The notes under the pieces were generated by a model. It saw only the letters and a program-made list of their open reading frames with translations. It ran no database searches and was not told the DNA's origin. A stretch of DNA of 54,004 nucleotides from Clostridiaceae bacterium (GTDB lineage: Bacteria > Bacillota > Clostridia > DSM-8532), in NCBI GenBank assembly GCA_012523705.1, contig JAAYTU010000040.1, positions 1 to 54,004 on the forward strand, in the 5' to 3' direction. The position numbers and the translations under genes were made by a program. Positions 1 through 54,004 of this stretch are shown one piece after another (within the stretch, counting starts at the first letter, position 1; every line of letters starts with the position of its first letter).

Positions 1-62
1 GTATTTTTTTAGTGTTGTTCAAGCTTTTTCACCTCTCAACAGCACTATAACGGTCATTCTTG

Positions 63-1169
63 CTATTCGTTTCTGTCTCGTTTAGGGGGTTGATAGTTTC
101 TGATATAAAGCACTATCAGTTCTCGTATAGTAGCTGACAGTATTTTTCTTGTTTCGGGCTCAATATTTTTTACCGATTTCAGTATTTGGGTTATCTCATT
201 TATATGTATATCGGAAAAATCGTTGATGGAAGCAGAGTTTATTGCTTCCATTGCTTTATGCAGGGCATCCACATATCGCTCCCGCTCCTTGTCAGACAAC
301 GTACTTAGCCACTTGTTCAGGGTTTTATTCATATTGACTGACCTGTTTGAAACGTTTTTGACATAATGAAAATCATCACCGTCGATAAGCCAGGTAAAAG
401 GATCGTGCTGTGAAACACTCCACCACTGCTTACTTGCAACAACCTTATATCTTTCCTGACATTGAAGAAGCATACCAACAATGGATGACTGGGGCAGAAA
501 CTTAATGATTCTGTCCTCGATATTAAGAAATTCTGGATTCTGAAAAACACTATCCTTAAATCCCGGTCCATCAAAGCTATAAACATTAATTATTCTGTCC
601 TGTATTTCAGGAAGACAATACATAGAGGAATAGACTGCAAGATTTCCGCCCTTTGAATGGCCACCAACTCGAAGAGGCCCTTTGACTTTTTCGCCTATGA
701 GATTTAGATAGGTGGCACCTTCTTCCTGGGCAGGAACAGGACTCTTGAAGGCCATGTTGAGGTTTTCCTTCCAGCCGGTTAAGGTCATATCTGTTCCGCG
801 ATAAGCTATAAAGGTTGTCTGATCAGGAAGAAAAAATGTTATGGCTGAGAACTGCTTTTCCTCTTTATGATCTAATTTATTGGTATAGTAGCCTGCTTTT
901 ATATTCCTGAATCTTGGACTCGCAGCCAATGCAAATAAAAGCTTCTTATTATTGTCTGGAAAAAGCAAGCCTTTAAACATGTTCTCAAAGCATTCAGCTT
1001 TGAGCAGATCACCTATTCGAGTGAAGGAAGAGTCAGAATCTAAGCCCGGTACCAGATTGTCAAGGTATACATATGACAGCTGTGACAGAACAAGCCCGTC
1101 AACTGAGCAGAACTCTCTGACATTAAAGTCCTCCAGCTTAGCCTCTACATACTCTATAAGGGATTTCAT
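63..1169 (-). CDS. Lipase-like alpha/beta hydrolase (Mbeg1/DUF2974-type)
   Basis: This 368-residue protein is predicted to be a cytoplasmic serine hydrolase of the lipase-like Mbeg1/DUF2974 group; its substrate is unknown. The nucleophile elbow is GGHSKGGN, with Ser near residue 172. It is preceded by the oxyanion-type strand FIAYRGTD (about 120-127) and followed by SFDGPGF (about 199), which probably carries the catalytic Asp. No signal peptide or membrane segment is visible. The ATG at 1169 has a GGAGGG site about 6 bases upstream. It follows galM by 15 bases on the same strand, so the two are probably co-transcribed, although no shared pathway is evident. Family assignment is fairly sure; function is not. 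Confidence 0.8.
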   Translation of the reverse strand: MKSLIEYVEAKLEDFNVREFCSVDGLVLSQLSYVYLDNLVPGLDSDSSFTRIGDLLKAECFENMFKGLLFPDNNKKLLFALAASPRFRNIKAGYYTNKLDHKEEKQFSAITFFLPDQTTFIAYRGTDMTLTGWKENLNMAFKSPVPAQEEGATYLNLIGEKVKGPLRVGGHSKGGNLAVYSSMYCLPEIQDRIINVYSFDGPGFKDSVFQNPEFLNIEDRIIKFLPQSSIVGMLLQCQERYKVVASKQWWSVSQHDPFTWLIDGDDFHYVKNVSNRSVNMNKTLNKWLSTLSDKERERYVDALHKAMEAINSASINDFSDIHINEITQILKSVKNIEPETRKILSATIRELIVLYIRNYQPPKRDRNE

Positions 1170-1184
1170 ATAGGCCCTCCAAAT

Positions 1185-2249
1185 TTATCTGGTGCTAAAT
1201 TTATAAACAGTCTTATGATGATACATATTGCCAACTGTCAATATAGGCCATGGAAAATGTCTGTGTTTCATTGAGTTAGGGAAATATTGAGTTTCAAAGC
1301 AAAAACCATGGCGGTCATCGTAGATGACTTGATCCTTTCCTTTGCCGGCACTCTTCAGATGATTTCCGGTATAAAACTGTAATCCAGGCATTGTGGTATA
1401 GCAGATCATGAGTCGTCCGGATTCTGGTTCATATGCCTGACAGCTTTCGTTAAGCTTACCGTTATAATTGCGCAAAACAAAATTGTGGTCGAATCCGGTA
1501 CCGAATTTAAGCTGCTGGTTGTCAGGATAGGAGGTAAGGGCGTCCTGTATTGTTCTGAACCCGGTAAAATCAAAGGGGGTATCCTTAACGCTGTGAATCT
1601 CACCAATTGGCAGGGATTCAGAATTAATAGGAGTATAGAAATCAGCTTCAATCTTTATTTCGTGATTTATTATACTTCCGCTATCATGTCCTGAAAGATT
1701 AAAATAGCTGTGATTTGTAAGATTAAGAACTGTACTTTTGTCGGCGGCTCCATAATATTCAATTTCCAATTCGTCAGAATCATTGAGCCTGTAAATAACC
1801 CTTACCTCTAAATTGCCCGGATAGCCCTGATCACCATCAGGACTAAATAAGCTAAGCTCTAAGGCTTCTCCCTGATTATCGTTTATAATTCTAGAATCCC
1901 AGAGTTTTTTGTCAAAGCTCTTTATACCACCGTGTATATGGTTTTTCCCCTCGTTTTTATCTAAAACATACTTAACCCCATCAATTTCAAACTCGGCGTC
2001 CTCTATACGATTAGCATGGCGTCCCACTATAGCACCAAAGCAGGGGGACCTGTCAAGATAGTCCTCAATATTGTCAAAGCCTAATACGATGTCCTTAAAA
2101 ACGCCATTTCTGTCCGGAGCCATCAGGGATACTATTATTCCGCCATAATCAATAATATCAGCCTTTAGGCCATTATTATTCGAAAGAGTATATAGTGTGA
2201 CTTGAGAATTGTCCGGCAATAGTCCAAAGGGTTTGGATGTTATTTTCAT
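1185..2249 (-). CDS. galM: Aldose 1-epimerase (galactose mutarotase)
   Basis: It interconverts alpha and beta anomers of galactose or glucose in the cytoplasm, feeding the Leloir pathway. The family hallmarks are present: the NxxNRI-type segment GRHANRIEDAEF, the catalytic-His motif LTNHSYFNLSG, and the general-base Glu in FCFETQYFPNS near the C terminus. An upstream in-frame start at 2279 is possible. I chose the ATG at 2249 because GGAGG lies just ahead of it and the protein then begins MKITSKPFG, the usual start for this family. The length of 354 residues is normal. It is the first gene of a two-gene minus-strand unit with the hydrolase that follows. Confidence 0.92.
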   Translation of the reverse strand: MKITSKPFGLLPDNSQVTLYTLSNNNGLKADIIDYGGIIVSLMAPDRNGVFKDIVLGFDNIEDYLDRSPCFGAIVGRHANRIEDAEFEIDGVKYVLDKNEGKNHIHGGIKSFDKKLWDSRIINDNQGEALELSLFSPDGDQGYPGNLEVRVIYRLNDSDELEIEYYGAADKSTVLNLTNHSYFNLSGHDSGSIINHEIKIEADFYTPINSESLPIGEIHSVKDTPFDFTGFRTIQDALTSYPDNQQLKFGTGFDHNFVLRNYNGKLNESCQAYEPESGRLMICYTTMPGLQFYTGNHLKSAGKGKDQVIYDDRHGFCFETQYFPNSMKHRHFPWPILTVGNMYHHKTVYKFSTR

Positions 2250-2420
2250 AGGGTAACCTCCACAAATGATTTCTAACAATATTAATAATTACATTCTTTA
2301 AAAGAATTGTAACATATATGACTTCAAACACAAGAAGATTATATTAATAATTATCAGCCATTAGTAAAATAATTAAATGCAAAGTATACCTGGTACAATG
2401 ACCGAGCCGCTTAAATTGCT

Positions 2421-2450
2421 TTGGCAGCTATAAACCTGTTATAGTATAGT
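2421..2450 (+). promoter_or_regulatory. Candidate sigma-A promoter for the radical SAM gene
   Basis: TTGGCA (2421-2426) and TATAGT (2445-2450) are separated by 18 bases, about 100 bases upstream of the ATG at 2548. Seen by eye only. Confidence 0.45.
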
Positions 2451-2547
2451 ATAGGAATTAATTCTAATCAAATCTTAATGATAATTAAAGTAGCTCCTTA
2501 TTTAAGTAATGTAAAATACTAAAAGGACAGCTGGATGAGAGGATATA

Positions 2548-4239
2548 ATGAACATTTTACTTGTAGCAATAAACGCAAGATATGAACATGAAGGCTTGGC
2601 GGTTTGGTACTTGAAGGCTGCATGCGAACAACATAATATTCCGGTAAAGGTAATGCAGTTTTCGATTAATGACTCCCAACAGAAAATCTGGGCCTCCATA
2701 TTGGATGAAAATCCTGATGTGGTCGCTTTTTCATGTTATATATGGAATAGGGATGTTATGTTAAAGTTGATAAATGACTTAAAAAAAGCTAGACCGAAGT
2801 GCAGAATAATAGTTGGTGGCCCTGAGACTGGATACTCAGGTGCTCAAGAAGACTACTATGCCTTTGGTGCCGATTATCTGATTAAAGGAGCGGGTGAATA
2901 TCGTTTTCCCATGCTGCTTAAGCAAATAAAGGGAGGAAATAGTGACCGGATCAAGGAAGAACTTTTACAGGACAGCTGTAATAAAAATGATTATATATCT
3001 CCCTTCAGTTCTGAATACTTAGCAAGGATTAAGGATAGAATTGCCTACATTGAATCATCAAGAGGTTGTCCCTACAGATGCTCCTATTGTCTTTCTTCAT
3101 TGAGCAGGGGAATGGTTTTTCATCCGATTGATGAGATTAAAAAAGACCTTGAGAAGCTTGTAGCAGCAAAGGCTAAGGTTATCAAGTTTGTTGACAGATC
3201 CTTTAACGCTAACGAAAAGCATGCTCTTGCGATTTGGGATATTATTAAAGGCTTCTCAAATGAAGATATAGTGTTTCATTTTGAGATAAATCCAGATATT
3301 CTAACAAAAGCTCAGATCGATTGTCTGGCATCCATGAGACCGGGACTTGTTCAGCTCGAGGCAGGCATTCAGTCAGTTAACCCCGATGCCCTAAAAGAGG
3401 TATCGAGGGTTATGAATGTGGGAAAAGCCATATCTAATCTAAAAGTTCTTATGTCAAAGGGCAATATCCATATTCATACAGATCTAATTGCCGGCTTACC
3501 GTATGATACCTTGGAATCCTTTAAGGAAGCCTTTAACAGAATTTATGAGATAAAGGCTCATCACATGCAATTAGGTTTTTTAAAGCTGCTTCGCGGCACC
3601 AGAATAAGAGAAGAGGCTGAAAAACACGGCTTTAAATACAGGGAATATCCACCTTATGAGATTATAGAGAATAAATATCTGGGTGTTCATGAGATACTTA
3701 TACTAAAGGAAGTAGAAGAGGTTCTGGACCGGACATGGAATTCAGGACGCTTTACCTATAGTCTGGAATATATAGTTGAATTCTTTGATACCCCCTTTGA
3801 CTTATATGAAGGATTTGCTAAATTTTTGATGCAAAAATGCAGATTATATCAGCCCATGTCAGCCGCAAGTCTTTTTAAGCTTATACGAGAATATGCATTA
3901 GATATAGAGGGTATAGACTCAATTACCCTTCATTCGCTCTTGGCGTTGGATTATGCTTGCTCTCTGAAGAACTCTGTAATTCCTGAGTTCCTTGCAGATG
4001 ACAAGGTAAAAACAATTGATATCAGGGAGATATTAGAAGAACATGCACCTAAAACAATTTGGAAAAAAGAATACAGGAAAAAATATATGGTGATAGAGGG
4101 AAGTTTTCCCGATAGAATAGTAGGAGAAAGTATTATAACCGATAATAGGGTATTGCTGGATATGGATTTTATAGACCCGGTAACAAACAGAGTTGTTCCT
4201 GATAATTTATCCAAACTCTTTACCCGAATACTTAATTAG
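2548..4239 (+). CDS. B12-binding radical SAM protein (DUF4080 type)
   Basis: This 563-residue protein has an N-terminal cobalamin-binding-like domain (about 1-130) starting MNILLVAINARYEHEG. A radical SAM domain follows, with the cluster motif CPYRCSYC (Cys174, Cys178, Cys181). The C-terminal third matches the DUF4080 type found in clostridial members. The family uses a [4Fe-4S] cluster and S-adenosylmethionine for radical chemistry, often methylation when a B12 domain is present; the substrate here is unknown. The B12 domain lacks a clear DxHxxG motif, so cobalamin binding is inferred from the fold only. GAGAGGAT sits 5 bases before the ATG. The gene is apparently monocistronic or leads into xpaC 46 bases downstream. 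Confidence 0.88.
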   Translation: MNILLVAINARYEHEGLAVWYLKAACEQHNIPVKVMQFSINDSQQKIWASILDENPDVVAFSCYIWNRDVMLKLINDLKKARPKCRIIVGGPETGYSGAQEDYYAFGADYLIKGAGEYRFPMLLKQIKGGNSDRIKEELLQDSCNKNDYISPFSSEYLARIKDRIAYIESSRGCPYRCSYCLSSLSRGMVFHPIDEIKKDLEKLVAAKAKVIKFVDRSFNANEKHALAIWDIIKGFSNEDIVFHFEINPDILTKAQIDCLASMRPGLVQLEAGIQSVNPDALKEVSRVMNVGKAISNLKVLMSKGNIHIHTDLIAGLPYDTLESFKEAFNRIYEIKAHHMQLGFLKLLRGTRIREEAEKHGFKYREYPPYEIIENKYLGVHEILILKEVEEVLDRTWNSGRFTYSLEYIVEFFDTPFDLYEGFAKFLMQKCRLYQPMSAASLFKLIREYALDIEGIDSITLHSLLALDYACSLKNSVIPEFLADDKVKTIDIREILEEHAPKTIWKKEYRKKYMVIEGSFPDRIVGESIITDNRVLLDMDFIDPVTNRVVPDNLSKLFTRILN

Positions 4240-4285
4240 AGTAAAATAGTAATATGTGTAATAAGGTAATGGTGGTGAAATTAAA

Positions 4286-4930
4286 TTGAAAATGTCAACA
4301 AAAAGCAGAGTCTTTTCAATCATATCAGGTGTAGCAGTTTTTGTTTTGTTGATGTTTGTTATTTCAATAATAGAAGTAGCTCTCATAGGTGGGGTAATTG
4401 GATGGTTAGTAGTTACTCTTCTTATGAATAAAAAAGAGAAGGATGGATCTCTGGTGGCAGAGGGCCTGACAAGAGCCGATCTGGAGAACACCATCAAGAG
4501 CGGGCGTAAGCTTACCGCCGGCATGAGAGAGGCTGTCAAAAAACTGTCTCAGGCAGAGATATGCCATGAGGTTGAAGACTTGTGCAGAATAGCCGAGTCC
4601 ATGTTTGAGTTACTCAGAAAGGACCCTAATGATATTCGCGTGGTCAAGCAGTTTATTACTTATTATCTGGAACCCACACATAAAATTATTGTAAAGTATG
4701 CTGAATTAGCCACAACGAGACCAATGCCAGCAGGCGCTGTAGAAACATTAGAGCGCACTGAAAAATCTCTGAAAAACATGCGTCTAACCTTCTTACAGCA
4801 GAAGGAAAAGATGCTCGCAAACGATGTTATAGATTTGGATACAGAAATAAAAGTGTTTGAGACCCTTGCGGGTAATATGAAAACTAAGAAGAATCCAAAA
4901 AATGAATCTTCAACAGGGGCAGGACGTTAA
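4286..4930 (+). CDS. XpaC-family membrane protein
   Basis: This 214-residue protein has one long or two short N-terminal hydrophobic segments (about residues 12-48) and a helical cytoplasmic part. The segment CHEVEDLCRIAESMFELL and the YYLEPTHKIIVKY region resemble the XpaC group (named for 5-bromo-4-chloroindolyl phosphate hydrolysis). XpaC is usually encoded just before TelA, as here. The enzymatic name is historical and no catalytic residues are evident. The start is probably TTG at 4286, eight bases after GGTGGTGA; the ATG two codons later is the alternative. The 3' end overlaps telA by 29 bases, implying translational coupling. Confidence 0.75.
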   Translation: MKMSTKSRVFSIISGVAVFVLLMFVISIIEVALIGGVIGWLVVTLLMNKKEKDGSLVAEGLTRADLENTIKSGRKLTAGMREAVKKLSQAEICHEVEDLCRIAESMFELLRKDPNDIRVVKQFITYYLEPTHKIIVKYAELATTRPMPAGAVETLERTEKSLKNMRLTFLQQKEKMLANDVIDLDTEIKVFETLAGNMKTKKNPKNESSTGAGR

Positions 4931-6068
4931 TAGTAATAGTAATGAGAAAGGTATGGTAATGGTTATGGAAGGACAGGTACAATCAGCGCCTGCACAGGCA
5001 GCTATGAACGCCACTGCAGATTATGATGTAAACAAATGGAATGAGATGACTGATGAGGAAAGACAGCAGGTCTTGGATATTGCCTCAAAAATAGATATCT
5101 CTGATTCCCAGGGTATCATTCAGTATGGTTCTCTGGCTCAAAGTGACATATCGAAGTTCTCCGATTCCATGCTTGATCAAATAAGAGCAAAGGATAGTGG
5201 CGAGGTAGGAGAGGTTCTTACCGACTTATTGGTTAAGGTTCAGGATGTTGATATTGATGCCCTTGATCCAAATCAGAAAGGCTTCTCAAAGCTTTTCAGA
5301 AGCTTTAAACGGGAAACCAATAAATTCATAGCCAGATATGATAAGATCAGCGTCCAGATAGAAAAAATAATTGATCAGCTAGACAGGGCGAAATTGCAGC
5401 TTATTCGTGATATTACCTCATTGGATACCATGTATGAAAAAAACCTGGATTACTTAAAGCAGCTTGATATATTCATTATGGCCGGATCATTGAAGCTGAA
5501 GGATCTGAATAATAAAGAGATGCCCGCATTGCAGGAGAGAGCTAAAAAAACAGGGGATCCTGTTGACGCCCAAAGGGTCAGGGACATGGCTGAGTTGATA
5601 TCACGCTTTGAAAAGAAACTCCACGATCTAAAGCTAAGCAGAATGATTGCAATCCAAACCGCTCCCCAGATTCGTCTGATTCAAAATAATGATCAGACAT
5701 TGGTTGAGAAAATACAAAGTTCTATTATGAACACCATACCTCTTTGGAAGAATCAGATTGCTATTGCCATTACCATGCTTCGCCAGCAATCGGCACTGAA
5801 ACTTCAACGGGATGTTACAAACACTACAAATGAGCTTTTGGCAAAGAACTCAGAAATGCTAAAAACAAGTTCCATAGAGCTTTCCAGGGAAAATGAGCGT
5901 GGTATTGTTGACATTGAGACATTGAAAAAGGTTAATAGCGACTTAATTTACACCTTGGAGGAAACTCTTAAGATTCAAGCCGACGGCCGGGCAAGAAGGG
6001 CACAGGTTGAAAATGAGCTTAAGACTTTAGAGGATGACATCAAGACAAAGCTTTTAGATATGCAATAA
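4902..6068 (+). CDS. telA: TelA-family protein (toxic anion resistance)
   Basis: This 388-residue, largely alpha-helical cytoplasmic protein belongs to the TelA/KlaA family, linked in some bacteria to tellurite or cell-envelope stress resistance. The best-conserved part runs from about residue 130 to the end and includes LDRAKLQLIRDI, MIAIQTAPQIRLIQ and LVEKIQSSIMNTIPLWKNQ, all typical of the family. The annotated ATG lies inside xpaC and has only a weak AAGAAG upstream. In-frame ATGs at 4953 and 4965 are alternatives. Co-occurrence with xpaC is the usual arrangement. The physiological role in this organism cannot be told from sequence. Confidence 0.85.
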   Translation: MNLQQGQDVNSNSNEKGMVMVMEGQVQSAPAQAAMNATADYDVNKWNEMTDEERQQVLDIASKIDISDSQGIIQYGSLAQSDISKFSDSMLDQIRAKDSGEVGEVLTDLLVKVQDVDIDALDPNQKGFSKLFRSFKRETNKFIARYDKISVQIEKIIDQLDRAKLQLIRDITSLDTMYEKNLDYLKQLDIFIMAGSLKLKDLNNKEMPALQERAKKTGDPVDAQRVRDMAELISRFEKKLHDLKLSRMIAIQTAPQIRLIQNNDQTLVEKIQSSIMNTIPLWKNQIAIAITMLRQQSALKLQRDVTNTTNELLAKNSEMLKTSSIELSRENERGIVDIETLKKVNSDLIYTLEETLKIQADGRARRAQVENELKTLEDDIKTKLLDMQ

Positions 6069-6106
6069 AGAATTAGTAAATATATAATATAGCCAGCCCA
6101 AATTAC

Positions 6107-6144
6107 GATATCCCATCATACTCCTTGACATGGGATATCTTTTA
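6107..6144 (+). terminator. Rho-independent terminator after telA
   Basis: GATATCCCAT (6107-6116) pairs perfectly with ATGGGATATC (6130-6139), followed by TTTTAT. The loop contains the -35 element of the ileS promoter. Confidence 0.75.
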
Positions 6145-6154
6145 TGAATATAAT
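6125..6154 (+). promoter_or_regulatory. Promoter of the ileS T-box transcript
   Basis: TTGACA (6125-6130) and TATAAT (6149-6154), both perfect consensus hexamers, are 18 bases apart. They sit directly upstream of the T-box leader and overlap the telA terminator. Confidence 0.75.
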
Positions 6155-6183
6155 TTATTGAATAAGAATTTGAAGTAAATGCG

Positions 6184-6457
6184 ATGACTGGACCAGTAGG
6201 ATTCTACAGATTATCATTACAGAGAGTTGGGAAGGCCTTATCAGGCTTGCTGAAATCCCATATGATATTGAATCTGAATATCACCCGTGAGCAGCAGCCC
6301 GAAAAGGATTTGGAGCCATTCTCTTTTCCCTAGTAAGGTGAGCCGGTAAGGGCCGTTATCCCTATGAGTGACAGCTATAATATTATGATATTATGCTGTA
6401 ATTTGGGTGGTACCGCGAACAGAGCCTTTCGTCCCAGTGTGACGACAGGCTTTTTTA
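6184..6457 (+). promoter_or_regulatory. T-box leader of ileS, specifier codon ATC (Ile)
   Basis: A tRNA-Ile-sensing leader lies between the promoter and ileS. The conserved T-box sequence TGGTACCGCG is at 6408-6417, followed by the terminator stem with AGCC/GGCT and CGTC/GACG arms and a T run ending near 6457. In Stem I the specifier loop reads GAAT-ATC-AC, placing the isoleucine codon ATC at 6280-6282. The pheST leader has the same frame with TTC. Uncharged tRNA-Ile would stabilise the antiterminator and allow ileS transcription. The 5' boundary is approximate. Confidence 0.93.
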
Positions 6458-6517
6458 TTATGATTATATAAATATTGCTAATAGATATATAGATAAAGAA
6501 AAGAGAGGATTGATAAT

Positions 6518-9280
6518 ATGTCAGAGGATTACGGTAAAACGCTTAATCTGCCAAAGACAGCCTTCCCTATGCGAGGAGGACTTCCTGAAAAAGAACCGCA
6601 GATGCTGAAGGTATGGCAGGAGAAGGATATTTATAAAAAGCGCCTTGAGAGAAACAAGCATAAGGGCAAGAAGTTTGTCCTCCATGACGGACCTCCCTAT
6701 GCAAATGGTGGCATTCACTTAGGAACGGCCCTGAATAAAGTATTAAAGGATATTATCCTGCGTTACTATGATATGAAGGGGTATTACACTCCCTATATCC
6801 CTGGGTGGGATACTCACGGCCTTCCAACAGAGCTGAAGGCTATTAAAGAAAAGGGACTTAATCGCCATGAAGTAGGTCCTGTGGTTTTCAGAGAGGCCTG
6901 TGAAGAAATTGCAAGGAAGTATCTGGATGAGCAGCGTGGATCCTTCAAAAGACTTGGTGTTATGGCTGACTGGGACAATCCGTATATTACATTAGAGCCG
7001 GAATTTGAAGCAAAGCAAATAGAGGTTTTTGGCCAGATGGCGAAGCTTGGATGTATTTATAAAGGAATGCGCCCTGTTTATTGGTGTGCTTCCTGTGAAA
7101 CTGCTCTGGCTGAGGCGGAGATAGAATATCAGGATGACCATGGCACATCTATCTATGTCAAATTCCCTGTAAAGGATGATAAGGGTAAGCTAAATGGTAT
7201 AGTTGATACACTTGATAACCTTTATGTGGTAATCTGGACTACCACTACCTGGACCTTGCCCGGAAACCTCGCAATATCACTTAATCCAGAGTTCTTATAT
7301 GTGGTTGTAGAGGCCAATTCAGAGCGCTACATCCTGGCAAAAGAGCTTGTTGAAAATGTAATGAAGGCAAGCAATATCAGTGAATACAAAATCCTTGGAG
7401 AAATACTTGGTAGTGAGTTGGAGTATGTAGTCTGTGCTCACCCGTTCTTGGATCGTGAATCCCTTGTTATTGTCGGAGATCATGTTACTCTGGAAGCAGG
7501 TACAGGATGTGTTCACACAGCTCCAGGCCATGGTGCCGAGGACTTTGATGTCTGCAGAAAATATCCTGAAATCGGTATGGTAGTACCGGTAGATGATAAA
7601 GGTCATATGACAGATGAAGCCGGACAATTTGCGGGACTATACTATAAGGCAGCAAATAAGGCAATACTGCAGACGCTGAAGGATACAAACCTTCTGCTGG
7701 CAGAGGAACCAATTGAACACTCATACCCGCACTGCTGGCGCTGTAAGGATCCTATAATCTATAGGGCTACCGAGCAGTGGTTCATTTCTATTGATAAGTT
7801 CAGGCGGCAGGCTCTTGAGGCAATTAAGGATGTAAGATGGATACCATCATGGGGTGAGGACCGTATTACCAAAATGGTAGAGGACCGTGGTGATTGGTGT
7901 ATCTCCCGTCAGCGTATATGGGGATTGCCAATACCTATTTTCTACTGCAGGGACTGCGGCAAGGAAATCATCAACGATGAGACAATTAATGCAATTAAGA
8001 CTCTTTTTGCAAAAGAGGGTTCAAATGCATGGTTTAAATATGAAGCAAAAGATATTCTGCCCGAAGGCTATAAATGTGAATGCGGTGGCAGTGACTTTAA
8101 AAAGGAAAACGACATCATGGATGTCTGGTTTGATTCAGGCTCTAGCCATATCGCTGTAGCTGAGGCAAATCCAGAGCTGGGCTGGCCTGTTGATATGTAT
8201 TTGGAGGGCTCTGACCAGCATAGAGGCTGGTTCCAGTCATCCCTCTTAACGGCTACAGCTGTAAAGGGCAGAGCACCATATCGTCAGGTTCTTACCCATG
8301 GCTATGTTGTTGATGGCCAAGGACGAAAAATGAGTAAATCCTTAGGTAACGGAATTGATCCAATGGACATCTGCAAGCAATATGGAGCCGACATTCTCAG
8401 GCTTTGGGTTTCCTCAAGTGATTACAAGGTGGATATCCGTATTTCCAATGATATATTAAAGCAGCTTACAGAGAGCTATAGAAAGATCCGTAACACAGCA
8501 AGATTTATTCTAGGAAACATAAGTGACTTTGATCCTAATAAGGATTCTGTGCCTTACAGCGAATTAGAGGAGCTGGATAAATGGGCGCTTCTAAGGATGA
8601 ATCAGCTAGTAAACAAAATAGAGAAGGCGTATTCGGAGTATGAATTCCACGCGATGCTACATGCCATCCATAACTTCTGTGTTGTTGACATGAGCAGTTT
8701 CTACCTGGATGTTACCAAGGACAGAATGTATGCTTCAGAGCCAGATGCAAAAGCTCGCCGTGCAGGACAGACTGCAATGTATATCATACTAGATACACTT
8801 ACAAGGCTCCTGGCTCCGGTTCTGGCCTTTACTGCTGAGGAAATCTGGCAGTATCTGCCCCATACAGACAAGGATAATGCTGAAAGTATTATGTTAAATG
8901 ATTGGCCCGAGTCTAAAGCCGAGTATGAGGATGAAGCTCTTGCACAGAAATGGGACAGGATTTTAGAGGTTCGGGACGGTGTGTTAAAGGCACTTGAGGA
9001 AGCAAGAAATCAGAAACTCATTGGTCAATCCCTGCAGGCTAAGCTGGTTATCAAAGCCAAGGGAGAGATATTTGAGTTGCTTAAAGAAAACCTTGAGATT
9101 CTACCTACTGTATTTATCACATCACAGGTAGAACTTAAGGAAACTGACGGTGAAGAGCTTGAGGTTGAAGTTCTAGAGGCTGACGGTGAAAAATGTGAGC
9201 GCTGCTGGATTTATTCAACAACAGTTGGTCACCATCATGACAAACCAACCCTTTGCGAGCGCTGCAGCAAGGTAGTGTAG
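6518..9280 (+). CDS. ileS: Isoleucyl-tRNA synthetase
   Basis: This 920-residue class I synthetase charges tRNA-Ile in the cytoplasm. The HIGH-type signature is in HDGPPYANGGIHLGTALNK (His67-Leu-Gly-Thr70), and KMSKS is at about 604-608. The CP1 editing domain contains TWTLPGNLAI and the GTGCVHTAPGHGAEDF segment. A C-terminal zinc-binding segment with CERCW and CERC pairs shows it is the bacterial type with a zinc finger. The second His of HIGH is Thr here. The gene is controlled by the upstream T-box. A short palindromic repeat follows the stop codon. Confidence 0.97.
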   Translation: MSEDYGKTLNLPKTAFPMRGGLPEKEPQMLKVWQEKDIYKKRLERNKHKGKKFVLHDGPPYANGGIHLGTALNKVLKDIILRYYDMKGYYTPYIPGWDTHGLPTELKAIKEKGLNRHEVGPVVFREACEEIARKYLDEQRGSFKRLGVMADWDNPYITLEPEFEAKQIEVFGQMAKLGCIYKGMRPVYWCASCETALAEAEIEYQDDHGTSIYVKFPVKDDKGKLNGIVDTLDNLYVVIWTTTTWTLPGNLAISLNPEFLYVVVEANSERYILAKELVENVMKASNISEYKILGEILGSELEYVVCAHPFLDRESLVIVGDHVTLEAGTGCVHTAPGHGAEDFDVCRKYPEIGMVVPVDDKGHMTDEAGQFAGLYYKAANKAILQTLKDTNLLLAEEPIEHSYPHCWRCKDPIIYRATEQWFISIDKFRRQALEAIKDVRWIPSWGEDRITKMVEDRGDWCISRQRIWGLPIPIFYCRDCGKEIINDETINAIKTLFAKEGSNAWFKYEAKDILPEGYKCECGGSDFKKENDIMDVWFDSGSSHIAVAEANPELGWPVDMYLEGSDQHRGWFQSSLLTATAVKGRAPYRQVLTHGYVVDGQGRKMSKSLGNGIDPMDICKQYGADILRLWVSSSDYKVDIRISNDILKQLTESYRKIRNTARFILGNISDFDPNKDSVPYSELEELDKWALLRMNQLVNKIEKAYSEYEFHAMLHAIHNFCVVDMSSFYLDVTKDRMYASEPDAKARRAGQTAMYIILDTLTRLLAPVLAFTAEEIWQYLPHTDKDNAESIMLNDWPESKAEYEDEALAQKWDRILEVRDGVLKALEEARNQKLIGQSLQAKLVIKAKGEIFELLKENLEILPTVFITSQVELKETDGEELEVEVLEADGEKCERCWIYSTTVGHHHDKPTLCERCSKVV

Positions 9281-9288
9281 CAATAGAC

Positions 9289-9316
9289 AGTAAGGCAGGG
9301 GACGGTTCTGTGTCTT
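9289..9316 (+). repeat. Short GC-rich palindromic repeat, copy 1
   Basis: The core GCAGGGGACGGTTCTGTGTC (9295-9314) lies 14 bases after the ileS stop. It resembles copies at 35393-35415 (inverted), 46769-46793, 46798-46823 and 52181-52215 (inverted). All lie at 3' ends of genes. Confidence 0.6.
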
Positions 9317-9365
9317 GTTGGAAGTGAGGGGTATGATTTGAATTGCTTCGAAGGCATTAACCGTT

Positions 9366-9457
9366 CCTTTATGTAGACATATGTATCGATCCTGAGACGG
9401 GGAGCTAAAGCCCGCGCGCGATATATCCCCTTTACTTAGACATATGTATCAATCCTG
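9366..9457. repeat. 29-bp imperfect direct repeat with 63-bp period
   Basis: Positions 9366-9394 and 9429-9457 share 26 of 29 bases (core TAGACATATGTATC). The second copy encodes the C terminus and stop of the minus-strand HExxH protein. The 63-base period is a multiple of three, as after a local duplication of the gene end. Confidence 0.7.
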
Positions 9458-9954
9458 GTGCCAAAATGGCCCAGCATAAATTCGTTAATCTTTTCTTTGA
9501 AAAAGTCGGGCCTCTGAGGCTCGGCTTTTGTTATTGTGGTGGTTTTGCCACCTGATGAATATACTTTTCCGCATTCAGGGCAGACATCAAAATAGATCTG
9601 CACCGACTGCGATATTACCCGTCTGCCATCTCTAGCCGCTTTAGCCTTCTCATTTGAAACATGTTCCTGTTCATGGGAAGAAACTTTAGAGAATGAAGCT
9701 GAAGCAGGAATATTGGTGGGAGTCTGGAACGAAACGCTGGAATCATTCGAAATATCAACATACTTGCGATTCTTGCAGGCCTGGCACCCAGTTGTTTTAC
9801 TGGTGCTTAGGGGATTAAGTGTACCAGATGCCTGACCGACTCGGGTTAACGAATCAGTGGGTACCTGAGGTGAGCCTACAGGATTCTTTGTTTCCATGGA
9901 AACTGAATAATTATTGATCATTCTATCATGTAATGAAGGAGCATGGATATACAT
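9436..9954 (-). CDS. Small putative zinc metalloprotease-like protein (HExxH, two CxxC)
   Basis: This 172-residue protein has the HExxH motif HEQEH (His94, Glu95, His98) between two Cys pairs, CQAC (57-60) and CPEC (125-128). The layout suggests a zinc-binding fold, and the motif resembles that of SprA-related putative metalloproteases. The N-terminal 50 residues are Ser/Thr/Pro rich and probably disordered; no signal peptide is seen. An upstream in-frame ATG at 10056 exists, but the ATG at 9954 has AGGAGAG at good distance and is preferred. It is encoded alone between ileS and the M42 genes on the opposite strand. Its proteolytic activity is unproven, and the Cys pairs could instead form the only structural metal site. 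Confidence 0.7.
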   Translation of the reverse strand: MYIHAPSLHDRMINNYSVSMETKNPVGSPQVPTDSLTRVGQASGTLNPLSTSKTTGCQACKNRKYVDISNDSSVSFQTPTNIPASASFSKVSSHEQEHVSNEKAKAARDGRRVISQSVQIYFDVCPECGKVYSSGGKTTTITKAEPQRPDFFKEKINEFMLGHFGTRIDTYV

Positions 9955-10439
9955 AATGATCTCTCCTGACTTCAGCTGATCATGCGTTCCGAATAAAACA
10001 TAACTTCGAAGGATAATTGTATATATATTTACCCATAATGATCGAATCAAAAACAATACTATGGGCCGGGTCCCTCTAGCTTTTCAAGCAGAGCCATTGT
10101 CTGCGGTCTATCCTTCGGAGGATTCCGGCTTATTTCAATCCTTGTATCAGCTACATGCCGTCAGTTGAATGCTGCTGCAAGGTTCTTACTCCATTTGCCT
10201 CCAGGCACCCGGGCCTACATGATTATTGCTAGATCAAAAATCATGGTATAATAATCATACTATATGTTTATAGTTAGTTTTACAGGGATACTGGGTTGAT
10301 ATGAAGTGGCCGGTGCACCCAGTGACAGCACATAGTATTACAGTGCTCACAGGCATAACTATACCATTTGCTATTTACGGTACTAAGGGAGCCGGGGCTG
10401 GTTCATGATACAAACAATAAATACAGGTGAGGTGTTGAT
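9955..10439. other. 485-base intergenic stretch
   Basis: No complete gene is seen here. The left half contains a minus-strand reading frame interrupted by one stop (10059-10214). The right half holds a TATAAT (10247-10252) and a leader with two hairpins before the first M42 gene: CTGGGT (10291-10296) with ACCCAG (10317-10322), and GTGACAGCAC (10322-10331) with GTGCTCAC (10343-10350). Confidence 0.5.
10059..10214 (-). pseudogene. Possible broken reading frame
   Basis: On the minus strand one frame reads about 51 codons with coding-like composition, including GGKWSKNLAAAFN, then an in-frame TGA (10161-10163), then HVADTRIEISRNPPKDR and TMALLEKLEGPGP to a stop. There is no start codon or ribosome site. 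It could be a gene remnant or chance. I do not recognise a family. Confidence 0.25.
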
Positions 10440-11468
10440 ATGATGCATTGTGGCGAGTTAATAATAAAGCTTAGCGATTTGAGGGCTGTTTCAGGAAGAG
10501 AAAATGAAGCAAGCGATGCGATAGCCGAGGTTTTTCGGGAATATTGCGACGAGGTTTATATAGATGGCTTTTATAATGTTGTAGGCTTAAAAAAGGGCCA
10601 GGCTTCAGAGCCTAAGAACATTTTAATAACAGCACATTACGATGAGATTGGTCTTATCGTTACCGATATTGAAGAAAGCGGATTTCTAAGATTTGCTCCT
10701 GTAGGTGGTGTGGATGTTAAGACTATAGGAGCAATGGAGGTAACTGTGCATGGAAAGCATGATCTTTTCGGGGTTATTGGTGCAAAGGCACCTCATCTGA
10801 TAGACCCTGCCGATAAGGATAAGGCCGTGAAGTTTGAAGATATGAGAATTGACATTGGCCTTAGTGGCGAAAAGGCTAAAGAGCTTGTGACGATAGGGGA
10901 TATGGTGTCCTTTAACAGTCCTGCTCAAAAGATGATGAACAACAGAATAGCAGGGAAGAGCCTGGATAACAGATGTGGTGTAGCAGCCATTGTTGAAACG
11001 CTAAAGGAGCTTAAAAAGCTTAATCATGATGACAATGTCTATGTGGTAGCCACTGTTCAGGAGGAACTGGGGCTAATAGGAGCAATTTGTGCATCCTATA
11101 GAATTGATGCTGATTTAGCAATTGTAATTGATGTATGCCATGGTGATATGCCCGGTACTCCAGCAGATTCAAGCTTTCCCCTGGGAAAGGGTACAGCCAT
11201 AGGGATAGGGCCAATCTTGAACAGAGAACATGTTAAGGCAATGATTAAGCTCGCAAAGGATGAACATATTCCTTATCAGATTGATCCTGAGACCGGTGAT
11301 ACCGGCACCGAGGCAGCCGCTCATGCTGTTGCAAAAGAGGGCATCCCTGTAATACTTCTTTCTATACCCTCAAAATATATGCATACTCCTGTTGAAATGA
11401 TATCTGTCGACGATGTAATTGCCACGGGCAGACTGGCGGCGCGTTATATAGCAGGGAGGGAAAAATAA
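10440..11468 (+). CDS. M42-family metallo-aminopeptidase, paralogue 1
   Basis: This 342-residue cytoplasmic aminopeptidase is of the M42 (glutamyl aminopeptidase / deblocking aminopeptidase) family, which forms large tetrahedral shells and trims short peptides. The binuclear metal and catalytic residues are visible in order: AHYDEIG (His, catalytic Asp), KSLDNRCG (bridging Asp), VQEELGL (catalytic Glu pair), DVCHGDMPG (Asp) and YMHTPVEM (His). Two ATGs in tandem start the frame; GGTGAGGTG lies about 5-8 bases upstream. Its stop codon overlaps the start of paralogue 2 by one base, indicating an operon. Confidence 0.93.
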   Translation: MMHCGELIIKLSDLRAVSGRENEASDAIAEVFREYCDEVYIDGFYNVVGLKKGQASEPKNILITAHYDEIGLIVTDIEESGFLRFAPVGGVDVKTIGAMEVTVHGKHDLFGVIGAKAPHLIDPADKDKAVKFEDMRIDIGLSGEKAKELVTIGDMVSFNSPAQKMMNNRIAGKSLDNRCGVAAIVETLKELKKLNHDDNVYVVATVQEELGLIGAICASYRIDADLAIVIDVCHGDMPGTPADSSFPLGKGTAIGIGPILNREHVKAMIKLAKDEHIPYQIDPETGDTGTEAAAHAVAKEGIPVILLSIPSKYMHTPVEMISVDDVIATGRLAARYIAGREK

Positions 11469-12535
11469 TGAAGGAAGCATTAAATAATCTAAAAAAGCTT
11501 ACAGCCCTTGATGGAATATCAGGGGAGGAAAAACCGGTAAGGGAGTATATTATCTCAATTATTAAGGATTATGTTGATAATTATTATGTAGATAATATGG
11601 GAAACCTGATAACCTATAAAAAGGGAAGAGGAAATGGACCTAAAGTAATGGTTGATGCTCATATGGATGAGGTGGGCCTGATGGTAACCCATATTACCTC
11701 TGAGGGATTGTTGAAATTCCAGACCGTTGGTGGTATTGAAGGAAGAGTTTTAGTGGGAAAACGGGTCAGAATTGGTGAAACCTGTGTCCCGGGTGTAATA
11801 GGCTATAAGCCCATACATCTTCAGGAGAAAAAGGAAAGAGCCTCTGCAGTTGACATTAAACAATTGACAATTGATATTGGTTCTAAGGATAGGGAACGGG
11901 CAGAAGAAAAGGTTCAGGTGGGAGATATGGTTGCCTTTTCATATGATCCGGTCGAGTTTGGAGATAATAAGCTTATGGCAAAGGCTTTAGATAACAGAGT
12001 GGGTTGTGCTGTGCTTATAGAGCTTTTAAAGCATAGCTACGAGTTTGATTTATACGGATGCTTTACCGTCCAGGAGGAAGTGGGTTTAAAGGGTGCCAAG
12101 ACGGCTTCATATCAGATTATGCCTGATATTGCTTTGATATTGGAGGGGACCACCTGTTATGATGTTCCCGATACTAAAGAACATGACATGAGCACTGTAA
12201 GCGGAGATGGTCCTGTTCTTACCCTCATGGATCGAACCGTAATTACCGACAGAGATTTAGTTAATAAAATAATAGATGTTGCTAAGAATAACAAAATTCC
12301 CTATCAATTTAAGAGAACAATTTCAGGGGGCACTAATGCGGGCAGAATACAGGCCAATGCCGAGGGAGTAAAGGTGGCTGTAATTGCAGTCCCGTGCAGA
12401 TATATTCACACTCCGGTATCAGTAATGGACATTTCTGATTTTGAAAATTCATACAGGCTTTCAAAAAGATTTTTGGAGAGCCTTGGTGTATCAATAGATC
12501 TCTATCGCGAAGAAGGGGGAAAAGAATATGTTTGA
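11468..12535 (+). CDS. M42-family metallo-aminopeptidase, paralogue 2
   Basis: This 355-residue M42 peptidase has DAHMDEVG, KALDNRVG, VQEEVGLKG and YIHTPVSV as metal and catalytic motifs. At the metal ligand that is Asp in paralogues 1 and 3, this one has Glu in LEGTTCYDVP, a variant typical of another M42 subgroup. It therefore belongs to a different branch, perhaps with different specificity. It is translationally coupled on both sides: it overlaps paralogue 1 by one base and paralogue 3 by eight. A co-expressed set like this could assemble separate or mixed particles that process peptides with different N termini; this is inference. Confidence 0.93.
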   Translation: MKEALNNLKKLTALDGISGEEKPVREYIISIIKDYVDNYYVDNMGNLITYKKGRGNGPKVMVDAHMDEVGLMVTHITSEGLLKFQTVGGIEGRVLVGKRVRIGETCVPGVIGYKPIHLQEKKERASAVDIKQLTIDIGSKDRERAEEKVQVGDMVAFSYDPVEFGDNKLMAKALDNRVGCAVLIELLKHSYEFDLYGCFTVQEEVGLKGAKTASYQIMPDIALILEGTTCYDVPDTKEHDMSTVSGDGPVLTLMDRTVITDRDLVNKIIDVAKNNKIPYQFKRTISGGTNAGRIQANAEGVKVAVIAVPCRYIHTPVSVMDISDFENSYRLSKRFLESLGVSIDLYREEGGKEYV

Positions 12536-13505
12536 ATTAATAAATAAATTAGCTGGTGCCTATGGCCCATCAGGAAATGAAAAGCAGGTTTCGGCACTTA
12601 TAAGGAGCATTTTAAAGGATAAGGTTGATGAAATAAGAGAAGATGCTCTGGGAAATTTGATATGCGTTAAGAAGGGCAGTGGGAAAAAGTTTATGTTGGC
12701 TGCCCACATGGATCAGATAGGGGTTATTGTAACCTTTATTGATGATAAGGGATTTCTAAGGTTCGGAAATATCGGGGGACTTCGTCCCCAGGTGATTTTA
12801 GGCCAGAGAGTTGTATTTGAAAATGGCACCACAGGTGTTATTTGGTATGAGGAAAATATAGATGATATAAAGAAGCTGAAGCTTGATAAGATGTACATTG
12901 ACATAGGTGCAACAAGCAGGGAAGAGGCCGAAGGAATGGTCAAGCTTGGCGATCAGGCGGTTTATGCTGCTGATACAAAGCTTCAGAACGGAAAGATTAT
13001 ATCAAAATGCATGGATAACAGAATAGGCTGTGCAATCCTTGTTCAGATGGCTCTGAATTCCCCGAAGACCGAGAATGAAATATACTATGTCTTTACTGCT
13101 CAGGAAGAGGTTGGGCTAAGGGGAGCCAGGACAGCAGCCTTTGGTATTGTTCCTGATATGGCCCTGGCTGTAGATGTAACAGGTACAGGAGATACCCCAG
13201 AAAGCAAGCCTATGGCGGTGCGTTTAGGAGCTGGTCCTACAATAAAAATAAAAGATGCCAGCGTTATTTCGCACCCTGCCGTAAAGGACAGATTGATTGA
13301 AAGGGCCAAGTCCGCAAATATACCCTATCAATTTGAAATTATGACCTTTGGTGGTACCGATGCGGGCAGTATTCACATAACAGCAGGAGGTATACCTTCA
13401 GGTGGCGTATCTGTTCCTACCAGACATATTCATAGCTCGGCTGAAATTGTGGATATGAAGGATGTAGAAAATGCAGTAGAATTATTGGAACATTTTGTAA
13501 AATAG
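12528..13505 (+). CDS. M42-family metallo-aminopeptidase, paralogue 3
   Basis: This is the last of the three tandem M42 genes, 325 residues. Motifs are AAHMDQIG, KCMDNRIG, AQEEVGLRG, DVTGTGDTPES and RHIHSSAEIV, so all ligands are kept. The catalytic DE after His is DQ here; the Asp remains. It is shorter than paralogue 2 by about 30 residues, mainly at the ends. The start overlaps the end of paralogue 2 by eight bases, with GAAGGGGG just upstream as ribosome site. No obvious terminator follows. A promoter-like TTGAAC at 13531 begins the next unit. Confidence 0.93.
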   Translation: MFELINKLAGAYGPSGNEKQVSALIRSILKDKVDEIREDALGNLICVKKGSGKKFMLAAHMDQIGVIVTFIDDKGFLRFGNIGGLRPQVILGQRVVFENGTTGVIWYEENIDDIKKLKLDKMYIDIGATSREEAEGMVKLGDQAVYAADTKLQNGKIISKCMDNRIGCAILVQMALNSPKTENEIYYVFTAQEEVGLRGARTAAFGIVPDMALAVDVTGTGDTPESKPMAVRLGAGPTIKIKDASVISHPAVKDRLIERAKSANIPYQFEIMTFGGTDAGSIHITAGGIPSGGVSVPTRHIHSSAEIVDMKDVENAVELLEHFVK

Positions 13506-13608
13506 TTGAAAATTACTCAGGGTTGCCATATTGAACTGACTTAGTTCCTATTAATAAAAAATAAATAATAGTCCAATACTAAGTGGGTCGGAAGGAGGAG
13601 AATGACTC

Positions 13609-14037
13609 ATGAGTATATTGGACAATATGATGAATGAGAAGCCAAAAACCACTAAAAAGGCTGCCGGAAAGAAAAGCAAGGAATCCTTTTTCAAGGAGGA
13701 ATACTCCGACCAATTGGCCAATGATGTATCAAAATATGGAATTCAATCCTATTCAAAATCTGGTGTGACATTTGAAAAAACGTCTGAAAACCAGGCTAAA
13801 ATAACATATTCAGGGTTGCTTGTTAAAAGTGGTGCTCAATCTGTTGATGCTGTATATGGATATGGAAGCAATCAAAATTGGGAGAGTGTTTCCACCATGC
13901 CCCTAAATCAGGAGAGCGCCGGATCCTATATGGCTATATTGCCTATTGAGCAAGGGAAAAATGTAAACATAGTCTTTAAGGATTGTGCTGAAAACTGGGA
14001 CAATAACTCAGGCATGAATTATACCTTTGTCAATTAA
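13609..14037 (+). CDS. Stand-alone cytoplasmic starch/glycogen-binding module (CBM25/53-like)
   Basis: This 142-residue protein is a single carbohydrate-binding domain (about residues 55-142) behind a basic, disordered-looking N terminus (KPKTTKKAAGKKSK). The features VDAVYGYGSNQNW, the spacing to NIVFKDCAENWDNNSG and the final Tyr match starch-binding CBM25/26/53-type domains, whose aromatic residues stack on alpha-glucans. No signal peptide or enzyme domain is present, so it should act inside the cell on glycogen. It sits about 340 bases before glgA on the same strand, separated by a terminator and a small minus-strand gene. AGGAGG precedes the ATG. The exact CBM family is uncertain. Confidence 0.75.
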   Translation: MSILDNMMNEKPKTTKKAAGKKSKESFFKEEYSDQLANDVSKYGIQSYSKSGVTFEKTSENQAKITYSGLLVKSGAQSVDAVYGYGSNQNWESVSTMPLNQESAGSYMAILPIEQGKNVNIVFKDCAENWDNNSGMNYTFVN

Positions 14038-14048
14038 TAAAGGACTAT

Positions 14049-14072
14049 GAAAGGGGCTTAGTGCCCCTTTTT
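14049..14072. terminator. Bidirectional terminator
   Basis: AAAGGGGC pairs with GCCCCTTT around TTAGT, followed by a T run. On the opposite strand an A/T-rich flank could serve the convergent small gene that ends at 14072. Confidence 0.8.
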
Positions 14073-14239
14073 CATAGCCTGCTTCCGTTGCTTCCCCAAT
14101 CCCTTGCCTCTTCTACCGCCTCATCTGAGGATATTGGAATATTTCCTTCGCCTATTGTCTCCTTTATCTCCGTGACTGCGTTTGTTACATATCTTTTAAA
14201 TGTATCTGTATGAATTGATTTCTTCTTCTTTTTTTTCAT
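14072..14239 (-). CDS. Small hypothetical protein, lysine-rich N terminus
   Basis: A 55-residue protein starting with Met and six Lys. It contains FKRYVTNAVTEIKETIGEG and an acidic stretch SSDEAVEEARDW. I do not recognise a family. The start at 14239 is chosen over 14257 because GGAGG lies about 7 bases upstream of it. The gene is convergent with the carbohydrate-binding module and divergent from glgA. The strong ribosome site and the shared terminator argue that it is real. Confidence 0.55.
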   Translation of the reverse strand: MKKKKKKSIHTDTFKRYVTNAVTEIKETIGEGNIPISSDEAVEEARDWGSNGSRL

Positions 14240-14378
14240 ATAATCGCCTCCATACATAGTTTTATCGATATGTATCAGTTTATTCGTACATTATTTGTGA
14301 ATGTGCTTTGTAAGTGAAAAAATGGTATAATTAATCTGATTGATTCATGGTGTAATATTTTAGGAGAGGAGTTTTGCA

Positions 14379-15833
14379 ATGCAAAAGCTAAAAGTATGGT
14401 TCGCTTCGTCTGAGGTTGAGCCTTTTGCCAAAACAGGAGGCCTTGCTGATGTGGCAGGTTCATTGCCTAAGGCTCTAAAGGAGTTAGGTGTTGATATTCG
14501 GGTGGTCATGCCAAAATACGGGCAGATTGCTAAAGAATTCGTATCTCAGATGGAGTTTTTGGGAAGCTGTGAGGTTGAGCTTTCATGGCGTAAACAGTAT
14601 TGTGGTATTTTTAAGCTTGAGTATGGTGGAGTTACCTTTTATTTTCTTGATAACGAGTATTACTTCTTTAGAGAAAGCCTCTACGGCTTGTATGAAGATG
14701 GAGAACGTTTTAGCTTTTTCTGCAGAGCCATTTTGGATGTTTTGCCTATAATAGATTTTAAGCCTGATATTATTCATTTAAATGACTGGCAGACCGGTAT
14801 GGTAAGTCTTTTGTTAGATGCACAATATCGCAGCATGGGAAGTGGATTCTATAAAAGAATACATACATTGTTTACCATACACAATCTGAAATACCAGGGA
14901 GTTTTCCATAAGAATATTTTAGGGGATCTACTGGGGCTTGACTGGAAGTGTTTCAATGTAGATGGTGTCGAATTCTTTGACCAGATTAACTTTTTGAAGG
15001 CTGGGTTATCCTACTCCTCAACCTTGAGCACTGTCAGTCGTACCTATGCTGAAGAAATCAAATATGATTTTTATGGGGAACAGCTTCAGGATCTCATTCG
15101 TCGGCGTTCTGGTGATATGTATGGCATTGTAAATGGCATAGACTGTCAGGTCAATGATCCTAGAACCGACACAAGACTATATGCCAATTACGATATAGAT
15201 GATCTTTCGGGTAAGTACGAGAACAAAAGGATGCTTCAGAGGGATTTAGGTCTGGATGTTACCAATGAGGTACCGATAGTCTCTATCGTTTCCCGCTTGG
15301 TAGACCAAAAAGGCCTGGATCTGGTGGAATACTTGTTCCATGAGCTTATCGGAATAGGTATTCAATTTGTAGTATTGGGTACAGGTGATAAGCGTTACGA
15401 AGATTTCTTCTCATATGCTCAAGGAGTATACCCGGGCAAGGTGTCTGCAAATATAAAATATGATGCTACCTTGGCTCAACGGATTTATGCCGGAAGCGAT
15501 ATGTACCTTATGCCTTCATTATATGAACCCTGTGGGTTATCACAATTATTCTCCATGCGTTATGGAACTGTTCCGATTGTCAGAGAGACAGGAGGTCTTA
15601 AGGATACCGTAATTCCTTACAATAAATTTACAAAGGAAGGCACAGGATTTTCATTCGCAAATTATAATGCTCACGAAATGAAGGACGCAATTGCAAGAGC
15701 TGTTGAAGTATATAAAAATAAAGAGGACTGGAGAGCATTAATAAAAACCTGCATGAGCCAGGATTTCTCGTGGCAGCATTCAGCCCGTGAATATAAGGCT
15801 TTATATGAGGATATGCTCAGAAGGTTTAATTGA
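14379..15833 (+). CDS. glgA: Glycogen synthase (GT5)
   Basis: It transfers glucose from ADP-glucose to the non-reducing end of glycogen in the cytoplasm. This 484-residue GT5 enzyme has the N-terminal K-T-G-G-L motif (residues 18-22) that binds ADP-glucose, the HLNDWQTGM and FTIHNLKYQG signatures, and the C-terminal SLYEPCGLSQL motif with the catalytic-site Glu. AGGAGAGGAG lies 7 bases before the ATG. A TATAAT at 14326-14331 is the likely -10. glgB and glgC are not in this window; glgP lies 10 kb away on the other strand. Confidence 0.96.
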   Translation: MQKLKVWFASSEVEPFAKTGGLADVAGSLPKALKELGVDIRVVMPKYGQIAKEFVSQMEFLGSCEVELSWRKQYCGIFKLEYGGVTFYFLDNEYYFFRESLYGLYEDGERFSFFCRAILDVLPIIDFKPDIIHLNDWQTGMVSLLLDAQYRSMGSGFYKRIHTLFTIHNLKYQGVFHKNILGDLLGLDWKCFNVDGVEFFDQINFLKAGLSYSSTLSTVSRTYAEEIKYDFYGEQLQDLIRRRSGDMYGIVNGIDCQVNDPRTDTRLYANYDIDDLSGKYENKRMLQRDLGLDVTNEVPIVSIVSRLVDQKGLDLVEYLFHELIGIGIQFVVLGTGDKRYEDFFSYAQGVYPGKVSANIKYDATLAQRIYAGSDMYLMPSLYEPCGLSQLFSMRYGTVPIVRETGGLKDTVIPYNKFTKEGTGFSFANYNAHEMKDAIARAVEVYKNKEDWRALIKTCMSQDFSWQHSAREYKALYEDMLRRFN

Positions 15834-15901
15834 TGCTCTGTGTCATTAAACTTACACCCTGCATAATATGAATAAGGCCGAAACAGAACGGGGTGTAAAT
15901 T

Positions 15902-16063
15902 ATGAGTGATTGCTGCAGGCAGGATTGTGGATGCGGTGGAGGCGGATTTTTTGGTGGAGATAATATATGGTGGATAATTATTATCATTGTTTTAGTAATA
16001 TGCTTCTGCCCAGGTATTTTTGACGGAAAAGGCTGCGGAAGATTTGACGACCGTTGTTGCTAA
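15902..16063 (+). CDS. Small Cys/Gly-rich membrane peptide
   Basis: This 53-residue peptide begins MSDCCRQDCGCGGGGFFGG, continues with one hydrophobic helix (WWIIIIIVLVICFCPG, about 23-38) and ends GKGCGRFDDRCC. There are nine Cys. Short Gly-rich single-helix peptides of this kind are common in spore formers (YjcZ-like, often sporulation-linked), but I cannot assign it to that family with certainty. GGGGTG is the ribosome site. It is part of an inverted repeat, TTACACCC (15852-15859) with GGGTGTAA (15891-15898), which could hide it. A terminator follows at 16093. Confidence 0.6.
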   Translation: MSDCCRQDCGCGGGGFFGGDNIWWIIIIIVLVICFCPGIFDGKGCGRFDDRCC

Positions 16064-16092
16064 AAGTCTCGAAAATCCCCCAATAGAAATTC

Positions 16093-16123
16093 TGGAGGTC
16101 AAACACTGGCCTCCCTCTTTTTA
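16093..16123 (+). terminator. Rho-independent terminator after the Cys/Gly peptide
   Basis: GGAGGtC and GgCCTCC arms around a short A-rich loop are followed by CTCTTTTTATT. Confidence 0.65.
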
Positions 16124-16152
16124 TTCCCATTTTAATTATTAATTGAGTAGAA

Positions 16153-16329
16153 TCAGTGGTCAGCGTTTTTTAGAATAAAGGCCTTACATTCTTCCTTGCT
16201 GGAATTCTTAACTGTTTGGGATGGCATAACTTTGCCTTTAAAGCCAAAATATTTGCATCCGTTAGGCCGATGCTTATCCCAGGTTATATAATAATATTTA
16301 CACTTAAAACAATTAATCTGATTTTTCAT
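16153..16329 (-). CDS. Small conserved Cys protein (CxxC...C...C type)
   Basis: This 58-residue protein contains CFKCKYYYITWDKHRPNGC, then YFGFKGKVMPSQTVKNSS and a final C in EECKAF. The spaced cysteines (CxxC, Cys25, Cys49) suggest a small metal-binding domain. The pattern (CKYY, W, P-x-GC, FGFK, MPS, SS) recurs in small uncharacterised proteins of many bacteria as far as I recall; I cannot name a function. The ATG at 16329 lacks a good ribosome site, which lowers confidence slightly. It is convergent with the Cys/Gly peptide gene. Confidence 0.65.
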   Translation of the reverse strand: MKNQINCFKCKYYYITWDKHRPNGCKYFGFKGKVMPSQTVKNSSKEECKAFILKNADH

Positions 16330-16432
16330 AAATTTATTTTACCATAGAAAATAAATTTGAAAAACTAGCCCTCCAGTCCAATCCCTCCAGCCTGATTCCA
16401 CCGGTTTACCCCGATATACTCAAAAAAATGGG

Positions 16433-16488
16433 TTGACAATGTAAAAAAACACCTGTACCATTGTATTAGGTGATTAATACAATGGTAC
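16433..16488 (+). promoter_or_regulatory. Promoter with overlapping 13-bp perfect inverted repeat (operator) upstream of the export operon
   Basis: TTGACA (16433-16438) is followed after 17 bases by TACCAT (16456-16461). That hexamer lies inside the left arm of a perfect inverted repeat: GTACCATTGTATT (16455-16467), an 8-base spacer, AATACAATGGTAC (16476-16488). The position over the -10 and start suits repressor binding. The arms are not followed by a T run, so a terminator is unlikely. A second TATAAT occurs at 16541-16546 without a good -35. Confidence 0.65.
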
Positions 16489-16591
16489 AAAAATGATTAT
16501 ATGTTAATACATTATTCATAATTTTCTAATAAAAAATTGATATAATTAGTAGATGACACAATATTACTGGAAACGGAGGATACATAGTAGC

Positions 16592-17959
16592 ATGAAAAAG
16601 GTAATATCGATTTTTTTAGTTGCAGTGCTTATTTCTTCTTTCAGTATTTCAGCTTTTGCAGACGCTGATAATGAAGATGTATTCATACTAAGATATGAGA
16701 AAATCCAGGATAGTATATTTGAACGAAATCTTAATATTCAATCTAACATGCTGTCGCTAGATTCCCTGAATGAAACATTGAAGGATTTGAAGAATGTTAA
16801 GTCCGGTTCGGAAAGTGATCTGAAAAGGCAGATTGCATATATCGATATGGAAATTGAGTATTATCAGAATCAGCTGGCTTTACTACAGCCCATAGTAGCT
16901 CCGGACCTTCCCGGAAATAATGGCCATGATGATGAATTACCAGAGGGCGAAGGTGACGGGGGTGAAACAGGGGATGAAGGAGGCTCAGCTTCTCAGATAG
17001 ATTCTGGCTTGTATGCCGCAATTAATACAAGTATAGCCTATGTAAGAAATGCTTATATCATCGAGATTGTGAATCTGGAGCAGAGAAGAGAAGCCTTATT
17101 GGCATCAAGTGGCATGAGCAACAGTGAGCTTGAAACTCAAGAGCTCAACCTGAACAATTCCATTATTCAGTTGACACTAATTAATTATCAGATGGTAAAG
17201 GAAGCTCAGAGCCTTTTCCTGTTATATCATTCCCTAGAGTTCGACTATGAAGATTTGCTGCTGCAGCTGGAGCTTAGGAAAAAGGAATTGGAGTTCACAA
17301 AACTGAGAAGAAATCTTGGAATGGCTGAAAACAAGGATGTTGAGGCTATTGAAACTGTCATTGATGACTTGAATGCTGCTATTGATAATCTGGTTGAGCA
17401 AAAGGCGGAAATATCCGGACAAATAAATATACTACTGGGAAGAGAGCAGGATAAACGACTGATATTAGGGCCTTCACCGAAAATTGATTCTAAAAAACTG
17501 ACAGTGAATTACGATAAAGACCTTACCCAGGCAAAGGAAAACAGCTATTCTGTTAACATTGAACGTAATGATTATGAGATAAAAAACCTGGACTTTAAGG
17601 ATGCAAAGAAAAACTATAACTCAACCTCAGATGAATACAAAAACGTTGAATTAGAATTGCAGAAAGCTTTTTTATCCCTCGATAACAAGGAAAAGGAGCT
17701 TGAGAAGAGTTTCGACCGCATCTATAATGATTTGCTAGACAAAAAGGATGCCCTTGATAAGGAAGAGGAAAAGCTGTTGGAGGCCAATGAGGACTACAGG
17801 CTTGCAACGTTGAAGTATAACCTTGGTATGATTAGTATGCTTGAGCAGGAAAATGCCAGGATGCAGTATGAGAAGCAGCAGAATGAGTATAACAGAGCAA
17901 GGCACGGCCTGCAAAAGGCCTTTATGGAATATCAGTGGATTAAGAAAGGTCTTTCATAA
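16592..17959 (+). CDS. TolC-like coiled-coil exported protein
   Basis: This 455-residue protein has a signal peptide (MKKVISIFLVAVLISSF, cleavage likely after AFA). The rest is almost entirely helical coiled coil, with LRRNLGMAENKDVEAIE and LATLKYNLGMISMLEQENA, the repeated pattern of TolC-family outer-membrane efflux proteins (Y/R-x-x-G at helix ends). A low-complexity acidic/Gly insert (about residues 98-130) breaks the first half. The ATG at 16592 follows GGAGGA; an earlier in-frame start at 16553 would spoil the signal peptide. The next genes encode a MacAB-like system, so it is probably the exit or adaptor partner. How it works without an evident outer membrane is unclear. Confidence 0.75.
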   Translation: MKKVISIFLVAVLISSFSISAFADADNEDVFILRYEKIQDSIFERNLNIQSNMLSLDSLNETLKDLKNVKSGSESDLKRQIAYIDMEIEYYQNQLALLQPIVAPDLPGNNGHDDELPEGEGDGGETGDEGGSASQIDSGLYAAINTSIAYVRNAYIIEIVNLEQRREALLASSGMSNSELETQELNLNNSIIQLTLINYQMVKEAQSLFLLYHSLEFDYEDLLLQLELRKKELEFTKLRRNLGMAENKDVEAIETVIDDLNAAIDNLVEQKAEISGQINILLGREQDKRLILGPSPKIDSKKLTVNYDKDLTQAKENSYSVNIERNDYEIKNLDFKDAKKNYNSTSDEYKNVELELQKAFLSLDNKEKELEKSFDRIYNDLLDKKDALDKEEEKLLEANEDYRLATLKYNLGMISMLEQENARMQYEKQQNEYNRARHGLQKAFMEYQWIKKGLS

Positions 17960-17989
17960 TCAGTAAAGTAAGGAAGGGTTACCGTAGTA

Positions 17990-18679
17990 ATGAATAAAGA
18001 AAGAATTATAGGACTGGAAAATATTCGTAAAGTTTATTCAAACGGCATTATACAGGTAGAAGCATTGAGGGACGTTAATCTTAAAATAAACAGAGGCGAG
18101 ATGATTTCTATCATGGGCCCCTCCGGCTCCGGAAAGTCTACTCTTATGAATATTTTAGGCTGTCTGGATACCCCTACAGAGGGCAGGTACTTTCTGGATG
18201 ATCTTGAGGTAACTGCAGTAAAGGATAAAAAGCTTACCGAGGTGAGAAATAGAAAAATCGGGTTTGTCTTTCAGTCTTTTAATTTATTGCCTAAGCTTAC
18301 CACCATACAAAATGTCCAACTGCCAATGGTTTATGCAGGAAAGTCATCAGGAGAGAGAAAAAAGAGGTCTCTCTGGGCTCTGGAGCGGGTAGGTCTCTCG
18401 GACAGGCTCCATCATAAGCCAACTGAACTATCAGGCGGACAGAAACAACGGGTGGCTATTGCCAGAGCATTGATAAATGAGCCAGCAATTATTTTGGCTG
18501 ATGAGCCTACCGGAAACCTGGACAGTCATTCAACCATTGATATCCTGGAGCTTTTCCAGAGCCTGAACAGAGAGGGGACTACTGTGGTGATTATAACCCA
18601 TGAGGAGGAGGTATCCCAATATACCGACCGGGTAATCCGAATTCGTGATGGAAGAATAGAAAGTGACAAAAGAAGATAG
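17990..18679 (+). CDS. ABC transporter ATPase, MacB/LolD type
   Basis: This 229-residue ATPase belongs to the MacB/LolD/FtsE-like class that powers mechanotransmission rather than classical transport. It has Walker [11 protein letters not shown]-loop [10 protein letters not shown], signature LSGGQKQR, Walker B IILADEP and the switch His in IITHEEE. It pairs with the FtsX-type permease two genes downstream. An AGGAAGG sits about 12 bases before the ATG. The gene is 30 bases after the TolC-like gene, and its 3' end is 31 bases before the start chosen for the adaptor gene. Confidence 0.93.
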
Positions 18680-18710
18680 AGTTCACAGTATCATAGGAGG
18701 TACTTACATA

Positions 18711-20354
18711 ATGAAGCGGACTAAAAAAATAATAATTATTGCAATAGCCATAGCAGTTTTATTATTAATAGGCAAAATAATAATTGATGCATCGAGAAAC
18801 CTACCCGGAGAGTTTGACTCCAGTAATCTGGCCATAGCAGAGGTTATCAGGGGCGATTTGAAAGTTACAGTATCAGGTAATGGACAGGCTGAGTTCTCAG
18901 AAAAAAAGGAGATATTCACTCATGCTTCTGGTGAGATAAGCAGGGTTAATGTTGCAGATGGCGATTATGTAATAAAAGGGGATGTGATGGCTGAGATGGA
19001 TCTATCGGATATCATTTCTGCCAAAGAAGACGAGATAAAGCAGTTAAAGAATAAAATAGATATTCAGAATCTGAATGTAAAGGAGCAGGCCAGAAACCTT
19101 GATGATATAAGAAATACAAAGGAGAGCATAACGGTCACATCTCCTTACTCCGGAATTCTATCTGAGCTTACAGTAAGAGTGGGAGACAACATGCAGACTG
19201 ACCAAAGATTCGGTGCAATTAATGACAACAGCAAGGTTAAGATTACCTTGCCCTTTGACAAGAATAAAATAACAACCCTCGAATCAGGGCATAGGGTATA
19301 TGTTTACCTGATAGATTTTTTGGACAAGGATGTTAAAACTCTTGGAGAGGTAGTTTCAATTACCAATTCCCAGGATGGCGGGCAGGTAATAGCAGATGTT
19401 GAGGTTGTTCTTGATGGGAAAGAAGGCTTTGAGGCAGGAGCAAACGCTTCCTTTTCAGTTTTAGCCCATGACACGGTAGTACCTCCCCTCCGTACAGGCA
19501 AGATTGAGTGGATCGATTCACATACACTCATCTCCTCCGAAAGAGGAAGGGTGAAAGAAGTTCTTGTGGAGCAGGGGGACGAAATATCCAAAGGAGATGC
19601 AATTTGTGTATTGGAAAATAAAAATATTGATTTAGATATTGAAAAAGCACAGTATGCTCTTGAAGGCGCCCAATTAGAGCTTGATATTTTGAATGAGCAG
19701 CTGAACAGGCTGAAGGAAGAGTTGGAAGATTTAATAGCAGATTCCTTGATTGAGGCTCCTATTAATGGTGTAGTATCCAATCTTTTCATTGAAGAAGGAG
19801 ATGATATTAAGGCAGGAACATCAATTGCCGTAGTATCTTCTGATTCAGAGCTGGTGATACCTGTTGAGATAGATGAATTAGACATAGCCGAGGTAAAGGA
19901 GGGGCTGCCTGCGGAGATTACCTTAGATGCTCTGGGACGCCAAATCTTTGAAGGAACAGTTGATAAGATTGCAATCGAAGGAATCAACAAATGGGGGGTT
20001 GGATCCTTTGAGGTGGTTATTCGATTATCTGAGTCAGATTCTAAGCGAATAAAGCCCGGAATGTCAGCAAATGTAGAGATCATTGTATCAGAAAAAGCAG
20101 ACACACTTCTTCTTCCTATTGAAGCGGTAAGAAAGATAGACGATCTGTATATGGTCAATCTTAAAAGAACTGAACTCACTGAAAGCCCTAATGCAGTTCC
20201 TAGTGCTGCTGACAATATGGTCCCAATAAAGGTTGGATTGGCCAGTGCTAGTTATGTGGAGATTTTAGAAGGTCTTTCAGAAGGTGATGAAGTCATAATA
20301 ACGGGGCAGGGGCCTAATTATGACTATATGATGCCCGGTTTTTATGTAGAGTAA
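18711..20354 (+). CDS. MacA/HlyD-like membrane-fusion adaptor with duplicated lipoyl-hairpin modules
   Basis: This 547-residue adaptor has one N-terminal membrane helix (about 7-26) and an extracytoplasmic part. Two biotinyl-lipoyl-like modules are seen. One starts near FTHASGEISRVNVADGDYV and closes with SPYSGILSELTVRVGD. The second starts near LISSERGRVKEVLVEQGDE, runs through a helical hairpin, and closes with APINGVVSNLFIEEGD. A beta-barrel and membrane-proximal domain follow (VEIDELDIAEV, KPGMSANVEI). Typical MacA has one such module and about 370 residues, so this one is unusually long. The ATG at 18711 follows a perfect AGGAGG; the earlier in-frame ATG at 18663 is inside the ATPase gene. 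Confidence 0.88.
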   Translation: MKRTKKIIIIAIAIAVLLLIGKIIIDASRNLPGEFDSSNLAIAEVIRGDLKVTVSGNGQAEFSEKKEIFTHASGEISRVNVADGDYVIKGDVMAEMDLSDIISAKEDEIKQLKNKIDIQNLNVKEQARNLDDIRNTKESITVTSPYSGILSELTVRVGDNMQTDQRFGAINDNSKVKITLPFDKNKITTLESGHRVYVYLIDFLDKDVKTLGEVVSITNSQDGGQVIADVEVVLDGKEGFEAGANASFSVLAHDTVVPPLRTGKIEWIDSHTLISSERGRVKEVLVEQGDEISKGDAICVLENKNIDLDIEKAQYALEGAQLELDILNEQLNRLKEELEDLIADSLIEAPINGVVSNLFIEEGDDIKAGTSIAVVSSDSELVIPVEIDELDIAEVKEGLPAEITLDALGRQIFEGTVDKIAIEGINKWGVGSFEVVIRLSESDSKRIKPGMSANVEIIVSEKADTLLLPIEAVRKIDDLYMVNLKRTELTESPNAVPSAADNMVPIKVGLASASYVEILEGLSEGDEVIITGQGPNYDYMMPGFYVE

Positions 20355-20390
20355 AAGCATATTAGCATTGTGCGGCGTTAACGGAGGCAG

Positions 20391-21563
20391 ATGATGAAGA
20401 TTATACAATCATTTTTTATGGCCATTTCTAGTATTCTCTCCAATAAGGTCAGATCATTTCTTACCATGCTGGGTGTCATTATTGGTGTTTCGGCAGTAAT
20501 AATGCTGGTATCCTTAGGGGAAAGTGCAGAAAAAACCATTACAGAGCAGATTGAGGGAATGGGCAGTAATCTTATAAGTGTTAATATTATCAGTATCGAT
20601 AGGCAGATCGAAGAGGATGACTTTATGGACTTAAAAAACCGGTATCCTAATATCATTGGTGGGATTAGCCCGTTTGCACACGCAGAAGCTACTATTAAAT
20701 ATAAAGACAATAATATAACAGTGTTTGTGGAAGGAGTCCTTGAAGCTTACCAGGATATAGTTAATTTGGATGTTGAATCAGGACGGTTTATTACCAATGT
20801 GGATAATGATTTCAGAAACAGGGTTGCCATAATAGGCAGTAAGGTAGCGGAGGAATTGTTTGATGATGAACCTCCTTTGGGTAAGGAAATCTATATAGAC
20901 GGTTATAAATTTAAGGTAGTGGGTATCCTTGAATCAGCTTCAGGCTCAGTGCTGTCTGACTCGAGCGAACTGATTATAATTCCGCTTCAGACTATCCAAC
21001 GTATGGCAAAGATTAGCGAGATATCTACCTATTATGTTCAGGCAGCCTCCAAGGAAACTGTAGATTCTGCAGTTGCTATTATTGAGGATTTTCTCACCCA
21101 AAAGCTCTCCGAAAGTGACAGTTTTACTGTGTTCAGTCTTACTCAGATATTGGATTCAGTAAATGTAATTACTCAGACATTTACTTTGGTGTTGGCAGGA
21201 ATAGCGGGCATTTCACTTCTTGTAGGTGGCATAGGAATAATGAATATCATGCTGGTATCTGTCAGCGAAAGGACAAGAGAGATTGGAATCAGAAAGGCTA
21301 TAGGAGCCAAAAAGCGTGATATTATGTCTCAATTTCTCATTGAATCTAGTATTGTAAGCGGATTAGGCGGAGTAATAGGAATTATTCTCGGTGTCCAGGG
21401 TGCAAAGCTAATTATTAGTCTTATGGATATACAGCCGACAATTTCCCCCAAAACGGTTATAATAGCCTTTGTGTTCTCAGTGTGTATTGGTATAGTATTT
21501 GGTATGTATCCTGCCAATAAAGCAGCCAACCTTAAACCCATAGACGCATTGTCACATGAATAA
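20391..21563 (+). CDS. MacB-type ABC permease (FtsX domain)
   Basis: This 390-residue permease has the MacB layout: one N-terminal membrane helix (about 19-42, FLTMLGVIIGVSAVIMLVSLGES), a periplasmic-core domain (about 45-245), and three C-terminal helices including LVGGIGIMNIMLVSVSERTREIGIRKAIGA, the hallmark of the FtsX fold. No ATPase domain is fused; the ATPase is encoded three genes earlier in the operon order. GGAGG precedes tandem ATG codons. It completes the four-gene unit TolC-like, ATPase, adaptor and permease. The likely cargo is a peptide, lipid or antibiotic-like compound, but nothing in the window identifies it. Confidence 0.93.
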   Translation: MMKIIQSFFMAISSILSNKVRSFLTMLGVIIGVSAVIMLVSLGESAEKTITEQIEGMGSNLISVNIISIDRQIEEDDFMDLKNRYPNIIGGISPFAHAEATIKYKDNNITVFVEGVLEAYQDIVNLDVESGRFITNVDNDFRNRVAIIGSKVAEELFDDEPPLGKEIYIDGYKFKVVGILESASGSVLSDSSELIIIPLQTIQRMAKISEISTYYVQAASKETVDSAVAIIEDFLTQKLSESDSFTVFSLTQILDSVNVITQTFTLVLAGIAGISLLVGGIGIMNIMLVSVSERTREIGIRKAIGAKKRDIMSQFLIESSIVSGLGGVIGIILGVQGAKLIISLMDIQPTISPKTVIIAFVFSVCIGIVFGMYPANKAANLKPIDALSHE

Positions 21564-21687
21564 GATTATTCATGTGACCGCATTATAATAATGATTTTTA
21601 CTAAACTAATGCCATACCTGCCCTCAGGATAAAGGGACAGGGCTTGACCGTATCTTGCTGCTATTAAGTATCTGGATGCCTGACTTC

Positions 21688-21716
21688 TGGACAAAGAGAC
21701 AGGGCCATTGTATAAT
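21688..21716 (+). promoter_or_regulatory. Promoter of prfB
   Basis: TGGACA (21688-21693) and TATAAT (21711-21716), 17 bases apart, about 70 bases before the prfB start. Confidence 0.65.
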
Positions 21717-21785
21717 ATTTTGTACTGCATGAGGCAGACACTTGTTAAAAAGAACACAGTCTTAAATATGAAGGGAATGATAATA

Positions 21786-22896
21786 ATGAGCCTGTTAGAG
21801 CTGGAACAGATTAACCTGGAGCTTGATGAGCTAAAAGAAAACATTATAGAATTGGGGGATTCACTTTGACTTGCCCGGCATGAAAAACGAGTTGGAAGAA
21901 TTAGAGCAAAGAGCGGCAGAACCCGGATTTTGGAATGATACCGAAAATTCTCAAAGGGTTTTGCAGCGGACAAAATCACTTCAAAATAAAATTGACTTCT
22001 ATAATAAATTAATCGAGGACTGTGAGGATGTGGTTGTCCTTACAGAATTAGGGCTGGAGGAAAAGGATGAATCGGTCCTTGAAGAGGTAGGTCCAGGCCT
22101 GGAAGATGTTAAAAGCAGATACGAAAAGCTTCGAATAGAAACTCTCATGAAGGGTGAATATGATATTAATGATGCTATTATCACATTACATGCAGGAGCC
22201 GGTGGAACCGAAGCAATGGATTGGGTGCAAATGCTTTTTCGTATGTATACCCGATGGGCTGAGAGGAACGGTTTTTCAGCCAGGGTTTTGGATATGCTTG
22301 AAGGCGATGAAGCCGGAATTAAAAGTGTAACCGTAGAAATAACTGGCGAATATGCCTACGGCTATTTAAGGCCTGAAAAGGGAGTTCATCGCCTGGTAAG
22401 GATATCCCCCTTTGATTCTTCGGGAAGGAGACATACCTCCTTTGCTTCAATGGAAGTAATGCCTGTGCTGGACGATTCGGTTAAGGTGGATATTAATCCT
22501 GACGATATAAAGATGGATGTCTACAGAGCATCAGGAGCGGGTGGACAGCATGTAAACAAAACTTCATCAGCAGTGAGACTTACTCATATACCTACAGGAA
22601 TTGTTGTGGCCTGTCAGAATGAAAGATCCCAGGTTCAGAACCGTGAAACAGCCATGAAGATGCTTAGGGCGAAGCTTCTTGAATTGAAAGAAAAGGAGCA
22701 GGCTGAAAAACTTAGCCAGATTCAGGGCGAACAGCTTGATATTGCTTGGGGGAGCCAGATAAGATCATATGTATTTTGCCCCTACACCATGGTAAAGGAC
22801 CATAGAACCAACTATGAGGAGGGTAATATCCAAAAGGTCATGGATGGCGGATTAGATGAGTTTATTCAAGCATACCTAGTCAATCAGAAACAATAA
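21786..22896 (+). CDS. prfB: Peptide chain release factor 2, with programmed +1 frameshift
   Basis: It terminates translation at UGA and UAA. The gene begins with a short frame (ATG at 21786, 27 codons, MSLLELEQINLELDELKENI...) ending in CTT TGA C (TGA at 21867-21869). Translation must slip +1 on CTT to continue as D-L-P-G-M in the second frame, from 21868 to 22896. The autoregulatory frameshift is stimulated by the Shine-Dalgarno-like GGGGG (21854-21858), five bases before CTT. The protein has the RF2 anticodon tripeptide SPF (ISPFDSSGRR) and the catalytic GGQ (SGAGGQHVNK). The full product is about 369 residues, normal for RF2. It is an intact gene, not a pseudogene. Confidence 0.97.
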
Positions 22897-22916
22897 TCAT
22901 ATATAGTCAAAAAACA

Positions 22917-22951
22917 AATGCCAATACTATAGAATGAGTAGTATTGGCATT
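22917..22951. terminator. Bidirectional terminator between prfB and the DacA-like gene
   Basis: A perfect 13-bp inverted repeat, AATGCCAATACTA and its complement, has a 9-base loop. T-rich flanks lie on both sides (TTTATT on plus, TTTGTTTTTTG on minus), between two convergent genes. Confidence 0.85.
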
Positions 22952-22968
22952 TTATTAATCTTTCAATT

Positions 22969-24279
22969 CTATTTTTTATACCGATATCTTGGTTTGGTAT
23001 AGGCTCTTTTGCTGTTTTTCTTGATTGCCCACTTTTTGATGTATCGGTAAAGCTTAGCGCCTGCAAGAATAATTTCTAAAACAATAAGACCTATTATTAG
23101 TATAACCAGCTCTTTGTTAGCCATGAGTCTTTCCATCAGAATCTGTTTCCTGGTTTTTTGTGGCAGGATTTCCCGGTCAGGATACAAATCCACGTTTATT
23201 ATGGTATCATCCTCAAGAACAAATGCTAATGTTCCCACTATGGTACTTGTTGTAATAGGAGGCTTTAGCTTTGATTGATCAATACTAATAGTAACATCCC
23301 TAATGTAATCCTGACCCTTTGGAAAAACATAATTTACATCAGACTGAACCACCAGGTTCAGAGGTTGTCCCTCAACTGTAAGTGACTGTTGGCTTGTACC
23401 GGCCGCAACAAGGCTTCCAATCATAAAATTGTCAAAGCCATAGTTAAGAATATTAATAGAGTCATTATACATGCTTTTTGTCGGTACATCTATCAATATA
23501 CATACCAGACGCATACTGTTCTTTGTAACAGTAGTTATAATACTTTGAAACTCTGCATCATAGCCTGCAGTAATACCCCCATCTGTACCTGGATAGCTCC
23601 AAAACATATTATTAGTATTTGTCAAAAGCAGAGTTTTTGTAGTGTAATACCATGGCTTTGCTTTAGTTGCGAATAGCCTGTTAAAGCTATTGTTTTTAAG
23701 GGCGTACTGCACAAGGATTACCATATCATCTACAGTAGTGTACTGATCTTCATCAAATGAACCAATGGAATCGGTGAAATGCGTGTTTTGCATTCCCAGG
23801 TTCATGGCAAATTCGTTCATTAAATTAACAAAGCCTTCTTCGCTGCCGCCAATATGCTCTGCAAGAACCAGTGTGGCATCGGGAGACCCGGTGAGTAATG
23901 ATGCATCAAGAAGATTCTTGACAGCATATTTTTCGCCTACAGACAGCTTAAGGGTTGCGCCCTCAACATTGGCAGCATCTTTACTTGTGATAATTAATGC
24001 TTCAGTATCTGCTTTTTCTAGAACAATAAGAGCAGTTACCAAACGATTGACTAAGGGCGAATGGATATGTTCATCAGAAGCTTTTGAATATAAAACCTGA
24101 CCTCTGCGGGCATCAAAGAGTATGGCTGAAGGGGCATCAGTCTGAAGAGTATCAATATCCTCTATTGCAAAGGATGCCACATCCAGCGCAATCAGAAGCC
24201 CGGTTGTTAATATTGTAGCTAGTAATAGCATTACAATATAACGCCGACATTTATTAGAAGAAAACAGGCTTGTGATCAT
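22969..24279 (-). CDS. D-alanyl-D-alanine carboxypeptidase homologue lacking all catalytic motifs
   Basis: This 436-residue protein has an N-terminal membrane helix or signal anchor (about 14-33), a penicillin-binding DacA/DacF-type domain (about 50-290), and a C-terminal helix (about 392-412) with a basic tail, so it sits at the membrane outside the cell. Against the family pattern the fold-defining segments align without gaps (SAILFDARRGQVLY, VTALIVLE, GSEEGFVNLMN). The active-site motifs are replaced: SxxK becomes L76-V-N-R79, SxN becomes G131-S-P133, and KTG becomes T237-A-G. It therefore should not cleave peptides or bind penicillin covalently. A structural or regulatory wall role is inferred. 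A terminator is shared with prfB. Confidence 0.82.
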   Translation of the reverse strand: MITSLFSSNKCRRYIVMLLLATILTTGLLIALDVASFAIEDIDTLQTDAPSAILFDARRGQVLYSKASDEHIHSPLVNRLVTALIVLEKADTEALIITSKDAANVEGATLKLSVGEKYAVKNLLDASLLTGSPDATLVLAEHIGGSEEGFVNLMNEFAMNLGMQNTHFTDSIGSFDEDQYTTVDDMVILVQYALKNNSFNRLFATKAKPWYYTTKTLLLTNTNNMFWSYPGTDGGITAGYDAEFQSIITTVTKNSMRLVCILIDVPTKSMYNDSINILNYGFDNFMIGSLVAAGTSQQSLTVEGQPLNLVVQSDVNYVFPKGQDYIRDVTISIDQSKLKPPITTSTIVGTLAFVLEDDTIINVDLYPDREILPQKTRKQILMERLMANKELVILIIGLIVLEIILAGAKLYRYIKKWAIKKNSKRAYTKPRYRYKK

Positions 24280-24337
24280 GCTTCATACTTCCCTTAACCG
24301 AATTAGATTTTAACTGAAAAAGATTAACGGTATCTAT

Positions 24338-24368
24338 AATATACTCCACCTAAAAGGTGGAGTATATT
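24338..24368 (-). repeat. Perfect 14-bp inverted repeat near the 5' end of the DacA-like transcript
   Basis: AATATACTCCACCT (24338-24351), AAA, then the exact complement (24355-24368). It starts about 9 bases after the predicted -10 on the minus strand and is not followed by a T run. Its role may be mRNA stability or an operator. Confidence 0.7.
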
Positions 24369-24377
24369 AGTAAATAT

Positions 24378-24408
24378 ATTATATCATAGCAACCCTTATT
24401 TGTGTCAA
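24378..24408 (-). promoter_or_regulatory. Promoter of the DacA-like gene with 19-base spacer
   Basis: On the minus strand TTGACA (24408-24403) and TATAAT (24383-24378) are both perfect but 19 bases apart. That is longer than usual and typical of promoters needing an activator of the MerR kind, or simply of weak promoters. Confidence 0.55.
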
Positions 24409-24489
24409 ATAAAGCATTTCCTCTTAACAGACCAACGATAATATTGTAGTCTATTTCCCTGTTAATTTCATTACATCTTTATTAATTTA

Positions 24490-27051
24490 TTAAGTATTAG
24501 CCCACTTAACCAATGGTAAATCAAATTTATTCATTAAGTTAGGATGTTTAGGGAATACCCTGAATGAATAACCGTATTCACCACCATCGAGAATTGAAAT
24601 AGTAGCTTCATAATAATAGGTTGAAGCATCTGTCTGGCGGACTACATTCATTTCAACAGCCTTAGCATTAATTATGGTGTCATTGTACAGAGGACCATAA
24701 TATGCCTCAACACAGACATCCTCAGTGCTTAATGAACCTAAATGAACAGTAACACTTAACTTAAGCTCCTGGCCCGAGAATAAATCATGATCAACCAACC
24801 CGTGGATATCCTGGTTTGCTGCTATTCCGACCTGGGGCCATGCCCGTTGTACCTTCTGCTTCCAGTCAGAAAGCTTATGAATAAATTCAAACTGGCTGTC
24901 TCTGATTTTTACATTCCTCATTACAGCAGGGATATACATTTGCTCGGTATAATCCTTTATCATACGATGGGTGCTATACTCAGGAGCCAAGGATTTAATT
25001 GATTCCTTCATTCTTGCAATCCATCCCTTAGGAATTCCGTTTTCCCTGTCAAAGAACAAGGGGATAATCTCACGCTCAAGAGTCTCATATAGTGACTTGC
25101 TATCTGCATCGTCCTGCTGCTGCTCGTTTTCGAAGTGGGTATCATCGCCTATAACCCATCCGTTTGAACCATTATAACCCTCGCACCACCATCCGTCCAT
25201 AATACTGAAGTTGATTACTCCATTAATGCAAGCCTTTTGACCACTTGTTCCGCTGGCCTCTAACGGGCGGCGGGGATTGTTCATCCAAATATCAACACCC
25301 TGTACAAGATGTCTTGCAACGGTCATATTATAGTTTTCCACCAGGAATATTTTTCCTTTAAATCCTTCCTTTTTAGCGATGTCGTGGATGCTCTTAATAA
25401 CCTGATGGGCAGGGTGATCGGCAGGGTGAGCCTTTCCGGCAAATATTACCTGAACGGGCATGTTTTTATTATTAAGGATTTTCTCAATTCTGGCCAAATC
25501 TCTGAAAACCAGATTTGCACGCTTATATGTGGCAAATCGTCTCGCGAAGCCTATTGTAAAGGCATTAGGATCAAGAAGACCATCCAGCTCATTTACTTCA
25601 TGAAGAGGAACACCGTTTTGCAAATACTGCTTCTTAAGCCTTTCGGTAATAAAGCGGATCATCTTGGTTTTCAGGGCATTATGAGTCTTCCAGATTTCCT
25701 CATCAGGGATATTGTAAACCCCTTCCCATACTTCAGGATCATGGATCCGATCCTGCCATCCCTCAACAAAGTACTTATCAAACAAGTATTTAAATCCGGG
25801 AGCTAACCATGTCATGGTATGTATACCATTTGTGACATAGGATATAGGAACCTCATCCTCAGGGATATTAAGCCAGACTGATTTAAACATATTTCTGGAA
25901 ACAGCACCGTGAAGCTTGCTCACACCATTTTTGTGTCCCGACATGTTTATAGCAAGAACAGCCATATTAAATACATTTGGCTCTCCCGGCTTAAGGCCCA
26001 GGCTGATAAATTCATTGCGCTGCAGCCCTAATTGTCCCCAATAATTACTAAAATAGCGGTCTATCATATCTAAGGGGAATACATCATTTCCGGCAGGCAC
26101 AGGAGTATGGGTAGTAAATACTGAGGAAGAATAAACAATCTCTCTTGCCTCACTAAAGGGCATATTCTTTTCCATAACTAACTTACGAGCTAGCTCCAGA
26201 GCCATAAAGGCAGAATGGCCTTCATTCATGTGATAAACTGTTCCTTTGATTCCAAGAGCATCCAGAGTTCTGATTCCGCCTATGCCAAGAAGAATTTCCT
26301 GTTGGATGCGGGTTTCCCTGTCACCACCATAAAGTCTTTCTGTAAGAGCACGGTCAGGCTGATTATTTTCAGGGATGTCAGTATCCATCAGATAGAGCTT
26401 TGTTCTGCCAATATTGATACACCAAATATGAGCATAAACTATGCGTCCTGAGAGTTCAACATATATGGTGAGCCGATTTCCGTTTAAGTCGTATACTGGC
26501 TCAACAGGAAGCTGAGAGTAGTTTACAGTGGTAAAATGAGTTTCCTGCCAGCCGTCGGCATTAATTCGCTGATCAAAATATCCTTGCTTATAAAAAAGCC
26601 CTATAGCTATAAAAGGAAGCCCCAAATCACTTGCTGTTTTACAGTGATCTCCTGAAAGGACTCCCAACCCTCCTGAATAAACGGGAAGAACCTCATGCAA
26701 CCCATATTCAGCCGAGAAATAGATTATTTTTTCATCCTTATGATCAGGATAATTTTTGCTAAACCAGGTTTCCTTGCTATCCATATAAGAGTTGAAATCC
26801 TTCAGAACCTTGTCGTATCTGGTGAGGAACTCGGCATCAGTCAGCTTTTCCTCCAGCTTCTTTACACTGACTTCCTGTAGGAAACGAACAGGGTTCCTGT
26901 TTAATTTCTCGTAAAGAGCTAAGTCAATCTCTCTGAAGAGATCGGTTGCTTCATTGTTCCAGGACCACCACAGATTCCTTGAGATATCCCTAAGTCCGGA
27001 TAATCTGTCAGGTAAAGTAGTTGTTACTTTTATCTTCCCTAATTTATACAT
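24490..27051 (-). CDS. glgP: Alpha-glucan (glycogen) phosphorylase, GT35
   Basis: It releases glucose 1-phosphate from glycogen using pyridoxal phosphate, in the cytoplasm. The 853-residue protein is of the short alpha-glucan phosphorylase type with the extra N-terminal domain (about 1-110, LSGLRDISRNLWWSWNNEA). The catalytic domain contains FSAEYGLHEVLPVYSGGLGVLSGDH, the HTPVPAGND segment and the phosphate/cofactor region GTSGQKACING, whose Lys should hold the cofactor. GGAGG lies 6 bases before the ATG. It is transcribed away from trx and ahead of the DacA-like gene, which has its own promoter. With glgA it implies a glycogen storage cycle. Confidence 0.95.
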   Translation of the reverse strand: MYKLGKIKVTTTLPDRLSGLRDISRNLWWSWNNEATDLFREIDLALYEKLNRNPVRFLQEVSVKKLEEKLTDAEFLTRYDKVLKDFNSYMDSKETWFSKNYPDHKDEKIIYFSAEYGLHEVLPVYSGGLGVLSGDHCKTASDLGLPFIAIGLFYKQGYFDQRINADGWQETHFTTVNYSQLPVEPVYDLNGNRLTIYVELSGRIVYAHIWCINIGRTKLYLMDTDIPENNQPDRALTERLYGGDRETRIQQEILLGIGGIRTLDALGIKGTVYHMNEGHSAFMALELARKLVMEKNMPFSEAREIVYSSSVFTTHTPVPAGNDVFPLDMIDRYFSNYWGQLGLQRNEFISLGLKPGEPNVFNMAVLAINMSGHKNGVSKLHGAVSRNMFKSVWLNIPEDEVPISYVTNGIHTMTWLAPGFKYLFDKYFVEGWQDRIHDPEVWEGVYNIPDEEIWKTHNALKTKMIRFITERLKKQYLQNGVPLHEVNELDGLLDPNAFTIGFARRFATYKRANLVFRDLARIEKILNNKNMPVQVIFAGKAHPADHPAHQVIKSIHDIAKKEGFKGKIFLVENYNMTVARHLVQGVDIWMNNPRRPLEASGTSGQKACINGVINFSIMDGWWCEGYNGSNGWVIGDDTHFENEQQQDDADSKSLYETLEREIIPLFFDRENGIPKGWIARMKESIKSLAPEYSTHRMIKDYTEQMYIPAVMRNVKIRDSQFEFIHKLSDWKQKVQRAWPQVGIAANQDIHGLVDHDLFSGQELKLSVTVHLGSLSTEDVCVEAYYGPLYNDTIINAKAVEMNVVRQTDASTYYYEATISILDGGEYGYSFRVFPKHPNLMNKFDLPLVKWANT

Positions 27052-27463
27052 TTATTACCTCCGTGATAAAAAAGTCTAGATATATTTTTACCCATTTTCC
27101 AAGGTCAATAATACATTTATTTTTAATATTAATAAATAATTCTAAAATAATCCCTGAAGGAGCATCTTACAATTAATAATATTGTTTCTGCTACTACCTA
27201 ATAATACTGTAAATTATTCCATAAATTCAATGTATGAATTTCATAGATAAAATTGACCGGAGAGCCCGGTTTATAAACTTTTTACCAAATCCGATTTTTA
27301 AAATCTTCCTTATAGCCTTAATTATTCCTTTAACTTATTGCAGAAGAAGGAAAATATTGTTGTAAATGAACGAATTTTATTATAAACTATGAAATATCAA
27401 AGCTTTTTCAAAATTACATTTCAAATGAAATGGTAAATAAGATCAGAATTAAGGAAAGGAATC
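27052..27463. other. 412-base divergent intergenic region between glgP and trx
   Basis: AT-rich, with no reading frame or recognisable RNA. It must hold the glgP promoter (minus) and the trx promoter (plus). Weak candidates on plus are TTGACC (27253-27258) with TAAACT (27274-27279), and TTGTAA (27360-27365) with TAAACT (27383-27388). ACCGG and CCGGT form a small inverted repeat near 27256-27270. Confidence 0.5.
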
Positions 27464-27799
27464 ATGACAATGGCGTCAGACAAAGTTTTAGAAATCAATA
27501 AGGATAATTTTGAGGCAGAAGTATTGAAATCGTCAGTTCCTGTATTACTTGACTTTTGGGCTAATTGGTGTGGACCTTGCAAGGCTATAGCTCCTACAAT
27601 CGATGAATTGGCAGAGGAATATAAAGGGCGTGTTAAAATCGGCAAGGTAAATGTAGATGCCGAAAACACTTTGGTAAAGAACTTTAAGATAATGAGTGTC
27701 CCTACCATCATAGCGTTTAAAGATGGGAAAGAAGTTGAGAAGGTTATAGGTGCCCGTTCAAAGGACGATTTAAAGGATATGCTGGAGAAATATATTTAA
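27464..27799 (+). CDS. trxA: Thioredoxin
   Basis: A 111-residue thiol-disulfide oxidoreductase of the cytoplasm with the active site WCGPC (Cys36, Cys39), preceded by DFWANW and followed by the cis-Pro segment SVPTII. It fits the family in length and shows no extra domain. AAGGAAAGGA precedes the ATG; a second in-frame ATG two codons on is an equally likely start. No thioredoxin reductase is nearby. The next gene, a DivIVA-like protein, follows after 34 bases and may be co-transcribed. Confidence 0.95.
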   Translation: MTMASDKVLEINKDNFEAEVLKSSVPVLLDFWANWCGPCKAIAPTIDELAEEYKGRVKIGKVNVDAENTLVKNFKIMSVPTIIAFKDGKEVEKVIGARSKDDLKDMLEKYI

Positions 27800-27833
27800 T
27801 AGATATATATTATTATTGATAGGAGTGTAGGTT

Positions 27834-28334
27834 ATGTCAGGTGAGAAAAAGTTTGGTACATCGGCCTTTGGATTTAGCAAGTCAGATGTAAATGCTTATA
27901 TTGAAAGGTTATTATCTGAGTTTGATGTGCGCTTAAAAGAAAAGGATGACGAGATATCCAATCTTAAGCTACAAATTCGCGAGATGAAATTGCGTTATGA
28001 ATCTGATGCCCACGATGTTGAATCAGTAGCTAAGGAAAAGGAACGGATTGCCAGTGTACTTATCACCGCGCAGGAAACAGCCAACTCTATTATAGAAGAG
28101 GCAAGGGGACGAGCGGATGAGGAACGGATTCAGCTAGGTCACACCTTGGAAAGAGAGCGGGAAAAAATAATTGATATTAAGCGTGACATTAAAAGCATAA
28201 AGACACAAATAACTGAAATGCTCGAAAAATATCAAGGCTCTTTGAATGAATCAGAAGAATTCATAGAGACTATGGAAGAAGAGTATAATGTTGTAGAGAT
28301 TGATAGTGAAGAGAGTTATAGTGGTGTTGATTAA
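27834..28334 (+). CDS. DivIVA-like coiled-coil protein
   Basis: This 166-residue protein starts with the DivIVA-type membrane-curvature segment FGTSAFGFSKSDVNAYIERLL, followed by a long coiled coil (about 30-150) and an acidic tail (EEEYNVVEIDSEES). DivIVA-like proteins gather at division sites and poles and recruit partners. The short length and lack of the usual second conserved part make it a divergent member, so its partner is unknown. AGGAGTG lies upstream of the ATG. A terminator follows at 28387. Confidence 0.75.
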   Translation: MSGEKKFGTSAFGFSKSDVNAYIERLLSEFDVRLKEKDDEISNLKLQIREMKLRYESDAHDVESVAKEKERIASVLITAQETANSIIEEARGRADEERIQLGHTLEREREKIIDIKRDIKSIKTQITEMLEKYQGSLNESEEFIETMEEEYNVVEIDSEESYSGVD

Positions 28335-28386
28335 TACAAATAGCTTGTTCGTATAAACGAAAGGCAAAAAATTAATTATAACCATA

Positions 28387-28414
28387 ACCCTGCTTTTCAT
28401 GGCAGGGTTTTTTC
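28387..28414 (+). terminator. Terminator after the DivIVA-like gene
   Basis: AACCCTGC and its partner GCAGGGTT enclose a short TTTTCATG loop, followed by TTTTTT. Confidence 0.85.
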
Positions 28415-28434
28415 ATAAGAAGGGAGAGAAATAA

Positions 28435-28917
28435 ATGAAAAAACAAATATTAGACATACTTAAAATCAACTGCAGATTATCAGCCGAAGAAATAGCTGTT
28501 ATGCTTGCTACTACTCCCGAGAAGGTCGAAGAAGCAATTAATGATCTCGAAGGTCAGGACGTAATTGTTTCTTATAATGCTTTGATAGATTGGGAAAAAA
28601 TTGACCACGAAATAGTAACTGCCTATATAGAAGTCAGGGTGACCCCGCAAAGGGGGCAGGGATATGATAAGGTGGCTGAACGTATCTATCAGTATCCTCA
28701 GGTTGTAGCGTGCAGCCTTATCTCAGGGGGCTTTGACCTGTTTGTCATAGTAGAAGGAAAAACAATGAAAGAGGTAGCACTTTTCGTAGCCGAGAAGCTG
28801 GCTCCGATAGATTCTGTGTTAAGCTGTTCAACTCATTTTGTCCTTAAGAAATATAAGGCCAACGGAGTCATATTTAACAAAAAGCTAAAGGATGATAGAG
28901 AGGCTGTTGTACTATGA
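28435..28917 (+). CDS. Lrp/AsnC-family transcriptional regulator
   Basis: This 160-residue protein has an N-terminal winged helix-turn-helix (about 1-60; LKINCRLSAEEIAVMLATTPEKVEEAINDLE) and a C-terminal RAM ligand-binding domain (about 70-150; VVACSLISGGFDLFVIVEGKTMKEV). The family senses amino acids and controls amino-acid metabolism genes. AGGGAGAG precedes the ATG. It overlaps the aminotransferase gene by four bases (ATGA), so the two are coupled and the regulator probably controls its own operon. The effector is likely an amino acid or keto acid handled by the neighbour; this is inference. Confidence 0.9.
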   Translation: MKKQILDILKINCRLSAEEIAVMLATTPEKVEEAINDLEGQDVIVSYNALIDWEKIDHEIVTAYIEVRVTPQRGQGYDKVAERIYQYPQVVACSLISGGFDLFVIVEGKTMKEVALFVAEKLAPIDSVLSCSTHFVLKKYKANGVIFNKKLKDDREAVVL

Positions 28918-30086
28918 TAATGAAGGATATGATAAAGAAATATATTTTAGATACCCCCCCATCCGGGATAAGGAAATATTTTGATCTGGTAAATGAAATG
29001 GAGGATGTAATATCCCTTGGTATCGGAGAACCAGATTTTGAAACGCCCTGGACCATTCGTGAAGAGGGGATTTATTCTCTTGAGAAGGGCAGAACACATT
29101 ATTCATCAAATGCAGGATTTATCGAGCTTCGTGAGGAAATTGCCCGTTACATGAAGAATAGATTCTCCTTGGAGTATTGTCCAAAGGATGAGATTCTTGT
29201 GACCGTTGGTGGAAGTGAGGCTATTGATATTGCTGTCAGAACTTTTGCTGGTCCGGGAGATGAGGTTATTGTCCCAGAGCCGTCTTTTGTAGCATATAAG
29301 GGATGTGTGATGTTTGCGGGAGCTACTCCTGTTCCAATCGAACTTAAGGCTGAGGACCGTTTCAAACTGCAACCGCAACAGTTACTGGATGCTATAACAG
29401 ATAAAACTAAAGCTATAATAATTGGGTATCCGAATAATCCTACAGGTGCCACCATGGATTATGGGGATTATAAGGCCATTGTAGAAGTTTTAAAGGATAA
29501 AAACATAGTAGTAATATCTGACGAATTATATGCCGAATTGACATATAAGGGTGAGCATGCCTCCATTGCCCAATTTCCTGAAATGAAGGATAAAACCATT
29601 GTAATAAATGGATTTTCAAAAGCCTTCGCAATGACAGGATGGAGGATAGGTTTCGCATGTGGAGATTCTGTTGCTTTAGGTCAGATGAAAAAAATACATC
29701 AATATGCCATAATGTGTAGTCCAACAACTGCTCAATATGCTGCCATAGAAGCGCTGAAAAATGGTGAACCTGAGGTCCTTCGCATGAAGGAGGAATATAA
29801 CAGACGCAGGCATGTTATGGTGGATGGTTTTCAAAGAATAGGCTTAAGCTGTTTCGAACCTGTAGGAGCATTCTATGTATTTCCTTCAATAGGCATCACA
29901 GGTATGACATCTGATGACTTCTGCGAGAAATTGCTCATGGAAGAGAAGGTTCTCATGATTCCAGGCAATGCCTTTGGAGCTTGTGGTGAAGGCTTTGTAA
30001 GAGCAACCTATGCTACCTCAATAGAAAATATTCAAGAGGCCTTAAACAGGATTAGCAGGTTTATTTCAAACAGATGCGGAGCATAG
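28914..30086 (+). CDS. Class I/II pyridoxal-phosphate aminotransferase (aspartate aminotransferase family)
   Basis: This 390-residue fold-type I aminotransferase has the Schiff-base lysine in GFSKAFAMTGWRIGF (about Lys236), the cofactor-contact segments YPNNPTGATM and ISDELYAELTY, and a substrate-carboxylate Arg near FVRATYA. It resembles PatA-like enzymes that act on aromatic or other amino acids or on N-acetyl-diaminopimelate; specificity cannot be read from the sequence. The annotated ATG overlaps the Lrp gene; nearby in-frame ATGs at 28920 and 28929 are possible starts. A strong terminator follows at 30122. Confidence 0.92.
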   Translation: MIMKDMIKKYILDTPPSGIRKYFDLVNEMEDVISLGIGEPDFETPWTIREEGIYSLEKGRTHYSSNAGFIELREEIARYMKNRFSLEYCPKDEILVTVGGSEAIDIAVRTFAGPGDEVIVPEPSFVAYKGCVMFAGATPVPIELKAEDRFKLQPQQLLDAITDKTKAIIIGYPNNPTGATMDYGDYKAIVEVLKDKNIVVISDELYAELTYKGEHASIAQFPEMKDKTIVINGFSKAFAMTGWRIGFACGDSVALGQMKKIHQYAIMCSPTTAQYAAIEALKNGEPEVLRMKEEYNRRRHVMVDGFQRIGLSCFEPVGAFYVFPSIGITGMTSDDFCEKLLMEEKVLMIPGNAFGACGEGFVRATYATSIENIQEALNRISRFISNRCGA

Positions 30087-30121
30087 GATAAGGATTGGGA
30101 AATAATTAAGTTTTTTGGGAA

Positions 30122-30156
30122 ATTAAAACGGGCTATTTAGGTAGCCCGTTTTAATT
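30122..30156 (+). terminator. Terminator after the aminotransferase
   Basis: TTAAAACGGGCTA pairs with TAGCCCGTTTTAA around a TTTAGG loop. Because both flanks are A/T rich it may also serve the minus-strand Spo0E-like gene. Confidence 0.85.
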
Positions 30157-30211
30157 CGTTTTAGTCCGTGTTTTATAAGTTGCTCCGTCTGAAATTGTTT
30201 GTTTTAGTTCT

Positions 30212-30370
30212 TCATAGCCTTGTTATGTACTCTTTCTCTCTCATCTGCTGCTTCATTTTTTCTACTATCAGGGCATCCAGGGATTTGCTTATACCTAATA
30301 TGGTGTTTTTACTGTAACCTGAAGAAATGGCTCTATTAAGCCTGCTCCTGACTTTTTCCAGATTTTTCAT
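30212..30370 (-). CDS. Small Spo0E-like protein (aspartyl-phosphate phosphatase family)
   Basis: This 52-residue protein begins MKNLEKVRSRLNRAISSG, followed by the Spo0E signature SKSLDALI (compare S-x-x-LD-x-LI in the family). Family members remove phosphate from the sporulation regulator Spo0A~P and delay sporulation. GGAGG lies 8 bases before the ATG at 30370, a strong ribosome site. It is monocistronic on the minus strand behind a promoter and two Spo0A-box-like sites. The C terminus (KQQMREKEYITRL) is more basic than usual. Family assignment rests on the signature and length. Confidence 0.7.
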   Translation of the reverse strand: MKNLEKVRSRLNRAISSGYSKNTILGISKSLDALIVEKMKQQMREKEYITRL

Positions 30371-30434
30371 TCGTAATTCCTCCAAAAATTATAGGCCTAG
30401 ACATAGTTTATTGCCCTTTCTTTCTCTGAACAAA

Positions 30435-30504
30435 AGCTTAACACTAGTTTGACAAAAAGTCAATGAAACTCGCACCAAAACTTGGCTTCCGACATTTTAC
30501 GACA
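30435..30504 (-). promoter_or_regulatory. Promoter of the Spo0E-like gene with two Spo0A-box-like sites
   Basis: On the minus strand TTGACT (30463-30458) and TAAGCT (30440-30435) are 17 bases apart. Upstream are TGTCGTA (30504-30498) and TGTCGGA (30494-30488), each one base off the Spo0A box TGTCGAA and exactly 10 bases apart, so on the same face of the helix. Confidence 0.45.
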
Positions 30505-30595
30505 AACTTTTTCTAATCATTTTTTGCTAATTCTTATTAGTCCAGATTGAGCTGATTATATCATTCGGAAAAACAGACTTGATTAATTTATAGGA

Positions 30596-30641
30596 TTGAA
30601 AATATCCTAGAGATAATGTATATTATTATCAGATAATAATA
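30596..30641 (+). promoter_or_regulatory. fabI promoter overlapped by a 21-bp palindrome
   Basis: TTGAAA (30596-30601) and TATATT (30619-30624) are 17 bases apart. A perfect palindrome, TATTATTATC (30621-30630), A, GATAATAATA (30632-30641), covers the -10 and the transcription start. The position suits a repressor. The sequence does not match the FapR consensus known to me. Confidence 0.6.
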
Positions 30642-30666
30642 TTAGATAATATCCGGAGGTTACAAT

Positions 30667-31440
30667 ATGGGAGAATTACTTAAAGGTAAAAACATACTCA
30701 TTATGGGTGTCAGAAATAAGTGGAGCATAGCCTGGGGTATAGCTCGAGCCGCTAAAGAGCAGGGAGCTAATCTTATATTCACATATCTCGGAGAAAGAGA
30801 GTTTCAATCCCTGCAGAAGCTCACAGAAGACATGGCACCAATTGAGGCCTATCCATGCGATGTATCTAAGGATGAAGATATAGAGAGCCTTTTTTCTGCA
30901 ATAAAAAGTAAGCATGGAGTCTTGCATGGCCTGGTTCATGCTATTGCCTTTGCAAAGGCCGAGGATCTTCGGGATACCTTTGTAAACACCTCCAGAGATG
31001 GTTTCTTAATGGCTATGGATATTAGTGTATATTCGTTTATTGCAGTAGCAAATAAAGCACAGGAGTTAATGACCGAGGGAGGAAGTATTATTACCCTTAC
31101 CTATGGTGGTGGCTCGGCCAGGGTATCACCAGGTTATAATGTTATGGGTGTCGCTAAATCAGCACTTGAGGCTAGCGTCAGATACGCAGCACAGGAGCTG
31201 GGGGGGGAGAATATACGCGTCAACGCTATTTCGTCAGGCCCGATAAAAACCATGTCTGCAAAAGGGATACAGAGCTTTAGTGATATTCTTTCAATTGTAG
31301 AGGAAAAAGCCTTCCTGAAACGCAATATAACCCTGCAGGATCTGGGTGGAGCGGCGGTTTATCTATTAAGCGACCTTTCCTCCGGCATGACGGGTGAAAC
31401 GATGTATATTGATGCCGGCTATAATAATATGGGAGTGTAA
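30667..31440 (+). CDS. fabI: Enoyl-ACP reductase, FabI type
   Basis: It performs the last reduction in each round of fatty-acid synthesis (trans-2-enoyl-ACP to acyl-ACP, using NADH or NADPH). This 257-residue short-chain dehydrogenase fold begins with GKNILIMGVRNKWSIAWGIA, the FabI-type nucleotide-binding segment. The active site is Tyr146 and Tyr157-x6-Lys164 in GYNVMGVAKSALEASVRY, as in FabI. GGAGG lies 6 bases before the ATG. The gene stands alone, not in a fab cluster, behind a palindrome-marked promoter. It would be the target of triclosan-type inhibitors if typical. Confidence 0.95.
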   Translation: MGELLKGKNILIMGVRNKWSIAWGIARAAKEQGANLIFTYLGEREFQSLQKLTEDMAPIEAYPCDVSKDEDIESLFSAIKSKHGVLHGLVHAIAFAKAEDLRDTFVNTSRDGFLMAMDISVYSFIAVANKAQELMTEGGSIITLTYGGGSARVSPGYNVMGVAKSALEASVRYAAQELGGENIRVNAISSGPIKTMSAKGIQSFSDILSIVEEKAFLKRNITLQDLGGAAVYLLSDLSSGMTGETMYIDAGYNNMGV

Positions 31441-31512
31441 GCTTAATACTCTTTAAGGGAAAAAAAGGATATATGTTTTTCACATTAAAATGCGGAATTA
31501 TGGTAAAATAGA

Positions 31513-31552
31513 AATAAGTGTTTAATTATTAAACGATAATTAAATGCTTATT
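31513..31552 (+). repeat. 17-bp inverted repeat between fabI and the CarD-like gene
   Basis: AATAAGTGTTTAATTAT (31513-31529) pairs with 31536-31552 with two G-U pairs around a 6-base loop, followed by TTCTG. It is either a weak terminator of fabI or part of the next leader. Confidence 0.55.
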
Positions 31553-31609
31553 TTCTGTTACTATATAAACCCGGGTTTTATGTTTTCATAACAAAGTAAG
31601 GAGGAAGAA

Positions 31610-32104
31610 GTGTTTAAAGTAAATGACTATGTCATATACAGTACTATGGGAGTGTGTAAAATTGTAGATATACGCAAGGAAAAGGATATTAATCAAAATG
31701 AGGTTGACCACTATGTTCTGTGTCCTGCATACGGAAACAATTTAACTATTAAGTCTCCAGTTAACAATGATAAGGTTTTTATGAGAAAGATTATGAAAAG
31801 AGAGGATGTATTATCCCTGATCAAGTCCTTACCTGAGCAGGAAACCCATTGGATCAGCGATGACAGAAAAAGAAACCAGGTTTTCAAAGCAGCACTCAAG
31901 AATGGTAGATGCGAGGACTGGGCAAAGCTGGTGAAAACCATATATGAAGAAAAGCAGGAGAAAATTGCTAATGGAAAAAGACTGATGAAGGTTGACGAAG
32001 AGATAATGAAGGCAGCCGAAAAAAATCTATATGAAGAGTTTGCTGCTGCACTGAATATTGAGCCGGAAGAGGTAGAGTCTTTTATAATGCAGTACGTTTC
32101 CTGA
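31610..32104 (+). CDS. CarD/CdnL-family transcriptional regulator
   Basis: This 164-residue protein has an N-terminal Tudor-like RNA-polymerase-interacting domain (about 1-60; FKVNDYVIYSTMGVCKIVDI) and a helical DNA-contact domain (about 65-160). CarD-like proteins stabilise open promoter complexes, notably at rRNA promoters. The start is GTG at 31610, six bases after AAGGAGG. In several clostridia such regulators are stress or growth-linked; no specific target is evident. Terminator and repeats follow. Confidence 0.85.
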   Translation: MFKVNDYVIYSTMGVCKIVDIRKEKDINQNEVDHYVLCPAYGNNLTIKSPVNNDKVFMRKIMKREDVLSLIKSLPEQETHWISDDRKRNQVFKAALKNGRCEDWAKLVKTIYEEKQEKIANGKRLMKVDEEIMKAAEKNLYEEFAAALNIEPEEVESFIMQYVS

Positions 32105-32110
32105 GAAACA

Positions 32111-32145
32111 ACTAACAACTACGACTAAACTAACAACTACGACTA
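32111..32145. repeat. Two tandem 18-bp units after the CarD-like gene
   Basis: ACTAACAACTACGACTA occurs at 32111-32127 and again at 32129-32145, identical. A minor tandem duplication. Confidence 0.8.
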
Positions 32146-32183
32146 ATAGAACAACAAATTAAAAAAATGCAGATATTTTTGTA

Positions 32184-32220
32184 GCGACTAAAGTGCCGCG
32201 GGGCACTTAGGTCGTTTTTT
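32184..32220 (+). terminator. Terminator after the CarD-like gene
   Basis: GCGACTaAAGTGCC pairs with GGCACTTaGGTCGT around GCGG, followed by TTTTTT. Confidence 0.85.
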
Positions 32221-32351
32221 GTTCTTTGTCGGCCTTTGTTTGTATGCAGAGCAGTGTTATTATTATAATATCAGAGAAAAAACACTCAAGTATTAGAATT
32301 CTTAGTTATTTATGAGTCTTTAATGCTGTTATGAATTATTAGGAGAAGGGA

Positions 32352-35183
32352 TTGATAAATATACCCGAAAATAATTATATAAAAATCAGGGGTGCCTCTG
32401 AAAACAATCTAAAGCATATTGATATAGATATCCCAAAGAATAAGCTTGTGGTACTGACCGGAATCAGTGGGTCGGGCAAGTCTTCCCTTGCCTTTGATAC
32501 CATTTATGCCGATGGGCAAAGAAGATACATGGAATCCTTATCTTCATATGCAAGACAGTTTATGGGGCAGATGAAGAAACCTGATGTGCTTAGCATTGAA
32601 GGTGTTTCGCCGGCCATCTCAATATCCCAGAAGTCTACGAGCCATAATCCCCGCTCTACAGTCGGAACAGTTACTGAAATCTACGATTATCTAAGGCTGT
32701 TATACGCAAGAGTGGGTACACCCCACTGTACTGAATGTGGTAAAGAGATAAAAAGTCAATCAGTAGATCAAATGGTTGAGCAGATTATGTCGTTGCCTGA
32801 GGGTACAAAAATTCTGCTTCTTGCTCCTGTAGTCAGAGGCAGAAAGGGCCAGCATGAAAAAGTACTGGAGCAGGCTCGTAAGAGCGGTTATGTACGGGTG
32901 TTTGTTGATGGCAAGCAGTATGATTTATCTGAAGAGATAATACTTGAAAAGAATAATAAGCATGATATCGAGCTTATTGTAGACCGCCTCATTATTAGGC
33001 CGGGGATTGAATCCCGTTTAGCAGATTCAATAGAAAGCGTTTTCAGATTGACTGATGGTATTGTAATGGTTGATGTGATCGGTCAGGAAAGAATGACATT
33101 AAGCCAGAAGTTTGCCTGTACTGACTGTGGAGTAAGTATCAATGATATCGAACCTAGGAGCTTTTCTTTCAACAATCCATATGGGGCATGCCCTGAATGT
33201 TCGGGTATTGGTTATATGATGCATTTTGATGAGGACTTGATGATTCCTGATAAAAGCCTGAGCATTAATGAAGGAGCTATTGCAGTTTATGGCTGGCAGG
33301 CCGCTCATAAGAAGGGAAGCTGGGCTAATTCGGTTCTGGAAGCACTTTCAAAGGAGTTTAACTTCTCCTTGGATGTACCCTATGAGTCATACCCGAAGGA
33401 AATAAGGGATCTGCTTCTTTATGGCACCGACCGTTCTGTTACTTTCTACTACGAAGGAAGATGGGGCGATAGGGTTCATGATCTGACATTTAAAGGTATT
33501 ATTAATAGTGTAGAAAAGTATTATAGGGAAACGGGTTCAGCGAATTCCAAGCAGGAATTTGAATCCTATATGCGCATTACTCCCTGCCAACTTTGCAATG
33601 GACAAAGGCTGAAAAAGGAGTCCTTGGCTGTTACGGTAGCAGATAAAAACATATATGAAATCACAGATATGTCTATAAAGAATCTATATAAGTTCATAGA
33701 TGATATTAAATTAACCGATTTTCAGATGACCATTGCAAATCAGATATTAAGGGAGATTAAGGCCAGACTAGGGTTTCTGGTTGAGGTGGGCCTTGATTAC
33801 ATAACATTATCAAGGTCTACCGGAACACTCTCAGGTGGTGAGCTGCAGCGCATAAGGCTGGCTACGCAAATTGGATCAGGGCTGACAGGCGTGGATTATA
33901 TACTGGACGAACCTAGTATCGGCCTGCATCAGAGGGATAATGACAAGCTGTTAAATGCTCTGAAAAAACTTAGGGATTTAGGTAACAGTGTTATAGTCGT
34001 TGAGCATGACGAGGATACCATGCGGGAGGCTGACTACATTGTTGATATAGGTCCGGGGGCAGGTGATAGAGGTGGCCAGGTAATAGCCTGTGGAACGGCT
34101 CAGGAGCTTATGAAAAATCCGGAATCTATCACAGGGGCCTATTTAAGCGGTAAGCTTTCAATTCCAGTTCCGAAGCAGCGTAGGGTATCAAAGGAATACT
34201 TAACAGTATTTGGAGCAAGGGAGAATAATCTTAAAAATATTGATGTAGCATTTCCGATTGGTGTCTTTACCTGTGTAACTGGTGTATCGGGGTCAGGTAA
34301 AAGCTCCCTTGTTAATGAAATTTTATACAAGTCACTTGCAAGGAAGCTGAATCGTGCCAGGACTATTGCCGGAAAGCATGACAGGATTGAGGGAATAGAG
34401 CATCTTGATAAGATTATTGATATAGACCAGAGTCCTATTGGAAGAACTCCTCGTTCAAATCCGGCTACTTATATAGGGGTTTTTGACTTAATCAGAGATT
34501 TGTTTGCATCAACAACCGAAGCGAAGATGAGAGGTTATTCCAAGGGCCGCTTCAGCTTTAATGTCAGTGGCGGGCGCTGTGAGGCATGTAAAGGTGATGG
34601 AACTGTCAAGGTAGAGATGCACTTTTTGCCTGATGTATACGTGCCTTGTGAGGTATGTAACGGTAAGAGATATAACAGGGAAACCTTAGAGGTGCACTAT
34701 AAGGGGAAAAACATTTATGAGGTTTTGGAAATGAGAGTAGAAGAGGCTCTTGAGTTCTTTGGCAATTTCCAGGCCATCAAGAGGAAGATACAGACCCTTT
34801 ATGATGTGGGGTTATCCTATATTAAGCTTGGACAACCTTCTACCACGCTTTCTGGTGGTGAAGCACAGCGAATTAAGCTCTCCGCCGAACTGAGCCGAAC
34901 GAGTACAGGAAAAACAATATATCTTCTTGATGAACCCACCACCGGACTTCATTTTGCAGATGTCAGCAAGCTGATAAATGTGTTGCAGGAGCTTGTAGAC
35001 AAAGGCAATACCGTTATCGTAATAGAACATAATTTAGATGTAATAAAGACTGCTGATTATATTATCGATCTCGGCCCTGAAGGCGGAGATGATGGTGGAT
35101 ATGTGTTTGCAAAGGGCACACCTGAGGAGGTAATGGAGGTTTCTGATTCATACACAGGCCAGTACCTCAAAAGACACATTTAA
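32352..35183 (+). CDS. uvrA: Excinuclease ABC subunit A
   Basis: This is the DNA damage-recognition ATPase of nucleotide excision repair, which loads UvrB. The 943-residue protein has two ABC modules: Walker [11 protein letters not shown] near residue 37 and [11 protein letters not shown] near residue 643, and signatures [11 protein letters not shown] and [10 protein letters not shown]. Zinc fingers CTECGKE / CTDCG, and CEACKGDG...CEVCNGKR are also present. The start is TTG at 32352, four or five bases after GGAGAAGGGA; no good ATG is available. uvrB and uvrC are not in the window; uvrA stands alone here. Confidence 0.97.
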
Positions 35184-35200
35184 CTCAAGCGGACTGCCCT

Positions 35201-35416
35201 TTTGTGTTTTGCAACCCTCCCCACTTTGTATACTTTTTGGGGTCAAACTGGTTCTTACGCGTTCCTTAAGCTGTGTGACTGCTGCCATTTAAAGCGGAGC
35301 ATGGATTGCGAAGCGGGCGCGACTAAAAACCGGATGTTTTTCCGAAGCGCTAAATGGTAGCAGGCACTCAGCCGCTACATGAAGTTGCAACACACAGAAG
35401 GATCGTCCCTCTGTGT
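35201..35416. repeat. About 215-base structured intergenic element with nested inverted repeats
   Basis: Outer arms are GTGTTTTGCAAC (35204-35215) and GTTGCAACACAC (35384-35395). Middle arms are CTGCTGCCATTTAAAGCG (35279-35296) and CGCTAAATGGTAGCAG (35348-35363). An inner hairpin is AAAAAC (35325-35330)/GTTTTT. A final hairpin, CACAGAAGGA/TCCCTCTGTG (35393-35415), belongs to the short palindromic repeat family. No reading frame or transposase is seen. It may be a miniature element or a structured RNA. Confidence 0.55.
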
Positions 35417-35441
35417 TCTTGAAAAAAGATAGAATTATGTG

Positions 35442-35470
35442 TTGACAAATAGCTTTAATTGAGTTAATGT
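35442..35470 (+). promoter_or_regulatory. Candidate promoter of the amino-acid ABC importer
   Basis: A perfect TTGACA (35442-35447) is followed 17 bases on by TAATGT (35465-35470). TATATT at 35470-35475 is too far. The -10 is uncertain. Confidence 0.4.
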
Positions 35471-35531
35471 ATATTTATGCATATTAACGAATAATAGTGT
35501 ATAAATATTCAATTTACAGGAGGATGTATTC

Positions 35532-36383
35532 ATGAAGAAGATTATTTCACTTTCACTGGTTATGGTAATGATTCTCGTTACATTAGCCGGATGTGGCGGT
35601 CAAAAGGCTGGTGACTCACAGGTTAAGGTCATTGATATTCAGCTGACACAAGAGGAATATGCTTTTGGCGTTGACAAGAATCAACCTGAGCTTCTCGACG
35701 AGGTTAATAAATTCATTGCTAAAATTCAGGAAGATGGTACATTTACCTCTATCCTTGATAAATATTTCGGCGATGGAACACCTGAACCTGTTACATCTGG
35801 CACATTGGATCCTTCCAAGGATCAGCTTGTTGTAGCTACAAATGCTGCATTTGAGCCATTTGAGTATATGGCTGGCGATAAGTACTATGGCATTGACATG
35901 GAAATCGCTAAATTACTTGCTGATTATCTTGGGAAAGAGCTTGTAATCAGCAATATGGAATTTGATTCTGTTTGTCTTTCAATCGGCCAGAGCAAAGCTG
36001 ATATAGCAATGTCAGGTCTGACAATAAAAGAAGACAGAAAAGAATATGTGAACTTTACAAATAAATACTATGATGCAGCTCAGAAGCTTATTGTAAAAGC
36101 TAGTGAGACTACCTTTGATAATTGCAAAACAGCGGCTGATGTAGAGGCTATTTTATCAAAGTACGATAAAAACACAAAGATAGGTGTTCAAAATGGTACA
36201 ACCGGACAATTCTATGTTCAGGGAGATGAAGACTGGGGCTTTGCTGGATATAATGTTGAGTGCGTAGGCTACAAAGCAGGTTCTCTGGCAGTTCAGGATA
36301 TGTTAAATGGCAATATAGAATTTGTTATTATTGACGAGGCTCCTGCAGAAAGCATTGCAAAAGCAATCAATGCTCTCAACTGA
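35532..36383 (+). CDS. Amino-acid ABC transporter substrate-binding lipoprotein, circularly permuted
   Basis: This 283-residue lipoprotein has a type II signal peptide with lipobox LAGC (Cys21). It binds a polar amino acid outside the cell for the permease and ATPase that follow. The SBP_bac_3 core starts near residue 98 (LVVATNAAFEPFEY, YYGIDMEIAKLLADYLGK) and stops at VIIDEAPAESIAKAINALN, where normal members continue. The missing C-terminal segment, of the type L-T-x-E-E-Y-A-x-x-V...NKFIAKIQEDGTFTSILDKYFG, is instead found at residues 33-81, before the core. This looks like a circular permutation. AGGAGG precedes the ATG. The ligand cannot be deduced. Confidence 0.9.
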   Translation: MKKIISLSLVMVMILVTLAGCGGQKAGDSQVKVIDIQLTQEEYAFGVDKNQPELLDEVNKFIAKIQEDGTFTSILDKYFGDGTPEPVTSGTLDPSKDQLVVATNAAFEPFEYMAGDKYYGIDMEIAKLLADYLGKELVISNMEFDSVCLSIGQSKADIAMSGLTIKEDRKEYVNFTNKYYDAAQKLIVKASETTFDNCKTAADVEAILSKYDKNTKIGVQNGTTGQFYVQGDEDWGFAGYNVECVGYKAGSLAVQDMLNGNIEFVIIDEAPAESIAKAINALN

Positions 36384-36425
36384 TTATTTGGTCAGCATCA
36401 GGATATTACATAATTAACATATGGA

Positions 36426-36487
36426 CTATCTTAGGATTATTAGACTGATTTTCAGATGCGCTCTATCAATCCTAAGATAGCCTTTTT
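36426..36487 (+). terminator. Terminator or attenuator between binding protein and permease genes
   Basis: CTATCTTAGGATT (36426-36438) pairs perfectly with AATCCTAAGATAG (36468-36480), with a 29-base loop, followed by CCTTTTTA. Partial read-through would give more binding protein than permease. Confidence 0.75.
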
Positions 36488-36583
36488 AATGTTTATGGTA
36501 AAAAAACAAGAATTATCGTATCTTATGTGTTATTATTGTTGTATAATTGCATGTGAATTATTATGAGATAAAAGGAAAGTGCT

Positions 36584-37294
36584 ATGGGAAGTTTCGAAAG
36601 AAAAATTGCGAAGTTTTGGGAGATTTTCATTGAATATGATGGATACAAAAGGGTTCTTACAGGCTTACAAAACACTTTATATATAGCGATTGTAGGCTTG
36701 GCCATAGGAATAGTAATTGGTACAATTATTGCTATTATTGAAGTCATTCCAAAGTATAAAAAATTACCCAGAGTATTAAATGGTATATGTAAGTTTTATG
36801 TAGCCTTATTCAGAGGATCACCTGTTGTTGTTCAGTTATTGGTCTTCTATTATGTTGTTTTCCCTTTGCTGGGATTAAACATTCCGGCCGTAAATGTTTG
36901 TGTACTTGTATTTGGATTGAACAGTGCAGCATATGTATCGGAAATAATGAGAGGTGGAATCATGTCGGTTGATTCGGGGCAGATGGAGGCAGCCAGAGCA
37001 GTCGGTTTAAGTTATGGTGTCTCGATGCTGAAGGTTATTGTTCCACAAGCTGTTAAGAATATCCTGCCTACCTTAGGAAACGAATTTATTGCACTGATTA
37101 AAGAAACCTCTGTAGTAAGTTTTGTCGGAGCCGCCGATTTATATGTGGCCTTTAATTATATTGGTACTAACAGCTATGAATTTATGGTCCCATACCTTGT
37201 AATGGCACTTATTTATATTGTATTGGTTGCGATAATTGCATTTTTAGTAAAAATCATGGAAAGGAGCCTAAGAAAAAGTGATAGACGTAATTGA
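36584..37294 (+). CDS. Amino-acid ABC transporter permease (HisM/GlnP type)
   Basis: This 236-residue inner-membrane subunit has about five hydrophobic segments, beginning [21 protein letters not shown]. The EAA loop [28 protein letters not shown] contacts the ATPase. [16 protein letters not shown] is a second family mark. AAAGGAAAG lies a few bases before the ATG. The 3' end overlaps the ATPase gene by 17 bases. Only one permease gene is present, so the channel is probably a homodimer. Confidence 0.94.
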
Positions 37295-38102
37295 TTTAAA
37301 GAAGCATTTTGGCGAGTTTCAAGCTCTAAAGGGTATTACAACTACTATACACGAGGGCGAGAAGGTCGCAGTAATAGGCCCCTCCGGAAGTGGGAAGAGT
37401 ACATTCCTACGTTGTCTCAATTGTCTTGAGGACCCTACCAGTGGTGATATTGTCTTTGACGGTGTAAACATAGCTGATTTCAAGGTTGATATTAATATTC
37501 ACCGTCGCAAGATGGGAATGGTCTTTCAACAGTTTAATTTATTTAATAATAAAACAGTCATAGAAAATATAATGATGGCTCCTTTATATATCAAAAAACA
37601 GGAGCTGCGTTCACTGAAGCTGAAAAATTTTTTCATAAAAATCACAAATATCTTTACTAAAAATAAGAAAAATCTTTATGAGATAGATAAAGCCAAGAGT
37701 CAAATTGTTGAAGAGGTAAGGGAAAATGCCCTGCGCCTTCTTAAAAGGATAGGGCTGGAGGATAAGGCCGATGTTTACCCCTCCACACTTTCGGGAGGAC
37801 AAAAGCAACGAATAGCAATTGTTCGTGCCCTTGCCATGAATCCGAAGGTAATCCTTTTTGACGAGCCCACATCTGCACTGGACCCTGAGATGGTAGGAGA
37901 GGTTCTTGATCTTATCAAGCAGCTGGCAGATGAAGGAATGACATTGGTTATTGTTACTCACGAGATGGGATTTGCCAGAGAGGTGGCAACCCGAGTAATC
38001 TTCATGGATGAAGGCATGATTGTCGAGGAAAACACCCCTGAAGAAATATTTACAAATCCCCAGAATCCCAGAACAAAGGCCTTCTTGTCAAAGGTTCTTT
38101 GA
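37278..38102 (+). CDS. Amino-acid ABC transporter ATPase, with an extra insert
   Basis: This 274-residue ATPase has Walker [11 protein letters not shown]-loop [11 protein letters not shown], signature LSGGQKQR, Walker [15 protein letters not shown] and switch His in VTHEMGF. It energises the importer of the two preceding genes. Between the Q-loop and the signature it carries about 30 extra Lys-rich residues (about 113-145; [18 protein letters not shown]) absent from typical 240-residue GlnQ-like proteins. The start is GTG at 37278, after AAAGGAG, overlapping the permease gene. Confidence 0.94.
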
Positions 38103-38163
38103 TATAATTCAATAATTAGCCGCATCTTAAGGAAGACTAAACTCTTTCGAGGTGAATGCAGAA

Positions 38164-40113
38164 GTGAATAATTCAAAACAACGCATAAAGACACTTTTTG
38201 TCTGCATTTTGTTGACCGTATTCTGTTCTTCATTAATAGTATCTGAGGTTGATACTTTTGCAGACAACAGATCATACGAAATTTATGAGTATACAATTAA
38301 TGTTGCAGTTAACACTGATGGATCGGCCGATATTGAAGAAATTATCAGATATGATTTTCACGGAAGTTTTAATGGAGTTTACCGTGATATAGATTTTTCA
38401 CGAACTGATGGTATTACTAATTTTCGGATATATGTTATAAACATGGACGGGAGTTTTAATGAAATAATACCTTCATCAGAAAATAATGAAAGCAAAGATG
38501 GAACCTATACTGATTATATTGCGGAATACGGAATAAGTCCCTATTCAGAAACCATTGCAAAGTATAAAGTCTATGAAAAATCCTACAATGAGAGGAAAAC
38601 CTTTGTATACCAGTACCGGTTCAATAATGTAGTTACTAAATACGATGATATAGCAGAATTCAACAGAAAAATAGTTGATTCAAATTGGGATGTTCCTCTT
38701 AATAATATTACCATCAATATTACTCTGCCGCGGGGGGCTTCTAAGGAAGAAATCAAGGTTTTCGGCCATGGCTCCCTTTTAGGAGAATCAGAGATAATTA
38801 ATGGACAAAAAGTAGTATTTACTGTTCCATATGTCATGCCGGGAGAAATGGTTGAAACTCTGGTTTTATTCCCTACACATCTGGTCCCCGAGGCCATGCA
38901 GATAGTTTCCAAGGAAGCACTTCCAGGAATATTGGAGAATGAAAGAACATTAGCCGAGGAGGCAAATGAGCAAAGGGAAGTGGCCAGAAGGGAATTAGAA
39001 AGGGAACAGACTTTTAATATAATAGGTACGGCACTTGTTGGATTTCTAACGGTATTATGGGTAGCCTTGTTTATTTATGTTTATAATAAATATGATAAAG
39101 AACTTGAGAGTGATTTTAAGCAAAAGTATTACAGAGAACTGCCCGAAAATTACACTCCTGCAGAAATGTCCTGCCTTATGTCTATGGGACACATTAATAC
39201 AAAGGATATTACTGCGACATTGATGGATTTAGTAAGGAAAAGATATTTGATTCTTACTACTGAAAGGGTTGTAAAAAAGAGATTAATATTGCAAGATAAG
39301 CAAATTGAGTCTTACGCAGTTTCAATTAATCCAAATGCCCCCAGCTCTGCTTACTTAAAGAGGCATGAGGAATTTCTAATTGAATGGTTTATCCATAGGC
39401 TGGGAGATGGAAATACTATTATTTTAGACAACATCTCGGATTATACCAAAAGTGAGAGAAATGCCACTAAATTTTGTAAGGACTATAGATCTTTCAGTGA
39501 CCTCGCTACTAAGGAGGCTGAAAAACTTAATTTTTTTGATAAATCAAGCGACAAAGGTAAATTTATTATTAGAATAGCCGCTATAATGTACTTTATTATT
39601 GCATTTGTCATACTATTTATTTTTGAGACCTCTTGGGCTCTAATTCTGTTATTTATATCTATATTTACATTTATCTACTCAGTGACAATCAATAAAAGGA
39701 CGCGTTACGGTAATGAACAAAAGGCCAAATGGACTGCTTTCAGGAACTTTCTGAAGGACTTTAGCCGGCTGGACAAGGCAGGATTGCCTTCAATTGTCAT
39801 CTGGGAGCACTACCTTGTTTATGCTATTTCCTTAGGAGTTGCCAAGGAGGTTATTAAGCAATTACCATTGGTTATTAGCGAGTATGATTATAATGACGGC
39901 AATTTAACTTTTTTAAGCGGTTATGGCAGTTCTATAGTATTCACGGATTTTACTCATGTGCTTGATTCAACCATATCCTCGGTCACTAATGCAATCGATA
40001 ATGCCATGAATGTTGCTAATTCCACATTATCTTCTTCATCAGGCAGCGGTGGCGGTTTTAGCGGTGGAAGCTCAGGCGGCGGAGGCGGCGGAGGCGGCGG
40101 TGGAGCATTCTGA
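38164..40113 (+). CDS. DUF2207-family membrane protein, paralogue 1
   Basis: A membrane protein of about 649 residues with an N-terminal signal or anchor (RIKTLFVCILLTVFCSSLIVS), an extracytoplasmic beta-rich DUF2207 domain (about 35-250; YTINVAVNTDGSADIEEIIRYDFHGSFNGVYRDIDF), a membrane helix near 280-300, a cytoplasmic domain, two more helices near 460-500, and a Gly-rich end (GGGFSGGSSGGGG...AF). Function is unknown; the family often occurs with LemA. GTG at 38164 is chosen because GAGGTG lies about 9 bases upstream; an earlier GTG at 38152 overlaps that site. Confidence 0.88.
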   Translation: MNNSKQRIKTLFVCILLTVFCSSLIVSEVDTFADNRSYEIYEYTINVAVNTDGSADIEEIIRYDFHGSFNGVYRDIDFSRTDGITNFRIYVINMDGSFNEIIPSSENNESKDGTYTDYIAEYGISPYSETIAKYKVYEKSYNERKTFVYQYRFNNVVTKYDDIAEFNRKIVDSNWDVPLNNITINITLPRGASKEEIKVFGHGSLLGESEIINGQKVVFTVPYVMPGEMVETLVLFPTHLVPEAMQIVSKEALPGILENERTLAEEANEQREVARRELEREQTFNIIGTALVGFLTVLWVALFIYVYNKYDKELESDFKQKYYRELPENYTPAEMSCLMSMGHINTKDITATLMDLVRKRYLILTTERVVKKRLILQDKQIESYAVSINPNAPSSAYLKRHEEFLIEWFIHRLGDGNTIILDNISDYTKSERNATKFCKDYRSFSDLATKEAEKLNFFDKSSDKGKFIIRIAAIMYFIIAFVILFIFETSWALILLFISIFTFIYSVTINKRTRYGNEQKAKWTAFRNFLKDFSRLDKAGLPSIVIWEHYLVYAISLGVAKEVIKQLPLVISEYDYNDGNLTFLSGYGSSIVFTDFTHVLDSTISSVTNAIDNAMNVANSTLSSSSGSGGGFSGGSSGGGGGGGGGGAF

Positions 40114-40195
40114 TAAAGCTGTAATCATTAAGCAATGTTCTATGATTAGTTTTTTACGGCAATGCCGTTAATAATAATTAGGAGGGACTGATATT

Positions 40196-40741
40196 ATGTG
40201 GTGGATAGCATTAATTGTAGTTGCAGTTATATTACTGTATGTAGTGGCAACATACAATTCTCTTGTGCAAAAGAGAAACAAGGTCAGGAATTCATGGAGC
40301 CAGATTGATGTGCAACTTAAAAGACGATTTGATCTAATCCCTAATCTCCTTGAGACGGTAAAGGGATATGCGGCACACGAAAAGGAAACCTTGCAGGCTG
40401 TTAACGAGGCAAGGTCTAAGTATATGTCGGCCGGGAATCATCAGGAAGCTATTGATGCCGATTCGGCTCTCACAAAGGGCCTTGGGCGACTGTTCGCAGT
40501 AGCAGAGGCATATCCGGAGCTAAAGTCCAACACCAACTTTATGGAATTACAGGGAGAGCTGAAAAATACAGAGGATAAAATCGGCTTTGCCAGACAATTC
40601 TACAATGATGTGGTCATGGACTACAACAATACAGTTGAAATGATTCCTTCAAGTATTATTGCAGGATTATTTAAGTTTATTCCCGAAGAATTTATCCAGA
40701 TTGATGAAGCAGAAGCTGTGAATCCCCAGGTAAAGTTCTGA
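40196..40741 (+). CDS. lemA: LemA-family protein
   Basis: This 181-residue protein has one N-terminal membrane helix (about 3-20; WIALIVVAVILLYVV), with a short outside tail, and a helical-bundle LemA domain (VQKRNKVRNSWSQIDVQLKRRFDLIPNLLETVKGYAAHE, then FARQFYNDVVMDYN). The biochemical role of LemA proteins is unknown. It lies between two DUF2207 genes, a recurrent genomic association. GGAGG precedes the ATG. Confidence 0.93.
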   Translation: MWWIALIVVAVILLYVVATYNSLVQKRNKVRNSWSQIDVQLKRRFDLIPNLLETVKGYAAHEKETLQAVNEARSKYMSAGNHQEAIDADSALTKGLGRLFAVAEAYPELKSNTNFMELQGELKNTEDKIGFARQFYNDVVMDYNNTVEMIPSSIIAGLFKFIPEEFIQIDEAEAVNPQVKF

Positions 40742-40776
40742 TTAGACAAAAACCAGTTTCAGCATTAGTTTGAAGA

Positions 40777-40808
40777 CCTATTACCAGGCCAACTAGTATG
40801 GTAATAGG
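40777..40808 (+). repeat. Inverted repeat between lemA and the second DUF2207 gene
   Basis: CCTATTACCA (40777-40786) and TGGTAATAGG (40799-40808) pair perfectly around 12 bases, without a T run. A weak attenuator or processing site is possible. Confidence 0.6.
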
Positions 40809-40835
40809 ATTGTTCCGCAAGCCAGGAGATATTAA

Positions 40836-42743
40836 ATGAAGCATTTTAAATCAAAAAATAGAGTATTTGTTTTCATCGTGGTTTTGCTCATATCCTTTTT
40901 TTCACCTTTGTCCCATGTAGTTGCTCATGCTAGGGATTATAAAATTTCTGAGTACATAATCAATGTAGATGTCAGGCCCGACGGTTCTGCCGATATCGAA
41001 GAGTACGTGACCTATGATTTTAGAGGTAAGTTTAATGGAGTGTATAGGGATGTAGATTTTTCTGAAACAGATGGCATCTCAAACGCTAAAGTGTTTGTGG
41101 AAAAGAGTGGAGAGCGCACTGAATCAGAGCTATACTCAACGGACTATGTTAATGATGGACAAACTAATGGAACCCACAATATGGTTATAATAGGAAACAC
41201 AGCGGCATTCAAGGTATTCGAGAAATCTTCCAGTGAAACAAAGACTTTTATTTATAAATATACTTTGGATAATGTTGTTACAAAATATAATGATATAGCT
41301 GAATTCAACAGAAAGATTGTAGATTCCAATTGGGATGTCAGGCTTAATAATGTTACTATAAACATTACCATTCCGGCTGGTGCCAACAGGGAAGATGTGA
41401 GAGTTTTTGGACACGGCCCCTTATTTGGTGAGTCACATATAATCGATGAACGGAATGTGGTTTTTACAGTGCCCTATGTTGATCCTAGAGAAAATGTTGA
41501 AACACTAGTTTTGTTTCCGCCTGAAATTGTCCCTGGAGCACGAAGGACAATAGATGAGGAAGCGTTTGACATGATAATGGCTCGTGAGAAATCTTTTGCC
41601 GAGGAAGCCAATGAATTAAGAGAGGAAGCCAAAAAGATAAATGAAAAAATAGATTTAAGAAGGAAGATTTCTTTCGTTGTCTTTTTGGTTCTTTTTGTTG
41701 GATGGTTTCCAATAGTTTTTGGTTTTTATATCAAACATAAGAAAATCCCAAAAACAAGCTTTGACCAAAAGTATTACAGAGAGCTACCAGGCAATTACAC
41801 TCCTGCCGAGATGAGTTATCTGCTTAACAGGGGACGGGTTTCTGTCGGGGATATGACTGCAACATTGCTTGATTTGGTTCGCAGACGCTATTTGATTCTA
41901 ATGCCTGTGAATGAGCAGGCTCCCAAACCTTCCAGACTAGGAATGTATGAAGATTATATTGTTTCACGAAATCCAGACAAACCGGCTCATCACTTAAAGC
42001 TTCACGAAGAACATTTGGTTCGCTGGTTTATTAATAGGTTAGGCGACCGATACACTGTCAAGCTAAGTCGTATTTGTGATATCAATAATTCTGAAGCACT
42101 CAAATTTAAAGATGATTATGAAAACTGGTCCAATCATGTAAAAACAGAGGCAGAAAAACATAATTTTTTTGAACCAGTTGATAAAAAGCTTTCTGCACTT
42201 GGAAAGAGAATATATGTTTTTTACCTGATTGCATCACTAGTATTGTTTATAACAGGTTCTTCTTTCATACCACTGTCCTTATTTGTTCTAGGTATGGTTA
42301 CTGTTTTTATCACTTACAATCCCAGGAAGTATACTCCCTATGGTGCTGAACAAAGGGCAAGGTGGATGGCATTCAAGAATTTCCTGAAGGATTTTAGTCG
42401 GATGGACAAGGCAACCTTGCCATCAATAGTAATGTGGGAGCATTATCTTGTTTATGCGGTTCCATTGGGAATGGCGGATAAGGTTATAAGCCAGCTTCCC
42501 CTTGTGGTTAATGAAATTGATTTTCAGGATAGCAACCTTACATATATGAGAGTAAATTCAGGGCAAACAGGAAGGGTGGCATTAATCCAGTCAATGCGTT
42601 CAACTACTAATTCTATGAGCTCTTCCATAAGATCCGCATCAAGTACCGGAGGTTCCTCCTCATCATCCTCCGGCAGCGGTGGAGGCTTTAGCGGCGGAAG
42701 CTCAGGTGGCGGCGGAGGCGGCGGAGGAGGTGGCGCCTTCTGA
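40836..42743 (+). CDS. DUF2207-family membrane protein, paralogue 2
   Basis: A 635-residue paralogue of the gene at 38164, with the same order: signal anchor (about 8-28), extracytoplasmic domain (YIINVDVRPDGSADIEEYVTYDFRGKFNGVYRDVDF), membrane helix near 275-295, cytoplasmic domain, two helices near 440-480, and a C-terminal Ser/Gly-rich tail ending in GGGGAF. Shared blocks such as DNVVTKYNDIAEFNRKIVDS show recent duplication, while loops differ. AGGAGA precedes the ATG. It ends the DUF2207-LemA-DUF2207 set. Function is unknown. Confidence 0.88.
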   Translation: MKHFKSKNRVFVFIVVLLISFFSPLSHVVAHARDYKISEYIINVDVRPDGSADIEEYVTYDFRGKFNGVYRDVDFSETDGISNAKVFVEKSGERTESELYSTDYVNDGQTNGTHNMVIIGNTAAFKVFEKSSSETKTFIYKYTLDNVVTKYNDIAEFNRKIVDSNWDVRLNNVTINITIPAGANREDVRVFGHGPLFGESHIIDERNVVFTVPYVDPRENVETLVLFPPEIVPGARRTIDEEAFDMIMAREKSFAEEANELREEAKKINEKIDLRRKISFVVFLVLFVGWFPIVFGFYIKHKKIPKTSFDQKYYRELPGNYTPAEMSYLLNRGRVSVGDMTATLLDLVRRRYLILMPVNEQAPKPSRLGMYEDYIVSRNPDKPAHHLKLHEEHLVRWFINRLGDRYTVKLSRICDINNSEALKFKDDYENWSNHVKTEAEKHNFFEPVDKKLSALGKRIYVFYLIASLVLFITGSSFIPLSLFVLGMVTVFITYNPRKYTPYGAEQRARWMAFKNFLKDFSRMDKATLPSIVMWEHYLVYAVPLGMADKVISQLPLVVNEIDFQDSNLTYMRVNSGQTGRVALIQSMRSTTNSMSSSIRSASSTGGSSSSSSGSGGGFSGGSSGGGGGGGGGGAF

Positions 42744-42849
42744 AAAAACTGCATGAAAGATCCAGCTAGACCACTGCTGTCACAGCATTGTCACTATGAG
42801 AAGAATTCAGTTAATGATAAACGATAGAAATAAAAAACCATAACCAGAC

Positions 42850-42878
42850 TTGAAGAACCTTTTGATGTTGAGTATAAT
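42850..42878 (+). promoter_or_regulatory. Promoter of the pheST T-box transcript
   Basis: TTGAAG (42850-42855) and TATAAT (42873-42878) are 17 bases apart. A second TATAAT (42943-42948), nearer the leader, lacks a good -35. Confidence 0.6.
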
Positions 42879-42949
42879 AAGTTTACCTGTTATAGAATTT
42901 GCATAATTAAACGGGTAACGAATTTATTGATGCTTCGTATGATATAATA

Positions 42950-43222
42950 ATCAAAGGCTATGAAAGAGGCCCAGTAAGCTTGCTGCCACTTATTAAAGAG
43001 AATTAATGCCAAGGCTGAAAGCATTAGTATTAAAGTTTCAAGCTGAATTTCACTCTGGAGCTGCCGCCTGAACTAGTAGTAGGAGCGGCCGGGAGAGCCC
43101 GTTACAGCTATAAGTGCATGTAGATATATGTGGTGACTTGGGTTAAGGGTCAATAAGGTATTTACATGAACATAGGTGGTACCGCAAACTAACGCTTTGT
43201 CCTATGACGGGGCGTTTTTTTT
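42950..43222 (+). promoter_or_regulatory. T-box leader of pheST, specifier codon TTC (Phe)
   Basis: The T-box sequence TGGTACCGCAA lies at 43177-43187, followed by the terminator (AACGC...GTC, CTAT loop, GACggGGCGTT and eight T, near 43190-43222). Stem I has GAAT-TTC-AC, placing the phenylalanine codon TTC at 43049-43051, in the same context as ATC in the ileS leader. Uncharged tRNA-Phe should permit read-through into pheS. The 5' limit is approximate. Confidence 0.93.
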
Positions 43223-43328
43223 GTAAAATAAAAAATCATGGCATCCGCAGATATAATCATAGAGGATAGAGGTTTTTGCTTTAAATATTTGTGGATATAG
43301 TATAAGAAAAAGAGGTGTAGTAATCAGG

Positions 43329-44348
43329 ATGAAACAGCAATTGGAATCAATTCAAAAACAAGCTATGGAAAAGCTTGCACAAGCTTCAGATCTAAAGGAG
43401 CTGGAGGAGCTTAAGGTAGCCTATTTGGGTAAAAAAGGTGAGCTGACTCAAATACTGAAGGGTATGGGAACGTTATCACCACAGGAGCGTCCTATAATTG
43501 GGCAGCTTGCCAATGAAATCAGAGGATCCTTGGAAGAAGGCATACTAAGTGCAAAGAACAGGCTCACAAGGGAACTACGCAATGAAAGGCTTAAAGCTGA
43601 AGTAATTGATGTTACCATGCCTGGCAAAATGAGGCCGGTAGGTAAAAAGCATCCTTTGACAACAGTAATGGATGAAATGAAAGACTTCTTTCTGGGCTTG
43701 GGCTATGAAATAGCTGAGGGACCTGAAATCGAGCTAGATTATAACAGCTTTGAGGCCTTGAATATTCCTAAAAATCATCCGGCAAGAGATGCGCAGGATA
43801 CATTTTATATAAGCGAGAATGTGGTTCTCAGACCACACACATCACCTGTGCAAATACGGCATATGATGTCTAACACACCTCCAATCAGAATTATCTGCCC
43901 CGGAAGAGTTTACAGGTCTGACACAGTTGATGCAACTCACTCTCCAGTATTCCATCAGGTTGAGGGCCTAGTAGTAGACAAGGGAGTTACTATGGGCGAC
44001 TTGGTGGGTACTCTTCAAGCTTTTGCCAAGGCCATATTTGGTGAAAACAGCAGAATCCGCTTAAGACCACACCACTTCCCATTTACTGAGCCATCTGCTG
44101 AGGTTGATGTATCATGCTGGGGATGTGACTGCTCAGGATGCAGAATTTGCAAGGGTGAAGGCTGGGTCGAAATTCTTGGTGCAGGAATGGTTCATCCCAA
44201 TGTGTTAAGAGAATGCAAAATTGATCCTGATATTTATTCCGGTTTTGCTTTTGGCGTCGGTGTTGAGCGTATTACAATGGGTAAGTATGGGATCGATGAT
44301 ATGAGATTGCTGTTTGAAAACGATGTGCGTTTCTTAAAGCAGTTTTAA
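43329..44348 (+). CDS. pheS: Phenylalanyl-tRNA synthetase alpha subunit
   Basis: This 339-residue class II catalytic subunit has an N-terminal coiled coil for tRNA-Phe (about 1-85; motif LGKKGELTQILKGMG). The catalytic core carries class II motifs: GRVYRSDTVDATHSPVFHQ (motif 2, near 195) and GFAFGVGVERITM (motif 3, near 310). It works as an alpha2beta2 tetramer with PheT, encoded 14 bases downstream. The ATG at 43329 is preceded by AGAGGTG. Confidence 0.97.
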   Translation: MKQQLESIQKQAMEKLAQASDLKELEELKVAYLGKKGELTQILKGMGTLSPQERPIIGQLANEIRGSLEEGILSAKNRLTRELRNERLKAEVIDVTMPGKMRPVGKKHPLTTVMDEMKDFFLGLGYEIAEGPEIELDYNSFEALNIPKNHPARDAQDTFYISENVVLRPHTSPVQIRHMMSNTPPIRIICPGRVYRSDTVDATHSPVFHQVEGLVVDKGVTMGDLVGTLQAFAKAIFGENSRIRLRPHHFPFTEPSAEVDVSCWGCDCSGCRICKGEGWVEILGAGMVHPNVLRECKIDPDIYSGFAFGVGVERITMGKYGIDDMRLLFENDVRFLKQF

Positions 44349-44362
44349 AGGAGGAATGAAAG

Positions 44363-46762
44363 ATGAAAGCACCAATTAAATGGCTAAAAGATTATGTTAA
44401 TATAAATGTTTCGATTAAAGAGTATATCGATGCCATGACTATGTCCGGATCAAAGGTTGAAGGCATTGAGGATATGGCCGGAGGCATTGAAAATGTTGTC
44501 GTGGGGAAAATAATATCTTTAGAAAAGCATCCTAATGCAGATAAACTTGTGGTATGCAAGGTAGATGTTGGCACTGAGGTTCTTCAGGTGGTAACAGGCG
44601 CACCTAATGTGAAAGAGGGGGACTATATTCCCTTAGCAAAGGTAGGCGCAAAACTTCCTGGTGGCGAAATCAAGGCTTCCAAGCTTAGGGGAGTTGAGAG
44701 CTATGGCATGATGTGTTCCATTGACGAGCTGAACCTTACAAAGGATTATCTGCCTGATGCACCCGATGACGGGGTTTATATTTTTAATGGGACACCTGAA
44801 TTAGGGGCTGATGTAAAGGATGTCCTAGATTTAGATAAGGTTGTGGAATTTGAAATTACCTCAAATCGTCCCGACTGCCTTTCTGTCATCGGTTTAGCCC
44901 GGGAAACAGCCGCTACATTAGGTCAGGATTTTACTGAGCGCAAAATTACAGTTAAGGAAGAGGCTGGCGGCGATGTCAATGAATTAATTTCTATAGAAAT
45001 TCAAAATCCTGAATTATGCTCCAGATATGCGGCTCGGGTTGTTAAGGATATTAAAATTGAGCCATCACCTGCCTGGATGCAAAGAAGACTTGCAGCAGCA
45101 GGAATGAGACCTATTAATAATATTGTTGATATAACCAACTATGTAATGCTTGAATATGGCCAGCCATTACACGCTTTTGATCTGGAGAAGATTCAGGGCA
45201 GTAAGATAGTGGTTCGTACTGCTAAGGAAGAGGAAGTCATAAGAACTCTGGATGGTCAGGACAGGACCTTAGATTCTGAGATGTTGGTGATCTGTGATGA
45301 AAATTGTCCTGTGGCTGTTGCTGGTGTAATGGGCGGAGAAAATTCAGAAGTTACCGATGATACTCGGGTGCTGCTTCTGGAATCTGCCAACTTTAAAGGC
45401 TCCTCTGTTCGCATAACCGGTAAAAAGATGGGTCTTAGAAGCGAGGCGGCCATTCGTTTTGAGAAGGGGTTGGATATAGAGAATACCATTCCTGCAATCA
45501 ATAGATGTGCAGAGCTCATAGAACTATTAGGTGCGGGCAAGGTTGTAAAGGGTATTGCAGACTGTAATTGTAAACCCTATGAAGAGCGTGTTATGAAGTT
45601 AGAGCCCGATAGAATAAACAGCTTTTTAGGAACAGAAATTTCACTTGATGAAATGGTCAGGATTCTTAATTCACTCAGCTTTAAAGTTGATACAAATAAT
45701 ATGACAGTTATTCCGCCATCCTTCAGAAATGATATCACCCAGTTTGCTGATTTATGTGAGGAAGTTGCTCGTTTCTACGGTTATAATAATATTAAATCCA
45801 GTCTACTGTCAGGCAAAGAGTCTACACAAGGAAAGAAGACCTATAAGCAGAAGATGGAGGATGTTATTCGATATACCATGATGAGCTGCGGACTAAACGA
45901 GATTTACACTTTGTCCTTTGCAAGTCCAAAGGTTTATGACAGGATAAATATTCCTGAGGATCATTACCTGAGAAATGCAGTTGTTATATCCAATCCATTG
46001 GGAGAGGATTTCAGCCTGATGCGTACAACCACTTTACCTGATATGCTTAAGGTTATTTCAACTAATACCAATAGAAACATTCCGGAGGCTGCTCTGTTTG
46101 AACTTGCCTATGTATATTTCCCTGTTGAAGGAGAAATCTTAGCCGATGAGAGATCAACTCTGACTATCGGAATGTATGGCAAAACAAGTGATTTCTTTGT
46201 GCTGAAGGGTGCTATGGAAGAGCTTCTCTCAGCAATGGGTATTAAAGAATACGAATTCAGACCGGAGCAGAATGCGCAATCTTTCCACCCTGGCCGTACA
46301 GCTAAACTGTTTATCAGAAATAAAGATAATGAAATGGTCTATGCAGCTATATTAGGTGAGGTACATCCTGAAGTAGCAGAGAATTTTGAATGTCCTAAAA
46401 GAACATATATTGCAATGGCTGATGTGCAGGTGCTGATAGATGCTTCAAGTGTTGAGAAGCAGTATAAGCAGCTACCGAAATTCCCTGCTATTACAAGGGA
46501 TCTGGCTGTTGTTGTTAAGGATGAAGTATATGTCGGACAATTGATGGACTTGATTGAACAAAAAGGTGGAGAATATTTAGAGGAAGTCAGCCTGTTTGAT
46601 GTTTATAAGGGCGAGCAAGTGGCAGATAGCATGAAGAGTGTTGCATTTGCATTATCCTTCAGAGCCCAGGAGAGAACTCTGACAGATGAAGATGTGAATA
46701 TTGCCATGGAGCGGATTTTAAAGAACCTCGAAAAAACCTTCGATGCTCAGCTTCGTGCATGA
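44363..46762 (+). CDS. pheT: Phenylalanyl-tRNA synthetase beta subunit
   Basis: This 799-residue beta subunit has an EMAP/tRNA-binding domain (about 40-150; GKIISLEKHPNADKLVVCKVDVG), the B3/B4 editing domain (about 210-390, with RPINNIVDITNYVMLEYGQPLHAFD), B5 and catalytic-like domains, and a C-terminal anticodon-binding FDX-ACB domain (about 705-799; KFPAITRDLAVVV). GGAGG precedes the ATG. It is followed by two copies of the short palindromic repeat and a terminator. Confidence 0.97.
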   Translation: MKAPIKWLKDYVNINVSIKEYIDAMTMSGSKVEGIEDMAGGIENVVVGKIISLEKHPNADKLVVCKVDVGTEVLQVVTGAPNVKEGDYIPLAKVGAKLPGGEIKASKLRGVESYGMMCSIDELNLTKDYLPDAPDDGVYIFNGTPELGADVKDVLDLDKVVEFEITSNRPDCLSVIGLARETAATLGQDFTERKITVKEEAGGDVNELISIEIQNPELCSRYAARVVKDIKIEPSPAWMQRRLAAAGMRPINNIVDITNYVMLEYGQPLHAFDLEKIQGSKIVVRTAKEEEVIRTLDGQDRTLDSEMLVICDENCPVAVAGVMGGENSEVTDDTRVLLLESANFKGSSVRITGKKMGLRSEAAIRFEKGLDIENTIPAINRCAELIELLGAGKVVKGIADCNCKPYEERVMKLEPDRINSFLGTEISLDEMVRILNSLSFKVDTNNMTVIPPSFRNDITQFADLCEEVARFYGYNNIKSSLLSGKESTQGKKTYKQKMEDVIRYTMMSCGLNEIYTLSFASPKVYDRINIPEDHYLRNAVVISNPLGEDFSLMRTTTLPDMLKVISTNTNRNIPEAALFELAYVYFPVEGEILADERSTLTIGMYGKTSDFFVLKGAMEELLSAMGIKEYEFRPEQNAQSFHPGRTAKLFIRNKDNEMVYAAILGEVHPEVAENFECPKRTYIAMADVQVLIDASSVEKQYKQLPKFPAITRDLAVVVKDEVYVGQLMDLIEQKGGEYLEEVSLFDVYKGEQVADSMKSVAFALSFRAQERTLTDEDVNIAMERILKNLEKTFDAQLRA

Positions 46763-46768
46763 GACAGT

Positions 46769-46823
46769 GAGACAGGGGACGTTTCTCTGTCTCAAAGGAG
46801 ACAGGGGGACGGCTCTCTGCCTC
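46769..46823 (+). repeat. Two adjacent GC-rich palindromic repeats, copies 2 and 3
   Basis: GAGACAG, GGGACGTTT and CTCTGTCTC make up 46769-46793. GAGACAGGGGGACGGCTC and TCTGCCTC make up 46798-46823. The arms pair as hairpins. They start a few bases after the pheT stop. Confidence 0.75.
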
Positions 46824-46845
46824 AATAAATAGAGGTTAGAAGTTT

Positions 46846-46888
46846 GAGGTTGGAAACCAGAATCTTCAAATTTCCAACCTCTAATTTT
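46846..46888 (+). terminator. Probable terminator of pheST
   Basis: GAGGTTGGAAA (46846-46856) pairs perfectly with TTTCCAACCTC (46871-46881), followed by TAATTTT. Confidence 0.55.
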
Positions 46889-46929
46889 CCACTTCTTACG
46901 TTATAATTCTGCTTTAAGGAGTACTTACT

Positions 46930-47346
46930 ATGCTGATAAAACAATTTGATTATCTTCCGGAGCATGCAATTAAAATCAGAAAAGATGTTTTTGTAACAGA
47001 ACAGGGCTTTATTGATGAATTTGATGAGTATGATACTCAGGCTAAACACTTTGTTGGCTATATAAATGATATTCCTGTTGCAACCTGCCGGACTTTTTTT
47101 AATCCTGAGGTTCAGAGCCATGTTGTAGGCAGAATTGCAGTAATAAGAGAATATAGGGGCAAAGGATTGGGCAACTCCATCATGAAAGCTGCTGAAGACT
47201 GTATAAAGGAAATGGGCGGCAAGAAAGCAATGCTATCGGCTCAGGTACGTGTCTCTGATTTTTATAAAAAACAGGGCTATATGAAACAGGGCGATGTTTT
47301 CATGGACCAGGATTGTCCTCATATATGGATGGACAAGGAATTATAG
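46930..47346 (+). CDS. GNAT-family N-acetyltransferase
   Basis: This 138-residue cytoplasmic protein has the GNAT fold: strand pair HFVGYINDIPVATCRTFF, acetyl-CoA-binding motif A VIREYRGKGLGNSIMKAA (R-x-x-G-x-G) and motif B SAQVRVSDFYKKQGYM. The substrate is unknown. The N-terminal half (KIRKDVFVTEQGF) resembles the ElaA-like group, which begins with R-x-x-VFVxEQ. AAGGAG lies six bases upstream of the ATG. TATAAT at 46902-46907 may be the -10 of its promoter. Confidence 0.9.
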   Translation: MLIKQFDYLPEHAIKIRKDVFVTEQGFIDEFDEYDTQAKHFVGYINDIPVATCRTFFNPEVQSHVVGRIAVIREYRGKGLGNSIMKAAEDCIKEMGGKKAMLSAQVRVSDFYKKQGYMKQGDVFMDQDCPHIWMDKEL

Positions 47347-47436
47347 TTTCCCCCAAAGGTTAGTATGTTCTGAGATGAACTGCCATAGCTTGTACAGCAT
47401 AATATGTATAAAGATAGACAAGCTGGGGGTGAAAAT

Positions 47437-47694
47437 ATGAATAACCAAGACATTGAGGCTTTGCTGGAGGATTATTTTGAAGTACTGCAGGCAATACTAC
47501 AGCTAAACTTTTTGCTGTTACAGATTCAGGCTGATATAGTCAGGCTGAGCGCTGAGAATAACAATCAGGAGGAAATAGATCAGTTAATCCAGGCTTCTTT
47601 TATTATTAAGCAGCTGATTTTACAGTTGACTATTATTTTAACATTGATTCAGGCTGAAATTGTCAGACAAAGTGAAGAAAACACAGCAGCTTAG
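47437..47694 (+). CDS. Small hydrophobic-heptad protein with internal duplication
   Basis: This 85-residue protein consists of two similar helical halves: QLNFLLLQIQADIVRLSAEN (about 22-41) and QLTIILTLIQAEIVRQSEEN (about 63-82). The helices are rich in Leu/Ile/Gln and probably amphipathic or coiled-coil; neither half looks like a full membrane helix. GGGGGTGA precedes the ATG at 47437; the earlier start at 47404 has no ribosome site. A terminator follows. I do not recognise a family. Confidence 0.6.
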   Translation: MNNQDIEALLEDYFEVLQAILQLNFLLLQIQADIVRLSAENNNQEEIDQLIQASFIIKQLILQLTIILTLIQAEIVRQSEENTAA

Positions 47695-47726
47695 CTGAAT
47701 TATTAATTTCAGATTGATTACCGTAT

Positions 47727-47755
47727 AGGGTGGGCAGGTTGTCCACCCTGTTTTA
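47727..47755 (+). terminator. Terminator after the small duplicated protein
   Basis: AGGGTGG and CCACCCT pair around GCAGGTTGT, followed by GTTTTATT. Confidence 0.85.
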
Positions 47756-47858
47756 TTAAAATACCATAAGGTTTTCTTTTTCATTTTCTGGTCATAATAG
47801 CTTTTGGGCTTTTCAAGCTTAATAGAAAGTACCTGTTTGGCTGAAGGAGGAAAGAAAA

Positions 47859-50800
47859 CTGTCCACAAAAACGTATTCCCGGGAAAAAAGTCATCAATCT
47901 GTTGGTGCTTTGATAAAAAAATCTGCAGCAGCAGCTGCTGATAAGAAAGCTGTAATTACAACTTATCACATGGGCATAGATATTGGTTCTACGACCATGA
48001 AGGTTGCGGTTTTGGATAAGGACAACCAATTGGTGTACAGCATGTATGGTAGGCATTATTCGGATTTAAGAAGAAATCTGAATGAATTTTTAGAAAAGTT
48101 ATACAGTGTCCTTGGAAATATTAAGATTACAGCTGCTATCACCGGCTCTGGAGGGTTATCTATATGTAAGGCCCTAGACCTTCCATTTGTTCAGGAGGTG
48201 GTGGCAGGAAGTCAGGCTATGAAACAGCTTATTCCTGATGTAAATGTAATTATAGAGCTGGGTGGAGAGGATGCTAAAATAACATTTTACGACCATGGGG
48301 TTGACCAAAGAATGAATGGCATTTGTGCCGGCGGAACTGGTGCCTTCATAGATCAAATGGCATCCTTGTTAAAAACAGATGCATCAGGCTTGAATAAATT
48401 AGCCGAGAATTATAATGTCATATATCCTATAGCTGCTAGGTGCGGCGTGTTCGCCAAAAGCGATATTCAGCCCTTATTAAATGATGGTGCAAAAAAAGAG
48501 GACATTGCTGCTTCGATTTTTCAGGCTGTTGTAAATCAAACTATAGGGGGACTTGCTTGTGGTAGAAGGATCAAGAGGAAGGTTGCTTTTTTAGGTGGCC
48601 CCTTACACTTCTTACCTCAATTACGACAAAGATTCCAGGAAACCTTGGGATTAAGCCAGGACCAGATGATAGTACCAGAGAACTCAGAATTATTTGTCGC
48701 TATAGGAGCTGCCCTATTATCCCCAAAAAATGAGATAGAGATTACCTTAGAAGAGCTGAAACAAAAGGCCAGACAGACCGAAAACCATTATCTATCTGCA
48801 GCAGAGCATATAGAGCCCCTATTTGATAATGAACAGGATTATAACAGATTTATAAAGAGGCATCAAATGCATCAAATCAATAGAAAGGATGTATCAAAGC
48901 ATCAAGGAAGATGTTTTCTTGGTTTTGATATAGGTTCCACCACCAGTAAAGCTGCCCTGATAGACGAAGAGGGAAATCTGCTGTTCTCACTATATACAAA
49001 TAATAACGGAAGTCCCTTAGATTCTGCAGTAGCCATGTTAAAGACTATCTATGAGAACCTTCCCTCCAATGCTACTATTGCCTATAGTGCTGTTACCGGC
49101 TATGGAGAGCATTTAATAAAGGCGGCATTATCCTTCGATAAAGGAGAGGTAGAAACTATAGCCCACTATACCGCGGCTGAGCACTTCCTGCCTGGCGTGG
49201 AGACCATTCTGGATATCGGTGGCCAGGATATGAAATGCCTGAAGATAAAAAATGGTGTTATAGAGAGCATTATGTTGAATGAGGCCTGCTCGTCAGGCTG
49301 TGGCTCTTTTGTTGAGACATTTTCGAAATCAATGAATCTGTCTGTACATGAGTTTTCCAGATTGGCCCTGAAGGCAAAAAGTCCTGCAGAGTTAGGTTCA
49401 AGATGTACAGTGTTTATGAACTCAAAGGTCAAGCAGGTTCAAAAGGAAGGAGCATCAGTTGAAGATATCGCAGCCGGACTTTGTTACTCAGTAGTAAAAA
49501 ATGCACTGTTTAAGGTTATAAAAATGAGAGATGCAAAGGAGCTAGGTGACAAAATAATAGTTCAAGGGGGAACATTTTTAAACGATGCTATTTTAAGATG
49601 CTTTGAGCTGATAACACAAAAAGAAGTGGTAAGACCTGACATGGCAGGAGTGATGGGGGCCTTTGGTGCTGCTCTAATAGCCAGGAACTCCTGGAAATCC
49701 GCTTTGCCTGAGCGATCCTCACTGATAGGGAGAGATAGGCTTTCAGATTTTTCGTATAAAACAAGAATCACACGATGTGGAAGTTGTACAAATAATTGTG
49801 TGCTTACAATTACAAAGTTTTCAGATGGTCATGGGTATATCACCGGAAACCGGTGTGAAAGAGGCTCGGGAAAGGGTGATAATAAAAAAGGCAAGGAGAT
49901 TCCCAATTTATTTGAGTATAAGCTAAAAAGGATTTTTGATTATAAACCCCTTATAAATGCCCCTAGAGGCACCATTGGAATACCCAGGGTATTAAACATG
50001 TACGAAAATTACCCCTTCTGGTTTACCTTTTTTACTGAACTGGGGTTTAAAGTTATTCTTTCGCCGCCATCAAGTCGTAAGATTTATGAGCTAGGTATGG
50101 ACACCACTTCCTCCGACACAGCCTGTTACCCTGCAAAGCTTGTTCATGGACATATTGTTTCTCTTATTAATCAAAATATAAAGCATATATTTTATCCATG
50201 CATTCAAAAGGAAAGGGAAGAAATAGCACAAGCCGATAATTGCTTTAACTGCCCTATTGTTGCAGGTTATGCCGAAGTCATCAGAAATAACATAGATGCC
50301 TTGAATGAAAATGGTGTTGTAATACACACCCCTTATATTCCCTATGACAATAGAAAGAGGCTTATATCAAGACTTCATGAAGAGTTGAGGGAATTCAATG
50401 TAACCTATAAAGAAGTGGAAAATGCAGTATCCGTGGCCTGGAATGAGGACTTAAGATTTAAGGAGGACCTACGCAATAAAGGCTATGATGTGTTTAAATG
50501 GCTGAAGGAAACCGGGTCAAGGGGTATTGTTTTATCAGGAAGACCTTACCATTTGGATCCAGAAGTAAATCATGGCATACCAAATGTTCTGACATCGCTG
50601 GGGTTAGCCGTTTTTACAGAGGACTCGGTTGCCCATCTTGGAAAGGTGGAGAGGCCGCTAAGGGTTCTGGATCAATGGCTCTATCATTCCAGGTTATATG
50701 AGGCGGCAGATTTCGTTTCGAAACAAGATAATCTGGAGCTGGTGCAGCTTAATTCCTTCGGATGCGGGCCTGATTCTGTTGCCGCTGAACAGGCTCAGGA

Positions 50801-52175
50801 AATACTGGGCAGAACCGGTAAGCTTTATACAATGATAAAAATAGACGAGGTAAATAATCTTGGAGCAGTGAGGATCCGACTGCGCTCCTTGAAAGCAGCA
50901 ATGGAGGCAAAAGGGCAAAAAAGCGATATCACAGTCATTAAACCAGGTAAGGACTGGCCCTTATTCACAAAAGAAATGAGACATAAGCATACCATCCTTG
51001 CGCCTCAGATGGTACCAATACATTTTGAACTTATTCAGAATGCTGTAAGGAGCGAAGGATACAATTTAGAGATCCTGCCCACTGTGGAAAAAGAGGATGT
51101 AGAGGTTGGCTTAAAGTATGTGAACAATGATTCCTGTTATCCGTCAATTATCGTGATAGGACAGCTGTTAAGGGCCTTGCAGTCAGAAAAATATGATACT
51201 AATAATACCTCTGTAATCATTACTCAAACAGGAGGGCCCTGCAGAGCCAGTAATTACCTTGCCCTTCTAAAAAGAGCTATGAAACTGGCCGGATTTGAGA
51301 GGGTGCCTGTTATTTCATTGAATCTATCAGGGCTTCATAAGAATCCGGGATTTAAGCTGTCTTTGCCTATTATTGTCAAGGTGATGATGGCTGCTGTTTA
51401 TGGTGATCTTCTGATGAAGCTTCTATTACAGGTTCGGCCCTATGAGAAGATACCGGGCTCCACTAATATAATTTTCAATAAGTGGATTAATATCTGCAAG
51501 GAAAGTGTCAGATTAATTAACAAAAAGGAGTATCGCGGTAATTTAAAAAAAATAGTTGCGGACTTTGAAAGTATTCCTGTAAAGGAACAGAAAAAGCCTC
51601 GGGTAGGTCTGGTAGGTGAAATTCTTGTAAAATATCACCCCTATGCTAATAACGATATGGTTTCATTTCTGGAGGATTCAGGTGCAGAAATGGTGGTGCC
51701 CGGCTTTATTGAGTTTTTCCTTTATTGTGCAGTTAATCATGAATATAAGTATAGGTATCTTTCCGGTAATCAAAGAACAAGATTACTCGGAAATATTGCA
51801 GCAAAATTTATAGAAGGTTATAGAAATGACATGCGTATAGCCCTAAAAGACAGTCAACGATTTAAAGCTCCTCCAACAATATATGATATGGCAAAGAGTG
51901 TAGAGCCATATATTTCACTTTGCAATCAGTCAGGTGAGGGGTGGCTCTTGACGGCCGAAATGCTGGAGCTGGTCCGGGAAGGGGCAAAAAATATTATCTG
52001 CATGCAGCCCTTTGCCTGTCTGCCTAATCATATTACAGGAAAGGGAATGATAAAGCTTATTAAGGATTTGTATCCAGAGTCCAATATTGTAACCATAGAT
52101 TATGACCCCGGAGCAAGTGAAGTGAATCAAATAAACAGAATAAAGCTGATGCTTGAAAGAGCAAAAGAAGGATAA
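47859..52175 (+). CDS. Double-ATPase acyl-CoA dehydratase activase-related protein (BcrAD/BadFG plus DUF2229)
   Basis: A giant protein of 1438 residues if it starts at CTG 47859 (1421 from TTG 47910). Two ASKHA ATPase modules each begin with a DIGSTT phosphate loop (near 41 and 358) and each has a cluster-ligand-type segment, [11 protein letters not shown] and [13 protein letters not shown] Cys-rich linker (CGSCTNNC near 641, then CERG) precedes a DUF2229/HgdB-like part (from about 704; [29 protein letters not shown]). Activases of this family use ATP and a [4Fe-4S] cluster to send an electron to 2-hydroxyacyl-CoA dehydratases. No dehydratase is encoded here, so the partner is unknown. CTG is preferred because AAGGAGG lies eight bases before it. 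Confidence 0.85.
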
Positions 52176-52180
52176 TGGCA

Positions 52181-52215
52181 GGACAGCAGGACGGGGAACC
52201 GTCCCCTGTCTCGTC
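52181..52215. repeat. GC-rich palindromic repeat copy acting as likely bidirectional terminator
   Basis: GACAG-CA-GGACGG, loop GGAA, CCGTCC-CC-TGTC. In the minus direction it matches the repeat core GGGGACGGTTC. It occupies the whole 40-base gap between two convergent genes. Confidence 0.7.
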
Positions 52216-53484
52216 TTATATGACGCGTATGGGTGATGTGGTTAATTCGACATTACCGTATCTCAAATTTTTGTCCGGATAGCCCAAAACATAAGCAGCT
52301 GTTGAGCGTATTTCATGTTGAAATAATTGGCTTGCCAAATTACTTTCCATTTTAGAAAAGCTTGCCGGTTTTGTGATAATGGGAAGGGAAACCTTCTTTT
52401 TATTATCTGATAAAATCCGGCGGCCTGTTTCGTTAAAGCCAAGAATACGGATATATTGGGCATAGCCGTTTGACTTTAGTGACTCTAAAAAATCATTGGT
52501 TAAGCCTGTTAGTGCACAAATAATTATTCTTTTCACCCGGGAGGCGGGATATCTTTTGGTTACAACCTTGTTAACAAACTCTTCAACAGTAGCCGATTCA
52601 AAAGCAGCGTCCTTCATACGGTTCTCAAGACCATTTTCCATATAAGAAAGCTGGCTAATACTGTTAATATTCATGGTTCTGAATAAATGCAGGACTGTGT
52701 TTCCGAAACTATTGAGGAATACCGGTCCCCTGCCTGAGCGAAACTCTTCGCATAATACATCAATACAGGGCTTTGGAATACTGTTAAGAATATACGAGTC
52801 ATGTTGGCATAAAGAGGTATCATCCATTTTTTCTATATAGTGACGAATGGATGTGGCACTTGAGAAATCATGTTTATCAATATGATGAGCAGTTTCATTA
52901 TAGCCTTGTCCTTTTCTTTTGATGGTAAGGGGCTTTATTTTACTTCCCATTCTTTTGATGGCCTTGATGTACTCAACTGCAAGAATATTGTTAGGCTTGT
53001 TAATAATATCAATTGTATTTTTATCATTTTCGAGAGTTGCTTTAAGTGCATTCTGCCTTGAAGCAGCAAAAGACAGACCATCCTGGAGCCCGGCTCTTAA
53101 TATCTCCTTAAAAAACTCGTTTTCAAAGGCCAGGTGCTGAGCGGCGGTCTCTAAAGGCTCAATCTCTCCCTTTTCGCTTCCAAAGCAAAGATAATCAATA
53201 AAGCCAAGGCTTTCGAGGATGCTTATTGCTCCGGCAGAAAAGTATTCTGCCGACCCGCAGGAAAAGACAGAGGGTAGCTCAACAACCAGGTCAGCTCCGG
53301 AAAGAAGCGCCATTTTTGTACGAGCCCATTTTGAAACAAGCCCCGGTTCTCCCCGCTGGACAAAATTGCTACTCAAAACACAAACGCAAGCTTCTGCGCC
53401 TGTTAAATTACGAGCATTCTTAATATGATATTCATGTCCGCAATGAAGAGGATTATATTCGGCGATAATTCCCACAACCGACAT
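52216..53484 (-). CDS. tmcAL: tRNA(Met) cytidine acetate ligase
   Basis: This 422-residue protein of the TmcAL (former YlbM/DUF795) family makes ac4C at the wobble base of elongator tRNA-Met using acetate and ATP. It has the N-terminal nucleotidyltransferase motif GIIAEYNPLHCGHEYHI (HxGH type, about residues 5-21), then the segments SSNFVQRGEP, VVELPSVFSCGSAEYFS and the conserved C-terminal region. GGAGT lies upstream of the ATG. It is divergent from rimP, in keeping with a translation-related neighbourhood. Confidence 0.93.
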   Translation of the reverse strand: MSVVGIIAEYNPLHCGHEYHIKNARNLTGAEACVCVLSSNFVQRGEPGLVSKWARTKMALLSGADLVVELPSVFSCGSAEYFSAGAISILESLGFIDYLCFGSEKGEIEPLETAAQHLAFENEFFKEILRAGLQDGLSFAASRQNALKATLENDKNTIDIINKPNNILAVEYIKAIKRMGSKIKPLTIKRKGQGYNETAHHIDKHDFSSATSIRHYIEKMDDTSLCQHDSYILNSIPKPCIDVLCEEFRSGRGPVFLNSFGNTVLHLFRTMNINSISQLSYMENGLENRMKDAAFESATVEEFVNKVVTKRYPASRVKRIIICALTGLTNDFLESLKSNGYAQYIRILGFNETGRRILSDNKKKVSLPIITKPASFSKMESNLASQLFQHEIRSTAAYVLGYPDKNLRYGNVELTTSPIRVI

Positions 53485-53625
53485 ATTGTTTACTCCAATA
53501 AATAGCTCTAATATGGTTAATATAAAATATTATAGCATTATTATTCAGCATGCGGCAAAAATCCGAGGATAAGTTTGAGCATCCTACCTCTAGATCTCGG
53601 ACTTCTAGCCTTTGTAAAAAGAATG

Positions 53626-53654
53626 TTGCCAGTCATGTTATTCTGTGTTAAAAT
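53626..53654 (+). promoter_or_regulatory. Promoter of the rimP operon
   Basis: TTGCCA (53626-53631) and TAAAAT (53649-53654), 17 bases apart. Confidence 0.6.
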
Positions 53655-53680
53655 ATATCTGGTTAAAGTGTTTTACATTC

Positions 53681-53706
53681 GAGAGTGGGGAAATTCCCGC
53701 TCTTTG
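53681..53706 (+). terminator. Attenuator-like hairpin in the rimP leader
   Basis: GAGAGtGGG and CCCgCTCT pair around GAAATT, followed by TTGTTTTTG, between the promoter and the ribosome site. Its regulatory role is inferred. Confidence 0.55.
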
Positions 53707-53726
53707 TTTTTGTATAGGAGGAATAA

Positions 53727-54004
53727 ATGCCTAAAAAGAATATTGCACAAACAGTTGAGGAAATAGCTGAGCCCATAGTTGAAGAGGCTGGTTGCGAGCT
53801 GGTTGGCGTTGATTTTGTTAAGGAAGGAAGCAACTGGTTCTTAAGAGTATATATCGATAAACATGAGGGTGTATCCCTTGATGATTGTGAAAAGGTCAGC
53901 CGACCACTTAATAGTAAGCTCGATGAATTGAATCCTATTTCCCAGCCCTATTATTTGGAAGTATCCTCACCAGGGGTAGAGCGTCCGCTTAAGAAGCCCC
54001 GTGA
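53727..54004 (+). CDS. rimP: Ribosome maturation factor RimP, 3' end outside window
   Basis: The first 92 residues of RimP, needed for 30S subunit maturation. ATG at 53727 follows TAGGAGG. The N-terminal domain has the family pattern VEEIAEPIVEEAGCELVGVDFVKEG, RVYIDKHEGVSLDDCEKVSR and the SSPGVERPLKK motif. The gene is cut by the window end. In most Firmicutes nusA and infB follow; they are not visible here. Confidence 0.95.
   Translation, partial: MPKKNIAQTVEEIAEPIVEEAGCELVGVDFVKEGSNWFLRVYIDKHEGVSLDDCEKVSRPLNSKLDELNPISQPYYLEVSSPGVERPLKKPR

Follow-up and report, generated by a model that had tools for sequence, protein, structure and literature searches.

The window, by which we mean the whole stretch of 54,004 nucleotides that was analysed, contains a gene whose product resembles a DD-carboxypeptidase and in which every catalytic motif is replaced. 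Low-molecular-weight PBPs are generally regarded as enzymes, and mild phenotypes are common when they are lost. The locus raises the question whether such a protein is encoded by a decaying gene, is an enzyme with another chemistry, or is retained for a different task. The gene and the parts of its product are:

22969 to 24279, minus strand: coding sequence of the pseudo-DD-carboxypeptidase, 436 amino acids, from the reading of the open reading frame and Pfam
23482 to 24144, minus strand: Peptidase_S11 domain (PF00768), residues 46-266, a Pfam match with which the fold agrees
23167 to 23361, minus strand: PBP5_C domain (PF07943), residues 307-371, a Pfam match
24163 to 24279, minus strand: probable cleaved signal peptide, residues 1-39, ending in ASFA, read from the sequence
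23044 to 23115, minus strand: C-terminal membrane helix, residues 389-412, within a model helix of residues 389-425 and with a hydrophobic stretch at 391-408

The reading frame starts with ATG and comprises 436 codons with no internal stop. The Peptidase_S11 match (E 1.3e-35, 123.4 bits) lies far above the curated cut-off of 27.6 bits, and PBP5_C is matched with an E value of 3.5e-06 and 27.5 bits against a cut-off of 21.2. An AlphaFold model of the protein (pLDDT 85.6, pTM 0.70) superposes on PBP5 of P. aeruginosa (4k91) with a Z score of 34.7 and an rmsd of 3.3 over 332 aligned residues and on DacB of B. subtilis (3mfd) with a Z score of 33.4; for PBP5 and PBP6 chains the Z scores range from 31 to 35. 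The well-kept scaffold described in an earlier note on this DNA is thus borne out by a predicted PBP5 fold. By fold and ancestry the gene product belongs to the PBP5-type proteins of peptidase family S11, and it shares with the class C low-molecular-weight PBPs of this family (DacA/PBP5, DacB, DacF) the S11 plus PBP5_C architecture, the predicted fold, the export and the C-terminal anchor.

Two membrane anchors had been proposed before, of which the C-terminal one stands and is the only sure anchor. At the N-terminus residues 10-33 are helical in the model and are followed by ASFA and then IED, in a region (residues 1-39) of low pLDDT (34-43). Because of this SFA end and of AxA-like ends at the same place in most orthologues, the N-terminal helix is probably a cleaved signal peptide rather than an anchor.

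The positions at which the catalytic motifs are expected carry other residues:

24043 to 24054, minus strand: L76-V-N-R79 at the SxxK position, from the orthologue alignment
23881 to 23889, minus strand: G131-S-P133 at the SxN position, from the orthologue alignment
23566 to 23574, minus strand: I236-T237-A238 at the KTG position, from the orthologue alignment, with the register shifted by one residue

Where an active DD-carboxypeptidase has SxxK, SxN and KTG, the window protein has LVNR, GSP and ITA. The first two replacements had already been read by eye at residues 76-79 and 131-133, and the alignment of orthologues confirmed them. For the third motif T237-A-G239 had been suggested; the loss of the lysine holds, but this register is off by one residue, as the ungapped comparison with orthologues (DGGKTGY versus DGGITAGY) places the site at I236-T237-A238. 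No alternative alignment rescues the active site, because S..K strings occur in the whole protein only at residue 7 (signal peptide) and residue 336 (C-domain) and no [KRH][TS]G string was found in it. An alignment restoring SxxK or KTG, which would have spoken against the earlier reading, was therefore rejected.

Single-copy orthologues are present in 12 of the 14 genus genomes and in 28 of the 32 family genomes (23 of the 24 of good quality); in another clostridial order 43 of 58 genomes encode one copy each. Their scores are cleanly separated from those of other S11 proteins (455 versus 278 bits), and in a tree of 76 proteins 72 fall into one clade with a support of 100/100. The orthologue loci named here come from metagenome-assembled Clostridiaceae and from one Ruminiclostridium sp. 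A sample of 398 genomes across the phylum gave no strong match except the window's own genome. The gene is a conserved orthologous lineage and not an accident.

All close orthologues share these replacements, and intact motifs were found in none of those from the genus or the family. As L76 and G131 are each present in 17 of 17 orthologues of the two nearest genera, and R79 in 16 of 17, the replacement is, judged from this alignment, far from chance. Almost every orthologue has an uninterrupted frame, and dN/dS amounts to 0.03-0.17 in nearby orthologue pairs within the clade, which is well below 1. The window sequence has no very close relative for such a comparison; its one computable value, 0.12 against the orthologue L005, was obtained at a dS of 1.8, near saturation. 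A pseudogene in early decay, or an error of assembly or sequencing, would fit the motif loss taken alone. Identical replacements in independent genomes, the low dN/dS values and the open frames refute it, and we regard this explanation as practically eliminated.

The view of the earlier note, i.e. selection for a non-catalytic role and not decay, is in agreement with the recurring replacements, the dN/dS values and the predicted intact fold. We therefore prefer, with a probability of roughly 70%, to read the protein as a pseudo-DD-carboxypeptidase, an exported and membrane-held protein of the S11/PBP5 type which lacks acyl-enzyme chemistry and is retained for a non-catalytic function. Catalytic residues are lost in a conserved orthologous lineage, as expected for a pseudoenzyme, and the narrower statement that the window protein itself is non-catalytic and under selection is very probably correct. 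The source genome also encodes three S11 paralogues with intact motifs; the cell has therefore not abandoned DD-carboxypeptidases.

The loss of the active site is graded across the families. Thirteen of the 72 orthologues retain Ser at position 76, and the remaining 59 have Ala (19), Leu (17), Ile (12), Val (6), Thr (3) or Cys (2). All three motifs are kept in six orthologues, every one of them in family f54, so that the triad is retained only in another order. The families f64, f87 and f92 have AxxK, SAN and mostly KTG; f26 has I/VxxK, QGN or PGN, and KxG. Within the window's family the genera g2, g4 and g6 show AxxK, NAN and KVD (one member departs). In g7 the first motif is LxxR, with LxxK in one sequence, and the second is GAN. 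The window's genus combines LxxR with GSP (GSK in one case) and with residues like ITA, and positions 236-238 differ there between species (I/A/V/L, T/A and A/T).

It is likely that the ancestor was catalytically active, as suggested by the triad-bearing relatives in another order and by the active paralogues as outgroup. That the nucleophile was lost at least twice appears secure from the tree, because the Cys-bearing pair L075 and L085 sits within a clade whose other members have Ser, and the remaining sequences require one further loss. If loss is assumed to be irreversible, three to five losses of Ser are the most frequent result among the bootstrap trees. The AU test did not reject a single loss for all sequences with neither Ser nor Cys (p 0.449).

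In L075 and L085, both from f54, the Cys at the nucleophile position is encoded by TGT, and the Lys, S-x-N and KTG are intact. Together with the Thr in three other orthologues these residues could indicate a hydrolase with relocated or altered chemistry, in which another nucleophile works in the same fold. However, position 76 is Leu in the window's clade, and no new invariant set of nucleophile and base is present near the old site. For the window protein this explanation is very improbable, while orthologues with Ser, Cys or Thr could still react and the clade may not be uniformly dead. The Ser four residues before the old nucleophile (HISxANK) was also considered as a substitute; it is present in many outer members but absent from f1 and from part of the triad-bearing members, and was rejected.

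A protein without cleavage activity may still hold a ligand in the old pocket, either as a muropeptide sensor or as a non-covalent decoy or sensor of beta-lactams. A true PBP acts as a beta-lactam sensor in Bacillus thuringiensis (PMC8092216), and the combination of AxxK, SAN and mostly KTG in f64, f87 and f92 is the classic shape of a site which is competent for binding and does not cleave. In f64 the active-site positions are conserved, changing less than half as fast as the remaining S11 domain (a ratio of 0.41). In the window's genus, however, all three motifs are replaced, residues 236-238 are variable, and the active site evolves nearly as quickly as the remaining S11 positions (a ratio of 0.88). 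In a set of ten genomes this ratio is 0.86, against 0.00 and 0.06 for two active paralogues in the same genomes. Since the former substrate pocket drifts there, binding of a D-Ala-D-Ala stem through it is unlikely in the window's genus. A ligand in the old pocket is the best surviving alternative, plausible for f64, f87 and f92 and poor for the window's genus; as an explanation of this locus it has a small chance of being right.

In the genus of the window PBP5_C is slightly better conserved than the S11 domain (identities of 0.736 and 0.713), the opposite of what is seen in the two active paralogues (0.596 versus 0.797 and 0.679 versus 0.824). The corresponding conservation ratios are 1.06 and 2.69 in the two nearest genera, 0.90-0.92 in f64 and f26, about 0.72 in f54, 0.70 in f93 and 0.60 in g2, g4 and g6. 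A general shift of constraint to PBP5_C across the inactive groups was thus rejected; it is clear only in the two nearest genera.

The positions which are invariant in all 72 orthologues are located outside the former active site. One of them lies in the membrane helix:

23074 to 23076, minus strand: Glu402, at the centre of the membrane helix and unchanged in 72 of 72 orthologues, from the orthologue alignment

Glu402 and Leu398 are found in every orthologue, active and inactive alike. Of the four active paralogues that were compared, three have no counterpart of Glu402 and the fourth has Leu at this position. The helix alone does not explain the loss of catalysis, because the triad-bearing members carry Glu402 as well. 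Residue 179 (codon 23743-23745) is Gln in 72 of 72 orthologues and His in the four active S11 paralogues that were compared; as far as the alignment tells, Q179 is a clade signature which precedes the loss of catalysis. In comparison to the class C PBPs the window protein is thus distinguished by three replaced motifs, a drifting active site, a true membrane helix with an invariant Glu402, and Q179.

Returning to the reading as a pseudo-DD-carboxypeptidase, we infer that the protein would act as a scaffold or regulator inside a membrane protein complex for envelope assembly, and would bind through its post-catalytic and PBP5_C part and the Glu402 helix, not through the old pocket. For a membrane scaffold or regulator rather than a ligand sensor we see an even chance, and that the contact is made by the Glu402 helix is suggested more tentatively. 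A wall-binding scaffold, named as an example in the earlier note, is a guess. The history may have started with an active enzyme which already possessed the Glu402 helix, as the triad-bearing f54 members do. Loss of the nucleophile in an otherwise kept pocket, as in f64, f87 and f92, would have followed, with a stem peptide still holdable. Then the pocket would have eroded from NAN and KVD over GAN to GSP and ITA in the window's genus.

The protein could also be a sporulation-specific envelope protein of cortex or engulfment, comparable to a degenerate SpoIIQ. SpoIVA is encoded in the source genome and in most family carriers, and neighbours of the orthologue include germination genes of the GerA type in f26 and, in g2, a spore permease. 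However, in most other families the neighbours are non-sporulation genes. The expected co-occurrence with SpoIVA was not observed either: two g3 genomes, whose completeness is no more than 75-83%, carry the gene without SpoIVA, and the opposite pattern, SpoIVA with no orthologue, occurs in G017 and in the 99% complete genome G016. For this reason a role in sporulation only is unlikely.

SpoIIQ is nevertheless instructive. Whether the motifs of this M23/LytM protein are intact depends on the lineage (they are in C. difficile, they are not in B. subtilis), and the protein forms a membrane complex with SpoIIIAH (PMC4982068). It resembles the window protein as an envelope peptidase homologue which has lineage-dependent motifs and, as proposed for the window protein, works in a membrane complex, but it has the M23 metallopeptidase fold and is sporulation-specific, while the window gene dissociates from SpoIVA. 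Csd2 of Helicobacter pylori is likewise a peptidase homologue with incomplete catalytic ligands and pairs with its active homologue Csd1 (PMC5053510); in contrast to the window protein it has a LytM fold and a known partner. PBP2b of B. subtilis and SpoVD of C. difficile are PBPs with roles independent of their own catalytic activity (PMC12713402), yet they are high-molecular-weight class B transpeptidases with naturally intact motifs, the dead forms of which were engineered. By analogy, SpoIIQ, Csd2 and the activity-dispensable PBPs serve as precedents for the reading as a non-catalytic scaffold.

Our literature search, which lay mostly outside the subscription journals, revealed no paper on a naturally inactive S11 family. 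A survey from 2008 describes inactive serine-protease homologues in general and covers S12, not S11 (PMC2605481). We regard the clade as a pseudoenzyme lineage within the class C PBPs. One may go further and suppose, still tentatively, an undescribed S11 family in which the Glu402 helix and the C-domain are essential for the envelope, and DD-carboxypeptidase activity is an ancestral accessory function, given up independently by several clostridial families, leaving a series from active over binding-only to eroded pockets. As the enzyme part is discarded and the rest is strongly selected, an S11-type protein can have a second, structural function, and the clade offers a natural, graded series for identifying it. 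Annotation pipelines presumably label all proteins of the clade as D-alanyl-D-alanine carboxypeptidase, which would be wrong for most of them.

The genomic surroundings show recurring neighbours, namely the phosphorylase gene glgP in several families and dapB in others; a constant operon partner was sought across the families and not found. In the window the alpha-glucan phosphorylase gene (24490-27051) lies upstream on the same strand, and prfB (21871-22896) is convergent to the pseudo-DD-carboxypeptidase gene. A hairpin separates the latter two:

22916 to 22952, no strand assigned: terminator-like hairpin of 15 pairs between prfB and the pseudo-DD-carboxypeptidase gene, from a scan with one found against 0.9 expected, which is weak alone

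A perfect hairpin of 12 pairs (24340-24366, tatactccacct-aaa-aggtggagtata) is located between the phosphorylase and the pseudo-DD-carboxypeptidase genes and is absent from the list of the terminator scan. Near the orthologue in f54, f90 and other families a Beta-lactamase2 protein (PF13354) with intact motifs is encoded; membrane-anchored examples with an intact STxK are found at L116:3339-4490(-), L117:4286-5410(-), L120:8860-10140(+) and L126:7664-8719(-). At 27834-28334 on the plus strand, after a thioredoxin-like gene, the window encodes a DivIVA-like coiled-coil protein just under the Pfam cut-off, and the two genes are repeatedly found close to the orthologue within the genus, as well as in L124. 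According to the sequence, an ABC ATPase, a membrane-fusion-like protein and a MacB-type permease are encoded in a row at 17990-21563 on the plus strand, and this row is preceded, in a Clostridia genome, by a gene for a TolC-like coiled-coil protein (16553-17959).
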